Of a DNA stretch of 64,000 nt, positions 1 through 64,000 are shown piece after piece. The notes below the pieces were generated by a model. That model searched no databases, had not been told where the DNA came from, and was given only the letters and a program-made list of their open reading frames with translations. Each line of letters starts with the position of its first letter. Position 1 is the stretch's first letter. Source of the stretch: Candidatus Providencia siddallii (GTDB taxonomy: Bacteria; Pseudomonadota; Gammaproteobacteria; Enterobacterales; Enterobacteriaceae); NCBI GenBank assembly GCA_001457715.1, contig CVRF01000001.1, positions 62,001 through 126,000 of the forward strand. The letters are read 5' to 3'. The position numbers and the translations under genes were made by a program.

Positions 1-221
1 ATGAATTTACGTTACCAGATACATTACGTATAACACATAAATCATTATTTGATGGAACACTGCAAGGTATTCATCATAAATATAAGCCTATTTTTAGTTT
101 TCAAGGACACCCTGAAGCTAGTTCTGGTCCACATGATGCTGCTAATTTATTTGATTATTTTATTGATTTAATAAATAAGTATCGTCAAAATATATTAAAG
201 CAAAATGCTAAAATAATTTAG
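1..221 (+). CDS. carA: Carbamoyl-phosphate synthase small subunit, C-terminal end (partial)
   Basis: Reading codons from base 3 gives about 72 residues ending at TAG 219-221. They match the end of CarA: the class I glutamine amidotransferase motif GHPEAS, which carries the catalytic His and Glu, is followed by [13 protein letters not shown] as in E. coli. The subunit hydrolyses glutamine and channels ammonia to CarB for arginine and pyrimidine synthesis. The 5' part lies outside the window. It is followed 8 nt later by carB, so the two form the usual carAB operon. The C-terminal tail is Lys/Asn-rich, as expected under AT bias. Confidence 0.93.
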
Positions 222-229
222 GAGTAGAA

Positions 230-3200
230 ATGGCAAAACGTACAGATATAAAAAGCATTTTGATTTTAGGAGCAGGTCCTATTACCATAGGACAAGCATG
301 TGAGTTTGATTATTCAGGAGTTCAAGCATGTAACGCAATACGTGAAGAAGGATATCGTGTTATTCTTATTAATTCGAATCTCGCAACAATTATGACTGAT
401 CCAGAAATAGCTGATGCAACATATATTGAGCCAATTCATTTAGAAGTTGTTCGTAAAATTATAGAAAAAGAGCGCCCAGATGCTATTTTAGCAACAATGG
501 GAGGACAAACAGCGCTTAACTGTGCTATTGAATTACAACGAAATGGTATTTTAAAAGAATTTGGTGTAACTATGATCGGTGCAACAGCTGAATCGATATA
601 TAAAGCAGAAGATAGACAGTGCTTTGATAAAGCTATGAAAAAAATAGGCTTAGATACTGCTAAATCAGGTGTTGCACATAATATTCATGAAGCACGCGCA
701 ATTCTTAAAACAATTGGTTTTCCATGTATTATACGTCCATCATTTACTATTGGAGGTTCAGGTAGTGGTATAGCTTATAATATAGATGAATTTGAAGAAA
801 TTTGTACTTATAGTTTTGCATTATCCACAACAAAAAAAATATTAATTGACGAATCATTAATTGGCTGGAAGGAATATGAAATAGAAGTTGTGCGAGATAA
901 AAAAGATAATTGTATTATTGTTTGTTCTATAGAAAATTTTGATCCAATGGGGATACATACAGGTGATTCAATAGCAGTTGCTCCAGCTCAAACTTTAACT
1001 GATAAAGAATATCAAATAATGCGTAACGCTTCTATATCTGTGTTACGTGAAATAGGTATAGAAACTGGTGGATCAAATGTACAATTTGCAATAAATCCAA
1101 AAGATGGACGTTTAATAATTATTGAAATGAATCCACGTGTTTCACGATCATCTGCATTAGCTTCAAAAGCTACAGGTTTTCCTATAGCAAAAATCGCCGC
1201 GAAATTAGCTATAGGATATTCACTTGATGAATTAAAAAACAATATTACTGGTAACTATACACCTGCTTCTTTTGAACCAACTATAGATTATGTTGTAACA
1301 AAAATCCCTCGTTTTAATTTTGAAAAATTTTCTGGAACAAATGATAGATTAACTACTCAAATGAAATCTATTGGAGAAGTTATGGCTATTGGGCGCACAT
1401 TTCAAGAATCAATACAAAAAGCATTACGAGCTCTTGAAGTTGGAGCTACTGGATTGAATCCAAAAGTTAATCAAAACAATCCTGATGTATTAAAATATAT
1501 TTATTACGAATTAAAGTATGCTGGAGCAGAACGTATTTGGTATATTGCAGATGCCTTTAGAACAGGTTTGTCTGTTGATATTGTTTTTAATTTAACAAAA
1601 ATAGATAAATGGTTTCTAGTACAGCTTGAGGAGTTAGTTAAATTAGAAGAAATAATAATAAAAAAAGGGATCAGCGGGATAACAAAAGATTTTTTACGTG
1701 TATTAAAACGTAAAGGATTCTCAGATGCACGTTTAGGGGACTTATTAAAATTATCTGAAGAAATAATACGTAATTTACGTCAAAGTTATAATCTGCATCC
1801 AGTTTATAAACGCATTGATACTTGTGCTGCTGAATTTTCAGCATATAGCGCTTATATGTATTCAACTTATGAAGATGAATGTGAATCAAATCCTAATTAT
1901 AATAAAAATAAAATTATGATATTAGGTGGCGGACCAAATCGCATCGGACAAGGAATTGAATTTGATTATTGTTGTGTTCATGCCGCTATAGCACTTCGTG
2001 AAGATGGCTATGAGACAATTATAGTTAATTGCAATCCAGAAACTGTTTCAACAGATTACGATATATCGGATAGACTTTATTTTGAACCAATTACTATTGA
2101 AGATATACTTGAAATTATTAATATTGAACGACCAGATGGTGTAATTGTACAATATGGAGGACAAACTCCACTAAAATTATCACGAATGTTAGAAACAGCT
2201 GGTGTCGTAATTATAGGAACGAGTCCAGATAATATAGATCGAGCAGAAGACCGAAAACGATTTCAAAAAGTAGTTAAAAATCTAAATTTAAAACAACCGA
2301 AAAATGCAACCGTGACAACACTTGAGCAAGCTATAAAAAAATCAGACACTATTGGTTACCCAATAATAGTACGTCCATCTTATGTATTAGGTGGCAGTTC
2401 TATGGAAATTATTTATAATGAAATAGATCTAAAAAAATATTTTCAATGTGCTATAAATGTTTCTAATAATTCTCCTGTTCTTTTAGATAGTTTCTTAGAT
2501 AACGCAATAGAAGTTGATGTAGATGCTATTTGTGATGGTAAAATGGTATTAATTGGTGGTATCATGGAACATATTGAACATGCTGGAGTTCATTCAGGAG
2601 ATTCAGCATGCTCATTACCAGCTTATACGTTAAGTAAAAAAATTCAAGATTCAATACGTAAACAAGTTAACAATCTTGCTTTTGAATTAGGTATTCATGG
2701 ACTTATGAATACTCAATTTGCTGTAAAAAATAATGAAATTTATCTTATTGAAGTTAATCCACGTGCAGCAAGAACAATACCATTTGTATCAAAAGCAACA
2801 GGCATCCCTTTAGCTAAAATAGCCGCTCGTGTAATGGTTGGAAAAACATTATCGCAATTAAATATAACAAAAGAAATTATTCCACCTTATTTTTCTGTAA
2901 AAAAAGTTGTATTACCTTTTAATAAATTTCAAGGTATTGATCCAATTCTTGGACCTGAAATGCGTTCTACAGGAGAAGTAATGGGTATTGGTAAATCTTT
3001 TGCTGAAGCGTTTGCAAAAGCAATGCTTGGAAGTAATTCTATTATAAAAAAATCTGGACGAGTGTTATTATCAGTTCGTAAAGAAGATAAAATACGGATT
3101 GTTGATTTAGCTATTAAACTATTAAAACAAGGTTATAAATTAGATGCTACACGTGGTACAGCTGTTGTGTTATGTAATGCTGGAATTATTCCGCGTATAG

Positions 3201-3451
3201 TAAATAAAGTTAATCAAGGTCATCCTAATATTCATGATAGAATTAAAAATGGTGAATATGATTATATTGTTAATACTACATCAGAACGTAAAGCAATTGA
3301 AGATTCAAAATTAATAAGACGTACTGCATTACAATATAAAGTACATTATGATACTACTTTAAACGGTGGGTTTGCAACTACTATGTCATTAACAGTAAAT
3401 CCAACTGATAATATCAATTCATTACAAGAAATGCATTTATTAATTAAATAA
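230..3451 (+). CDS. carB: Carbamoyl-phosphate synthase large subunit
   Basis: At 1073 residues this has the E. coli length. The two homologous ATP-grasp halves are both visible: [19 protein letters not shown] in the carboxy-phosphate half and [19 protein letters not shown] in the carbamate half. An oligomerisation region lies between them (about 400-550) and an allosteric domain at the end (about 935-1073). In the allosteric domain DATRGTA and VNKV keep the two Thr and the Lys used in E. coli for UMP/IMP binding, so regulation may survive. The enzyme makes carbamoyl phosphate from bicarbonate, ammonia and 2 ATP. The start is ATG with AGGAG upstream, directly after carA. Pyrimidine supply is the likely reason for retention. 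Confidence 0.98.
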
Positions 3452-3833
3452 ATATCAATGTTACTATTAAAATTAATAATTAATATTAAAACATTTAATA
3501 TTTTATATTGTCTAATTTCACTAAAAAATCTTTTGATAAATATTATATAAAAGAATAATTATATATTATATATCAAGTAAATTGATTATAAAATAACTAA
3601 TTAAATAATTAATAAATTCTATTTTTTATAAAAATATTAAAAATAATTTATAATTATTATTTGAAACAATAATTATAAATAATATCTATATAATAGATAT
3701 TGCTTTTAATAATATATATAATATTGTTAATGCATATAATATATAAATATATAAAATTATGTATTTACTTAAAATAAATAAAATAACACGAATAATTCAA
3801 AATATTAATTTTAGTTGAAATATATTCTTAAGA
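3452..3833. other. Gene-free AT-rich spacer between carB and ibpA
   Basis: There is no open frame of useful length and no recognisable RNA gene here. The composition is almost entirely A/T with short poly-A and poly-T runs. The only recognisable element of the spacer is the heat-shock promoter just downstream of this stretch. Confidence 0.6.
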
Positions 3834-3860
3834 CTTGAAATCTTAAATATATTCACATAT
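3834..3860 (+). promoter_or_regulatory. Sigma-32-like heat-shock promoter of ibpA
   Basis: A perfect CTTGAAA (-35, 3834-3840) is followed after 12 nt by TCACATAT (3853-3860), a partial match to the sigma-32 -10 consensus CCCCATNT. It sits about 50 nt upstream of the small heat-shock gene. A short A/T inverted repeat (around 3855-3871) lies in the presumed leader. In E. coli the ibpA leader is an RNA thermometer; whether this hairpin does that is not determined. Confidence 0.65.
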
Positions 3861-3907
3861 AATTATATATGTATTAAATTATCAATAATTAATTTAGAGG
3901 AATTATC

Positions 3908-4369
3908 ATGGCTAATATTAAACCTTTTTCGTTCTTTCCAGTTATTTCTGATAATCTTTTTTCAAATAGATTTGATCAGATAGATCGTTTGTTTAGTCAA
4001 TTAACAGGAAGTAAACCAATATCAACTTCTGTACAAACATATAATTTAAGACAAATTGATGAAAATTATTATGAGCTTACTGTTAGTGTTCCAGGATATT
4101 TAGAAAATGAATTAACTGTTTCATTAAAAAGCGGTTGTTTATTGATAAAAGGTAAAAAAGAAAATAAAAAACAAGAAGATAACGTAAAATGGATTCATCG
4201 TGGAATTCCACAGGGGGATTTTACTGTACAGTTTGATTTAGGTAAACATATAAAAATAGAAAAAGCAAGTTTATCAAGTGGACTTTTAACAATTAAAATA
4301 GAATATAAATTACCAGAAGAAGAAAAAATAAAATTAATTTCAATAAAAAATGAAGACATAACAAATTAA
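3908..4369 (+). CDS. ibpA: Small heat-shock protein (IbpA/Hsp20 family)
   Basis: This 153-residue protein has an alpha-crystallin domain at about 45-140. Its hallmarks are VPGY followed by LTVSLKSGCLLIKGK, and ASLSSGLLTIKI near the end. IbpA/B proteins bind unfolding proteins and hold them for the DnaK/ClpB system. The N-terminus (IKPFSFFPV, then FDQIDRLFSQLTG) resembles IbpA more than other Hsp20 types. It is somewhat longer than E. coli IbpA (137 aa) because of a Lys/Glu-rich C-terminal tail. The start is ATG after AGAGG. It is a single-gene unit with its own heat-shock promoter and a terminator. Whether it derives from ibpA or ibpB is uncertain. Confidence 0.9.
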   Translation: MANIKPFSFFPVISDNLFSNRFDQIDRLFSQLTGSKPISTSVQTYNLRQIDENYYELTVSVPGYLENELTVSLKSGCLLIKGKKENKKQEDNVKWIHRGIPQGDFTVQFDLGKHIKIEKASLSSGLLTIKIEYKLPEEEKIKLISIKNEDITN

Positions 4370-4388
4370 ATTTAAATTAATAATCATT

Positions 4389-4422
4389 AAAAACCTCAGT
4401 TGTATTTTTATACGAGGTTTTT
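4389..4422 (+). terminator. Rho-independent terminator of ibpA
   Basis: The arms AAAAACCTC (4389-4397) and GAGGTTTTT (4414-4422) form a 9-bp stem, 20 nt after the ibpA stop, with the T tract as part of the right arm. Confidence 0.8.
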
Positions 4423-5184
4423 AAAATTAATATAATGTATTCTAAATTTAACAAGATATTTTAATTATATATAATATGTTATATTTTTCGTTTACTTGTA
4501 TTAACATTAATATGTTTATTTTTTTAATAAAATTTTTTATATTGAAATACATATAATTTAAAATAGTGTATTTTATAAATTATTATCAGTTATTTTTAAT
4601 GATTAATAAAAATATAAATTTACAAAAAGACTAGATATTACAAAATAGTAAAATCATAAATTAATAGTATGTTTTAATTAAAAATAATTATAATTTGTAA
4701 TTTTATATTCAACAATTAATAAAAACGTTTAAAAAATATAAAACCATAACTTAAAAATTATTTAATAATAAAATGTACAATAATATAGATTTAAACAACT
4801 TTATTATATATATTCTAATATATATGTTACATATTTATATATGTAATTTATTACTGATCACCAATAAAATAAACAACTATATAGTTATATAAAAATATTA
4901 ATATGATATTTTTATATAAAACTTAAAAAATGTTAATTTTAAATCATTTACTATTTATATTATTTTGATTTTATTTGATTTTTAAATAAATTATTTTTCA
5001 AATTATTTTATTGTATAAATTGAATATTATCTTATTTACAATAAATAGTATATTTAACTATTAATTATAATTTTAAAATACTATATTTATATATAGAAAA
5101 ATAAGATTTTACAATTAAACAAATATATTGTAAAACACAACTATAAAAATCAAGTATAAAATAAAAAAAATATTATCAAACACA
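4423..5184. other. Gene-free AT-rich spacer between ibpA and groES
   Basis: About 760 bp with stop codons dense in all six frames and no stable stem or tRNA-like arm. Nothing is recognisable except the groE promoter that follows. Confidence 0.6.
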
Positions 5185-5212
5185 CTTGAAATTTATTTTC
5201 TTAGCCCCAAAA
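5185..5212 (+). promoter_or_regulatory. Sigma-32 promoter of groES-groEL
   Basis: CTTGAAA (5185-5191), a 13-nt spacer and CCCCAAAA (5205-5212) are nearly identical to the E. coli sigma-32 consensus (CTTGAAA - 13-15 nt - CCCCATNT). The four consecutive C residues stand out strongly in A/T-only surroundings, so selection has kept them. It lies 80 nt upstream of groES. Confidence 0.88.
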
Positions 5213-5291
5213 TATACTAATATGATACTAATATTTTTTTAATGGTATCGATTTTTTTAAGTAAAAATTTTGTTTATTAGGAGAATTGTTA

Positions 5292-5585
5292 ATGAAAATT
5301 CGTCCATTGTACGACCGAGTTATTGTTAAACGAAAAGAAGTTGAATCAAAATCAGCTGGTGGAATTGTTTTGACTGGAACAGCAGCAGGAAAATCAAATC
5401 GTGGTGAAGTTCTTGCTGTAGGTAATGGACGCGTCCTAGAAAATGGTGAAATTAAAACACTAGATGTTAAAATTGGTGATATTGTAATTTTTAACGATGG
5501 CTATAGTGTAAAAGTTGAAAAAATTGACAATGAAGAATTATTAATCATGTCAGAAAGTGAAATTTTAGCAATCGTTGAAGCGTAA
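5292..5585 (+). CDS. groES: Co-chaperonin GroES
   Basis: The protein has 97 residues, as in E. coli. It caps the GroEL ring. [13 protein letters not shown] at the N-terminus and the mobile loop around [15 protein letters not shown] are intact. An upstream TTG two codons earlier is in frame, but ATG 5292 matches the family start and is correctly spaced from AGGAG at 5279-5283. It is followed 48 nt later by groEL in the same operon under the sigma-32 promoter. Confidence 0.97.
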
Positions 5586-5609
5586 TTTTACTCTTAAACT
5601 TCTCAATAA

Positions 5610-7280
<1,671 letters not shown>

Positions 7281-7318
7281 AATTTAATTTTTTTATAGTT
7301 TAGTTATATTATGTGTTA

Positions 7319-7366
7319 TTAAACTCGACATCAATATTATTTTAATGATGTCGAGTTTAATTTTTT
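7319..7366 (+). terminator. Strong rho-independent terminator after groEL
   Basis: AAACTCGACATCA (7321-7333) pairs perfectly with TGATGTCGAGTTT (7346-7358), a 13-bp stem extended by flanking T/A pairs, followed by a run of T. It is one of the strongest hairpins in the window. Confidence 0.88.
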
Positions 7367-7387
7367 AAATTATAAATATTATTTTAT

Positions 7388-7426
7388 AAAGAAATATTAA
7401 ATAAGTTGCTTATTTAATATTTCTTT
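7388..7426. terminator. 18-bp perfect hairpin at the end of epmB
   Basis: AAAGAAATATTAAATAAG (7388-7405) and CTTATTTAATATTTCTTT (7409-7426) are perfect reverse complements with a 3-nt loop. It lies 3 nt beyond the epmB stop codon, between convergent groEL and epmB, so it probably terminates the minus-strand transcript or both. It is A/T-rich, so its stability comes from length. Confidence 0.6.
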
Positions 7427-7429
7427 ATC

Positions 7430-8404
7430 TTATTTTACAAGTTTAGGTACAAGATATCCAGACACTTTGCTTAATAATAATTTTATTAGTTGTTGTGCTT
7501 CTGCGTTAGTAACTAAAAAATGAGCTGCTCCATTAACTTTATCTAATAGATGTAAATAATAAGGTAAAATACCTGCATCAAATAAAGCATTACTTAAGTT
7601 TAACAAATCATGAAAATTATCGTTTATTTGTCGTAATAAAACGCTTTGATTAAATAAAGATACACCAGAACGTTTTAGTTTTTGCATAGCAATAATTAAT
7701 AAATCATTAATTTCATTGGCATGATTTATATGAGTAACCATAATAATTTGTAATCTGGAACAAGAGAATATTTCGCATAATGTATCAGTAATACGTTCTG
7801 GAATAACAACAGGTAATCTTGTATGAATTCTAAGTCGTTTTATATGTAAAATATTTTCAATTTTATTGATAAGCCAACTTAATTCATAATCTTTTGCCAT
7901 TAATGGATCACCACCTGATAAAATAACTTCATCTATTTTAATATTATTTTTTATATAATTTATAGCAGCAATCCAATTGCTTTTATTTATTCTATTATTT
8001 CTATAAGGAAAATAGCGACGAAAACAATAACGACAATTCACTGCACAAGAATTTTTAACTAACAATAATACTCTATTGTGATATTTATGTAACAACCCAG
8101 GTATTTTATTATTATGTTCTTTATTCGGATCAACAGAAAAACCTAAATGAGTTTCAAGCTCAGCTTTAACAGTAAGTACTTGTAGTAATAAAGGATCTAA
8201 TGGGTCTCCTTTTTTCATTCTATAAAAAAAAGATAATGGTACACGTAAAGGAAAACGCTTATAGTTATTAATACCACCATTTAAAATTTGACGATCTTTC
8301 AAATTAAGTAATTGTAATAATTTATTTGGATCAGTAATTGTTTTTGAAATTTGTTGAATTCAATCATCTTTATATAAAAGATTTCTAGATATTAATTTTA
8401 TCAT
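7430..8404 (-). pseudogene. epmB: EF-P lysine 2,3-aminomutase EpmB, interrupted by an in-frame TGA
   Basis: This is a radical-SAM, PLP-dependent aminomutase that makes (R)-beta-lysine for EF-P modification. The cluster motif CAVNCRYCFRR, SGGDPLMA and the C-terminal SGYLVPKL are intact. Homology does not begin at the longest open frame, which starts at TTG 8302-8300. It runs upstream without gaps to ATG 8404-8402 ([14 protein letters not shown], then the stop, then IQQISKTITDPNKLLQLL). The single in-frame TGA (8362-8360) falls exactly where E. coli has Trp15. Without readthrough, only a restart inside the gene, such as the TTG, could yield a product, and it would lack 34 residues. The catalytic part is undamaged, so the gene may still work or may be newly inactivated. 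It is divergent from efp, as in E. coli. Confidence 0.8.
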
Positions 8405-8442
8405 TTTTATATATGTTATTCATTTATAAATTAGAGGTTTTA

Positions 8443-9012
8443 ATGGCTACTTATAACACTAATGAATTTCGCTCAGGATTAAAAATTATATTAGATAAAG
8501 AACCATATGTAATTATTGATAGTGAATTTGTTAAACCAGGTAAAGGTCAAGCATTTGCGCGTGTACGAATCCGTAATATTATTACTAATAAAATTTTAGA
8601 AAAAATTTTTAAATCTAATGATTATGTTGAATCTGCTGATATTTTAGATATGAATTTAACTTATTTGTATACAGATAATAAATTTTGGTATTTTATAAAT
8701 AAAAAAACTTTTGAACAATTAGCAGCAGATAAAAAATCAGTTGGTTATAACGCAAAATGGTTAGTTGAACAAATAGATTGTATAATAACATTATGGAATA
8801 GTTACCCTATCATTGTTACTCTTCCGCATTTTGTTGAGTTAAAAGTTATTAATACTACACCTTGTTTAAAAGGTGATACAACAAGTGGAGCTTGTAATAA
8901 ATTAGCTACTTTATATACTGGAGCTACTGTTAAAGTACCTTTGTTTATACAAAATGGAGAAAAAATCCGTATAGACACACGATCTGGTGAATACGTTTCT
9001 CGTGCAAAGTAA
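8443..9012 (+). CDS. efp: Translation elongation factor P
   Basis: The protein has 189 residues, close to the usual 188. EF-P enters the ribosome next to the P-site tRNA and relieves stalling at proline runs. The start is ATG 8443 ([11 protein letters not shown]), with TAGAGG upstream; an in-frame ATG 30 nt earlier would add ten residues unlike the family. The modified lysine is kept: K34 in [10 protein letters not shown]. In E. coli EpmB makes the beta-lysine and EpmA attaches it. Here epmB carries a stop, and epmA is absent from its usual place beyond frdA. Confidence 0.97.
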
Positions 9013-9149
9013 TTGCTTTAATTTTGTATAGTTAAAAATAATTTTGACTACGCTGTTAATAAATATATTATTTATATAATAATATATTTATTAATTAAAT
9101 TTTATAATATCAACATGAATTATACGTAAATAATTAAGATTATGATTAG

Positions 9150-9192
9150 TAATTTAATGCAAATATCACCATATTGCATTAAATTATTTTTT
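9150..9192 (+). terminator. Rho-independent terminator of efp
   Basis: AATTTAATGCAA (9151-9162) pairs with TTGCATTAAATT (9174-9185), extended by one T/A pair, and is followed by a T-rich tract. It lies about 140 nt after the efp stop. Confidence 0.7.
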
Positions 9193-9235
9193 AATTGAAT
9201 TTTTTACAAAAAATAGTTTATATAAAATTTTTATA

Positions 9236-9279
9236 GATCATAAATATTCATTTATAAAATCAATGAGATATTTATGATC
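9236..9279 (-). terminator. Probable terminator of the frd operon
   Basis: GATCATAAATAT (9236-9247) and ATATTTATGATC (9268-9279) are perfect 12-bp arms with a 20-nt loop, 16 nt past the frdD stop codon on the minus strand. The tract that follows on that strand is A/T-rich but not a clean U run. Confidence 0.5.
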
Positions 9280-9294
9280 GTTAATAATACACAA

Positions 9295-9648
9295 TTATAA
9301 CATAAAAATGCAAATAAATGCAATTTGGGTTATAAAAATAGAAATACCGTAAAATATTACTTTAGACTTAGGAACATAAATCTTAACATCACGTAAAGTA
9401 TGGTGGATACGATGCATACCACACCATACAGGAAAAATGATTACCAGCAACAAAAAAATCTTACCGATAACATTTTGGTAAAACACTAAAAATTGATTAT
9501 AAAAAACCATTTTATGTATAATACCAATTGGTATTAAAAATCCAATTAAAATAATAAGTATAGGATTTATAATCGCACTCCACATGCCACCAGCACTAAA
9601 TAATGCCCAAAAAATAGGCTCATTAGAACGTTTATATGTTGAATTCAT
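9295..9648 (-). CDS. frdD: Fumarate reductase membrane subunit D
   Basis: This is a 117-residue membrane anchor with three predicted helices, close to E. coli FrdD (119 aa). Conserved stretches are KRSNEPIFWALFSAGGMWSA and WCGMHRIHH. With FrdC it binds menaquinol and anchors FrdAB to the inner membrane. The open frame extends 24 codons upstream, but the family match begins at MNSTYKRS. GGAG at 9658-9655 is best spaced for ATG 9648 (an ATG at 9651 is the alternative). It is the last gene of frdABCD. Confidence 0.93.
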   Translation of the reverse strand: MNSTYKRSNEPIFWALFSAGGMWSAIINPILIILIGFLIPIGIIHKMVFYNQFLVFYQNVIGKIFLLLVIIFPVWCGMHRIHHTLRDVKIYVPKSKVIFYGISIFITQIAFICIFML

Positions 9649-9668
9649 CATATTCTCCATTAAATGAA

Positions 9669-10058
9669 TTATAAAAGAACAATAAGAATAATTGCAGCAA
9701 GTAACATAGTTATCCCCCAAAAAAATTTAGTAATAGTTTTTTCAGATATTTTAATATCATTAATAATGATATTAATTGCCTTTGGTACCAAATTAAACCA
9801 TGTAATTGTATGTATTAACATTGCAATTAGTGTAATAGTATTTATTATATATACAATAGGGTTGTTTAAAAAATTAATAAAAATAAACCATGATTTTTCT
9901 CCATTTTTCAACATAAAAATACCATATAAAACCAAAAAACTAAACCATATTTGAAAAATTGAAGTACATTCACGCATCATATAAAGTTTATAAAAATTGT
10001 TTTTTCTCCACCAATCACTTTTTATTTCCCTTATATATGGTTTACGTTTTATTGTCAT
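9669..10058 (-). CDS. frdC: Fumarate reductase membrane subunit C
   Basis: The protein has 129 residues (E. coli 131). [18 protein letters not shown] at the start, the three membrane helices and [12 protein letters not shown] are conserved. It anchors the complex and takes part in quinol binding. Its first 17 nt overlap the 3' end of frdB, which implies translational coupling. The spacing to frdD is about 20 nt. Confidence 0.95.
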
Positions 10059-10809
10059 AATTTTTAATATCCTTGTATTGTTTTTTTATTATAGATATAA
10101 AAAAATTTTTTGCACTAGCTATTTTGCTTTGTTGAATAGCAGCCGCTGGATCTATACTTTTAGGACATACCTCAGAGCAATAACCAACAAAAGTACAATT
10201 CCAAACCCCGTTATTACCACTTAGTATAGGCATTCGTGTTTTAATTCCATTATCACGAGTATCTTTATTGTATCGTTCAGCTATAGTAATTGCTGCTGGG
10301 CCAATAAAATTATTATTTAAAGCAAATTGTGGACATGCTGCATAACAAAGACCACAATTGATACACCCAGAAAATTGATGATATTTTAACATTTGAGCTG
10401 AAGTTTGAAGATTTATTCCTTCATCTATTTTACGTTTATTTCCAATAATATATGGTTTAACTGTTTCTATATGTTTAATAAAAGATTTCATGTTAATAAT
10501 AAGATCACGTTCAATTGGAAAATTATTTAATGCTTCAATTTTTATTTCTTGTTTGTAATCACGTAAAAATGTTTTGCATGCTAATTTAGGTTTAGAATTA
10601 ACCATTAAACCACATGAACCACATACAGCCATACGACAAGACCATCTATAAGATAAATCTTGTGCAAAATTATACTTAATATAATTTAAAACATCTAATA
10701 ACGATGATTGTCTATTATAAGGAACGTTATATGTCGTTAAGTGAGGCTTTTCATCTATTTCAGGATTATATCGCATAATCTTTATTTTTAAAAATTTTTT
10801 ATCAACCAT
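10042..10809 (-). CDS. frdB: Fumarate reductase iron-sulfur subunit
   Basis: This 255-residue protein carries electrons from quinol to FrdA. All three cluster motifs are present: [10 protein letters not shown] with a later Cys for [2Fe-2S], then [12 protein letters not shown] and [12 protein letters not shown] for the [4Fe-4S] and [3Fe-4S] clusters. It is about 11 residues longer than E. coli FrdB because of a Lys/Asp/Asn tail after IIKKQ. That tail creates the 17-nt overlap with frdC, suggesting loss of the original stop codon. Confidence 0.97.
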
Positions 10810-10835
10810 TATAGTCTATTCCTTTTTTATTTTTT

Positions 10836-12599
10836 TTATTTTATTCTTTCATCACCATAAACACGTTTTGCAGGTTGTAATTTAGTAATTTTTACATTAG
10901 AATATTCAATTCTAGGAGAATCTTTCGGATTATAAAATGCTAATGTATGCTTTAAAAAGTTTTTATTATCAGATATTATACAATCTTCATCTAAACGTTG
11001 ATGAGCACCGCGAGATTCTTTTCGATTAATTGCTGAATGTACTATACATTCAGCGACATCTAACCCAAAGCTTAATTCTATAGTACAAAATAAATTCATG
11101 TTAAAAACTGTGCTATGATCAATGATTTCTATATGTTTAAAGCGCTCTTTTAATTCTTTAATTTTAATAATCAATTTCTCCATTGATTTTTTTGTACGAT
11201 ATATTCCGCAATATTCTTCCATAGATATACCAAGTTCGTCACGAATTTTTATCCAGCTTTCTTTACCTTTTTGTTTTAAAAGTCCAGAAATTTTTTTTTC
11301 GATATCAGATATACAAGTATTAATTATATAAGGTTTTGTTTGTTTCTCTTCTATTATATAATTTACTGCTTCCTCTCCAGCAAGACGACCAAATACAACT
11401 ATTTCAGCTAATGAGTTAGAACCTAAACGATTTGCACCATGTAAACCAACAGACGAACATTCACCAATTGCAAATAAACCATTAATACGTGTTTTTGTTA
11501 AATTATCTGTTTCAATTCCACCCATTGTATAATGAGCTGTAGGACGAACAGGAATTTCTGTATTTACAGGATCTACACCAATATAAGCTTTAGCTAATTC
11601 ACAAATAAAAGGTAAACGTTCGTATAATTTTTTTTCACCTATATGTCGTAGATCTAAATGTACTACATCACCTAAATTTGTAGTAATAGTTCTACCGGCA
11701 CGACATTCATGCCAAAACGCTTGTGAAATTTTGTCTCTAGGACCTAATTCCATATATTTATTTTTAGGTTCACCTAATGGTGTTTCTGGTCCTAAACCAT
11801 AATCTTGCAAATAACGATAACCATTTTTATTTATTAAAATTCCACCCTCTCCCCGACAACCTTCTGTTATTAATATTCCAGTACCAGGTAATCCTGTAGG
11901 GTGATATTGAATAAACTCCATATCTCGTAATGGTACTCCGTGCCTAAATGCTATTCCCATACCATCACCTGTTACAATACCGCCGTTAGTATTATACTGA
12001 TATAAACGACACGCACCACCAGTTGCTATAATAACAGCATTAGAATTAATTTGAATTTTTGTGCCATCCATCATATTAATAGCAAAGAGTCCATGTACTC
12101 GATTTTCATCAACGATGATATCTAAAACAAAGTGCTCATCAAATCGTTTAATTTGATGATATTTTAATGATGTTTGAAATAATGTATGAAGAATATGAAA
12201 CCCTGTTTTATCTGCAGCAAACCATGTACGCTCGATTTTCATTCCACCGAAACGACGAACATCTACAAAGCCATTTAGCTTACGATTCCAAGGACATCCC
12301 CATAATTCAAGTTGCGTCATCTCTATTGGACAATGTTCGACAAAATATTCAACAACATCTTGTTCGCATAACCAGTCTCCACCAGAAACAGTATCATTAA
12401 AATGATGATTGTAAGAATCGTCTTCCTTAATAACAGCTGCTGATCCTCCTTCTGCCGCTACAGTATGACTACGCATTGGATATACTTTTGAAATTAAAGC
12501 TATTTTAATATCAGTGTTTTTTTCAGCAGCTGCTATAGCTGCACGTAAACCAGCTCCACCAGCTCCAATGATCGCTAAATCAGTATTAAAGATATGCAC
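10836..12599 (-). CDS. frdA: Fumarate reductase flavoprotein subunit
   Basis: The protein has 587 residues (E. coli 602). It reduces fumarate to succinate at a covalently bound FAD. The dinucleotide-binding GAGGAGLRAA, the flavinylated histidine H45 in RSHTVAAEGGSA, and HYTMGGIETD are visible. It starts with GTG, 7 nt after GGAG; E. coli frdA also uses GTG. It heads frdABCD. The closeness to E. coli FrdA/FrdB and the FrdC/FrdD pair identify it as Frd and not Sdh. In E. coli epmA lies upstream; here there is only spacer. Confidence 0.98.
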   Translation of the reverse strand: MHIFNTDLAIIGAGGAGLRAAIAAAEKNTDIKIALISKVYPMRSHTVAAEGGSAAVIKEDDSYNHHFNDTVSGGDWLCEQDVVEYFVEHCPIEMTQLELWGCPWNRKLNGFVDVRRFGGMKIERTWFAADKTGFHILHTLFQTSLKYHQIKRFDEHFVLDIIVDENRVHGLFAINMMDGTKIQINSNAVIIATGGACRLYQYNTNGGIVTGDGMGIAFRHGVPLRDMEFIQYHPTGLPGTGILITEGCRGEGGILINKNGYRYLQDYGLGPETPLGEPKNKYMELGPRDKISQAFWHECRAGRTITTNLGDVVHLDLRHIGEKKLYERLPFICELAKAYIGVDPVNTEIPVRPTAHYTMGGIETDNLTKTRINGLFAIGECSSVGLHGANRLGSNSLAEIVVFGRLAGEEAVNYIIEEKQTKPYIINTCISDIEKKISGLLKQKGKESWIKIRDELGISMEEYCGIYRTKKSMEKLIIKIKELKERFKHIEIIDHSTVFNMNLFCTIELSFGLDVAECIVHSAINRKESRGAHQRLDEDCIISDNKNFLKHTLAFYNPKDSPRIEYSNVKITKLQPAKRVYGDERIK

Positions 12600-13114
12600 T
12601 TTATTTCTCCATTGTTAATGTAAATTTAATTTTTTTAATATTTAATATTTTAAATAATTTTATTTTATGGTTGGTTATATAACACATCTTTTTAGAGTAA
12701 GTGATAATGATAGTTAAAATAATATAAAAAATATTTTTATTTATATAAATTATGCAGTAAAACTGTAATTAATTTTATTAAAAACAATATATTATCATTT
12801 AAAATATATGATAACAGTTTTTTTTTATTAAAAATAAATACTATTAAATTTAATTAATTTAATTAATATAAGAATATATATTTTTTTTAAAATTGTTTTA
12901 AATTAAAACATTTAAAAATTATTTATTTAAAATATTATTTTTTATAAGTAATTTTTATAAAATAAATTATTTATTAATAACTAAAAATTAATATTTTTTA
13001 TAAAAATTATTAATTTTATTAATTGACAATTAAATCATCAATTTAATACTTTATTATTAAATATATAAATATTAATAAATTATAAAAAAAATAATAATAA
13101 AATTATAAATTACA
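12600..13114. other. Gene-free spacer between frdA and tpiA
   Basis: About 515 bp, almost pure A/T with long A and T runs. E. coli has epmA (EF-P lysyltransferase) next to frdA; no recognisable trace of it remains. The first 120 bp next to frdA are slightly less biased and presumably contain the frd promoter, but I cannot identify an FNR site with confidence. Confidence 0.55.
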
Positions 13115-13885
13115 TTAATTATTTAACTTTGCCGCAATTGCGATTTTAATGATTTTAACAAAAATATCCGCTTTTAATGAGGCTCTACCAACTAAAACTC
13201 CATCAATATCTTTTTGATTAAACAATTCAAGAGCGTTTTTATCATCCACAGATCCACCGTATTGAATAATAACTTGTTCAGATATAAAATTATTTTTTTT
13301 AGAAATATAAGATCTAATAAAATTGTGAATTAATTGTATTTGTGTTGGGTTTGCTGATTTATTTGTATTAATAGCCCAAATTGGTTCATAAGCAATTACT
13401 GAATTTTGAAAAACATCTACCCCTAATGAGTTTATAATAGCGTCAATCTGACGTGAGCATATATCTTTAGTTTTGCCTGATTTATTTTCAAATTCAGTTT
13501 CACCAATACATAAAACAGGTATTAAATCTTGCTCTAAAACAGCTGCAAATTTTTTTATAATAAATTCATCTGATTCTTTATGAAAATAACGGCGTTCTGA
13601 ATGTCCTATAATAATGTATTTTACACCAATATCTTTAAGCATTCTGGCTGAGATTTCACCTGTAAAAGCACCATTTGAATTTATATCAACGTTTTGTGCC
13701 GCTAAAAAAATACAACTATTATTAAGAATATTTTTAGCTTGACTAAGATAAATAGCTGGTGGGGCTATTGCTATATCGCAGTTTTTAATATTATTTATTT
13801 TTTTTAAGATATCAATAATTAAATTATTAACCATATTTGTGTTACCGTGTAACTTCCAGTTACCAATAATCAGAGGTCGTCTCAT
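13115..13885 (-). CDS. tpiA: Triosephosphate isomerase
   Basis: The protein has 256 residues (E. coli 255). It interconverts dihydroxyacetone phosphate and glyceraldehyde 3-phosphate in glycolysis. The catalytic residues are all visible: K11 in GNWKLHGN, His in [10 protein letters not shown], and Glu in [10 protein letters not shown]. The phosphate-binding YGGSVDDKN is also present. It is monocistronic, with spacers on both sides. Confidence 0.98.
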
Positions 13886-14423
13886 ATTAAATATTCCTTA
13901 AATTAATGAATTTTATTTAAATAAATTTGATTTTAATTTTAATAAATAATTAATTTAAAATCATAAAAATTTTTTTAATATTATACGATATAAACCAATC
14001 AATATATTTTTTACAATTCGATTGTATTATTGTAATTTATAAAAAAAACATGAAATTAATTTGATTATAAATAAATTAAATCTTTTTCTAATAAAATATA
14101 AAAATATGTTTTATTTTTTTTAAAATTAAACAATTAGATATGTTATTTTATAATTATTATTTATTTTTAAAAGAATTATTAATTTATAAGATATATAAAT
14201 ATATTTTAAAATTATTAGAATATAAGATTATTATTATTTTGTGAATATTGAATATATTCATATTAAATACTAACATATTCTTTAAATGATATAAAAATAT
14301 TATTATCGTTATATGTGTAAAAATATAAAATATATAAAAAACTAATTAATAATTTTTATATGATTTACTTAAAACATTTTATAATTAATTATAAATTAAT
14401 AGTTTAAAAAATAAAAAATAAAA
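13886..14423. other. Gene-free spacer between tpiA and trkH
   Basis: About 540 bp of A/T-rich sequence with no usable open frame or tRNA-like structure. The tract just after the trkH hairpin (14404-14423) is a run that reads T-rich on the minus strand and would serve as the U tract of the trkH terminator. Confidence 0.55.
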
Positions 14424-14487
14424 TTTTTACTTTATTAGTGTTATTTACGCCAAAAATTCGGCGTAAATAACACTAATAAAGTAAAAA
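14424..14487 (-). terminator. Perfect 28-bp inverted repeat spanning the trkH stop codon
   Basis: Left arm 14424-14451 and right arm 14460-14487 are perfect reverse complements of 28 nt separated by 8 nt. The right arm, the loop and the inner part of the left arm are trkH coding sequence (last 15 codons plus stop at 14443-14441). On the minus strand it is followed by a T-rich tract, so it can act as an intrinsic terminator. The length is far beyond an ordinary terminator stem. Confidence 0.7.
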
Positions 14488-15892
14488 CTTCCAAACGACC
14501 AAATAACATAGTAACTATTAAAACCCATTTACCAATAGGATTTAAACTTGTAAAATTATCTGTAAAATCACCTAATCCAGGACCTTGATTATTTAATGCA
14601 GTTACAACAGCAGAAAAAGCAGAAAGTTCGTCTACTTTTGTCGCTATTAAAAATAATAAGCTTATAAAAAAAACCAACACATAAGCAGAAAAAAAACCCC
14701 ACACTGTTTCAATAATTCTTTCTGGTAAAACACGTTGTCCTAATTTAACAATATAAACCGCATTAGGGTGAATTAATCTTTTTAATTCACGAACACCTTG
14801 TAATAAAAGAAGCAATACACGAATAACTTTTAAACCACCACCTGTTGAACCTGCACATGCACCTATAAAACCAACACACATTAAAAATAATGGTAAAAAC
14901 AACGGCCATTTTGTAAAATTATCAGCAGTAAACCCTGCTGTTGTACTCATAGATACAACATGAAAAATTGCTTGATTTACGGTTTCACCAAAATTTTTAT
15001 AAACAGAATAATAAAAAAGAATTAATGTACAAATTAATATAAATAAAAATTGAAAAATAATAAAAGTTTTAAATTCAACGTCACGCCAATAAACACGTAA
15101 ATTACGTCCTGTTAATAATGAAAAATGTAAACTAAAGTTGCATCCTGAAATAATCAGAAAAATACTAATAATAATATTTATTAATGAACTATTATAATAA
15201 CCTATACTAGCATCATGTATAGAAAAACCACCATTTGAAACAGTTGCAAAACTATGTGATATAGCATCAAAAAGATCCATACCAGCAAACCATAAAGATA
15301 TAGTACACACTATTGTAATTAAAACATATACCAACCAAAGTACTTTCGCTGTTTCTGCGATTCTTGGACGAATTTTATTATTTTTCAAAGGACCTGGTAT
15401 TTCAGCTCTATAAAGTTGCATACCGCCAACACCTAATAATGGTAATACAGCAACGGCTAAAACTATAATACCCATACCACCGAACCATTGAAGCATCTGC
15501 CGATAAAATAAAATAGCTTTAGGAAAAAAATCTAATCCTATTAAAGTTGTTGCTCCTGTAGTTGTTAAACCAGAAAATGATTCAAAAACTGCGTCTGTAA
15601 TAGAAATATTTGGTTTTTCTAAAAAAATAAAAGGTAGTGCACCAATAGTTCCCAATACTATCCAGAATAAAACAACAATTAAAAAACCTTCTTTTACTTT
15701 AAATTCGTGTTTATTATTTTTATTTGGTAACCATAAAAATAAACCAATTAATAAACTTATTATAAACGTTTGAAAAATTGATTGTTTACCACCATCACAA
15801 TATATAACTGAAACAACGCCAGGTATTATCATAGTCAAGGAGAAAACAATAACTAAAAGACCTATAATACGAGTAATTCCACGAAAATGCAT
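14441..15892 (-). CDS. trkH: Trk potassium uptake protein, membrane subunit
   Basis: This 483-residue polytopic membrane protein has the same length as E. coli TrkH. It forms the K+ channel-like pore and works with the NAD-binding regulator TrkA (not in this window). Selectivity-loop sequences containing TTTGATT, TVSNGGFSIHD, SMSTTAGFTADNF and NNQGPGLGDF mark the four pore regions. AGSTGGGLK is also conserved. The start is ATG after AGGAAT. In E. coli trkH lies close to pepQ, with yigZ between; here yigZ is gone. The 3' end forms one arm of a very long hairpin. Confidence 0.97.
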   Translation of the reverse strand: MHFRGITRIIGLLVIVFSLTMIIPGVVSVIYCDGGKQSIFQTFIISLLIGLFLWLPNKNNKHEFKVKEGFLIVVLFWIVLGTIGALPFIFLEKPNISITDAVFESFSGLTTTGATTLIGLDFFPKAILFYRQMLQWFGGMGIIVLAVAVLPLLGVGGMQLYRAEIPGPLKNNKIRPRIAETAKVLWLVYVLITIVCTISLWFAGMDLFDAISHSFATVSNGGFSIHDASIGYYNSSLINIIISIFLIISGCNFSLHFSLLTGRNLRVYWRDVEFKTFIIFQFLFILICTLILFYYSVYKNFGETVNQAIFHVVSMSTTAGFTADNFTKWPLFLPLFLMCVGFIGACAGSTGGGLKVIRVLLLLLQGVRELKRLIHPNAVYIVKLGQRVLPERIIETVWGFFSAYVLVFFISLLFLIATKVDELSAFSAVVTALNNQGPGLGDFTDNFTSLNPIGKWVLIVTMLFGRLEVFTLLVLFTPNFWRK

Positions 15893-16239
15893 TCGTTAAA
15901 ATTCCTTTAATAAAAGTTTTTTATATATTAGAAAATAATAAAAGATTAAATTTTGAATAATAATTGATTCAATTAAAATTTAATATTTATAATTATAAAT
16001 TTTTTAAGAAAAAATATAATTAAAAATAGTTATTTTGGTTGTATTAATAAACAATTAAATCATATTAATAAGATATATTTTATAATTAAAATTAATTTTT
16101 AAAAAAAATAATATTAAATAATTTTAAAAATTTTTATGTAAAAAAAATAAAATTATTAACAAAATAAAAATTTTTAATTAACTAAATATATTTTTTATTA
16201 ACTAATACATTTAATTTATTATTTTTATATCATTTAGAA
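15893..16239. other. Gene-free spacer between trkH and pepQ
   Basis: About 350 bp of A/T-rich sequence at the place of E. coli yigZ. No similarity to YigZ can be seen and no hairpin stands out. Confidence 0.55.
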
Positions 16240-17547
16240 TTAAACTAAATTAAGGTCTCTTGTCATATTTTCGATATAATTATTATGAATTACTATATTA
16301 TCTTCAATACGAATACCACCATAAAATTTAAAAAAATCAATTTTATTCCAGTTAAAATATTTGCTAAATTTCCCAAAACGGAATTTAGAAAACAATGATT
16401 CAATAAAATAAATACCAGGTTCAATCGCTAATACCATTTTAGGTTTTAAAACAAAATTTGTTTTTGAATCATCTATTTTTTTATTTTTAAATTGTATAAT
16501 TAAATCGTGAACTTGTAATCCTATTGAATGAATCAGATTATGAGGTAAAAACATATTTATTAATCCAGTTTTTACAGCTGCTTCTACACTTATATTTTTT
16601 ATAAACTTGTGTTTAATTAAAATCTCTGCTATTTTATAAAACATTTTTAAAGAATAATCTATATGCGGTACATTAGGTTTCATTGTTTTAATTAAAGATA
16701 ATTGTTCAGTGTTTATTTCTGAGATAAGTTCATGAAATTCATTTTTATTATCAACTACATAACTTCTAGTTATATCGGCAATATAACCGTTAAACATAGC
16801 ACCAGCATCAATTAAAAAATTATATATATTATTAGGGATTGCTTGTTGTAATTTATTGTAATGTAATATTGCAGTGTTTTTATTTAATGCTATAATGTTT
16901 GTGTAAGGTGTATTAATGTCACGTTGTTTAGTTGCTTGCAAATAACTTATATTAATATCAAATTCACTCATACCAACTTTAAATGCGTTAAAAGCTGCTA
17001 AATGTCCTCGAATAGCTATTTTTTGAGATTCACGCATACAATACAATTCATATTCTGTTTTATATAAACAATAAAAATCATAAAAATTTAAAATTTTTTT
17101 TGGGTTAATATTTTGTAACAAAATACCTAATGTTTTAGCTTTATCAATAACATGTCCAATATAAATAAGTTTTTTTTTAGGTAGAAAAGATAAAATCTTA
17201 TAAATATTGTTAATATCTTTTAGATAAATCAAATCAATAATATTTATCCAAAATTTATTAGAAAAATCATCTACATGAACCCAATACTCATCTGGACTGT
17301 AAAGATATAATCTTGGTGTATTAACACCATCTATTAATAACCAAGAATGAGGGACATCAATAATTGGTACCCAGGCTCTAAAATAATGATTAACTTTAAA
17401 TGGATAATATGTGTTTTCTAAATAAATTCGAATTGGTTCACCAGAGTGAATTATTATAGCATCTGATTTAGAATATTTTAATATTTTTTTAGTCCTTTTT
17501 TGCATAGTGTTAATATGTAATATATATAGATCATTAATGTTTTTCAT
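16240..17547 (-). CDS. pepQ: Xaa-Pro dipeptidase (prolidase)
   Basis: The protein has 435 residues (E. coli PepQ 443). It cleaves dipeptides with C-terminal proline using a two-metal centre. The N-terminal creatinase-like domain (about 1-160) and the M24 pita-bread domain align throughout. The Asp ligands in LIDAGAMFNGYIADITRSY and the Glu ligands in IEPGIYF and GGIRIEDNIVIH are kept. The histidine motif is altered: E. coli PHGIGHPLGLQVHD reads PHNLIHSIGLQVHD, keeping the histidines but losing the flexible glycines. The middle is shortened by about 8 residues. It is a stand-alone gene downstream of rmuC. Confidence 0.95.
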   Translation of the reverse strand: MKNINDLYILHINTMQKRTKKILKYSKSDAIIIHSGEPIRIYLENTYYPFKVNHYFRAWVPIIDVPHSWLLIDGVNTPRLYLYSPDEYWVHVDDFSNKFWINIIDLIYLKDINNIYKILSFLPKKKLIYIGHVIDKAKTLGILLQNINPKKILNFYDFYCLYKTEYELYCMRESQKIAIRGHLAAFNAFKVGMSEFDINISYLQATKQRDINTPYTNIIALNKNTAILHYNKLQQAIPNNIYNFLIDAGAMFNGYIADITRSYVVDNKNEFHELISEINTEQLSLIKTMKPNVPHIDYSLKMFYKIAEILIKHKFIKNISVEAAVKTGLINMFLPHNLIHSIGLQVHDLIIQFKNKKIDDSKTNFVLKPKMVLAIEPGIYFIESLFSKFRFGKFSKYFNWNKIDFFKFYGGIRIEDNIVIHNNYIENMTRDLNLV

Positions 17548-17624
17548 TTTATTTGATTCTTAATTTAATATAAAAAAATAAAATATTTTTTATATTTTCC
17601 GTAGATTATCTAATAAATACAGAT

Positions 17625-18956
17625 TTAATCTGAATTATCAATAATTTTAGATTCAATAGGATGTTTTATTTCCACCCCTAATTTCGTTAAATTTTCAGCT
17701 TGACTAATTAAATTACCTCTTCCATGCATTAATCGTTTCATTGCAGATTTATAAGCAGTATTAGCTTTATCAAAAGCAGAACCTAAAATTTCCATATCGT
17801 CAATAAACAAACGTAATTTATCATATATTTTAGATGCATTATTAGCTATTTCTTTTGAATTTTTTTTCTGACGTTCGTAACGCCAAGTGTTATTTATTAT
17901 ACGTATGACAGCAAGTAAACTAGATGGGCAAACTAATACAACATTATTTTTTAATCCTTCATCTAGTAACTCTGGAGCTTCTTTTAATGCTAATAAATAA
18001 GCAGGTTCAATTGAAATAAACATTAAGATGTAATTTAGCGTTCTAATACCTGGTAATTTATAATATTCTTTTTTGCTTAACATTCGTATATTATTTTTAA
18101 TAGATGAAACATGATTTTTTAGTTCTTGTTTTTGTTCATCTATTTTTTCACTATTAAAATAACGTTCATAATAAACCAATGATGTTTTTGCATCTATAAT
18201 AATATCTTTATTTTCAGGCAAATGAATGATAACATCTAACTGATATCTACCTTTAGTAGTCTTAATACTAACTTGAGTTTCAAACTCTATACCATCGCGT
18301 AACCCAGAAATTTCTAATATACGTGTAAGAATAGTTTCTCCCCAATTACCTTGTAATTTATAATCACCTTTCAACGCACGTGTTAAATTAAGTGTTTCTT
18401 TATTAATTTGCTCATTAAGCTGTTGTAACTGTTTTATTTCAAAAGTAAGCGTATGACGTTCTTTTGCTTCTTCTATAAAACTTCGTTGTACCTGTTCCTT
18501 TAATCCATCTAGTTGTTCACGAAATGGTAATAATATTGATAATATTTTTTTTTGCTGACACTCTGATGCACGACGTTCATATTTTTCAAAAATATGATTA
18601 GATAAATTTTCAATTTTTATTGAAAGATATTTTTCATTATTTTGTAGTGCTATTTGTTGTTCTTTCTTTTTTATTTCAATTTGTTCAAATTTAATATTTG
18701 CTTCTTTAATTTTTATCTCTTGCTCGTGATTAATAATACGCAATGTTTTTATTTCTTGATTAAGCTCATCATATTTATCTTTCCATTGCATTAAGTAAAA
18801 AATTTTTTTATTATTTATATCAAGTTTATGATTAAGATTTTGTAATTCATTAATTTTTTTTAATTTATTTTTTTTTAAGTAAAAAAAAATAAAACAAAAC
18901 AAATTATTAAAATTATAATACAAAATTAATATAATATATAAAAAATAATCCATCAT
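17625..18956 (-). CDS. rmuC: DNA recombination protein RmuC
   Basis: The protein has 443 residues (E. coli 475). The N-terminus has one hydrophobic segment (about 3-27). A long Lys/Glu/Gln-rich coiled coil follows (about 35-190), then the conserved nuclease-like core containing GDYKLQGNWGETIL, DVIIHLPENKDIIIDAKTSL and PSSLLAVIRIIN. The family limits DNA rearrangements, and its exact activity is poorly known. In E. coli it is in the same general region as pepQ/trkH, so the order is conserved apart from losses. Keeping it in so small a genome is somewhat unexpected. Confidence 0.93.
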   Translation of the reverse strand: MMDYFLYIILILYYNFNNLFCFIFFYLKKNKLKKINELQNLNHKLDINNKKIFYLMQWKDKYDELNQEIKTLRIINHEQEIKIKEANIKFEQIEIKKKEQQIALQNNEKYLSIKIENLSNHIFEKYERRASECQQKKILSILLPFREQLDGLKEQVQRSFIEEAKERHTLTFEIKQLQQLNEQINKETLNLTRALKGDYKLQGNWGETILTRILEISGLRDGIEFETQVSIKTTKGRYQLDVIIHLPENKDIIIDAKTSLVYYERYFNSEKIDEQKQELKNHVSSIKNNIRMLSKKEYYKLPGIRTLNYILMFISIEPAYLLALKEAPELLDEGLKNNVVLVCPSSLLAVIRIINNTWRYERQKKNSKEIANNASKIYDKLRLFIDDMEILGSAFDKANTAYKSAMKRLMHGRGNLISQAENLTKLGVEIKHPIESKIIDNSD

Positions 18957-19064
18957 TTATCCATTAGGTGTTATAAAAATACAAAAATATTTTATATATA
19001 AAATATTTTTGTATAATGCAAAACATTGTTTAATTAAATTCAAAATTTTTTTAATATAAAAAAA

Positions 19065-19616
19065 TTAAAAATTTATTAAATTAGTAAACCAATGTATTCC
19101 TAATGCACCAGGAGCTAATATAATAAACGACCACAATATAGCAGAAGCCATATTAAGTATCTGAAAATATAATTTTGGCATAGCACAAATTCCAGCTATT
19201 AACGGAATTACAGCTCTAAAAGAACCTAAAAATCTACCAAAAAAAACACTATAAGCTCCCCAATGCTTAAAAAACTTATGTCCTTTATTTATCATTTTTG
19301 TAAAATAAATCATTGGCCATATATTAATAATATTTTCTTTATAATAAAATCCAAACCAATATGAAAACCAATCGCCAAAAAAAGCACCTAATGCTGTAAC
19401 TAACCAAAACGGCCAAAACAAAATATTTGTTTTACCAATTATAGTGCCAAGTCCAAATAAAATAATTGTAGCTGGAATTAATAAAGATAAAAATGCGAGT
19501 GATTCGCAAAAAGCGATAAAAAAAACTATAGATAATACTAATACCTCATGTTCTCGATAAAAGTTAAAAATAAAAATTGCGGTTTTATTAAAATTCAAAT
19601 GTATATTCCTAAACAT
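19065..19616 (-). CDS. DedA-family inner-membrane protein (YabI-like)
   Basis: This 183-residue membrane protein shows DedA hallmarks: FCESLAFLSLLIPATI, then GDWFSYWFG, and FGRFLGSFRAVIPLIAGICAMP. The ESLA...L..P.T and GDW.S.W.G patterns fit E. coli YabI best. YabI is about 250 residues, so the C-terminal membrane segments and tail appear to be missing. DedA proteins act in membrane homeostasis, and several bacterial members have been linked to polyprenyl-phosphate or phospholipid translocation. One retained copy may cover the role of the several paralogues in free-living relatives. Confidence 0.8.
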   Translation of the reverse strand: MFRNIHLNFNKTAIFIFNFYREHEVLVLSIVFFIAFCESLAFLSLLIPATIILFGLGTIIGKTNILFWPFWLVTALGAFFGDWFSYWFGFYYKENIINIWPMIYFTKMINKGHKFFKHWGAYSVFFGRFLGSFRAVIPLIAGICAMPKLYFQILNMASAILWSFIILAPGALGIHWFTNLINF

Positions 19617-19797
19617 GAATACGTTTGTTGTTTATATATAGTAAATTTATTTACTATTTTATATGTGTATTAAATTTTAAATTTATAATTTTAAATTAAA
19701 ATATATTTAAATAGCATTTTGTTTCTAAGACTTATAACTTTTGTTATATAATTAATTTTTTATATTTTAACATAAAATTTTATTTTTTTTAAAAATG

Positions 19798-22700
19798 TTA
19801 TAGATATGAAATAGTTGGTTTAGCCATTTCTGATGTTGCAATATCAGAAGCAATATGACCACCTGCTCCACCTTTACCTTTAAAAGTGGATTCTTTACGT
19901 TGATATTCAATTATTTCTAATGATGAAATCAAATTATCTTGTGCTGGTGCTTTAGTTATTGGAGAATATGCTTTATTATTATTTATTGGAATAATATTTT
20001 TATAATTTATTGGTGAAATAAATTGTTTTTCATCTGGAACAAAAATATTTTGTTTAATCTCAGTTTCATTTTTTTTAGATAAAACATCAATAATTGAAGC
20101 AATTAAAAACTGGATTTGATTTACTTTTACATTGTAATTTTTAGTGTTTTCATGTGTTTTTTCTTTAAAACTTATAAAAGTTTTAAAAAAGTTATTATTT
20201 ACTTTAACTTTTGATTTTACTTTATTAAAAATACATTTTGTTTTTTTTATATTTTCATTAATCGATCTTTTAATATTAATATCATCAGTAATTTTTTCAT
20301 TAGATTTAATATTAATACTCAGAAAGGGTTCAACTCTTTTTATTTTATGAAGAGTGATGATATCAGTTTTAATTATAGAATTTGAAGCTACATTTTCATT
20401 TTTTTTAAAAACTTGAGTTTTAATTATTTCTTGTGAAATAGATTCCTTGCTTTTATTAAAAATTTTACTATATAAAATATTTTGTTTAGACGCATTATTT
20501 TCAGTAAGCATTGTAATTTTTTCTTTTTTATTATTAATAAAATTATATTTAACAAGAACATCATTAGAAGTAAATTTTAAAGAATCAACAGATTTTGATA
20601 ATAAAATCTGAGATTTATTTAAATCACCATCATCACGAATACAACGACTATTAGAACTAGTCAGTGAGTAAGGTAATGAATCTTTAAAACGTCGAAAGAT
20701 AATATTATTTTGCTTAATTTCAGTATAATTTTGAAAATTTATTTTTTTTACATTATTTTTAAGTTCATTTATATTTTTTAGATTTTTAATTTTATGGTTT
20801 TTTATTTCAATTTTTACTGGTAATGATGTGAATTCATCATCAGAAGATATTTGTTGTTTTGTTTTAACAACTTTATTAGCAAAAACAACTACTTGTTCAT
20901 TATTCATTATATTGATTTTATGATCTAATTTATGATTTTGTTGTTTAATTGAAACAAAATGTTGAATTTCTTTTATATTATTTAACGTTTGTGTATTTGT
21001 AATGTTATTACGTATATTTTGATATTTTTTTAAAATTGATTGATTGGAATTCTCATTATAAATATATTTTTTAAGAAAACATTTGTTATGTTTATTAGTA
21101 TCACTTTTATAATTTTTATAATTATCTTTTTTGAAAATATTTTTATTACTTTTATCACTACTTGAGTATATTTCAGGTTTAAGTTTATTGTCATAATTAT
21201 TATGATAAATATCATTTCTGTATGTTTTATGATAAAAATCGTTTTCGTTTAAATTATTTTTTATTGAAAATTTATTTATTGTTTTTTCTTCTTTAAATAT
21301 TTTCTTAAAAAACAACGATAATTTTTTTAAAAAATGAAGTTTATATCCATTATCTAAATTAGACTTTAAATTTACTTTTGACGACGATTTTTTAAAATTA
21401 ATATCAGAAAATTTATTAAACTTTTGAATAAAAGATGTTGAAATTATTGGTTGTTCTACAGCTTTACATTCAGAGGAATTTTTTTCAATAAAATTTAAAA
21501 TTTCTGCTTCATGATGTTGAGCAAGTTTATAACTTAATTTATTAATCTCTTCACCCTTTCGAATACGAATTACATGAAAATGAGGTGTTTGCATTTGATC
21601 ATTTGGAACAATAACTATACGAACATGTTGTTGTCTTTGTTCGATATCGCTTACTGCTGTACGTTTTTCATTAAGCAAATAAGATGCTACTTGAACAGGT
21701 ACAATAGTATGCACTTCATGTGTATTTTCTTTTAAGGTTTCTTCTTCAATCAAACGTAAAATAGATAAAGAAAGAGATTCATTATCACGAATTGTTCCCA
21801 TTCCTAAACAGCGAGGACAAATATGATGACTTGATTCACCAAGTGATGGACTTAAGCGTTGTCTAGACATTTCTAATAAACCAAATCTTGAAATTCTCGA
21901 TATTTGAATACGAGCACGATCTTGACGAATAGATTCACGAAGCCTATTTTCAACTTCACGATGGTTTTTAACTGAAATCATATCGATAAAATCAATAACA
22001 ATTAATCCACCAAGATCTCGTAATCGTAATTGACGCGCGATCTCATCAGCAGCTTCTAAATTTGTATTTAATGCTGTTTCTTCAATATCTACACCTCTCG
22101 TAGAACGAGAAGAATTTATATCAATAGCAGTTAGTGCTTCTGTTGTATCTATAACTATTGCACCACCAGAAGATAATCTAACTTCACGCTGAAATGCAGA
22201 CTCTATTTGAGATTCTATCTGATAATGGCTGAATAAAGGAATATCACCATTATAAAATTTAATTTTGATTGCAAAATCACCACGACCTATAGCTTGTATA
22301 TGATCACGTGCCATTTCAACAATATTTGGATTATCTATAAGAATTTCACCAATATCAGGATGTAAATAATCTCGTAGTGCACGTACAATTACATTGCTTT
22401 CTTGATGAATTAAAAAAGGGGCAGAATGATTCTCTGCTGCTTTTTTAATTGTATTCCAATGACGTAATCGATAAAATAAATCTTGTTGTAATAATTCTAT
22501 AGATCTACCAACACCTGCTGTACGAACTATCAAACTCATACCTTCAGGGATTTGAAGGCATGAAACAAATTCCTTTAGTTCTATTCTATCATCACCTTCA
22601 ATTCTACGGGAAATACCACCTGATTTTGGGGTATTAGGCATTAAAACTAAATAACTACCAGCAAGACTGATAAATGTTGTTAATGCTGCTCCTTTATTAC

Positions 22701-23028
22701 CACGCTCTTCTTTATCAACTTGAACAACTACTTCTTGACCTTCTTTAAGTATATTTCTTATATTAACGCGTCCTTGTTGATTATAGTCATTTTGGAAATA
22801 TTCATTAGCGATTTCTTTAATTGGAAGAAATCCATGTTTTTCAGAACCGTAATCAACAAAAACAGCTTCAAGACTAGGCTCTATACGAGTTATTTTACCT
22901 TTATATATATTAGCTTTTTTTTGTTCATGACCAGGAATTTCAATGTCTAAATCATAAAGACGTTGCCCATCAACAAGAGCAACACGTAATTCTTCTTGTT
23001 GAGTAGCGTTTATTAACATTCTTTTCAT
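19798..23028 (-). CDS. rne: Ribonuclease E
   Basis: This 1076-residue endoribonuclease (E. coli 1061) acts in mRNA decay, rRNA and tRNA maturation. The catalytic half (1-about 530) is highly conserved: S1 domain, [12 protein letters not shown] and LIVIDFIDM with the catalytic aspartates, and the zinc-link CPRCLGMG. After it, [16 protein letters not shown] (about 563-578) could be the membrane-binding amphipathic helix, at the same place as in E. coli. Residues about 600-1010 are Lys/Asn/Ile-rich and of low complexity. The last 57 residues again match E. coli closely (TKAPA, then [13 protein letters not shown]), the PNPase-binding tail. It is divergent from rluC, as in E. coli. Confidence 0.97.
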
Positions 23029-23502
23029 TTTGTGTTTAAACTCATTGTTTTATTTCAAATTAATAAACATTAAATACATTATATAAAATATAAGATTTTT
23101 ATAATATTCTATTATACTTTTATTTATTTGTTTTGTTATTAGTATAAACACTAAAAATTATATTAATTTAATTTTGAATTAAAATTCAAAATTTTTATTA
23201 AAGTACTTTACTTATTTTTATAAAAACTAAAGTTAAAACTAACAAAACAAACATCATTAACATTATATATTGATTTTATAAATATATCATTTCTAAGTTT
23301 AATTATATTTTATGTTTTTAAAAAAAAATTAAAATTATTTATTTAAATACATTTTATTTTAATCATAATAACAAATAGATATATAAGTTATATAGAAATT
23401 TATTTAAATATAATATAAACTAATTATGGTTATATTATTTTTAAAAAAAATAAACTTATATAATAAGTAAATAATAAATTATTTTAATTTAAATTAAAAC
23501 GA
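23029..23502. other. Spacer between divergent rne and rluC
   Basis: About 470 bp, A/T-rich. It must hold the rne and rluC promoters. In E. coli the rne leader is long and folds into hairpins used for autoregulation; I see no comparable GC-containing stems here. Confidence 0.5.
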
Positions 23503-24474
23503 ATGTGTTCTATAACTAACAAACAAAATAAAATAAGATTTATTTATATAAATAATGATGAAATAGGGCAGCGTATAGATAATTTTATATTATCTAGATT
23601 CAAAGGTGTACCTAGTAGTATGATTTATCGCATTATCCATAAAGGGGAAATACGAGTCAATAAAGGACGTGTTAAGCCAAAATATAAATTACAAATAGGG
23701 GATATAATACGAATTCCTCCAATAAAAATATATAAAAAACAACAAATATCATCACTAACCATAAAAAAATTTGATTTTTTAACTAATTCTATTTTATATG
23801 AAGATGATTCAATTTTAGCAATTAACAAACCATCAGGTATTGCGGTACACGGTGGAAGTGGGTTAAATTTTGGTATTATTGAAGGTTTACGATCAATACG
23901 AGAAAGTACACAATTTTTAGAATTAGTACACAGATTAGATAAAGATACTTCAGGGGTTTTACTTATTGCAAAAAAACGATCTGTATTAAGAATACTACAT
24001 GAACAATTACGACTGAATCAAATAAAAAAAAATTATATTGCTTTGGTTCATGGTAAATGGAAAAATAATAATAAATTAATAAAAAAACCATTGTTAAAAA
24101 ATATTCTACAATGTGGTAAAAGAGTAGTAACAGTAAGTAATGTAGGAAAATATTCAGAAACATCTTTCAAAATAAAAGAATGTTTTGAAAATTTAACTCT
24201 AATCAAAGCAACACCATCAACAGGTCGTACACATCAAATTCGTGTACATACTACTTATGTTGGACATCCTATTGTATTTGACGTTCGTTATGGCAATAAA
24301 CAATTAGATAAATTACTCATTTATACAAAATTAACACGATTATTTCTTCACGCGAACTCCTTAAAATTTATACACCCAAAAATTGGTAAAAAAATAAAGT
24401 TATATGCACCACTAAGTAATGAACTTAATACTTGTTTGGATATTTTACGTAAACGGAAAAATACTTTTATATAA
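23503..24474 (+). CDS. rluC: 23S rRNA pseudouridine synthase (955/2504/2580)
   Basis: The protein has 323 residues (E. coli 319). An N-terminal S4 RNA-binding domain (about 18-80, with QRIDNFILSRFKGVP) precedes the RluA-type catalytic domain. That domain has the active-site Asp in LVHRLDKDTSGVLL and the conserved GRTHQIRVH. In E. coli it modifies U955, U2504 and U2580. It is divergent from rne and upstream of rpmF; the intervening yceF and yceD of E. coli are missing. No clear SD precedes the start ATG. Confidence 0.95.
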   Translation: MCSITNKQNKIRFIYINNDEIGQRIDNFILSRFKGVPSSMIYRIIHKGEIRVNKGRVKPKYKLQIGDIIRIPPIKIYKKQQISSLTIKKFDFLTNSILYEDDSILAINKPSGIAVHGGSGLNFGIIEGLRSIRESTQFLELVHRLDKDTSGVLLIAKKRSVLRILHEQLRLNQIKKNYIALVHGKWKNNNKLIKKPLLKNILQCGKRVVTVSNVGKYSETSFKIKECFENLTLIKATPSTGRTHQIRVHTTYVGHPIVFDVRYGNKQLDKLLIYTKLTRLFLHANSLKFIHPKIGKKIKLYAPLSNELNTCLDILRKRKNTFI

Positions 24475-24522
24475 AAAAATAAGTTATATGTTTGAGATTA
24501 ATTTTTAATAAGGAATAAATAA

Positions 24523-24705
24523 ATGGCTGTACAACAAAATAAACCAACTCGTTCAAAAAGAGGTATGCGACGATCACATGATGCTTTAACAATTACTCTA
24601 CTTTCTATAGACAAAACATCCTGTGAAAAACATTTACGACACCATATAACTAAAAATGGTTACTATTTAGGTTGTAAAGTTATCAAAAAAATAAAATTAT
24701 TTTGA
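24523..24705 (+). CDS. rpmF: 50S ribosomal protein L32
   Basis: The protein has 60 residues (E. coli 57). [21 protein letters not shown] is essentially identical to E. coli, and HLRHHIT is kept. SD AAGGAA is well placed. It ends in TGA (24703-24705), one of the few TGA stops in the window. That stop overlaps the TTG start of plsX. Conserved rpmF-plsX-fab linkage couples ribosome and membrane synthesis genes. Confidence 0.97.
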
Positions 24706-25742
24706 CTAAAAATCTAATTATTGCATTAGATGCTATGAGTGGTGATATAGGCCCACGAGTTACACTACCTGCAGCTTTGCAAGCTCTAGAATCTAATCCA
24801 ACATTAAAATTACTGCTTGTTGGGCAACCGAAAGCTATTAAATCACTGCTTACATATGCAACAGCCGAGCACATTTCTCGTGTAGAAATTGTTCCTGCTT
24901 CTTATGTTATTGCGAATAATAAAAAACCATCAATAGCGATAAGAAATAGTAAAGAAACTTCTATGAGAATAGCAATAGAATTAGTGAAAAAAGGACAAGC
25001 TGAAGCATGTGTGAGCGCAGGGAATACTGGAGTTTTAGTAGGGTTATCAAGATTAATACTAAAATCAATTAAAGGGATAGATAAACCAGCATTAATGACA
25101 GTTTTACCAAATCAACAAAAAAAACAAACAGTAGTGCTTGATCTAGGAGCAAATATAAATTGTAGTAGTAAAATGTTGATTCAATTCGCAATTATGGGAT
25201 CTATAATCTCTGAAGAAATAAATAATAATATAAAACCTAAAGTAGCATTACTTAATATTGGTGAAGAAGAAAACAAAGGTTTAGATAATATTCGTGAAGC
25301 TTCTGTAATTTTAAAAAAAATAACATCAATTAATTATATAGGTTATCTTGAAAGTAATGAATTATTAACTGGTAAAACAGATGTTTTAGTTTGTGATGGA
25401 TTTTCAGGTAATATTTTATTAAAAACTATGGAAGGTGTTATTCGTGTTGTTTTTTCTTTTTTAAATTCAACAAATGATATGATCAAAAATCATAATTGTT
25501 TTATACAAATATTCAAAAAAATTATAATAAATCGCATAACAAATCATTTTTTATATTTAAATCCAGACCAATATAATGGTGCCTCTATTTTGGGTTTAAG
25601 AGGTATTGTAATTAAAAGTCATGGGTCAGCAAATGAAAAAGCATTTAAATCCGCAATTAATCAAGCTATACAAATAATCAATAAACAAGTTCCAGAAAAA
25701 ATAACTGCTAGACTAAACATCGTTTTACATAAGAGTGATTAA
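24702..25742 (+). CDS. plsX: Phosphate acyltransferase PlsX
   Basis: The protein has 346 residues (E. coli 356). It makes acyl-phosphate from acyl-ACP for phospholipid synthesis with PlsY. Conserved stretches include [11 protein letters not shown] (the family usually has GGD), [34 protein letters not shown] and LNPDQYNGA. The family N-terminus begins directly after rpmF, so the start must be the TTG at 24702, overlapping the rpmF TGA by 3 of 4 bases. The next in-frame ATG would remove the start of the fold. Translational coupling to rpmF is likely. Confidence 0.95.
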
Positions 25743-25748
25743 AAACAT

Positions 25749-26705
25749 ATGTCTATGTACAGTAAAATACTTGGAACAGGAAGCTATTTACCAACACAAA
25801 TACGAACTAACGCTGATTTAGAAAAAATGGTTGATACTTCTGATGAATGGATTATATCACGTACTGGTATTCGTGAAAGACGAATAGCTAAAGAAGATGA
25901 AACTGTTCCTATTATGGGAACATATGCAGCAAAGAATGCATTAAAAATGTCTAATATTGATGCTAATGATATAAGTTTAATTATAGTTGCAACAACATCT
26001 GCAACACACGCTTTTCCAAGCACAGCTTGCCAAATTCAACATATGTTAAAAATTAACGACTGTGCTGCATTTGATGTATCTGCTGCTTGTGCTGGTTTTG
26101 TTTATGCAATTAGTATTGCAGATCAATTTATTAAAACAGGTATGATTAAAAAAGCATTAGTAATTGGTGTAGATGCATTATCTAAAACATTAAATCCAAT
26201 AGATCGAGAAACTATTATTTTATTTGGTGATGCCGCTGGAGCTACAGTTATCAGCAAATCTAGTAAACCAGGTATAATTTCAACGCATCTTCATGCAAAT
26301 GGATGTTATGGAAATCTTTTAACGTTACCAAATCGTACTCGTTATTCAAATGAACCTTCATATTTAACAATGATCGGCAATGAAGTTTTTAAACTTGCAG
26401 TACGTGAACTAGCGCATACAATTGAGGAAACGTTAATAAAAAACAATATATCAAAAGAACAAATTGATTGGTTAGTCCCTCATCAAGCTAATTTACGTAT
26501 TATATCTGCAACAGCAAAAAAACTAGATATGGATATGGATAAAGTTGTTGTGACACTGGATCGTCACGGTAATACTTCTGCGGCATCAATTCCAACAGCA
26601 CTTGATGAAGCAGTACGTGATGGACGAATACAACAAGGAAAACTTATTCTTTTAGAAGCATTTGGTGGTGGTTTTGCTTGGGGTTCTGTATTAATAAAAT
26701 TTTAA
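25749..26705 (+). CDS. fabH: 3-oxoacyl-ACP synthase III
   Basis: The protein has 318 residues (E. coli 317). It condenses acetyl-CoA with malonyl-ACP to start fatty-acid synthesis. The catalytic triad is in place: Cys in [10 protein letters not shown], His in VPHQANLR and Asn in RHGNTSAAS. The C-terminal FGGGFAWGS is conserved. The E. coli start aligns with ATG 25755, two codons in, so either ATG is possible. It lies only 6 nt after plsX. Confidence 0.97.
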
Positions 26706-26723
26706 TTAATTGAGAACATAAAA

Positions 26724-27647
26724 ATGACAAAAATTGCTATGGTATTTCCAGGACAAGGATCTCAATCCTTAGGAATGTTATCTGCATTAGCTAAAGAAAT
26801 GTATATAATTAAAGAAACATTTAATGAAGCTTCTGAAGTATTAGGTTACAATCTTTGGTTATTAATACAGAATGGAACTGAAAAAGAATTAAATAAAACT
26901 TCCAAAACACAACCAGCTTTATTAACTTCATCTATAGCAATATTTCGTGCCTGGAAAAAACATAATGGGAAAATGCCTATCGTTATGGCAGGACATAGTT
27001 TAGGTGAATATTCTGCTTTAGTTTGTTCAGATGCTCTTGAATTTAAAAAAGCTATTAAACTAGTTGAATTAAGAGGTGAATTAATGCAACTTTCAACTCC
27101 AAATCAAGGTGGAGCAATGTATGCAATTATTGGCCTAGATCATAAAATGATAAAAAATGTGTGCAAAAATTCTTCACAAGGACAGATTGTATCTATTGCA
27201 AATTTTAATTCACCAAATCAAACTGTGATTGCTGGTGAAAAAAATGCTGCTAAAAGAGCGGCTGATGAATGCAAAAGAAGCGGTGCAAAATTTGTTTTAC
27301 TTTTATCAGTTAACGTTCCTTCCCATTGTATTTTAATGAAACCTGCAGCTAAAAAATTAGCTAAAATACTAGATAATATTGATTTTTTTGAACCAAAATA
27401 TCCAGTAATTAATAATGTTGATGTGAAAATGGAAACATCAGCAAAAAATATTCGTTATGCACTTGTTCGCCAATTATATAATCCAGTACGTTGGACTGAA
27501 ACAATAAAATTAATTGCAGAACAAGGAGTTGAATGTATTCTTGAAATAGGACCTGGAAAGGTATTAAGTAATCTAACTAAATTGATTGCTTGCAACTTAA
27601 CTGCTATATCTATAAATGATCCTGTATCATTAAAAATAGTGTTTTAA
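26724..27647 (+). CDS. fabD: Malonyl-CoA:ACP transacylase
   Basis: The protein has 307 residues (E. coli 309). It loads malonyl groups onto ACP. The nucleophilic Ser elbow GHSLGEYSAL, the substrate-binding Arg in ELRGELMQ and the active-site His in VPSHCILMKP are visible. The start is ATG after GAGAACA. It is the third gene of the plsX-fabH-fabD-fabG run. Confidence 0.97.
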   Translation: MTKIAMVFPGQGSQSLGMLSALAKEMYIIKETFNEASEVLGYNLWLLIQNGTEKELNKTSKTQPALLTSSIAIFRAWKKHNGKMPIVMAGHSLGEYSALVCSDALEFKKAIKLVELRGELMQLSTPNQGGAMYAIIGLDHKMIKNVCKNSSQGQIVSIANFNSPNQTVIAGEKNAAKRAADECKRSGAKFVLLLSVNVPSHCILMKPAAKKLAKILDNIDFFEPKYPVINNVDVKMETSAKNIRYALVRQLYNPVRWTETIKLIAEQGVECILEIGPGKVLSNLTKLIACNLTAISINDPVSLKIVF

Positions 27648-27665
27648 AAATTGTTCGAGGATATC

Positions 27666-28400
27666 ATGAATTATAATGGAAAAATCGCGCTTGTTACCGG
27701 AGCTAGTCGTGGTATAGGAAAAGCAATAGCTTTGAAATTAGCTAAGTATGGAGCAACTGTAATAGGTACTGCAACAAGTGAAGAAGGTGCTAAAGCAATT
27801 ACTATTTATTTAAATGGAAACGGTAAAGGTTTAATGTTAAACGTGACCAACTCTACATCAATTGAAAAAATTTTAGTAAAAATCCGTGAGATATTTGGCG
27901 AAATTGATATTTTAATTAATAACGCTGGCATTACACGTGATAATCTATTAGTACGCATGAAAGAAAACGAATGGCAAGATGTTATTAACACAAACCTTTC
28001 ATCCGTTTATCGATTAACAAAATCAGTACTACGTCCAATGATAAAAAAACGTTACGGGCGTATTATTTCAATCGCATCTATCGTTGGTATAATTGGAAAT
28101 GCTGGTCAAACTAATTACGCTGCGGCTAAAGCTGGAATAATTGGTTTTAGTAAATCTCTGAGTTTAGAAGTTGCTTCTCGTTGTATTACAGTAAATACTG
28201 TTGCTCCAGGATTTATAGAGACTGATATGACAATAGCGTTAAGTAATGAACAACGCTCAGATATTTTATCTAATATTCCTGCAAATAGATTTGGTAATAT
28301 AAAAGAAATCGCTAACGCTGTAGCATTTTTAGCTTCTGATAAAGCTTCTTATATCACTGGTGAAACATTACATGTCAATGGTGGTATGTATATAAAATAA
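27666..28400 (+). CDS. fabG: 3-oxoacyl-ACP reductase
   Basis: The protein has 244 residues, the E. coli length. It is a short-chain dehydrogenase that reduces 3-oxoacyl-ACP with NADPH. GASRGIG cofactor loop, NNAG, catalytic Ser in SIASIVG, and YAAAKAG with the Tyr and Lys are present. The open frame extends five codons upstream, but MNYNGKIALVTGAS fits the family and GAGGA lies just before ATG 27666. The stop codon is inside a terminator hairpin. Confidence 0.97.
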   Translation: MNYNGKIALVTGASRGIGKAIALKLAKYGATVIGTATSEEGAKAITIYLNGNGKGLMLNVTNSTSIEKILVKIREIFGEIDILINNAGITRDNLLVRMKENEWQDVINTNLSSVYRLTKSVLRPMIKKRYGRIISIASIVGIIGNAGQTNYAAAKAGIIGFSKSLSLEVASRCITVNTVAPGFIETDMTIALSNEQRSDILSNIPANRFGNIKEIANAVAFLASDKASYITGETLHVNGGMYIK

Positions 28401-28424
28401 TGGATTTATTTACATTATTTTTAC
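28395..28424 (+). terminator. Terminator overlapping the fabG stop
   Basis: AAATAATG (28395-28402) pairs with CATTATTT (28413-28420) followed by T. The TAA stop lies in the left arm. It would separate the plsX-fabG transcript from acpP, at least partly. Confidence 0.5.
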
Positions 28425-28463
28425 AAAATATTAATAACAAAATTATGGCTCAAACTGCTGGGA

Positions 28464-28493
28464 TTGAGTTGTATCTTTTTTGTGTTTTATAAA
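28464..28493 (+). promoter_or_regulatory. Probable sigma-70 promoter of acpP
   Basis: TTGAGT (28464-28469), an 18-nt spacer and TATAAA (28488-28493) lie about 48 nt upstream of the acpP ATG in a stretch that is less A/T-biased than other spacers. E. coli acpP also has its own strong promoter. Confidence 0.5.
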
Positions 28494-28540
28494 CGACAAA
28501 AATTATCACAAAAGATAGTTTTGATAGGAATTCTAATATT

Positions 28541-28777
28541 ATGAGCACTATCGAAGAACGAGTTAAGAAAATCATCGTTGAACAACTTGGTGTTAAAGAG
28601 GAAGAAGTTATTAGTACAGCTTCATTTGTTGATGATTTAGGTGCTGATTCTCTTGACACAGTTGAGCTAGTTATGGCTTTAGAAGAAGAGTTCGATTGCG
28701 AAATCCCTGACGAAGAAGCTGAAAAAATTACAACAGTTCAGGCTGCAATTGATTACATCGAAAATGCCTCTAAATAA
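28541..28777 (+). CDS. acpP: Acyl carrier protein
   Basis: The protein has 78 residues, the E. coli length, and is nearly identical to it. The phosphopantetheine-bearing Ser is in [11 protein letters not shown], and the acidic helix [16 protein letters not shown] is intact. It carries acyl chains for fatty-acid, phospholipid and lipid A synthesis. Composition is clearly less biased than in its neighbours, as expected for a very abundant protein. In E. coli fabF follows; here a spacer follows. Confidence 0.98.
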
Positions 28778-28783
28778 CGAGAC

Positions 28784-28816
28784 AACCTAGGTGATCATTA
28801 ATCACCTAGGTTTTTA
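28784..28816 (+). terminator. Strong rho-independent terminator of acpP
   Basis: AACCTAGGTGAT (28784-28795) and ATCACCTAGGTT (28801-28812) form a perfect 12-bp stem with a 5-nt loop and a T run, 7 nt after the stop codon. The remaining 245 bp to pabC hold no gene. This is where E. coli has fabF. Confidence 0.9.
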
Positions 28817-29060
28817 TAATTGACTTCTTAAGAAATACATTACTTATAATATCTATATATAAAAATTAAATTATATTGATAATAAATAAAAAATAAAAAT
28901 TATAATATAAAAAATAATAGTTATTATATTATAGGTTTTATTTTAGAAAACAAAATTATTTAATTATGTTTTTAAATAAATTAATTATTTTTATTAAAAA
29001 TTATTTATTTTAAATAATAAACTTTATTTGTATTTTTCTATATAACTCATTATTAAATCA

Positions 29061-29885
29061 ATGACACATTGGATTAATGGACAAAAAAATAAAGTAATCG
29101 ATATTACTGATCGATCAATATCTTTTGGTGATGGATGTTTCACAACAATTTATGCATTAAATCATAAAGCGTTAATGTTAAATGAACATATCGATAGATT
29201 AACGATTGATTGTCAACGACTAAAAATAGTACAACCAGATTGGGATTTATTAATTAGAGATATAAAGCATATTTGCATCTTACAATCAGATGCAAAATTT
29301 GTATTAAAAATAATTATTAGTAGAGGAAAAGGAAATCGCGGATACAGTTCTAAATTAATTAACAAACCAACTATAATTATTATTACATCAAAATTCCCTA
29401 CACATTATAATAAATTAAAAAAAAAAGGAGCAACACTTATAGTTAGTAGTGTATTATTAAGTCGTAATAAATTATTGGCTGGAATAAAACATTTGAATCG
29501 ACTAGAACAAGTTTTAATAAAACATGAGATTGACGAATATGGAGTTGATGAAGCAATAGCATTAGATACTTTAGGTAATATTATAGAATGCTGTAGCGCT
29601 AACATCTTTTGGCGTACTGGTTTAAAAATTTATACACCTATTTTATCTCATTCTGGGGTAAACGGAATTATGAGACAAAAAATAATATCAATTTTATCTA
29701 ATAGTTATTTTTCTTTACAAGAAGTTAAGAAACCTATATATGCATTGTTAAAATGTAACGAAATAATAATTTGTAACGTGCTTATGCAGGTATTATATAT
29801 TAATTGTGTTAAATCGAAAAAATTAAAATTTAAAAAAAAATATTTTTCTAATGAATTATTTAAATATTTAATGCTACATATATAA
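29061..29885 (+). CDS. pabC: Aminodeoxychorismate lyase
   Basis: The protein has 274 residues (E. coli 269). It is a PLP enzyme of fold type IV that releases pyruvate from 4-amino-4-deoxychorismate to give p-aminobenzoate for folate. DRSISFGDGCFTT, ISRGKGNRGYS, the PLP lysine in AGIKHLNRLEQVL, and GVNGIMRQ are all conserved. It lies in the E. coli order ahead of mltG-tmk-holB. Together with folB, folA and thyA in this window it indicates that folate synthesis is kept. Confidence 0.95.
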   Translation: MTHWINGQKNKVIDITDRSISFGDGCFTTIYALNHKALMLNEHIDRLTIDCQRLKIVQPDWDLLIRDIKHICILQSDAKFVLKIIISRGKGNRGYSSKLINKPTIIIITSKFPTHYNKLKKKGATLIVSSVLLSRNKLLAGIKHLNRLEQVLIKHEIDEYGVDEAIALDTLGNIIECCSANIFWRTGLKIYTPILSHSGVNGIMRQKIISILSNSYFSLQEVKKPIYALLKCNEIIICNVLMQVLYINCVKSKKLKFKKKYFSNELFKYLMLHI

Positions 29886-29907
29886 ATATTATTTTTATAA
29901 TAACTAC

Positions 29908-30927
29908 ATGAAATTAAAGCAAAAATTTTTTTTAATTTTACTATTTTTAATAACTATACTATTTTTACTATGTAGTAGTATTTTAAAATATAGTAAAAAA
30001 AAAATAAACATAACACAAGAAAAAATATTTACAATACCTATTGGTATTGGAAGAATTACTCTAGAATCTTTATTAATTAAAGAAAAAATTATTAATAAGA
30101 ATTATAAGTTTCAATTGTTATTTAAAATATGTCATAAACTATCTAAATTAAAAGCTGGAACATATAAATTTCAACCAAATATGACAATAAAAGATATTTT
30201 ATTATTAATATCAAAAGGTGATGAAGCTCAATTTTCTGTATGCTTTATTGAAGGTTCTCGTTTAATAGAATTGATTAATGTTTTAGATAATACACCATAT
30301 TTAAAACACGAATTACAAAAAATGACTCAATTAGAAATTTTCTCTAAGATTGGTTTTAAAGAAAGCAGTAAATTAGAAGGATGGATATACCCTGACACTT
30401 ATTTTTATACTGCAAATACAATAGATATCAGTATCTTAAAACGTGCTTATCATCGTATGAAAATTATTCTTAACAAAGAATGGCAAAATCGCGATAAATT
30501 TTTACCATATAAAACTGCTTATGAAATGTTAATTTTAGCATCTATAATTGAAAAAGAATCTAAAATAAATAATGAAAAAACACAAATATCTTCAGTATTT
30601 ATTAACAGATTAAGAAATAAAATGCGTTTACAAACTGACCCTACTGTTATATATGGAATTGGTGATAAATATGATGGTAAAATTTATAAAAATGATTTGA
30701 ATAATTACACAGAATATAATACTTATAAAATTCATGGTTTACCTCCAACTCCTATCTCTATGCCAAGTATATCGTCAATTAAAGCAGCAGCACACCCTGC
30801 TAAAACAGAATATTTATATTTTGTTGCTAATAACAAAGGTGGGCATACATTTAGTAAAAATTTAAATGATCATAATCATTTAGTTAAACATTTACGCGAT
30901 ATAAAAAATAAAACTAAAAAAGCATGA
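29908..30927 (+). CDS. mltG: Endolytic murein transglycosylase
   Basis: This 339-residue protein (E. coli YceG 340) is a membrane-anchored enzyme that cuts nascent glycan strands. One N-terminal membrane helix (about 5-25) precedes a LysM-like region and the YceG domain. Catalytic Glu lies in LASIIEKES, and [12 protein letters not shown] is conserved. It ends in TGA, and the last four bases (ATGA) overlap the start of tmk. Confidence 0.95.
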
Positions 30928-31556
30928 AAAATTATTTTATTGTGGTTGAAGGGTTAGATGGATCCGGTAAAACAACAGCTATTAATACAATAACTAAAAT
31001 ATTAAATAATAATGGAATTAAAGATATCATCTTAACACGTGAACCAGGGGGAACACCAATTGCAGAAAAATTACGTAAACTTATTAAATATAATATTAAA
31101 GGAGATGAAATCACAAATAAAACCGAATTATTAATGTTGTATGCGGCTAGAGTTCAATTAATTGAAAAAGTAATAAAACCAGCATTAGAGAAAGGTAAAT
31201 GGGTAATAGGAGATAGACATGATTTATCTTCACAAGCATACCAAAGTGGAGGAAGAAATATTAATCAAAAACTAATTACTTACTTATCTAATATGGTAAT
31301 TGGAAAATTCAAACCGACATTAACATTATATCTTGATTTACCTCCAAAAATAGGTTTAAAACGTATTTTATCTCGTAGAAAAATAGATAGAATAGAAAAA
31401 GAACAATTATCTTTTTTTGTAAGGACTAGAGCTCGTTATTTAGAAATAGCGTCAACAGATTCAAGTATAATTACTATTGATGCTAATCAAAATTTAAAAC
31501 AAGTGCAGCATGAAATCTATAAAATACTTAATCAATGGCTTAAAATTTATAAATAA
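30924..31556 (+). CDS. tmk: Thymidylate kinase
   Basis: The protein has 210 residues (E. coli 213). It phosphorylates dTMP to dTDP. P-loop GLDGSGKTT, the DR motif in [12 protein letters not shown], and the LID region around [11 protein letters not shown] are visible. The 4-nt ATGA overlap with mltG and the 8-nt gap to holB mark a compact operon. Confidence 0.97.
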
Positions 31557-31564
31557 CTATTAAA

Positions 31565-32557
31565 ATGCATAATGAATTATATCCATGGTTAAATAGTATT
31601 TATATTCAATTAATTGATGCTTATAAAAATAATTTAATGCATCATGGAATATTGTTATATTCAAACTCTGGAAACGGATTAGAACGTCTTTGTGATTCAA
31701 TTATTAAATGGTTAATTTGCCAAAATAAAAAAGGATATAAAAATTGTAAAAAATGTCATAGTTGTTATTTAATGAACTCCGGAAATCACCCAGATTTACA
31801 TATATTAAAATTAGAAAATAAAAAAATAAATATTAGCGTAGATTCAATAAGGAATCTAATAGAAAAAATTAACTATTATCCTCAACAAGATGTTCAAAAA
31901 ATAATATATATACCAAATACAGAATTCTTAAGTGATGCAGCCGCAAATGCATTATTAAAAACTCTTGAAGAACCAGTAAAAGATACTTATTTTATACTTA
32001 AATGTGAAAAACAAAAAAATATCTTATCTACAATTCGTAGTAGATGTATTAATTATTTTATTCCAACTCCAAATCAAGATATAGTATTATCTTGGTTAAA
32101 ATTACAATCAATAAATTTAGATAAAAAAAATATAATCACTGCAATAAAACTTAGTAACGGTTCACCAATAACAGCATTAGAGTTATTAAAACCAGATAAT
32201 TGGTTAGAACGTGAAAAATTATGCAATGAATTAAAATTTTCTATACAACAACATAATATGTTAAATTTAATACATATATTAAATACAGAGTGTGTTTTAA
32301 AACAAATAAAATGGTTATTAAGTTTGCTAATAGATTCAATTAAACTCAAACAACAAACATTTAATTTATTTATTAATTACGATCAAATAGATCTTGTTAA
32401 AATTTTAACTAAATTAATGAAAATGTCACAATTGATAATATCTTATAAACAATGGCAAAATTGTTATAATCAATTATTAACAATTAATGGGTTATCTAAA
32501 GAATTAATTTTAATAAACCAATTATTAAGATGGGAAACGTTAATTAATACGTTATAA
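31565..32557 (+). CDS. holB: DNA polymerase III delta-prime subunit
   Basis: The protein has 330 residues (E. coli 334). It is the clamp-loader subunit that helps open the beta clamp. The zinc module with four cysteines (CKKCHSCYLMNSGNHPD plus an earlier Cys) and the AAANALLKTLEEP and SRC motifs are kept. The C-terminal helical part is diverged and Lys/Asn/Ile-rich. Its place between tmk and tatD confirms identity. Confidence 0.92.
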   Translation: MHNELYPWLNSIYIQLIDAYKNNLMHHGILLYSNSGNGLERLCDSIIKWLICQNKKGYKNCKKCHSCYLMNSGNHPDLHILKLENKKINISVDSIRNLIEKINYYPQQDVQKIIYIPNTEFLSDAAANALLKTLEEPVKDTYFILKCEKQKNILSTIRSRCINYFIPTPNQDIVLSWLKLQSINLDKKNIITAIKLSNGSPITALELLKPDNWLEREKLCNELKFSIQQHNMLNLIHILNTECVLKQIKWLLSLLIDSIKLKQQTFNLFINYDQIDLVKILTKLMKMSQLIISYKQWQNCYNQLLTINGLSKELILINQLLRWETLINTL

Positions 32558-32562
32558 AAACT

Positions 32563-33345
32563 ATGTTCATAGTAGATTCACATTGTCATATTGATTTTTT
32601 AGATTATAAAAAAAATCACACTAACATCGATGATGTTATATCTAAAGCTTTATCGAAAGATGTAAAATTTATTTTATCGGTCGCAACTACACTACAACAC
32701 TTTAAAAAAATGAAACAATTAATTAGAAAACGAGATAATATTGTATTTTCATGCGGTGTTCATCCTTTAAATTTAAAAACAAAAGTTGATTTTGAGTATT
32801 TAATTCAATTAGCTAAAAATAAAAAAGTAATTGCACTTGGTGAAACCGGTCTAGATTACCACAAAGGTAATAATTCAAAATTACAACAAGAGTCTTTTCG
32901 CAAACACATTCGTATTGGACGTCAATTAAAAAAACCTATAATTGTACATAGCAGAGAAAGCAGTAAAGACACAATATCTATTTTACATGAAGAAAAAATT
33001 ATTGATTGTGGAGGAATTTTACATAGTTTTACTGAAGATACAAAAACTCTTACCAAATTATTAGATTTAGGAATGTATATTTCTTTTTCAGGTATTATTA
33101 CATTTAAAAATGCTGAAAAAATTAGAAAAACAGCTATGAATACACCATTAGATAGAATTTTAATTGAAACCGATTCACCTTATTTAACTCCAGTTCCTTA
33201 TCGTGGAAAAGAAAATCAACCAGCTTATACTAAATATATAGCTGAATGTCTAGCTGTAATAAAAAATGTAAGTATAGAAAAAATTGCTGAAATAACAACA
33301 CAAAATTTTAATAATCTATTTAATTTAAATGTTAATAAAATTTAA
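32563..33345 (+). CDS. ycfH: TatD-family metal-dependent hydrolase (YcfH)
   Basis: The protein has 260 residues (E. coli YcfH 265). It is a TIM-barrel hydrolase with metal ligands in DSHCHIDF, GETGLDYH, IVHSRES and IETDSPYL. Family members have DNase or D-aminoacyl-tRNA-related activities; the role of YcfH itself is not settled. It lies 5 nt after holB, in E. coli order, with ptsG missing before hinT. Confidence 0.92.
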   Translation: MFIVDSHCHIDFLDYKKNHTNIDDVISKALSKDVKFILSVATTLQHFKKMKQLIRKRDNIVFSCGVHPLNLKTKVDFEYLIQLAKNKKVIALGETGLDYHKGNNSKLQQESFRKHIRIGRQLKKPIIVHSRESSKDTISILHEEKIIDCGGILHSFTEDTKTLTKLLDLGMYISFSGIITFKNAEKIRKTAMNTPLDRILIETDSPYLTPVPYRGKENQPAYTKYIAECLAVIKNVSIEKIAEITTQNFNNLFNLNVNKI

Positions 33346-33368
33346 TTTATAAAAAAAAGTAAAATTAA

Positions 33369-33734
33369 ATGAAAAAAGAAACAATATTTAGTAAAATTAT
33401 TAAACGTAAAATTATTTCTGATATAATTTATCAAGATAAATTGGTTACAGCTTTTTTGGATTCTAATCCACAAGCACCATGTCATGTTTTAATTGTTACA
33501 AATAAAATTATTCCAACAATTAATGATATAACTGCTGATGATGAATTAACATTAGGAAGATTATTTACTGTAGCAGCAAAAATCGCTAAACAAAAAGGAA
33601 TATCAAAAAATGGATACCGTTTGATAATAAACTGTAATAAAGACGGAGGACAAGAAATTTTTCATATTCATATGCATTTAATTGGCGGATGTTCATTAGG
33701 ACCTATAGTGTCTATATGTAGAAATGATAATTAA
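33369..33734 (+). CDS. hinT: HIT-family purine nucleoside phosphoramidase
   Basis: The protein has 121 residues (E. coli 119). It hydrolyses AMP-lysine and similar phosphoramidates. The histidine triad HIHMHL lies near the C-terminus, and [20 protein letters not shown] and [14 protein letters not shown] follow the family. It converges with mfd. In E. coli it lies between the tatD/ptsG and mfd regions. Confidence 0.95.
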
Positions 33735-33837
33735 ATTTAGATCTAATTTTTATTAGAATTCTTTTAATTAAGATATTTAAAATATATAATCAAAACAATA
33801 CATATAAATTAATAAAATATTTTATATACTCCAATTA

Positions 33838-36800
33838 TTAAATTAATTGATTTTTTTCAAAATCATTAATTAATTGTTTAACAAAATTAAATCTTACATT
33901 ATTATCTGTAAGATTATAAAAAAATTTTAAACGCGAAGAACCATCTAAATTATAAATTTTTGGTTGATTTTGAGGTAAACTAATCAAAAATTTAAAATCA
34001 ATGATATTTTTTTCAGTAAATTCAATAAATCCTCCGTTTTTATAAGCTTCAACACGCTTTATTCCTAAAGATTTAGCTTTTAATTTAAGTTTAGCTAACG
34101 CAAGTAAATTTTTACTTGAATCAGGTAAATTACCAAATCGATCAATAAGCTCTGAAGTTAAATCGTCGATTTCTTGTTTAGTTTTAACACTAGCAATACG
34201 TTTATAAAATGATAACCTAGTATTAATATTTTGAATATACTCATTAGGTAATATAACAGGCATATGCAATTCTATTTCTACTTGATTAGAAATTAAATCT
34301 TCAAGAGAAGGTTCGTGGCCTTTTTTTAGAGAATCTATTGCATTTTTTAATAATTCAATATATAGTGTATAACCAATTGTAGTTATTTGACCACTTTGTT
34401 CTTCACCTAATAATTCCCCTGCTCCTCGTATTTCAAGATCATGTGTAGCTAAAATAAAGCCAACACTAAGACCTTTCAGAGAGGAAATAACATCAAGACG
34501 TTTAAGAGCATCCTTCGTTATATTTTTTCGATGTGGTGTTAATAAATATGCATAAGCTTGATGATATGATCGACCAACGCGACCTCGAAGTTGATGTAAT
34601 TGTGCTAGACCAAAATTATCGGCTCTTTCAATAATGATTGTATTTGCAGTTGGTATATCAATTCCAGTTTCAACAATAGTTGTGCATATTAAAACACTAA
34701 ACTTATGATGATAAAAATCTGTCATTACGCGCTCAAGATCACGTTCACGCATTTGCCCATGGCTAATCAAAAAATTAGCCTCAGGAACTAATTTTTCTAA
34801 ACGAGATTTAATCTTTTCAATATTATCTACATCATTATAAAGATAATAAACTTGACCACCACGTAAAACTTCACGTAAAATCGCTTCTCTAACAATTTTA
34901 TCGTTATATTGACAAACAAAAGTTTTTACCGCTAACCGCCTAGCTGGCGGGGTTGCAATAATAGAAAGATCTCGTATTTCACTCATTGCCATATTTAAAG
35001 TACGAGGTATTGGAGTAGCAGTAAGAGTCAGAATATCAACATTTGAACGTATTGATTTAATACGCATCTTATGACGAACACCAAATCTATGTTCTTCATC
35101 TACAATAAGTAAACCAAGATCTTTCCAGCGCAAATTACGTTGTAATAATTTATGAGTACCAATAAGTATATCAATTTCACCATCAGATGTTTTTAAAATA
35201 ATTTCTTTTTGTTCTTTAGTTGATTTGAATCGTGATAAAACCTCTATTTTTACTGGCCAATTAGCAAATCTATCCTTAAAGTTATCATAATGTTGCTGAG
35301 CTAACAATGTAGTTGGAACTAATACAGCAACTTGTTTATTATTAATAATAGCAATAAAAGACGCTCTCATTGCAACTTCCGTTTTACCAAAACCAACATC
35401 ACCACACACTAATCTATCCATAGCTAAAGAATTAAACATATCATTTAAAACAGCATTTATTGCCGTTTCTTGATCTTTAGTTATTTCAAATTTAAATCCT
35501 TGACAAAATTTAAGATAACTTTCCTTTTCGTATTTAAAAGAAAAACCTTGTTTTGAAACTCGATATGCATAAATATCAAGTAACTCTGCAGCAGTATCTC
35601 TAATTTTTTCTAATGCTTTTTGTCTTGTTTTTAACCAAATATCGCTACCAAGTTTATTTAATTGAATATTTTTATTTACTCCATTTGAATAACGACTAAT
35701 TAAATGTAATGATGAAACTGGAACATAAAGTTTAGTATTATCAGCATACATAATAATAAGATATTCAGTATTAATACCAGCTGTTTCTATTGTAATCAAT
35801 CCTTGATATCTACCAACTCCGTGATCAATATGTACTACTAGTTGATCAATATTTAAATCTTCTAGACTGCGAATCAATAAATCTGAACTAATTGTAGGAT
35901 AATTATTTAATTGATAAATAACACGTTCACCAAGCAAATCACTTTCACAAATCATAGCAGTATTACTAGATAATTTAATAAATCCTTTTTCAATTACACC
36001 AATTATTATAACAAAACGAGTATTTATAGATGTTGAGTAATTCGTAAAAACCTTTGGAAATATATTTATATTGATTAATAAATCGGTAATAAATTCTCGA
36101 CGACCTTCGTTTTCTACAAAAAAAATTATAATTCCATTGAAATGTTTAATAAATAGAGATAGTTTTTCTAAAGATTGTTTTCCTTGAGTTTTAATATTTA
36201 TATCAGGTAAAGGTAAATAATCTAAATTTATATTATTTTTTTTATCAACTAATTTTTCACTTAAAAAATAAATACGAGGCCATTTTTTTATAAATTCATT
36301 AAGCTCCTCAGTACATAACCATAAATCACTTACCGGAAGTAACGGTCTTATTAAATCAAAACGATAATTTTCATAACGCCGGTTAATTTCTTTTTGAAAA
36401 TTTTCTGCTGGCTCATTAAGATCTTGTAAAACAAATAAACTATCAGTTGGAAAATAATCAAACAACGAACATAATGGATTAGAAAAAAAAAGAGGACTCC
36501 AATATTCAATACCAGATGGCAATATATTCTTACTAACTTGCTGGTAAATACATTTAGATTCATGATGAATCCCAAAACGTATTCTCCATTGAGTACGAAA
36601 TTGTTCAATAGCAACTTTATCGGTTGGAAATTCATGAGCTGGTAATAAACTAATAGTTTCAGCTTCTTTTATAGAACGTTGTGAATCAATATCAAAAGTG
36701 CATAATCTATCTACTTTCCCGTTAAAAAAATAAATTCGAAATGGTAATTTACTACCCATAGGAAATAAATCAAATAAAACACTACGTACAGCATATTCAC

Positions 36801-37278
36801 CATGAACTAAAACTTGTACAACCTCATGATAACCAATTTTATTAAGTTTTTGTCGCAACTTATCAATAGATATTTTATCACCCTTAGTAATAATTAAAAC
36901 ATTTGTAATTAAAAAATCTTTAGGACATACTTTTTGCATTAAAGTATTAACCGGGATAATTAAACACCCCTTTTTTATTGTTGGTAAACGATAAAGTATT
37001 GATAATCGATGAGAGACTATTTCTTGATTTGGTGAAAAATTATCATAAGGTAATGTTTCCCAATCAGAAAAAATTTCAATAATATGTTTTGTGAATTGTT
37101 TAATCTCATAAAATAAACGTAATGCGTTTTGAGTATCATTAGTAACTATAACTACAATTCCTTTATGACGTTCAATAATTTCAGCACATTCAATAGCTTT
37201 TGCAGAACCAATTAAACACCCTAAATAAATAACATTATTATTAGATATTGGTATATTATAAAAAAAATTAGATAACAT
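33838..37278 (-). CDS. mfd: Transcription-repair coupling factor
   Basis: The protein has 1146 residues from ATG 37278 (E. coli 1148). It removes RNA polymerase stalled at lesions and recruits UvrA. UvrB-like domains at the N-terminus are followed by the polymerase-interacting region (DQLVVHIDHGVGRYQGL) and the translocase motor. The motor has GDVGFGKTEVAMRA (Walker A), DEEHRFG (Walker B) and TATPIPRTLNMAMS. The open frame begins at GTG 37284, but ATG 37278 is better placed behind CAGG. It is divergent from lolC, as in E. coli. Confidence 0.97.
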   Translation of the reverse strand: MLSNFFYNIPISNNNVIYLGCLIGSAKAIECAEIIERHKGIVVIVTNDTQNALRLFYEIKQFTKHIIEIFSDWETLPYDNFSPNQEIVSHRLSILYRLPTIKKGCLIIPVNTLMQKVCPKDFLITNVLIITKGDKISIDKLRQKLNKIGYHEVVQVLVHGEYAVRSVLFDLFPMGSKLPFRIYFFNGKVDRLCTFDIDSQRSIKEAETISLLPAHEFPTDKVAIEQFRTQWRIRFGIHHESKCIYQQVSKNILPSGIEYWSPLFFSNPLCSLFDYFPTDSLFVLQDLNEPAENFQKEINRRYENYRFDLIRPLLPVSDLWLCTEELNEFIKKWPRIYFLSEKLVDKKNNINLDYLPLPDINIKTQGKQSLEKLSLFIKHFNGIIIFFVENEGRREFITDLLININIFPKVFTNYSTSINTRFVIIIGVIEKGFIKLSSNTAMICESDLLGERVIYQLNNYPTISSDLLIRSLEDLNIDQLVVHIDHGVGRYQGLITIETAGINTEYLIIMYADNTKLYVPVSSLHLISRYSNGVNKNIQLNKLGSDIWLKTRQKALEKIRDTAAELLDIYAYRVSKQGFSFKYEKESYLKFCQGFKFEITKDQETAINAVLNDMFNSLAMDRLVCGDVGFGKTEVAMRASFIAIINNKQVAVLVPTTLLAQQHYDNFKDRFANWPVKIEVLSRFKSTKEQKEIILKTSDGEIDILIGTHKLLQRNLRWKDLGLLIVDEEHRFGVRHKMRIKSIRSNVDILTLTATPIPRTLNMAMSEIRDLSIIATPPARRLAVKTFVCQYNDKIVREAILREVLRGGQVYYLYNDVDNIEKIKSRLEKLVPEANFLISHGQMRERDLERVMTDFYHHKFSVLICTTIVETGIDIPTANTIIIERADNFGLAQLHQLRGRVGRSYHQAYAYLLTPHRKNITKDALKRLDVISSLKGLSVGFILATHDLEIRGAGELLGEEQSGQITTIGYTLYIELLKNAIDSLKKGHEPSLEDLISNQVEIELHMPVILPNEYIQNINTRLSFYKRIASVKTKQEIDDLTSELIDRFGNLPDSSKNLLALAKLKLKAKSLGIKRVEAYKNGGFIEFTEKNIIDFKFLISLPQNQPKIYNLDGSSRLKFFYNLTDNNVRFNFVKQLINDFEKNQLI

Positions 37279-37448
37279 AAACACCTGCTTTTAACTACGT
37301 TTAATATACATAAATAATATAAATAATATTAAGATATTGATATTTATTTTAAAATATTTGATAGTAAAAATATAAAACTAACTAACTAATTTTATCAGTT
37401 AATATAAACTTTATTCTTAACTTTTCCGTTTACAATTAAATTGATTTT

Positions 37449-38651
37449 ATGCAACAATTAATTTCTCTATTTATAGGATTTCGCTATATGCGAAAAAATA
37501 CAATTGATAAATTCGGTATTTTTTTATCTAATTTATCAACTATAGGAATAACAATCGGTGTAATATCTTTAATTGTAGTTACTTCTGTAATGAACGGATT
37601 TGAAAAATCATTACAATCTAATACACTTATTTATATGCCTCATGTAATTTTAACATCTAAATCAAAAATAATTAATTATAAAATTCATCCTATTACAGAA
37701 ATACAAAATATAAAAGGAATTCATAAAATTGAATCGATTGTATTTGCAGATGTTGGTCTGCAAAGTAAAACAAATATTGGATCTGGGGTAATGATTGGTA
37801 TTGAATCATCAAAAAATTCATTGCTTTTAAATAAATTAATTATCGGTAAACCTTGCGATTTAATTAATGGATCATATAATGTTTATTTAGGAAATAAACT
37901 GGCAGAAACTTTAAATATTAAGTATGGTGATAAAATTCGAATAATTATACCAAATATTATTCAATTAACACCAATAGGGCATATTCCTAATAATAGATTA
38001 TTTAATGTTGCTGGTATTTTTTACACTAATAGTGATTCTGATTCAAATGAATTAGTCGTATCACAACAAGATGCAATAAAAATGCTACATTATCCTGATA
38101 ACAATATAACTGGATGGAGACTGTTTCTTAAAAATCCACTAGAAGTAGATAAACTTAGTAAACAAATTTTACCGGATGGTTTAATATGGACTGACTGGAG
38201 AGAGCGAAAAGGAGAATATTTTTATGCAATACGAATGGAAAAAAATATAATGGGGTTATTAGTAAGTTTCATAATTTTTGTAGCAGCATTAAATATTATC
38301 ACATCACTATTTTTATTAGTAATTGAAAAACAATCTGAAATAGCTATTTTAAAAACTTTAGGATTAAATAAATTTCAAATTTTAATTATTTTTATAATTC
38401 AGGGAATAAGTTTTAGTTTTATTGGTGTATTGATTGGATCAATATTAGGAGTTTTATTATCAAATCAACTAAATTTAGTAATTCAATTTCTAGGGTTTTT
38501 ACCAAAAAATGTAACTTTACCTATTTTAATAAATTATTTAGATGTTTTAACTATTGCTTTTTTTACTATAATTATTTCTATTATAGCAACAATATATCCT
38601 TCTTTGCGCGCATCATCAATTAAACCTATAGAGTTTTTAAGTTATGAATAA
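37449..38651 (+). CDS. lolC: Lipoprotein-releasing ABC transporter permease LolC
   Basis: The protein has 400 residues (E. coli 399). It has four membrane helices, one near the N-terminus and three near the C-terminus, around a periplasmic MacB-like domain. The start SLFIGFRYMRKN and the end LRASSIKPIEFLSYE are family-typical. LolCDE extracts outer-membrane lipoproteins from the inner membrane and passes them to LolA. The stop overlaps the lolD start by 8 nt. Confidence 0.95.
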   Translation: MQQLISLFIGFRYMRKNTIDKFGIFLSNLSTIGITIGVISLIVVTSVMNGFEKSLQSNTLIYMPHVILTSKSKIINYKIHPITEIQNIKGIHKIESIVFADVGLQSKTNIGSGVMIGIESSKNSLLLNKLIIGKPCDLINGSYNVYLGNKLAETLNIKYGDKIRIIIPNIIQLTPIGHIPNNRLFNVAGIFYTNSDSDSNELVVSQQDAIKMLHYPDNNITGWRLFLKNPLEVDKLSKQILPDGLIWTDWRERKGEYFYAIRMEKNIMGLLVSFIIFVAALNIITSLFLLVIEKQSEIAILKTLGLNKFQILIIFIIQGISFSFIGVLIGSILGVLLSNQLNLVIQFLGFLPKNVTLPILINYLDVLTIAFFTIIISIIATIYPSLRASSIKPIEFLSYE

Positions 38652-39324
38652 ACCAATTCTTTTATGCAAAAATTTAAATAAAACATATCAAAAAGGTAGA
38701 TTCTCAATAAATGTGTTAAAAAATATTAACTTTTTAATAAATAAAAGTGAAATTATTACAATAATAGGTGCTTCAGGATCAGGTAAAAGTACTTTTTTAC
38801 ACATTTTAGGTGGTTTAGATACCCCATCCAGTGGGTATGTCATTTTTAATAATAAATATATTAATCAGTTATCTACAAATGAACGAGCTGCTATTCGTAA
38901 TAAAAAATTAGGTTTTATATATCAATTTCATCACTTATTACACGATTTTAATGTTTTAGAAAATGTAGCAATGCCTCTATTAATTAGTAAAAATACAAAA
39001 AAAGAATCATTTATAAAAGCAACAGAAATATTGGAATCTGTTGGAATGGCTCACAGATTAAATCATAAACCATCAGAGCTTTCTGGTGGAGAAAGCCAAC
39101 GTGTAGCTATAGCAAGAGCACTAATAAATCAACCTGATTTAGTATTAGCAGATGAACCAACAGGTAATCTTGATTTACAAAATAAACACGCTATTTTTAA
39201 TTTATTAAAAACAATTAACAATACAAAACAAATTGCATTTTTAATCGTTACACATGATAGTTCTTTAGCGGAAAGTACTCCATGTCAGTTTGAAATGTAT
39301 GATGGTTATTTACAAAAAAAATAG
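38644..39324 (+). CDS. lolD: Lipoprotein-releasing ABC transporter ATPase LolD
   Basis: The protein has 226 residues (E. coli 233). Walker A GASGSGKST, the Q-loop, signature LSGGESQRVAIARAL, Walker B LVLADEPTG and the switch histidine in IVTHD are all intact. It powers lipoprotein release with LolC and LolE. It overlaps lolC by 8 nt and precedes lolE by 15 nt. Confidence 0.97.
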   Translation: MNKPILLCKNLNKTYQKGRFSINVLKNINFLINKSEIITIIGASGSGKSTFLHILGGLDTPSSGYVIFNNKYINQLSTNERAAIRNKKLGFIYQFHHLLHDFNVLENVAMPLLISKNTKKESFIKATEILESVGMAHRLNHKPSELSGGESQRVAIARALINQPDLVLADEPTGNLDLQNKHAIFNLLKTINNTKQIAFLIVTHDSSLAESTPCQFEMYDGYLQKK

Positions 39325-39339
39325 TTTTGGAAAAATATA

Positions 39340-40572
39340 ATGTTATCTTTTACATTATTCACAGCAATACGATTTAGTAATATTTTTCGTAAAAAAAATG
39401 TATTTTCACCGATGTCAATTATTTCAACTTTTGGAATAATTTTAGGTGTCATTGTTATAATTGTTGGTTTAAGCGCAATTAATGGATTTGAACGAGAACT
39501 CAATAATCGAGTCTTATCTATTGTTCCACATGCTCAAATATATACAGTTAATCAACCATATCATAATTGGCAATTTGTAGAAAAAATAATTCAAAAAACA
39601 CCTGGAGTTCTTGGTGTTAGCATATATATAAATTTTATCGGTATACTTGAACATAAATCAAATTTAAAAGCTGTTCAAATTTTTGGTATTTCACAAAAAA
39701 AACAAAATCAAGTAAGCAATATACAAAAATTTATTTTAAGCAATCAATGGAAAAATTTCGTATCAGGCAATAAAACTATTATTATTGGAAATGGAATTGC
39801 TAAAACTCTTAATGTAAAAATTGGTGATTGGATTACTATTATGCTATCAAATAATAATAGTGTAAATATACAATCAAATAAACGTATTCGTGTTCATGTC
39901 ATAGGTATTTTACATTTAAATGGATTATTAGAACATGAAATTGCTTTAATCCCAATAAAAGACGCTCAAGAATATCTTAATTATAAAAATAGTATTACTG
40001 GTTTTATGATTAAAGTATCAAATCTTTTCGAAGCTGATAAAATTGCTTATAATGCAGGTATAAAAACAATGCAACATGTAATTATTAAAAGTTGGATAGA
40101 TGATTATGGTTACATGTATAATGATATTCAAATGCTTCGTAGTATTATATATTTAATAATGATTTTAATTATTGGTATAGCATGTTTTAATATTGTATCT
40201 ACATTAATAATAATAGTAAAAAATAAAATTAAAGATATCGCTATATTGCGTTCTTTAGGAGCTAAAGATATTCATATCCGTGCCATTTTTCTTTGGTATG
40301 GATTGCTTAATGGTTTTATTAGTGCACTTATTGGTATAATAATAGGTGTATTAATTTCTTTAAACCTAACAATAATTTTTAAAAAATTAGAGATGATAAT
40401 TAAAACAAATATTTTATCTAGTAATATATATTTTATAGATTTTTTACCTTCATCTTTACAAATCATAGATATTATCTATGTCTTAATTACGACTATAATT
40501 CTTAGTTTATTAGCTAGCTTATATCCTGCTCATCGAGCAAATAAACTAGATCCAGCACAAATTTTAAGATAG
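39340..40572 (+). CDS. lolE: Lipoprotein-releasing ABC transporter permease LolE
   Basis: The protein has 410 residues (E. coli 414), with the same layout as LolC. AIRFSNIFRKKN at the start and SLYPAHRANKLDPAQILR at the end are family-typical. LolC and LolE are both kept separately, so the heterodimeric permease of enterobacteria has not been reduced to a single LolF-type subunit. It converges with purB. Confidence 0.95.
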   Translation: MLSFTLFTAIRFSNIFRKKNVFSPMSIISTFGIILGVIVIIVGLSAINGFERELNNRVLSIVPHAQIYTVNQPYHNWQFVEKIIQKTPGVLGVSIYINFIGILEHKSNLKAVQIFGISQKKQNQVSNIQKFILSNQWKNFVSGNKTIIIGNGIAKTLNVKIGDWITIMLSNNNSVNIQSNKRIRVHVIGILHLNGLLEHEIALIPIKDAQEYLNYKNSITGFMIKVSNLFEADKIAYNAGIKTMQHVIIKSWIDDYGYMYNDIQMLRSIIYLIMILIIGIACFNIVSTLIIIVKNKIKDIAILRSLGAKDIHIRAIFLWYGLLNGFISALIGIIIGVLISLNLTIIFKKLEMIIKTNILSSNIYFIDFLPSSLQIIDIIYVLITTIILSLLASLYPAHRANKLDPAQILR

Positions 40573-40616
40573 TAGCTAATAATTTAATAAAATAAATTTA
40601 TTAAAATCATTTTTTT

Positions 40617-42005
<1,389 letters not shown>

Positions 42006-42166
42006 TCAAAATATATTTAAAGTATATAAATTATAATACTCAAAAAATAACATATTAATAAATTATATTCTACAATATTTTAAATAACTATTATTGTTAT
42101 AATAAAATTGTAAGTATTCAATTAAATATAATATACATCATATATAATTAAAAAATAAAATTTATA

Positions 42167-43267
42167 TTATCTAATAAGTGATTCAATAACACCACCGCCT
42201 ATGCAAATTTCATTTATATAAAATACAGCAGATTGTCCTGGTGTAACAGCTGATACAAGATAATCAAATACAACCTTTATTGAATTATTATTAAGTTTAA
42301 TAACAGTACAAGGTATATCAGATTGACGATATCGTGTTTTTACAGAGCATCTAAAAGATTTATTTATATCTTCTCTATTAACCCAATATAATTGGTTGGC
42401 TATTAAACCACATGACATTAAATAATAGTGTTTTTGTTCTTGAGAAACGATTAATTGGTTTTTTTTAATATCTTTACCAACAACATACCAAGGTTTTTCT
42501 AACATATTTCTTTTTCCGCCAATACCAAGTCCTTTTCGTTGACCTAATGTGTGATACATTAATCCATTATGTTTCCCTATAACGCAACCATCAACAGTAA
42601 CAATCTCTCCTACTTGATCAGGTAAATAACAAGATAAAAAACTAGAAAATTTACGTTTACCAATAAAACATATTCCAGTAGAATCTTTCTTTTTTGCATT
42701 AACTAAATTAATTTTTGAAGCAATTTGGCGAACCTCTATTTTTTTAAGACAACCAACTGGAAAAATACATTTTGATATTTGTCTATAACTAAGTGTATAT
42801 AAAAAATAACTCTGATCTTTATTACTATCTAATCCACGTAATAATTGGTATTTAGAATTTTTATTGTTACTACGTACATAATGTCCTGTTGCAATATAAT
42901 CAGCCATAAAATTTTTAATAGCAAAATTAAGAAATACTTTAAATTTAATTTCTTTATTACATAAAATATCTGGATTTGGTGTCCGACCATTTTTATATTC
43001 TAATAAAAAATATTTAAATACATTATCCCAGTATTCTGCTGAAAAGTTAACTGTATATAATTTAATTCCAATTTTGTTACAAACAGAGTATGCGTCTGCC
43101 AAGTCATTTGCTGCTGAACAGTATTTACTATTATCATCTTCTTCCCAATTTTTCATAAATAAACCACTAACATTATATCCTTCTTTTTTAAGAAGATAAG
43201 CTGATACAGAAGAATCAACACCCCCTGACATAGCTACTACAACTGTTATTTCATTTTTATTTAACAT
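42167..43267 (-). CDS. mnmA: tRNA-specific 2-thiouridylase
   Basis: The protein has 366 residues (E. coli 368). It installs sulfur at U34 of Lys, Glu and Gln tRNAs. The PP-loop SGGVDSS and the two catalytic cysteines in [12 protein letters not shown] and STGICFIG are present, together with [18 protein letters not shown] sulfur relay (IscS/Tus) would be needed from elsewhere. It is followed upstream by the longest gene-free spacer of the window. Confidence 0.97.
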
Positions 43268-44967
43268 AATTATTTTTTTTATAAAAATAAAATTTAATAA
43301 AATATTATAAAATAATAATATACATTATACATAAAATTTTAATATTTTAATGATAATTTAAAATTTATAATCATAAATCTTTAGATTAAACTAAAATTTA
43401 ATTTTAATAAAAAATAATAAATAAAAAAATATATTAAATAAAAAAGTATTAATAAAAAAATAATAATTTTTTTAAGAAAAATATTATCTAATCAAAAAGT
43501 AAATTCTCAAAATAATTCAATTATTCTTTGCATTAAAGATAATCGCATCTGTGTTATAATAATTATAATTATGTTAAAATAATTTAAATAGAAGTTAAAA
43601 GAAATTATAACAAATAATCATAAGGTATTTTTGATGAAAATTTATTCTGGTAAAAAATAATTTCATTATATATAAATTTTAATAGTAATAATATTATATA
43701 TTAACTGTGCATGTAAATGTTATAGACGTAATTAATATCTAATCATAATAAACTACGCATTATTTAAATTAACTCGCAATACTATTACCAAATATATACA
43801 GATAAAGTGAATATACTTATATAATTTTATCTATTAAAATTAGTTAGAACATACATATTGAATAAAACAACTAATTTATTTTTTAAAAACATAGAAATAA
43901 TAATTTAAAAAATTTTAATTTATATTTTATATCAATTAATAATTAATACTAAATTATTATAATATAATGAATTTAATTACGATATAATTAGATATATTCA
44001 ATGAATATAATTAAAATTGTTAATAAATTATTTTATTAATTATATAGTTTTTAAAAAAAAATAAAATAGTAAATACTAATTTATTATTTTTATATTTAAA
44101 TAATATATAAAAATATTTATTTTGATTGCATTTAATATAAATTTAAATATTTTTATATCAATAAAATTGATATTATCAAATATAATAACAAAATTAAATC
44201 ATATAAAGTTAATAACTATATATCTTATATTAATTTTAAAAATCTAGAATTTTTTATTATAAAACATAAAAAATAGAATATAGAATTGATAATATACTCA
44301 TAATTATTTTTTTATAAAAAATAACATATACAATTATATTATATAAATTTTTATATATTATTTATTTTTAAATAAATCATAAAATTCAATTTAGTTATTA
44401 AGATTAATTACATAAATAATTTTATAAATATAAAAAATCTAAATTAATTTTTTATAAATTTAATAAAAGAACGATAAATTATTATAGATTTAATATATCA
44501 AATAAAATTAATAATTATTAATATATTTTTGATTATAAATTAATAATTATAATTATTTGAATAATAATTTAAATATTAATAATTATATAACAATAACATT
44601 TACAACTTATGTAATTTTAAAAAAAAAAAATATTATTAGCAATTTAATTATAAAACATTTAAATTATCATATAAAATATCTTATTTAGATATTCAATAAT
44701 TAATTTAAACAATTAAAAAATAATATTTTATTATTAAAATAATTTTTATAAATATAAAATTATTTTAATTATTCAATAAATTATTTATATAAAAATCTAT
44801 ATTTTTTATTTTCAATATTGTATTATTGTATTTTTTTAAGATTATTTAATTTTTGACACTTCTCAAAAAAAAATAATAAAAATATTTTTATTAAAAATTT
44901 AGAATTTATTTATTTTTAATAAAATTAAATAAAACATAATAACTATATTTAGCATGGAAATAGCATG
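43268..44967. other. 1.7-kb spacer with a promoter-like island
   Basis: No gene can be recognised. Most of the stretch is nearly pure A/T. The part at about 43500-43880 differs. It has an extended -10 element TGTTATAAT (43552-43560), an AAGG (43622-43625) ahead of ATG 43634 that opens only an eight-codon frame (MKIYSGKK), and a hairpin AAATTAGTT/AACTAATTT (43837-43845/43869-43877) followed by T. E. coli has nudJ and rluE next to mnmA, then icd in the opposite direction. The island could be a promoter relic of icd or a short RNA unit; neither is proven. No tRNA, RNase P, 4.5S or 6S signature was found. Confidence 0.4.
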
Positions 44968-45327
44968 ATGGATATCATATTTATTGAACAATTATCAGTT
45001 ATAACTAAAATTGGTATACATAAACTGGGAAAAAGAAATCAATCAAAAATTAATACTAAAATCTTGAAAATAGGATATGAAATAAATCAACAATTTTTAA
45101 TTAATAAAAATAAATATTTTTTAGATTATGAACAAATAACTAACGAAATTATTAATTATATAGAAACAAATAAATTTGATTTAGTAGAACAAGTTGCAGA
45201 AGAAGTAGTTAATTTATTGGTAAATAAATTTAAAATTTCTTGGATTAGAATTAAAATTGCTAAACAATATGCAATCATTAATGCATCCAAAGTAGGGGTT
45301 ATTATTGAAAGAGGCAATAAATATTAA
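44968..45327 (+). CDS. folB: Dihydroneopterin aldolase
   Basis: The protein has 119 residues (E. coli 122). It cleaves dihydroneopterin to hydroxymethyl-dihydropterin in folate synthesis. DIIFIEQLSVIT, LDYEQI (substrate Tyr), LVEQVAEEV (binding Glu) and VGVIIERGN match E. coli. The usual acidic residue of the WE pair near position 21 is Gly here (IGIHKLGKRNQ), while the Lys of RIKIAK is kept. An extra ATG lies one codon upstream at 44965; the E. coli start matches 44968. It stands alone between long spacers. Confidence 0.88.
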   Translation: MDIIFIEQLSVITKIGIHKLGKRNQSKINTKILKIGYEINQQFLINKNKYFLDYEQITNEIINYIETNKFDLVEQVAEEVVNLLVNKFKISWIRIKIAKQYAIINASKVGVIIERGNKY

Positions 45328-45690
45328 AATAAATCATATATAATACTTTAATGTATTATATTTTGTATATTAATTTTAAAAAAGTAATAGTAACTATTAC
45401 TAGTTTGTAACATATATGAATATATAATCTTTAATAATTATTAATTTTTCATATAAGATTTAATGTTTATTAAATAAGTAATAATACTCACTAAAATATA
45501 AAAATTAAAATGATTAAAAGATATTTAATATATGTACATCGTTGTTTATTTTTTTTATAAAATTTTAAACAATATAGTTTTATAAAAATAATATATCATA
45601 TTAAATTTAATTTAAAATTAATTATTTTAGACTTCAAATTAATTTAAATTTTATATAAAAAACATTTTATTTGTATCTTTATAAATAATT
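45328..45690. other. Spacer between folB and folA
   Basis: About 360 bp of A/T-rich sequence without a usable open frame, hairpin terminator or RNA gene. Confidence 0.5.
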
Positions 45691-46194
45691 ATGAATATTA
45701 GTTTAATAGCTGCTGTATCTAAAAATCAAGTAATTGGAACTAAAAATACTATTCCTTGGAAATTATTTGATGACTTAGTATGGTTTAAAAAAAATACGTT
45801 AAATAAACCAGTAATTATGGGACGCATAACATATGAATCTATAGGTGTTCCTCTACCAAAACGTATTAATATAGTTTTAAGTAATAAAAAACATAATAAT
45901 ACTGATATTATTTGGGTATCTTCTATTAAAGAAGCGTTATTGGCAACTAAATCAATAGGTTCTTTTAAAGAAATAATGATTATTGGAGGAGGTGAAATAT
46001 ACAAACAATTTTTACCATTAGCAAATAAACTTTATTTAACTCAAATTAATATTAAAGTAACTGGTGATACATATTTCCCTACATTAAATTATAAGAAATG
46101 GAAATTAATATTTAATAAATATAAAGAATCAGATGAAAATAATAAATATAGTTTTTATTTTAAAATTTTTACTAAAATCTATACTAAAACATAA
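45691..46194 (+). CDS. folA: Dihydrofolate reductase
   Basis: The protein has 167 residues (E. coli 159). It reduces dihydrofolate with NADPH. ISLIAAVSKNQVIG, PWKLFDDLVWFK with the catalytic Asp27, KPVIMGRITYESIG and MIIGGGEIYKQFLP are present. The C-terminus is extended by a few Lys/Thr-rich residues. It converges with apaH, in E. coli order. Confidence 0.97.
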   Translation: MNISLIAAVSKNQVIGTKNTIPWKLFDDLVWFKKNTLNKPVIMGRITYESIGVPLPKRINIVLSNKKHNNTDIIWVSSIKEALLATKSIGSFKEIMIIGGGEIYKQFLPLANKLYLTQINIKVTGDTYFPTLNYKKWKLIFNKYKESDENNKYSFYFKIFTKIYTKT

Positions 46195-46221
46195 ATTTCA
46201 AATTCAACATAAATTTTAAAA

Positions 46222-47046
46222 TTATATACGTTTTTTTTGACAAGATTTTTGGTGATAATATTTTTTAGTTTCCCAATGAAATAAAGTCAAACAACCACCC
46301 CAACAACAGCCAGTATCCATTGCAAACATATTTCTTGGTGTATTTTTTCCTTCTAACGAAGCCCAATGCCCAAAAAAAAATGAATACTCTTCTGGGATTT
46401 TATTTTTAAAAGTAAACCATGGTTTAAGTAAATGAAAAGCTTTTTTAGGATTTTCTTTACATAACATATCAAGCTTCCCATCTGGAAAACAGTATCGTAA
46501 ACGAGTTAATGTTTTAATCACGAAACGCAATTGATCTATATTTGATAATTTATAAGACCATTTAGATGACGTTTTTTCATGCATAGAGTTAATAAAATAA
46601 GAATAATTATTACTAGATAATATAGATTCTATTTTTTTAGAATACATACATAGATCTTCAATATTCCATTCAGGAATAATCCCAGCGTGAACCATTATAA
46701 TTTTTTTTTCTTTATCAATTTGTACTAATGGTTGCTTTCTTAACCAATCTATTAATTCATCAAAATCTGATGCGTGTATTAATTCATTAAGATTATCTTT
46801 TTGTTTATTTAAACTATTTTTACAATATAATCTTAAAAGATTTAAATCATGATTTCCAAGAACAATTCTAACAGAAGATCTAATCTTTTTAAGATAACGT
46901 AGAACCTGAAGCGATCCTGGGCCTCGAGAAACTAAATCACCTGTTAACCATAATGTATCATTTTGTACTTTAAAATTAATAAGCTTTAGTAATAAACATA
47001 ATTCATCATAACAACCATGTATATCACCTATAATATATGTTGACAT
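46222..47046 (-). CDS. apaH: Bis(5'-nucleosyl)-tetraphosphatase (symmetrical)
   Basis: The protein has 274 residues (E. coli 280). It splits Ap4A into two ADP and also acts on capped RNA ends in E. coli. Phosphoprotein-phosphatase metal motifs GDIHGCYDE, GDLVSRGPGS and LGNHDLN are intact. E. coli apaG, between apaH and rsmA, is missing. Confidence 0.96.
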   Translation of the reverse strand: MSTYIIGDIHGCYDELCLLLKLINFKVQNDTLWLTGDLVSRGPGSLQVLRYLKKIRSSVRIVLGNHDLNLLRLYCKNSLNKQKDNLNELIHASDFDELIDWLRKQPLVQIDKEKKIIMVHAGIIPEWNIEDLCMYSKKIESILSSNNYSYFINSMHEKTSSKWSYKLSNIDQLRFVIKTLTRLRYCFPDGKLDMLCKENPKKAFHLLKPWFTFKNKIPEEYSFFFGHWASLEGKNTPRNMFAMDTGCCWGGCLTLFHWETKKYYHQKSCQKKRI

Positions 47047-47161
47047 AATTAATTAATCATTGTTTAGTAATGTGACTATAATCCATTATAAAATAATATA
47101 TTAATATTAATTATTCATAAATAGTTAATTATAATTCTATATAAATTAATATTTTATAAAA

Positions 47162-47986
47162 TTAAACAATCGTATTTGATAAGTTTGTGTTATATAAATA
47201 ATTTGCTATTTTACAATATTCTTTAACAGAAATATTTTCAGCACGAGCTACAGGATCTACACCTAAAAAAATAAGTTCTTTAACATTAATTATATTATTT
47301 AAACTATTACTAATTATTTTGCGACGTTGATTAAAAGCTAGTTTTGTTATATAACTTAAAAAGTTAATATTTTTAACAAAATATTTTTTTTTTCTACGAG
47401 GAATCAATTTAACAATTGCAGAATCAACATTTGGTATTGGTATAAAAGATTCTGGCATAACATCTAATAATTTATTGATATCACAATAATATTGTGCCAT
47501 CACACTTAACCGACCATAATCTTTACTTCCAGGATTCGCTATTAACCTGTTCACGACTTCTTTTTGTAACATAAAAACCATATCAATAATAAAATGACTA
47601 AAAGAAAACAAATGAAACATCAATGGAGTCGATATATTGTAAGGTAGGTTACCAAACACACGAATAAAATCACATGTCTGTTTTACAAATAAACTAAAAT
47701 CAATTTTCATAACATCATTTTGAATAATTATTAATTTATCTTTCAAATGCATATGCGTATTTAAACGCATCGCTAAATCACGATCGATTTCAATTACGAT
47801 TAATTTGTCTATTAAATTAACAACTGCTTCAGTTAAAACACCAAAACCAGGACCAATCTCGATAATAAGTTGATTTGACTGTGGGTTTATAATATTAACT
47901 ATATTATCAACAACAATTTTATCAATTAAAAAATTTTGTCCAAAACGTTTTCGTGATAAATATTTATTTTTAATAATATTAAACAT
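47162..47986 (-). CDS. rsmA: 16S rRNA dimethyladenosine transferase
   Basis: The protein has 274 residues (E. coli KsgA 273). It dimethylates A1518 and A1519 late in 30S assembly. [10 protein letters not shown], the SAM loop [11 protein letters not shown], and the catalytic FGNLPYNIS are visible. Its start overlaps the end of pdxA by 8 nt, as a coupled operon. Confidence 0.97.
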
Positions 47987-48965
47987 AAATTTTATCTATT
48001 ATTTTAACTGCTATTTTTAATGCAGAAAAAAAACTTCCTAAATTAGCTTTTCGTGTACCTGCAAGATCAAGCGCTACACCATGATCCACAGATGTTCTTA
48101 TAACTGGTAAACCTAAAGTAATATTAACTAATTCACCAAATCCATCACGCTTTAGTACAGGAAGACATTGATCGTGATACATAGCTAAAACGACATCAGC
48201 ATCATTTAAATATTTATCTAAAAATAAAGTATCTGCAGAAAGTGGTCCAATTAAATTTATACCGTCAATTTTTAATTTATCCAAAACTGGTTTTATTATA
48301 TCAATTTCTTCTTTACCAAGATACCCATCTTCACCTGCATGAGGGTTTAAACCACAAACATAAATTTTAGGTGACTTAATTCCAAATTTTGATTTCAAAT
48401 CATTATATAAAATAATAATCACTTCATTTAAAATATTCTTAGTGATAGCACAAGGGACATCTTTTAATCGTAAATGAGTTGTAACTAATGCAACTCGCAT
48501 TTTTCCAGAAACAAACATCATAACAGCACGACAACAACTTCTAAATGCAAAAAACTCTGTATGACCACTAAAAGGAATTCCGGCATCATTAATAATACCT
48601 TTATGTACTGGTCCAGTTACAATAGCAGAAAACTCACCATTTAAACAACAATCATAAGATTTTTTTAAAGTTTCAATAACATAAGAACTATTTTTTATAT
48701 TTAAAACACCAGGATTAACTCTAGAATTCAAATTAACAGGCATAACAAATAACGTTTTTGAATTTTGATTAATATAAAAAGTATCAGTAGTATATATTTT
48801 TAGTTTTATTGATAAATTAAGTGCTTTTGCACGAGTATAAAGCAAATTAGGATCAGCACACACAACAATAGGTATTGGTAATGATAATTGAGCAAGCCGC
48901 ACAACTAAATCTGGTCCAACTCCTGCCGGTTCACCAGGAGTTATAATAATAGGTTTAGTTTTCAT
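47979..48965 (-). CDS. pdxA: 4-hydroxythreonine-4-phosphate dehydrogenase
   Basis: The protein has 328 residues (E. coli 329). It oxidises 4-phosphohydroxythreonine on the route to pyridoxine 5'-phosphate. [42 protein letters not shown] and [14 protein letters not shown] include the metal-binding histidines. Together with folate genes it points to B-vitamin synthesis. It lies between surA and rsmA as in E. coli. Confidence 0.97.
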
Positions 48966-48979
48966 TATATATATCTAAA

Positions 48980-50278
48980 TTAATTATCATAATCATTTAT
49001 TATTTTTACATAAGCATTTATACGAAGTTCTTGCGTCCAATTTTCTACTTCTTCATTAAATTTACTATTAAATAATAAATTATAAGCTTGTTGTTTATAG
49101 ACAGAATCTGTTTCATTAACAGTACGAATATCATCTAATTGAATTAAATGCCAACCAAAATCTGAAAAAAAAGGTTTACTTAATTCACCTTTTTTTAATT
49201 TTAATAATTTCGTACGAAATATAGGATCGTAGGTTTCAAGTGCATTCCAACCTAAATCACCACCTTTAAATGAACTATTAAAATCTTCTGAATTTTGTTT
49301 TGCGGCATCTGAAAAAGATATCTTTTTACTATTAATATCATTATGAATTTTAATTAATTTATCTTTAATTTGTTCATCAGTAAAATTTAATGTTGATTTA
49401 ATCAAAATATTACGTATTTTTACTTCAGTAATAACATGAAATGATTTTTTTTTATTACTTATATTATTAATTCGTAATATATTGTATCCGATACTTGAAC
49501 GTATCGGTCCTATTACATCTCCTTTTTTTGCATCTTTTAATTTTTCTGCAAAAATAACTGGTAAATCTTTTAGATGTAATGAATTTATTTTACCAGTTTT
49601 TATTATTTCATTATTTTTAGTGTAAGTGTTTATCAATTGGTTAAAAGTATAACCATTTTTAAAATCACTCAAAATTTTTTTTGATAAAAATATTGAATTT
49701 TTAAGTTTTTCTTGGTTTAATTCTTCTGGTAATAAAATAATTATATAATCAAAATCAATTTTCATATTACGATTTGCTTGTAAGCTAATTTGTTCAGTAA
49801 GAGCATTAACTTCTTGTGATAAAATTTTAATTCGACTTCCAACTACATCATTGTATACTTTAGAAATCAACATTTCTTTACGAATTTCATCAAAAAATTT
49901 CGACATTTTTATATTATAAATAGATAATTTTTTTTCCATTTCTTTAATTGTTAAGTTATTTTGATGAGAAATATTCATAATAACAGAGTTAATCTCTTCT
50001 TTAGAAAAATTAATTTGCAATTGTTTTGCTAATTGCAAAATTATATTATTAATAATTAAACGATTAAGAACTTGATTATGTAAATCATAGTAATTAAAAA
50101 TATTTTGTTTTCTTTTTTTATTGTTCATTTTAATCATTTTAATCATATCTTCAAGATCGCTCTTTAATATAATTTCATGATTAACTATTGCTATAATTTT
50201 ATCTATTTCATATGGTTTAGCTAAAACTTTAAAGTTTATAAGTATTAATCCTAAAAAAAATACTCCCCAATATTGCAT
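48980..50278 (-). CDS. surA: Periplasmic chaperone and peptidyl-prolyl isomerase SurA
   Basis: The protein has 432 residues (E. coli 428). A signal peptide (about 1-20, hydrophobic stretch ending LAKP) precedes the N-terminal chaperone domain. Two parvulin domains follow (about 175-275 and 285-390); the second contains FKGGDLGWNALETYDP. It escorts outer-membrane proteins, LptD above all, to the BAM complex. It follows lptD by 45 nt. Confidence 0.95.
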   Translation of the reverse strand: MQYWGVFFLGLILINFKVLAKPYEIDKIIAIVNHEIILKSDLEDMIKMIKMNNKKRKQNIFNYYDLHNQVLNRLIINNIILQLAKQLQINFSKEEINSVIMNISHQNNLTIKEMEKKLSIYNIKMSKFFDEIRKEMLISKVYNDVVGSRIKILSQEVNALTEQISLQANRNMKIDFDYIIILLPEELNQEKLKNSIFLSKKILSDFKNGYTFNQLINTYTKNNEIIKTGKINSLHLKDLPVIFAEKLKDAKKGDVIGPIRSSIGYNILRINNISNKKKSFHVITEVKIRNILIKSTLNFTDEQIKDKLIKIHNDINSKKISFSDAAKQNSEDFNSSFKGGDLGWNALETYDPIFRTKLLKLKKGELSKPFFSDFGWHLIQLDDIRTVNETDSVYKQQAYNLLFNSKFNEEVENWTQELRINAYVKIINDYDN

Positions 50279-50323
50279 AATAATCCTATAATTGATAAAA
50301 TCAAACTATTCAGTGATTTTTTT

Positions 50324-52687
50324 TTAAAAAATAGCTCGATAAGGAATAATATTTTTATTTAATATTTCTTGATTATTTAAATGATAATCATTATTAAATC
50401 CTTTAATTTGAATATTAATTGACCATTTACGATAAAATTCGTTGTTTAATTTTTCATCTTGCCAATCAACAATTTTTCGTTCATACCCTAAATTTATACC
50501 CCAACAACATGTATTATATTGCAAAAAAAACAATTGACTCGCTAGTCGCCATTGTTTTGTATCGTAATAACATGAACCAACAAAATTCCAAAATTCATTT
50601 AATGGTAAACTTATTGAACTACCAATCTGAGAAATTCCTTGTTGATATTCAGGTAATTTATAATAATAAGAATCAACAATATTATAATTACTGACTTGTT
50701 GTATATAATCGTGATTAATAAAACGATAATTAAATTGTAATAAACGATCATAGTTTAAACGATATTCAGCAATAGTACTTCCACTTGTAATACAACCCAA
50801 ACTTGAATCGTATTTTAAATCACCACGAATACCAAAATTTTTATTTATAAACCACATTACATCACTAGATAATAACAAAAAATATCTATCTGTCTTATTT
50901 TTTATAATATAATCTAAATCCTCTACACGAGGTCGTTTAAAAAAATAAATTTGTCCAATAGAAAAATTAAATTTTTCAATTAAATTTTTATCATATAAAC
51001 TATTTTTAATTCCAGCTGCAAATTGATTCGCTGATGCTATACGATCAATACCGCTATAAATTTTTTCATTGAATAAACTACTATAATCTGATAAAAATAG
51101 TGTAGAATCAAAATTCTCTATTTTAAATTGATTTTTATATGGAATAAAAACATACTGAATATGTGGTTCGATAGTATAAATATATTTATTATCTTTAAAA
51201 ATACTGCGTTCTAAAACTGTTTTTATATCACTTTTAAACATTGGTAAAATACGAAAGATATTTTTTTCTGATTTTTTATTAAAACTTTCATTAGTAATAT
51301 TTTGAGTATAACTAGTAGCAAATAATTTAAAATTATTATTCATACTTAATAATTTATTTGAAATTGGGAATTTAATCTCAGGTTCAATATGTAATCTTGT
51401 TACATTAATATTATTTTTATTAACACTAATAAATCTAGTAGATTGTATATAAGATTGAAAATCAAATACACCTATTTTTTTTTTATAAAAATTAAAATCT
51501 ATTTGAGGTTCAGCTTTATATATACGCTTATTTATGTTATCTGTAAAAATCTGAAATTGTTTATGAGCGATTTTTAAATTCCAATCTAAACCTGAATATC
51601 TTAAACTAAATTTTTGTTTTAAATAACCATCAGTTGTATTACCGTATGGAGAACTAAAATCAGTAAAATATTTTGAATCACTAACTTTAGTAAAATTTAT
51701 ATCAAAGTTCCAATTACCCAAATAACTATCTGGGTTATTCCAATAAAATAACCACCTGTTATTATTATAATGTTTATCGACATTCCCATACTCTTTATCT
51801 TTATTGTATTTATAATCACGATTTAAAAAATCAAAAGCAATAATCCCATTTTCTGAAGCTATTGAATAATGAATTTCATTGTTTAATTTAACTCCTCTAC
51901 GAGAGATAAATTGTGGTGTTATAATTGCATTATAATTTTTTTTAAAATTAAAATAATACGGAAAAGAAAATTCTAAACCATCATTATTTGAGTATTTTCC
52001 TGTTGGAGACAAAAAACCAGAGCTGTTTTTATTACCAATTGGCAATTGTATATATGGAATATAAAAAATTGGTATATAACCAACACGAAAACGTGCATGC
52101 TTAATTTTAGCTGTTTCTTCTTTATGGTCAATTATTACTTTTGAACCAATTATACTCCAGTTATTATCTTTAGGTAAACAAGTAGTAAAAGTTGCGTTTT
52201 CCATTATAGAGAAACGATTTTTCTCACGAGTGCTTATTTTATCAGCATACCCGTGACTTTGATTTCCTAAAAGAAAATATTTACTATTGTTAATATTTAT
52301 ATTTTTATTATTTAAATTATACCAAGCAGATGTTCCTGTTAAATAAATTAGTGAATCGTAATAACTAATATTTCCTATAGCATTTGCTTCTAAAATTGGT
52401 TCTATATCTGGTTTTTGTGTTTTTATTAATTTTATATTATCAGCTGTTAATGTTTGATTTCCTTGCCGTACACTAACATTCCCTTTGTATTCAATATATT
52501 TAGGATATTCGCTAAAAAGGTAATCAGATGCTATATAAACAGGTAAATTATCAATATTATTGACAATATTATTTTTATGAATTGGGGTTTTTAATATGCA
52601 CTGTTTTTTAAAATCAGCAATAGATTTATAACTACACGTTGATAGTATCAATATAAAAAATATTTTTAATAAATTATTTTTAATCAT
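50324..52687 (-). CDS. lptD: LPS-assembly outer-membrane protein LptD
   Basis: The protein has 787 residues from ATG 52687 (E. coli 784). The frame could open one codon earlier at TTG. A signal peptide with a hydrophobic core (about 7-20) is followed by the N-terminal beta-jellyroll and a large C-terminal barrel. The four cysteines that form the essential disulfides are kept: KKQCILK, TTCLPKDN and NTCCWG. It inserts LPS into the outer leaflet with LptE. Tyr/Asn-rich strands show AT drift, but the frame is intact. Confidence 0.95.
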   Translation of the reverse strand: MIKNNLLKIFFILILSTCSYKSIADFKKQCILKTPIHKNNIVNNIDNLPVYIASDYLFSEYPKYIEYKGNVSVRQGNQTLTADNIKLIKTQKPDIEPILEANAIGNISYYDSLIYLTGTSAWYNLNNKNININNSKYFLLGNQSHGYADKISTREKNRFSIMENATFTTCLPKDNNWSIIGSKVIIDHKEETAKIKHARFRVGYIPIFYIPYIQLPIGNKNSSGFLSPTGKYSNNDGLEFSFPYYFNFKKNYNAIITPQFISRRGVKLNNEIHYSIASENGIIAFDFLNRDYKYNKDKEYGNVDKHYNNNRWLFYWNNPDSYLGNWNFDINFTKVSDSKYFTDFSSPYGNTTDGYLKQKFSLRYSGLDWNLKIAHKQFQIFTDNINKRIYKAEPQIDFNFYKKKIGVFDFQSYIQSTRFISVNKNNINVTRLHIEPEIKFPISNKLLSMNNNFKLFATSYTQNITNESFNKKSEKNIFRILPMFKSDIKTVLERSIFKDNKYIYTIEPHIQYVFIPYKNQFKIENFDSTLFLSDYSSLFNEKIYSGIDRIASANQFAAGIKNSLYDKNLIEKFNFSIGQIYFFKRPRVEDLDYIIKNKTDRYFLLLSSDVMWFINKNFGIRGDLKYDSSLGCITSGSTIAEYRLNYDRLLQFNYRFINHDYIQQVSNYNIVDSYYYKLPEYQQGISQIGSSISLPLNEFWNFVGSCYYDTKQWRLASQLFFLQYNTCCWGINLGYERKIVDWQDEKLNNEFYRKWSINIQIKGFNNDYHLNNQEILNKNIIPYRAIF

Positions 52688-54260
52688 CAATCACGTAATT
52701 CCATAATAATTATCTGGTTAAAATATTACACAACAAATGTTTAAATTAATAAAAAATTTTTATTTATTTTTAATAAACTAAATTTAATTTAAATGATTTT
52801 ATTATTTTATTTATATAAATTTTTAATAAATAAAATGTAATTAACTATATTTATTTTATATAAAAAATTCAATTTTATTAAATTTAATATCAAAAAATAT
52901 ATTTAATATTTTAAATTACATATAAATAAAAAACTTTTATTCAGTAATAACTATTTGTATTAAAATCACTTCATTGGATAATTTAATAAAAATATATTAT
53001 TAATTTTTATAGTTTTTGAATATTAAATATAATTAACAGATATTATTAATTTAGATTTTAGATTTCAGATTATATATAAAAATTATATTTTTTTATGTTA
53101 TAATTAATTATCTAATCGATAAAAGTTTTATATCTGAATATTAAAAATAAATATAATTAACCATTTATTGAAAAATAAAAAATTAATATGAAATTAATAA
53201 GACATCTGATACAAATTTTTTAAACAATTTATTAAAAATAATTAACTAAAGATTAATTATAACTATTTTAATTACTAATTTTATATTAAATATATTAAAA
53301 TTCAAATATTTAATAATATAAAACAAAATATAATATAAAATATTTATACATTTTATATGTATATTATTGTGTACAATGATATAATATAAAAAAATATTTT
53401 AAAATATTAAAATAAACTTATTTAATAAGTAATTATATTTATAATTTTTTGAATATTCATTTTATTCAAATAAATTATTTAAATTAAAAAAAATAATATT
53501 TTATAAAAAACTTTTTAATAAATTAATTTAAAAATTTAAATCAATTATTGAGATAATGATAGTGATTGATAATGATAAATATCATAAAATATATAAATAA
53601 GTTTAATTCTTATATAGTGATGTTAAATTATTAATCTTTAATAAAATTGATTACGCAATAAATAACATAATCATTTAATACGATAGAATAAAAAAATATG
53701 TTTGTGTTTAAGAAAAACAACATTGGTTGTTTACTTGAACTTAAATGCAACGATAGTAATTTTAACATAAAATGTACTAATTCTACAGAATTTGACAATT
53801 GGAGATAGGATAGTTACTAGTATCTTGTAAGATATGTTATATTTTTTTAAAAGATGTTTAAAGACAAATAATAAAAGATTTAGTTCTAATTATTTTATCT
53901 TTAACAAAAAAATATTATTAATTTTTATAAAATATTTAAATAAAAATAAATTATTAATTTAGTATAGTAAAATTTAAAATAAATTAACAATATAATGTAA
54001 TTTATTAATTACATTTATTTATTATAAATAAAAATTATTATACTTATTTTTAATTAAATCGATTTTAATTTATTAAAAAGAACAATAAAAAACTATTTAA
54101 TAAATATATTAATAATTTTTCAATAAAAATATAATATTAAATAATAAAATGTAAATGCTATAAAAAATAATTTATAAAATTATTTTTTATAATTAAATTT
54201 AAACTAAATCTACAAAATTAAAATAAACTATTAATTTTGTAATCTAAAAGATAATGCGTT
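52688..54260. other. 1.6-kb spacer with an atypical island
   Basis: There is no recognisable gene. Most is A/T only. The part at about 53540-53860 is less biased. It contains GATAATGATA twice (53552-53561 and 53568-53577), resembling Fur-box half-sites. It also has an isolated 36-codon frame (53698-53808) and TTGACA (53792-53797) with TACTAG 17 nt later. In E. coli lptD and lgt are far apart, so this is a rearrangement joint that may contain the remains of one or more genes. Confidence 0.4.
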
Positions 54261-55121
54261 ATGAACGATTATTTAAAATTTCCTGATATTTCACCAATAA
54301 TGTTTTCATTTGGACCAATTTCGTTACATTGGTATGGATTTATGTATTTATTAAGTTTTTTATTCGCATTATGGTTTGCAAACCATAATGCTTTAAAAGC
54401 AAATTATAATTTAACAAAAAATGAAATAGAAAATATACTTTATATTGGATTTATTGGTGTAATAATAGGAGGACGTATTGGTTATGTATTGTTTTATAAT
54501 TTATCAACATTTCTTAATGATAAACTTTATTTATTTAAAATATGGAATGGAGGTATGTCTTTTCATGGTGGATTGATTGGTGTAATTTGTGCAATACTAT
54601 ATTATAGTAGTAATAAAAATAAAAATTTTTTTATGATTTCGGATTTTATTGCTCCATTAATCCCTTTTGGAATATGCATGGGTCGTATTGGTAACTTTAT
54701 CAACGGAGAATTATGGGGACGTGTTGCACTTAATATACAGTGGGCATTTTTATTTCCAAATTCAAGAAATCAAGATATTCAATTAGCACTTCAAGATTAT
54801 TCGTTGATACCAATACTTAATAAATACAATGTTTTACCAAGACACCCATCACAATTATATGAAATGTTTTTAGAAGGTATTATTTTATTATTTATTTTAT
54901 TTTTTTTTATAAGAAAACCACGTCCAACAGGAAGTACTTCAGGTTTATTTTTATTTAGTTATGGCTTTTTTCGTTTTATAGTTGAATTTTTTAGAGAGCC
55001 AGATATACAATTAGGTTTATTTAACGGAATTAGCATGGGACAAATATTATCAATACCAATGATTGTTATTGGTATAGCAATAATTATATGGTCTTACAAA
55101 CAGAATCATATATATAAATAA
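54261..55121 (+). CDS. lgt: Prolipoprotein diacylglyceryl transferase
   Basis: This 286-residue polytopic inner-membrane enzyme (E. coli 291) is the first enzyme of lipoprotein maturation, adding diacylglycerol to the lipobox Cys. GGRIGYVLFYN, GGMSFHGGLIG, GRIGNFINGELWGR (signature) and LPRHPSQLYE are intact. Its clients here include BamB, and its products feed LolCDE. It is followed by thyA, as in E. coli. Confidence 0.96.
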   Translation: MNDYLKFPDISPIMFSFGPISLHWYGFMYLLSFLFALWFANHNALKANYNLTKNEIENILYIGFIGVIIGGRIGYVLFYNLSTFLNDKLYLFKIWNGGMSFHGGLIGVICAILYYSSNKNKNFFMISDFIAPLIPFGICMGRIGNFINGELWGRVALNIQWAFLFPNSRNQDIQLALQDYSLIPILNKYNVLPRHPSQLYEMFLEGIILLFILFFFIRKPRPTGSTSGLFLFSYGFFRFIVEFFREPDIQLGLFNGISMGQILSIPMIVIGIAIIIWSYKQNHIYK

Positions 55122-55166
55122 AATTTATTAAAAAAAGTATTTCATTAATATAAACAAGAGATTATT

Positions 55167-56018
55167 ATGAAAGAGTATCTTGATTTATGTCAACGTATTA
55201 TTAATGAAGGAAAATGGATCAAAAATAAGCGTACAGGTGTACGTTGTTTAACAATTATAAATGCTGAATTTGAATACAATGTTAGAGATAATCAATTTCC
55301 GATCATTACAACTAGAAAGGGTTTTTATAAATCAGCGATCGCTGAACTTCTTGGTTATTTACGAGGATATGATAACGCTGCACAATTTAGAGAAATTGGT
55401 TGTAATACTTGGAATGATAATGCTAATAAAAATCAAGACTGGTTAAATAATCCTTATCGTAAAGATAAGGACGACATGGGTCGTATTTATGGAATTCAAG
55501 GTCGATCATGGCAACGACCTAACGGTTCGAAATTTGATCAACTAAAAAAAATAATAAACAATTTAAAAAGAGGAATCGATGATCGAGCTGAAATAATTAC
55601 TTTTTTTAATCCAGGTGAAATAGAAATGGGTTGTTTACGTCCGTGTATGCATACACATACGTTTTCATTACTTGGTGAAACTCTATATTTAACATCTTAT
55701 CAACGAAGTTGCGATGTTCCGCTTGGTTTAAATTTTAATCAAATTCATTGTTTTGTTTTACTAATGTTAATGGCACGATTTACAAATTATATACCTGGTA
55801 AAGCTTACCATAAAATCGTAAATGCACATATTTATGAAAACCAGCTTCCTTTACTTTGTAATATACAATTAAAACGAAAACCATTTCAATCTCCTTCATT
55901 AATTATTAATCCTAAAATAAAAAAATTAGAAGATATTGAAACATGGGTAAGTGTAGATGATTTTATTATTCAAGGATATAGACATCACGGAGCTATTAAA
56001 TATCCATTTACAATATAA
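55167..56018 (+). CDS. thyA: Thymidylate synthase (283-residue type)
   Basis: The protein has 283 residues. It methylates dUMP to dTMP with methylene-THF. The active-site Cys lies in [11 protein letters not shown], followed by [15 protein letters not shown] and [12 protein letters not shown]. Length and motifs ([27 protein letters not shown]) resemble the 283-residue Vibrio cholerae type rather than the 264-residue E. coli/Buchnera type. The lgt-thyA neighbourhood is the usual one, so this is not necessarily foreign. The enzyme links the folate genes to DNA synthesis. Confidence 0.95.
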
Positions 56019-56294
56019 ATTATAAGGAAAATAGTTAAAATATATTTTTAATATTTATAAGTATAAACTGTCAATATATTAATTAAATATTTATTGTTAA
56101 AATATATTTACAAAATATTAACATATACAATAATGCATAACATTAAAATTATTATTAATATTCATTTAATAAATAAAAATTAAAATTTATTAATTTTAAA
56201 GTTATTAACACTATAGATATTATCTATTAAACAGCAATCTATATAATAAATATTGATTATTTATTTTTTATTAATTTTTTTATAATCAAAATAA

Positions 56295-57305
56295 TTAATA
56301 AACTAATTTAAATAAAATAATAAAAATTGATAAAATCAATATAATATATATAGTTTTATCTATATTTAAAAAAACTTTATCTAAACTAGAATATAAAGAT
56401 GGTTCACCTTTAGGACGGGTTTTAAATCTTCGATGTAGCCACATATATTGTTCAGGAGCTTTAATAATTTCTTTTTCAATAATTTGATTTATCATTGTTG
56501 CTGTAGCAACAGAATCATTAACAGGAAAATTATCTAATGATGGTTGTATAATAAGTTTATATCCTTTACCATCTGGTAATCGTTTAGGAATGAAAGATAT
56601 TACTAATGGTTTAGCTAATCGTAATATTATTTGTGATCCGCTTGTTGTGGCTGTATTTTTAACTCCAAAAAATGGTGCAAAAACACTACTTTTAGGACCA
56701 TAATCATGATCGGGTGCATACCATAGTATCTCACCCCTTTTAAGTGCATGTACAATACTTATTATTTTTTTTCGATCAATCATATATTTATTAGAACGTA
56801 AACGCCCACGTAATTGTATCCAATCAATTAAACCGTTGTTATTAGCACGATAAACACCAACACCAGGATTTATCATACCAAGAGCCCGAGCTCCTAATTC
56901 TAAAGTTAAAAAATGAATTCCTAAAACAATAATTCCACGTCCAGTTTGTTTAGCTGATAAGATATTTTCAATACCATCAACTTTTACCCATCGACGAATT
57001 CTCCAGTTTGGCCAAAACCAAGCCATACCAGATTCAAATACTCCCATACCAACAGACTCAAAATTTTTATCAATATAAATTTGTATTTCTTGTGAGTTCA
57101 TTTCAGGAAAACATAATTGAAGATTACGTTCTGCTATTTGAACACGTTTTTTTAAAAAATATTTAGAAACTCGACCTAAAAATTTACCTAATAAAAAAAT
57201 AACTGGATATGGAAGCAAAACTAATAAATACAACGAACTTATCCCTAAATAAGTCATCCAATAACGCGGATGTAATAAATGTATTTTAAATCTGGTTGTT
57301 AACAT
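56295..57305 (-). CDS. lpxL: Lipid A acyltransferase of the LpxL/LpxP family
   Basis: This 336-residue inner-membrane protein adds a secondary acyl chain (laurate in E. coli LpxL) to Kdo2-lipid IVA. HPRYWMTYLG, the catalytic HFLTLE (H-x4-E), YAPDHDYGPKSSVFAPFFG and PEQYMWLHRRFKTRP are conserved. LpxL of E. coli is 306 residues; here about 30 residues including a hydrophobic helix are added after GEPSLY. LpxP is the main alternative identity; GIHFLTLELGAR and PDHDYGP favour LpxL. Confidence 0.85.
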   Translation of the reverse strand: MLTTRFKIHLLHPRYWMTYLGISSLYLLVLLPYPVIFLLGKFLGRVSKYFLKKRVQIAERNLQLCFPEMNSQEIQIYIDKNFESVGMGVFESGMAWFWPNWRIRRWVKVDGIENILSAKQTGRGIIVLGIHFLTLELGARALGMINPGVGVYRANNNGLIDWIQLRGRLRSNKYMIDRKKIISIVHALKRGEILWYAPDHDYGPKSSVFAPFFGVKNTATTSGSQIILRLAKPLVISFIPKRLPDGKGYKLIIQPSLDNFPVNDSVATATMINQIIEKEIIKAPEQYMWLHRRFKTRPKGEPSLYSSLDKVFLNIDKTIYIILILSIFIILFKLVY

Positions 57306-57788
57306 AATTTTTATTTATTTAAAAATAAATTAAATTATTTTTAAAAATATTTAAATATTTAAATTATTAAAAAATAATATATTTAAAACTAATATTTCTT
57401 ATTTAAAAAAAATAAAAACATTAATCTAATAATATAAAATTATAAAAATAATATGATTATTAAATCAATATTTATATTATATATAATTATATTTCATATA
57501 AAGTATAACTATAAAATAAAACAAATTTATAATGTTCTAATTAAATATATATTTCATTAGAATATATTTTATTAAAAAAAAATAGTATAAGTAAATTAAA
57601 ACTATTTTTTTAATAAAATATTTAAAAATATTTTATTTATTTTTAACTATTTTATAACTATATTAATAAACAATAATTATTAAACTTATCAACTCAAATT
57701 ATAATGAAATTTAATCTATTTAACAAAATTTTTAATCAAAATATTTTTTTATAAATAAACAAATTATTTTTAATAATATAATGAAATA
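57306..57788. other. Gene-free spacer between lpxL-like gene and zipA
   Basis: About 480 bp of almost pure A/T. E. coli has ligA downstream of zipA on the same strand; no ligase-like sequence is left here, so ligA must be elsewhere or this is a rearrangement joint. Confidence 0.5.
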
Positions 57789-58646
57789 TTAATTTAATAC
57801 ACTTTTAATTTTATTATAATAAATTTTAATTTTTTGAGGAGTAAGTATTTTTCGTTCATCATCAAGAACAATCCCTCCAGTATCTGAAGCAATACACTGT
57901 GTAGCTTGTAGCATTAACTTGAAATTTTGTTCCGCTTCACCATAACAAGGTATTATCATAAATGTAGATATACCAAGTGTAGTAAATTCAAACATGTCAT
58001 CTAAATTAAACGATCCGGGTTTAACCATATTTATCAAACTAAATAAAACAGGACCAGATCCCGATGGATTTACATGACGATGAAAAATTTTCATATCACC
58101 AAATTTAAAACCTATTTGAATTATACTTTGTAATAACGCATTACCTTGTAAAACTTTACCTTTATGTGCTGCTACATTAAGAATCAAAACTGTTTTTTTA
58201 TTATTTGTTTCAGATTTTTTTTCTGAGAACTTAATTTTATGCGTACTTAAATTTTCTCGTTTATCATCTATTAAATTATTTTTTTTTTCAGATATATCTA
58301 CAGATTTATTATTTAAATCATCATTAATATTTTTAATTTTAATAACAGTTTTTACAATATTTGAATTATTATTCATACATTTATTTAATAATAACTCATC
58401 AGTGTTTTTAATAATTATTTTTGAAGATTCTAAATCTTCCGATTTATTTGATGATTTAAGATTAAAATTAAGCATAGATTCATCTTTTGCTATAACTAAT
58501 TCTTTATTATTTTTTATGTTGTTCATAAATTTATTGTTATGAAATAATTGAGATGATTCTTTATTATTAATCCATAAACCATGTAATATTAAAATAACAA
58601 TTATTATTACAGATAAAATTATTAAAATAAATCTTAAATCTTGCAT
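57789..58646 (-). CDS. zipA: Cell division protein ZipA
   Basis: The protein has 285 residues (E. coli 328). An N-terminal membrane anchor ([20 protein letters not shown]) is followed by a charged linker, here Lys/Asn/Asp/Ser-rich instead of Pro/Gln-rich. The C-terminal FtsZ-binding domain (about 150-285) has [30 protein letters not shown] and MVKPGSF. It tethers the FtsZ ring to the inner membrane. SD GGAGAG lies 9-10 nt before ATG. The globular domain is much better conserved than the linker. Confidence 0.95.
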
Positions 58647-59584
58647 TGCAATTATCTCTCCAACATATTTTATTACATAAATAAAATAATTAATTATTAA
58701 ATAATTTTTAAAATAAAATAATAGTTAATTTTATAATAAAAAACGATGATTTATTTTTTAAAACGTAAATAAAAGCAATTATTCTGATTATTATAATGAT
58801 CAAAAAAATATTTAGTATCTTTATTTAATCTTATTAAATACCAAAAATAATTATTAATTTAAATAATATTATGATCATTTAAATTAAATATTTTACTAAT
58901 TTATTAACAAAATTACCATTAATATTTCTTATATATTTAAACATTATATAATTTAAGATTAATTAGAAATTAATAATTTAAATGAAATATAATTATTTTT
59001 ATTATTAAAAAATAATTATTAAATTTTAATAATTTTATATTTATATTTTTTTATAAAATATTTTTTAATATAAAATTTTGTATTTTATTTTAATATAAAA
59101 ATAATTAAATATTATGATTTTAGATCATTATATAAATTTTAATATTTAAAAAATATTTTTAAAAATGTAACATATCATTAAAAATATAAATATAAACATA
59201 TACAACTAATAAAATAATTATTTATTTTATTCTGTAATAATAATTTATTTTATAAAAAATTAAAATATAATAAAAATTATATTGCATTATTTTAATAAAT
59301 TTATTTTACATTAATAAATAATAGAAGGTATTAAGTAATTAAACTTAATATAATAATTACTTAAAATTTTTTATATGAAAAATATTAAATTAATTTATTT
59401 ATTAAAACTATATTTTATAAATTATTATAGAAATAATTTTATTTATATATTCAAAAATTTTTTTATTATATATATTCAATATAACTAATTTTAAAATAAA
59501 TATTTTAAACAAAAATTATAAACATATTAACATTACTTTAAACAAATATTATTATATTAATTTATTTATAAATATTTTATATAT
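58647..59584. other. 0.94-kb gene-free spacer between zipA and der
   Basis: A/T-rich with no usable open frame on either strand and no tRNA-like or terminator-like hairpin of note. The first 200 bp next to zipA are slightly less biased and may hold its promoter or gene remnants. Confidence 0.5.
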
Positions 59585-60982
59585 CTAATATTTATGTTGC
59601 TTTAAAACAATATTTTTATCTAAATATGGATTTTTACTATCTTTAAATTTTAAAATAATTGGTGTACCAAAAATATTTAATGCATGAATAAAATAATTTT
59701 TTAAATAACGTTTATAATTATTTGGTAAAATAGATAACTTATTACCGTGAATAACAACAATAGGTGGGTTGCATCCACCTAAATGAGCGTATTTCATCTT
59801 TGCGCGTTTACCATTAATAAATGGTAATTGTTGTTTTTCTTCAGCTGTTTTCATAATACGAGTTAATAACGAAGTATCAAAGCTACGTATTGAAGATCTA
59901 TAAGCTTCTTGAATAGACATAAATAAATTTTTCAAACCTTTTCCATGTAAAGCGGAAATAAAATGAATACGCACAAAATTAATAAAATTAAGGTGTAATT
60001 TTAAATTATCTTTAAAGTGTTTACGATTTATAAAATTTATACTATCAAATTTATTTATAGCAATTACTAAAGATCTTCCAGAATTCAAAATAAAATTTAA
60101 TAACAACAAATCTTGATTTGATACACCTTCTGCAGCATCTATCAACAATAAAACAACATTTGAATTTTTAATTGCATCTAATGTCTTTACAATAGAAAAT
60201 TTTTCTATTGATTTTGTCACTTTACTCCGTTTACGAACTCCAGCTGTATCAATTAAAATATATTTTTTAGAATCATACTCTGTTGATATGTAAATACTAT
60301 CTCTAGTAGTTCCTGGAACATCAGAAACAACAACACGTTCTTTTTTTAAAATACAATTAATTAATGTTGACTTACCAACATTAGGGCGACCTACAATAGC
60401 TAATTTAATAAACGAATGTTTTATATTATCTTTTTCGTATTTTATAGTAGTAATTTCTGATTTTGATTTTAATGTTTTTTTTCTTTTTTCTAACTTCAAA
60501 AAAGTTAACAAACATTGTTCAATTGACCTAATAATCGAATTATTATGTAAAACTATAAAATATTCTTCACTAAAACCCAAATAAGAAAAATCACTTATAA
60601 TTTCATTAATATCAATACCGTCTGTTTTATTAATAATTAAATAAGTTTTTTTACTATTACTACGTAAATAAGACGTAATATCTTTATCTATTTGCATTAA
60701 CCCTGTTTTTGCATCAACTATAAAAAAAATAATATCAGCTTCTTTAATAGCTAATAAAGATTGAGAATTTGAATAAGATTTTAAAAAACAATCAGTGCAA
60801 TTAATACCAGCAGTATCTATAAATATAAATTTAGTTCCTTTAATTTCTGTTTCACCATATTTACGATCTATTGTTAAACCAGAAAAATCAGCTACAATAG
60901 CATCCTTAGTTCTAGTTATTAAATTAAATAATGTAGATTTACCTACATTTGAGCGTCCTATTAAAGCTACCACAGGAGTCAT
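59585..60982 (-). CDS. der: Ribosome-assembly GTPase Der (EngA)
   Basis: The protein has 465 residues (E. coli 490). It is a 50S-assembly GTPase with two tandem G domains. GRSNVGKSTLFN, FIDTAGI and NKTDGI belong to the first; GRPNVGKSTLIN, IDTAGVRKRSK and NKFDS to the second. A KH-like domain follows (about 355-445). The acidic linker between the G domains is shortened and Lys-rich. It is followed upstream by bamB-yfgM-hisS, the E. coli order. Confidence 0.97.
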   Translation of the reverse strand: MTPVVALIGRSNVGKSTLFNLITRTKDAIVADFSGLTIDRKYGETEIKGTKFIFIDTAGINCTDCFLKSYSNSQSLLAIKEADIIFFIVDAKTGLMQIDKDITSYLRSNSKKTYLIINKTDGIDINEIISDFSYLGFSEEYFIVLHNNSIIRSIEQCLLTFLKLEKRKKTLKSKSEITTIKYEKDNIKHSFIKLAIVGRPNVGKSTLINCILKKERVVVSDVPGTTRDSIYISTEYDSKKYILIDTAGVRKRSKVTKSIEKFSIVKTLDAIKNSNVVLLLIDAAEGVSNQDLLLLNFILNSGRSLVIAINKFDSINFINRKHFKDNLKLHLNFINFVRIHFISALHGKGLKNLFMSIQEAYRSSIRSFDTSLLTRIMKTAEEKQQLPFINGKRAKMKYAHLGGCNPPIVVIHGNKLSILPNNYKRYLKNYFIHALNIFGTPIILKFKDSKNPYLDKNIVLKQHKY

Positions 60983-61056
60983 TTAAATCCTCACAACTTT
61001 ATTTAAAAATATAACTCTGTTACAATTATATAATACAACTAAATTTATTCTTAAAA

Positions 61057-62229
61057 TTATATTTTTAATAGATAAAGATTTCCGTTTATTGCTTGAACGA
61101 TTAAGTTATCAAAGGCTACAACTGGTCTACTCTGAATTCCAGAGCTATCTAATTTATTTTGTGCAACAGACTCTCCATCAGTTATATCCAACCAATGCAA
61201 ATATCCTTTTTTATCACCAAAAACTAAATAACCATTAAATATTTCTGCTTCTGATAAACCTCTGTTTAATAAATTTTCTTTTGTCCATAAAATCACACCA
61301 TCTGTTTTACGTATAGAAAATATGCGATCATTTATATCTATTAAAAAAATGTTTTCACCGGAAATAATCATATCATTAACAGAAGATATTTCACGTTTCC
61401 AAATTGATTTTCCTGAATATATATCTAGCGCTGATAAAACATTATTATAAGAAACTATGTAAATTCTGTCATAATCAACAATAGGAGTTACATCAATATC
61501 GTTAATTTTAGCAATTTCATTTGTAGTTGTTATCTGAGAAATTTGTTTTTGCCAAATAATTTGTCCTTGAGGCATTAATACAGAAGTCACAATTCCGTTA
61601 TCACCACCTATTATTAAAGTTCCAAATGAAATAGTTGGAGATGATACACCTCGTAATGATATAAATGGAGTTCCTATATTTAAAGACCATTTAATTTCTC
61701 CGTCATTTATATCAATCGCTTGTAACTGTCCACTGTTTGTGTGAATGATAACAAGATCATTACTAACAACTGGTTTAGATAATCCTTCACCATCAATATC
61801 TGTGGTCCAGATTACTTTACCATTAGTTTTATTTAATGCAAATAATACGCCTCGCTCTGTAGATATAAAAACTTTATCATTAAAAACTTTTATTCCACCA
61901 GATAAAAAAGCAGATGTTTTTGAACAAAGAAAACAATTATGACTAGATAAATCAGAAATCCAAATTTCTTTTCCATTATCAATTTTTAATGCTTTTACTA
62001 AACCGTTACGATCAGCTGCATAAACTATTAAATTTTCATACGCTGGAGAAAGTTTTGAATAAAAATTTTTTGTACCACTTCCAATTTTTTTATCCCAAAC
62101 AATAATCGGTGTAAATAAATTTTTTGTTTTTGGCAACAAAGAAACGTTATTAGTTTTTTGTATCGATATACAACCAACAAAAAATATCAAAGATGTCAGT
62201 AATACTAAAATAAAAATATATAACCGCAT
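61057..62229 (-). CDS. bamB: Outer-membrane assembly lipoprotein BamB
   Basis: The protein has 390 residues (E. coli 392). A lipoprotein signal peptide ending in FFVGC (lipid-modified Cys about 20) is followed by an eight-bladed PQQ-type beta-propeller with repeated G-x-x-x-W motifs such as GKEIWISDL, GKVIWTTDI, GEIKWSLNI and GKSIWKREI. It assists BamA in folding outer-membrane proteins. It lies between yfgM and der. Confidence 0.95.
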   Translation of the reverse strand: MRLYIFILVLLTSLIFFVGCISIQKTNNVSLLPKTKNLFTPIIVWDKKIGSGTKNFYSKLSPAYENLIVYAADRNGLVKALKIDNGKEIWISDLSSHNCFLCSKTSAFLSGGIKVFNDKVFISTERGVLFALNKTNGKVIWTTDIDGEGLSKPVVSNDLVIIHTNSGQLQAIDINDGEIKWSLNIGTPFISLRGVSSPTISFGTLIIGGDNGIVTSVLMPQGQIIWQKQISQITTTNEIAKINDIDVTPIVDYDRIYIVSYNNVLSALDIYSGKSIWKREISSVNDMIISGENIFLIDINDRIFSIRKTDGVILWTKENLLNRGLSEAEIFNGYLVFGDKKGYLHWLDITDGESVAQNKLDSSGIQSRPVVAFDNLIVQAINGNLYLLKI

Positions 62230-62262
62230 ATTTATTTATTTTTTTTTATTTATTATAAATAT

Positions 62263-62871
62263 TTAAGAAATATTATTTAATTTCAAAATTAAAATATTTT
62301 TTATAAATCTAGAGCTATTATCAAGTCCTAATTTATATGAGCTTTTTGCACTTAGTTTATCACCTTTATAAATAAATGCATCACCAAGAATATTTTGTAT
62401 CATTGATTGCCATAACTTATTTTTAATACTGGAAACATAAGTAATAGCATCATCTATATTACCTTGTTCAAGCTTTATTCTTGCAATACGTATATTAATT
62501 AAATCTTGTATATTTACATTCATTGGTTTTCTTAGAATATTAGTTAATATTTTTTGAGCATCATTTAAATTATTGTTATTAACAAAAACACGAGATAATT
62601 CTAGCGCTGTTATAACACCATAAATATTATTATTTTCAAGTATAAATTTTTTTGCAGATTCAATATACTTATCAGTATATAATTGTGAGTTTACAAGCTC
62701 ATATTGTTTAACACTATTAAACAAAACTTTAGTTTTATATGATCCAAAAAAATTCCAAATAAATATACAAATAACAGAAATAATTACAATTAAAATTAAC
62801 CAAATGATATAGTTAGAAAAATCCTGTTTTTTAAATTTATTAATTTGAATTTTATTTTTTATATAATTCAC
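62263..62871 (-). CDS. yfgM: Ancillary SecYEG translocon subunit YfgM
   Basis: The protein has 202 residues (E. coli 206). One membrane helix (about 22-42) follows a Lys-rich cytoplasmic N-terminus, with a periplasmic TPR-like domain behind it. In E. coli it pairs with PpiD at the Sec translocon. GTG is the start (62871), 8 nt behind GGAA. Sequence conservation is low, and the identification relies on layout, the TPR-like pattern and the hisS-yfgM-bamB order. Confidence 0.85.
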   Translation of the reverse strand: MNYIKNKIQINKFKKQDFSNYIIWLILIVIISVICIFIWNFFGSYKTKVLFNSVKQYELVNSQLYTDKYIESAKKFILENNNIYGVITALELSRVFVNNNNLNDAQKILTNILRKPMNVNIQDLINIRIARIKLEQGNIDDAITYVSSIKNKLWQSMIQNILGDAFIYKGDKLSAKSSYKLGLDNSSRFIKNILILKLNNIS

Positions 62872-62880
62872 TTTTTTTCC

Positions 62881-64000
62881 TTAATTTAATAATTTTTTAA
62901 TATATAAAATCATTGATTGGCGAGAAATAGTTTCTTGTGTGCTTGTATATAAATTTTTTATTGTTATTTGATTATTTTCGATTTCATTTTTACCTAAAAT
63001 TAATACAACTTTAGCACCATATTTATTTGCTTCCGATAACTGTTTTTTAAAATTCCCACTACCATGATAAACTATCAAACGTAAATTAGGAAAAGCATCA
63101 CGAACTTGTTCAGCAATTATTAATGTTTCTTGTTTATTGTTTTCAGTATTGAATGAGGCTAAATATATATCAAATTCAGAAGACGATAAAATAAACTCAT
63201 GATTAGTTTCTTGTACTAACATAATTGTACGTTCCATTCCCATTGCAAAACCAACAGCTGGAGTATCAATTCCACCTAATTGTTTTACTAGATTATCATA
63301 TCGTCCACCAGCACAAATTGTATTTTTTAAACCACATGATTCAGTTACCCATTCAAATACTGTGTGATTATAATAATCGAGGCCGCGTACAAGCTTATGA
63401 TTAATATCATATTTAATACCAAAATTATCTAATAAACTACATAAACTAGTAAAATAAATTTTTGAATCATCATCAATATAATCAAATATTTTAGGTGCAT
63501 CAATTAATAGATTCTGGATATTTTTATTTTTAGAATCCAACATGCGTAAGGGATTTTTATAAATACGATTTTTAGACTCCTCATCTAATTTATTTTTATT
63601 ATATTCAAAAAATTTCAATAGATCTTCGCGATATTTTATACGCGATTCTATTGAACCAATAGAATTTAATTCTAATCTAACGTATTTAGTAATACCTAAT
63701 GAATACCACCATCTTGAAATCATTAATATTAATTCTGCTTCGATATAAAATCCTGATAAACCAAACACTTCTACACCTAGCTGATGAAATTGTCGATATC
63801 TACATTTTTGTGGTCTGTCATAACGAAACATTGGACCTAAATACCATAAACGTTGTTCTTTATTTAACAGACCATGCTCAATAGCTGCTCTTACACAACC
63901 AGCTGTATTTTCAGGTCGTAACGCAAGACTTTCATTATTACGATCATTAAAAATATACATTTCTTTTTCAACAACATCTGTAATTTCACCTATAGCTCTA
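62881..64000 (-). CDS. hisS: Histidyl-tRNA synthetase (5' end outside window)
   Basis: About 373 of the expected 424 residues are present. The frame stays open to the window edge ([17 protein letters not shown]), so the ATG at 63960 is internal, not the start. Class II motif 2 ([18 protein letters not shown]), the HisA motifs [14 protein letters not shown] and CAGGRYDNL, motif 3 ([10 protein letters not shown]) and the C-terminal anticodon-binding domain are visible. It charges tRNA-His. It is followed by yfgM. Confidence 0.97.

Follow-up and report, generated by a model that had tools for sequence, protein, structure and literature searches.

An in-frame UGA at the conserved Trp15 codon of epmB in Candidatus Providencia siddallii and its probable reading as tryptophan

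The window analysed here, a stretch of 64,000 nucleotides in total, corresponds to positions 62,001 to 126,000 of one contig (G000:C1:62001-126000) of the Candidatus Providencia siddallii assembly GCA_001457715.1 (hereafter G000), which comprises 843,819 bases on four contigs. The gene epmB, encoding the EF-P beta-lysylation protein EpmB, lies on the reverse strand (7430..8404) and consists of 324 codons plus a TAA, with one in-frame TGA at the codon of the conserved Trp15 (8360..8362, minus strand; the forward strand reads TCA) that is followed by A (TGA-A). Fourteen codons starting with an ATG at 8402-8404 are located upstream of it (8363..8404, minus strand), and the longest epmB frame under the standard code begins with a TTG at residue 35 (7430..8302, minus strand). 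On the forward strand, an open frame of 199 amino acids follows (8413..9012), which from its sequence and the gene order is presumably efp, coding for the EpmB target EF-P. When TGA is translated as Trp, the protein of 324 amino acids reaches 454 bits with the EpmB model TIGR03821 of NCBIfam (cut-off 369), the match beginning at residue 15. Within the window genes that could be aligned to references, the epmB TGA is the sole interior TGA; a further TGA match at window position 52693 was dropped, because it is situated just upstream of a start codon.

EpmB matches were obtained in 48 of the 60 relatives searched, including G000 and its sole genus-mate found among them (G001; 755,758 bases, one contig), which we suppose to be a symbiont strain of the leech Haementeria acuecueyetzin or close to one. 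The codon for residue 15 was compared in 30 fetched epmB loci from these 48 genomes and was TGG in 28 and TGA in two of them, G000 and G001. Hence, the in-frame TGA at Trp15 noted in the preliminary description was borne out, with TGG in 28 of the 28 other relatives, whereas its option of a fresh nonsense mutation is not supported, given the TGA at the identical codon in G001. The epmB gene of G001 carries a second TGA at codon 177, another conserved Trp. One in-frame TGA was also seen in epmB of G029 (G029:C1:4677147-4677941; 5.1 Mb, 49% complete), one of the 18 genomes with a match beyond the 30 compared loci, possibly reflecting assembly errors. Between G000 and G001, the pN/pS ratio of epmB was 1.72 over the 14 codons before the TGA, where no sign of constraint is visible, 0.79 over codons 16-35, indicating weak constraint, and 0.40 over the whole stretch after the TGA. 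The terminal TAA (7430..7432, minus strand) ends the gene 16 residues before that of G001, which has a sense codon there; the window epmB is without the C-terminal tail that is present in two other relatives examined (L014, L034). With the first 14 codons unconstrained, codons 16-35 only weakly constrained and the product 16 residues short of that in G001, epmB alone is no proof of readthrough, and for this gene taken by itself a restart from the TTG at residue 35 is possible.

For a wider comparison, the open frames of a reference relative with a 2-Mb genome (G009; 26% GC in its sample) were used. The sample of G000 amounted to 564 kb, i.e. 67% of the assembly, of which 190 kb could be aligned to G009 and 286 kb to G001; interior TGA codons were examined in these reference-aligned parts of the sampled stretches. 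Opposite Trp residues of G009, 471 TGG and two TGA codons were found in G000, the latter in epmB and in apbE (G000:C2:70816-70818, residue 127 of 345); one other TGA, opposite a Cys of G009, was dropped, being situated upstream of a start codon. The comparison with G001, in which the automatic filter missed epmB so that its site was entered by hand, added a TGA in rimM (G000:C2:57609-57611, residue 107 of 181), where we take the residue to be Trp from E. coli RimM. The total of TGA codons at Trp positions in the G000 sample is thus three. ApbE scored 321.7 bits, which is below the curated cut-off of NF007774 (498) but above that of PF02424, and RimM 156.5 bits (cut-off 66.2). A Trp is aligned with the TGA of epmB in 28 relatives and with those of epmB and apbE in G009, which is different from the UGA at a Cys or Sec position expected in selenoproteins. 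Purifying selection is evident on either side of the TGA in apbE as well as in rimM: for apbE, pN/pS between G000 and G001 was 0.48 in the part preceding the TGA (124 codons) and 0.25 in the part following it (211 codons), and for rimM 0.49 (105 codons) and 0.39 (72 codons), respectively. A truncation of these genes at the TGA since the split of the two lineages is therefore unlikely, because such genes are not expected to stay constrained downstream. Moreover, a gene with an FMN_bind domain (PF04205), a usual target class of ApbE, is located approximately 3 kb from apbE in both G000 and G001, and epmA, the partner gene of epmB, is present; hence, the ApbE and EpmB pathways look kept.

Other stop codons at aligned positions of G000 were counted as well and comprised 15 TAA and three TAG against G009 and 21 TAA and six TAG against G001. 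As far as examined, those listed against G009 were located in stretches rich in stops, at the ends of genes or in 5' extensions, and only one TAA or TAG was placed opposite a Trp of G009 (L283:8372, stop-rich). Several TGA matches were also discarded: that at L275:4448 lies upstream of a start codon, those at L096:4292 and 4310 precede a purK-like gene, and that at L096:4329 is located past the stop of a purE-like gene; by coordinates, those at L094:8472, L094:8499 and L096:218 are antisense of tRNA genes, that at L280:9034 falls into a stretch with four other stops, and those at L102:6181 and L107:8468 terminate an rnc-like and a nuoK-like gene, respectively, in an overlap with the start that follows (the gene names rnc, nuoK, purE and purK being our presumption). 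In the reverse control with G009 as subject, 475 TGG and three TGA matches were obtained and no TGA at a Trp position was found inside a gene, two of the three being situated after gene ends and one in a stop-rich, apparently ribosomal RNA stretch.

The pattern is much more pronounced in G001. In its sample of 540 kb, TGG occurred at 447 and TGA at 47 positions opposite Trp of the G009 open frames, compared to four TGA codons opposite other residues and to 12 TAA and one TAG opposite any residue. Adding the sites where G000 has TGG, 1006 Trp sites were collected in G001, of which 75 are TGA. Judged from these alignments, G001 is using TGA as a Trp codon alongside TGG. The 75 codons, together with the two further TGA-at-Trp codons shared in apbE and rimM, support the alternative already considered in the preliminary description, namely that the epmB codon is still read as Trp. 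A different outcome, with ordinary codons in the relatives and no other TGA at Trp sites, had been taken there as the mark of a private mutation or a sequencing error; the TGA in epmB of G001 and the cases of apbE and rimM do not fit it. All three sites of G000 are also TGA in G001, and since 53 of the 769 Trp positions compared are TGA in G001, the chance of sharing three out of three is about 3e-4. Conversely, TGG in G000 was combined with TGA in G001 at 50 aligned positions representing 49 distinct codons (one codon was counted twice), and no site with TGA in G000 and TGG in G001 was found in the compared sampled stretches. The simplest account of this distribution would be that the three sites were TGA before the split, that G001 has gained many more since then and that G000 has gained none that we found. 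The TGA at Trp15 of epmB is real, and it is probably an ancestral UGA with the meaning Trp in a genome where UGA is still mostly a stop.

The use of TGA as terminator was evaluated using an automatic call of the stop codons at gene ends. TGA ends 12 of 164 genes in G000 compared to 21 of the 164 orthologs in G009, which is not significantly fewer (p 0.14), and seven of 182 genes in G001 compared to 23 of 182 G009 orthologs (p 0.004). In a smaller first count, TGA was found at the end of 5/112 genes in G000 and 6/123 in G001 versus 16/112 and 16/123 in G009, respectively; the larger sample weakened the difference for G000. From the TGA stops, it takes up to 43 codons in G000 and up to 91 codons in G001 to reach the next TAA or TAG. 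In the window, the two genuine TGA stops cited in the preliminary description do read TGA, at rpmF (24703..24705, plus strand), where the next in-frame stop is the fourth codon after it, and at mltG (30925..30927, plus strand), where the TGA forms an ATGA overlap with the next frame and the next in-frame stop is the tenth codon after it. Its statement that TGA remains a working stop also agrees with the gene ends in our sample, and full recoding is wrong for G000, because TGA still works as a stop there. Three features of the UGA=Trp code (NCBI table 4) are absent in G000 and G001, as TGA is still a stop, a tRNA-Trp with UCA anticodon was not found among the typed tRNAs and RF2 is retained. 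Collectively, a double meaning of TGA seems to apply to G000 as well as to G001. A special base after the terminator TGA was not supported, with T following in 12 of 19 cases versus 45% at TAA.

Regarding the decoding machinery, 33 tRNA matches were obtained in each of the two genomes. With ARAGORN, a type was assigned to all 33 matches of G000 and to 30 of the 33 of G001, including one tRNA-Trp each with the anticodon CCA, and none of the tRNAs thus typed had a UCA anticodon. Two of the three remaining tRNAs of G001 were examined separately, and the last one has 85 bases, the length of the Leu/Ser type. The release factor gene prfB was above the cut-off in all 40 genomes searched, including G000 (G000:C2:119700-120752) and G001. 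Hence, both points of the machinery raised in the preliminary description could be answered for G000, with the CCA anticodon and RF2 being present. RF2 retains the SPF and GGQ motifs in both genomes; G000 and/or G001 deviate at 42 of the positions that are conserved among at least 93% of 30 relatives, and among these 42 nothing visible points to a lost reading of UGA. G000, G001 and G009 lack the programmed frameshift usual for prfB, and the gene is in a single frame from its start. The prfB gene of G001 (L040) contains an in-frame TGA-A at the codon of a conserved Trp, residue 48; the making of full-length RF2 would there depend on UGA readthrough. As a mere hypothesis, this dependence might act as a brake on RF2 and thereby favour more reading of UGA. 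In two small genomes, G008 (G008:C1:28715-29734) and G011 (G011:C1:330649-331674), prfB shows an in-frame TAA, perhaps due to a changed frameshift site.

The nucleotide context of the sense TGA codons in G001 is biased. The base following the 75 codons is A in 59, G in 12, C in three and T in one case, which differs from the bases following 931 TGG codons for Trp in the same genome (A 314, C 145, G 192, T 280; p 3e-10). The A-ending share of pooled AAR, GAR, CAR and TTR codons is 0.963, 0.937, 0.953 and 0.939 when the next base is A, C, G and T, respectively, and with this next-base effect included, in a correction built on base composition and not on a measured mutation rate, 15.9 T are expected after the sense TGA codons of G001, the probability of one or fewer being 4e-7. 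For C, 3 of 75 were observed versus 8.0 expected. After the three sense TGA codons of G000 the next base is A, G and A, a pattern of three sites only. According to the account in passages of PMC5289835, tRNA-Trp misreads UGA most when A follows (citing Engelberg-Kulka 1981), +4U is linked to low readthrough and UGA-C terminates poorly. Misreading by the tRNA hence fits better than weak termination, because UGA-C is a poor terminator and yet C is rare after the sense TGA codons. It might be that UGA-A (or UGA-G) means Trp and UGA-U means stop in the presence of a normal tRNA-Trp(CCA) and RF2, that G000 preserves the ancestral first steps, and that the spread in G001 was driven by its own prfB with the UGA-A at Trp codon 48, RF2 being self-limiting; we put this combined scheme forward tentatively, with a chance slightly below even.

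From these observations we consider it quite likely that UGA is ambiguous in this symbiont, acting mainly as a stop and partly as Trp via the ordinary tRNA-Trp(CCA) that competes with RF2. The codons in epmB, apbE and rimM would have been TGA already in the common ancestor of G000 and G001 and would have been read through ever since, with tRNA-Trp(CCA) as the near-cognate reading tRNA. The A-rich context seen in G001 would make UGA readable, UGA-A thereby becoming a working Trp codon, and full-length EpmB would be made by UGA readthrough at residue 15. G000 might then represent an early or arrested stage and G001 an advanced stage of the same process. Several features of epmB could also be explained by a nonsense mutation with restart, in which translation would end at the TGA and start anew at the internal TTG at residue 35 to yield EpmB, or by a decay of the gene: the model match begins at residue 15, the upstream codons are unconstrained, the C terminus is shortened, and in G001 an ATG directly follows the TGA at codon 15. 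However, restart leaves the mid-gene TGA codons of apbE and rimM with constraint on both sides unexplained as well as the second TGA at residue 177 in epmB of G001, and is therefore regarded as unlikely. Independent recent changes from TGG to TGA in each lineage, tolerated by a basal leakiness of UGA without any ancestral change in decoding, would be in line with the AT-rich genomes (24% GC in the G000 and 22% in the G001 sample), which push TGG towards TGA, but the lack of any G000-only site against the 49 distinct G001-only codons and the sharing of all three sites make them very unlikely. The possibility that a sequencing or assembly error produced the TGA base in epmB is next to negligible, because TGA is also found at this codon in the separately assembled G001, whose EpmB is 67% identical to that of G000, and because apbE and rimM show the same pattern.

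A further candidate for the source of UGA reading is the tRNA-Trp itself, which might have become a suppressor of the Hirsh type. In G000 (L193) and G001 (L192) it comprises 75 nt with a D loop one base longer than in 28 aligned relatives (74 nt), which could alter the bending of the tRNA and drive the reading of UGA. Changes in the D arm and the hinge of tRNA-Trp are known UGA suppressors, as stated in sections of PMC11805395 and PMC13092985. However, counted by eye, the longer D loop was present in seven of 20 further relatives (G007, G011, G040, G041, G054, G055, G059), i.e. in 7 of 48 others overall, and variation of the D loop is seen in further tRNAs of G000 and G001, too. In the numbering of tRNA positions that we assume here, the tRNA-Trp of G000 and G001 keeps G24, A9 and the C27-G43 pair, such that neither G24A or A9C nor an unpaired 27-43 was found, and the anticodon stem has five pairs. 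Moreover, the context pattern already fits an unmodified tRNA-Trp, and a suppressor-type tRNA is hence quite unlikely as the driving force in comparison with the reading by an ordinary tRNA-Trp(CCA). Two of the relatives with longer D loops, G007 (L323) and G011 (L325), are small genomes, and the tRNA-Trp of G000 has a U-G pair at 28-42, again in our presumed numbering.

The change from UGA to Trp is of a kind already known, and the new parts would be the early stage and the context dependence. In 2023, Manzano-Marin et al. reportedly described an alternative genetic code with UGA as Trp in the Providencia symbiont of the leech Haementeria acuecueyetzin, very likely the same symbiont lineage as G000, which is presumably the Haementeria officinalis strain described in 2015; compared to that symbiont with its changed code, G000 has three sense TGA codons found and has kept TGA as an ordinary stop. 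Readthrough of UGA by the wild-type tRNA-Trp(CCA) is similar with regard to the CCA anticodon, the presence of RF2 and, as seen in G001, the favouring of Trp by an A after UGA. Likewise, RF2 is present in the species with known readthrough of this type. In contrast to such readthrough, the UGA codons of the symbionts are situated within genes that are conserved, and they have persisted while the lineages diverged for long. The gammaproteobacterial endosymbiont XS4 resembles G000 and G001, as interpreted here, in reading UGA as Trp while retaining RF2 and having tRNA-Trp(CCA) only, but its tRNA-Trp has a 4-bp anticodon stem instead of five pairs and, unlike G000, it most likely uses the UGA=W code throughout, according to excerpts of PMC12213064. 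Two-meaning codons sorted by context are likewise described for ciliates in PMC4967479, however, these are eukaryotes without a dedicated stop codon, whereas G000 and G001 keep TAA and TAG as stops. In their main texts, neither the Codetta screen (PMC8629427) nor a 2026 survey on short anticodon stems in tRNA-Trp (PMC13092985) mentions the name Providencia. According to the former, UGA received no call in some species for which less than four columns were aligned; thus, the three sites of G000 could escape notice. A literature search covering titles and the beginnings of abstracts, with few subscription papers, found no report of sense UGA in G000 nor of a context rule in this lineage.

Two routes are disputed for the reassignment of stop codons, one in which the codon falls out of use first (codon capture) and one with a stage of double meaning (ambiguous intermediate). 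If the proposed reading is true, a pair of related genomes that differ in their stage but both possess the old stop machinery, together with a context rule in agreement with the tRNA behaviour that has been reported, would make the ambiguous-intermediate route directly testable, and the pair may show the gradual change of a stop codon into an amino-acid codon. Furthermore, sense UGA codons, if few, may go unrecognised in genomes annotated under the standard code; in G000, apbE and rimM would be truncated by standard gene calling. As a separate observation, a gene at L100:11442-13886, by appearance presumably clpB, contains TAA codons and matches poorly over its initial portion, as though only a shorter form had been kept.
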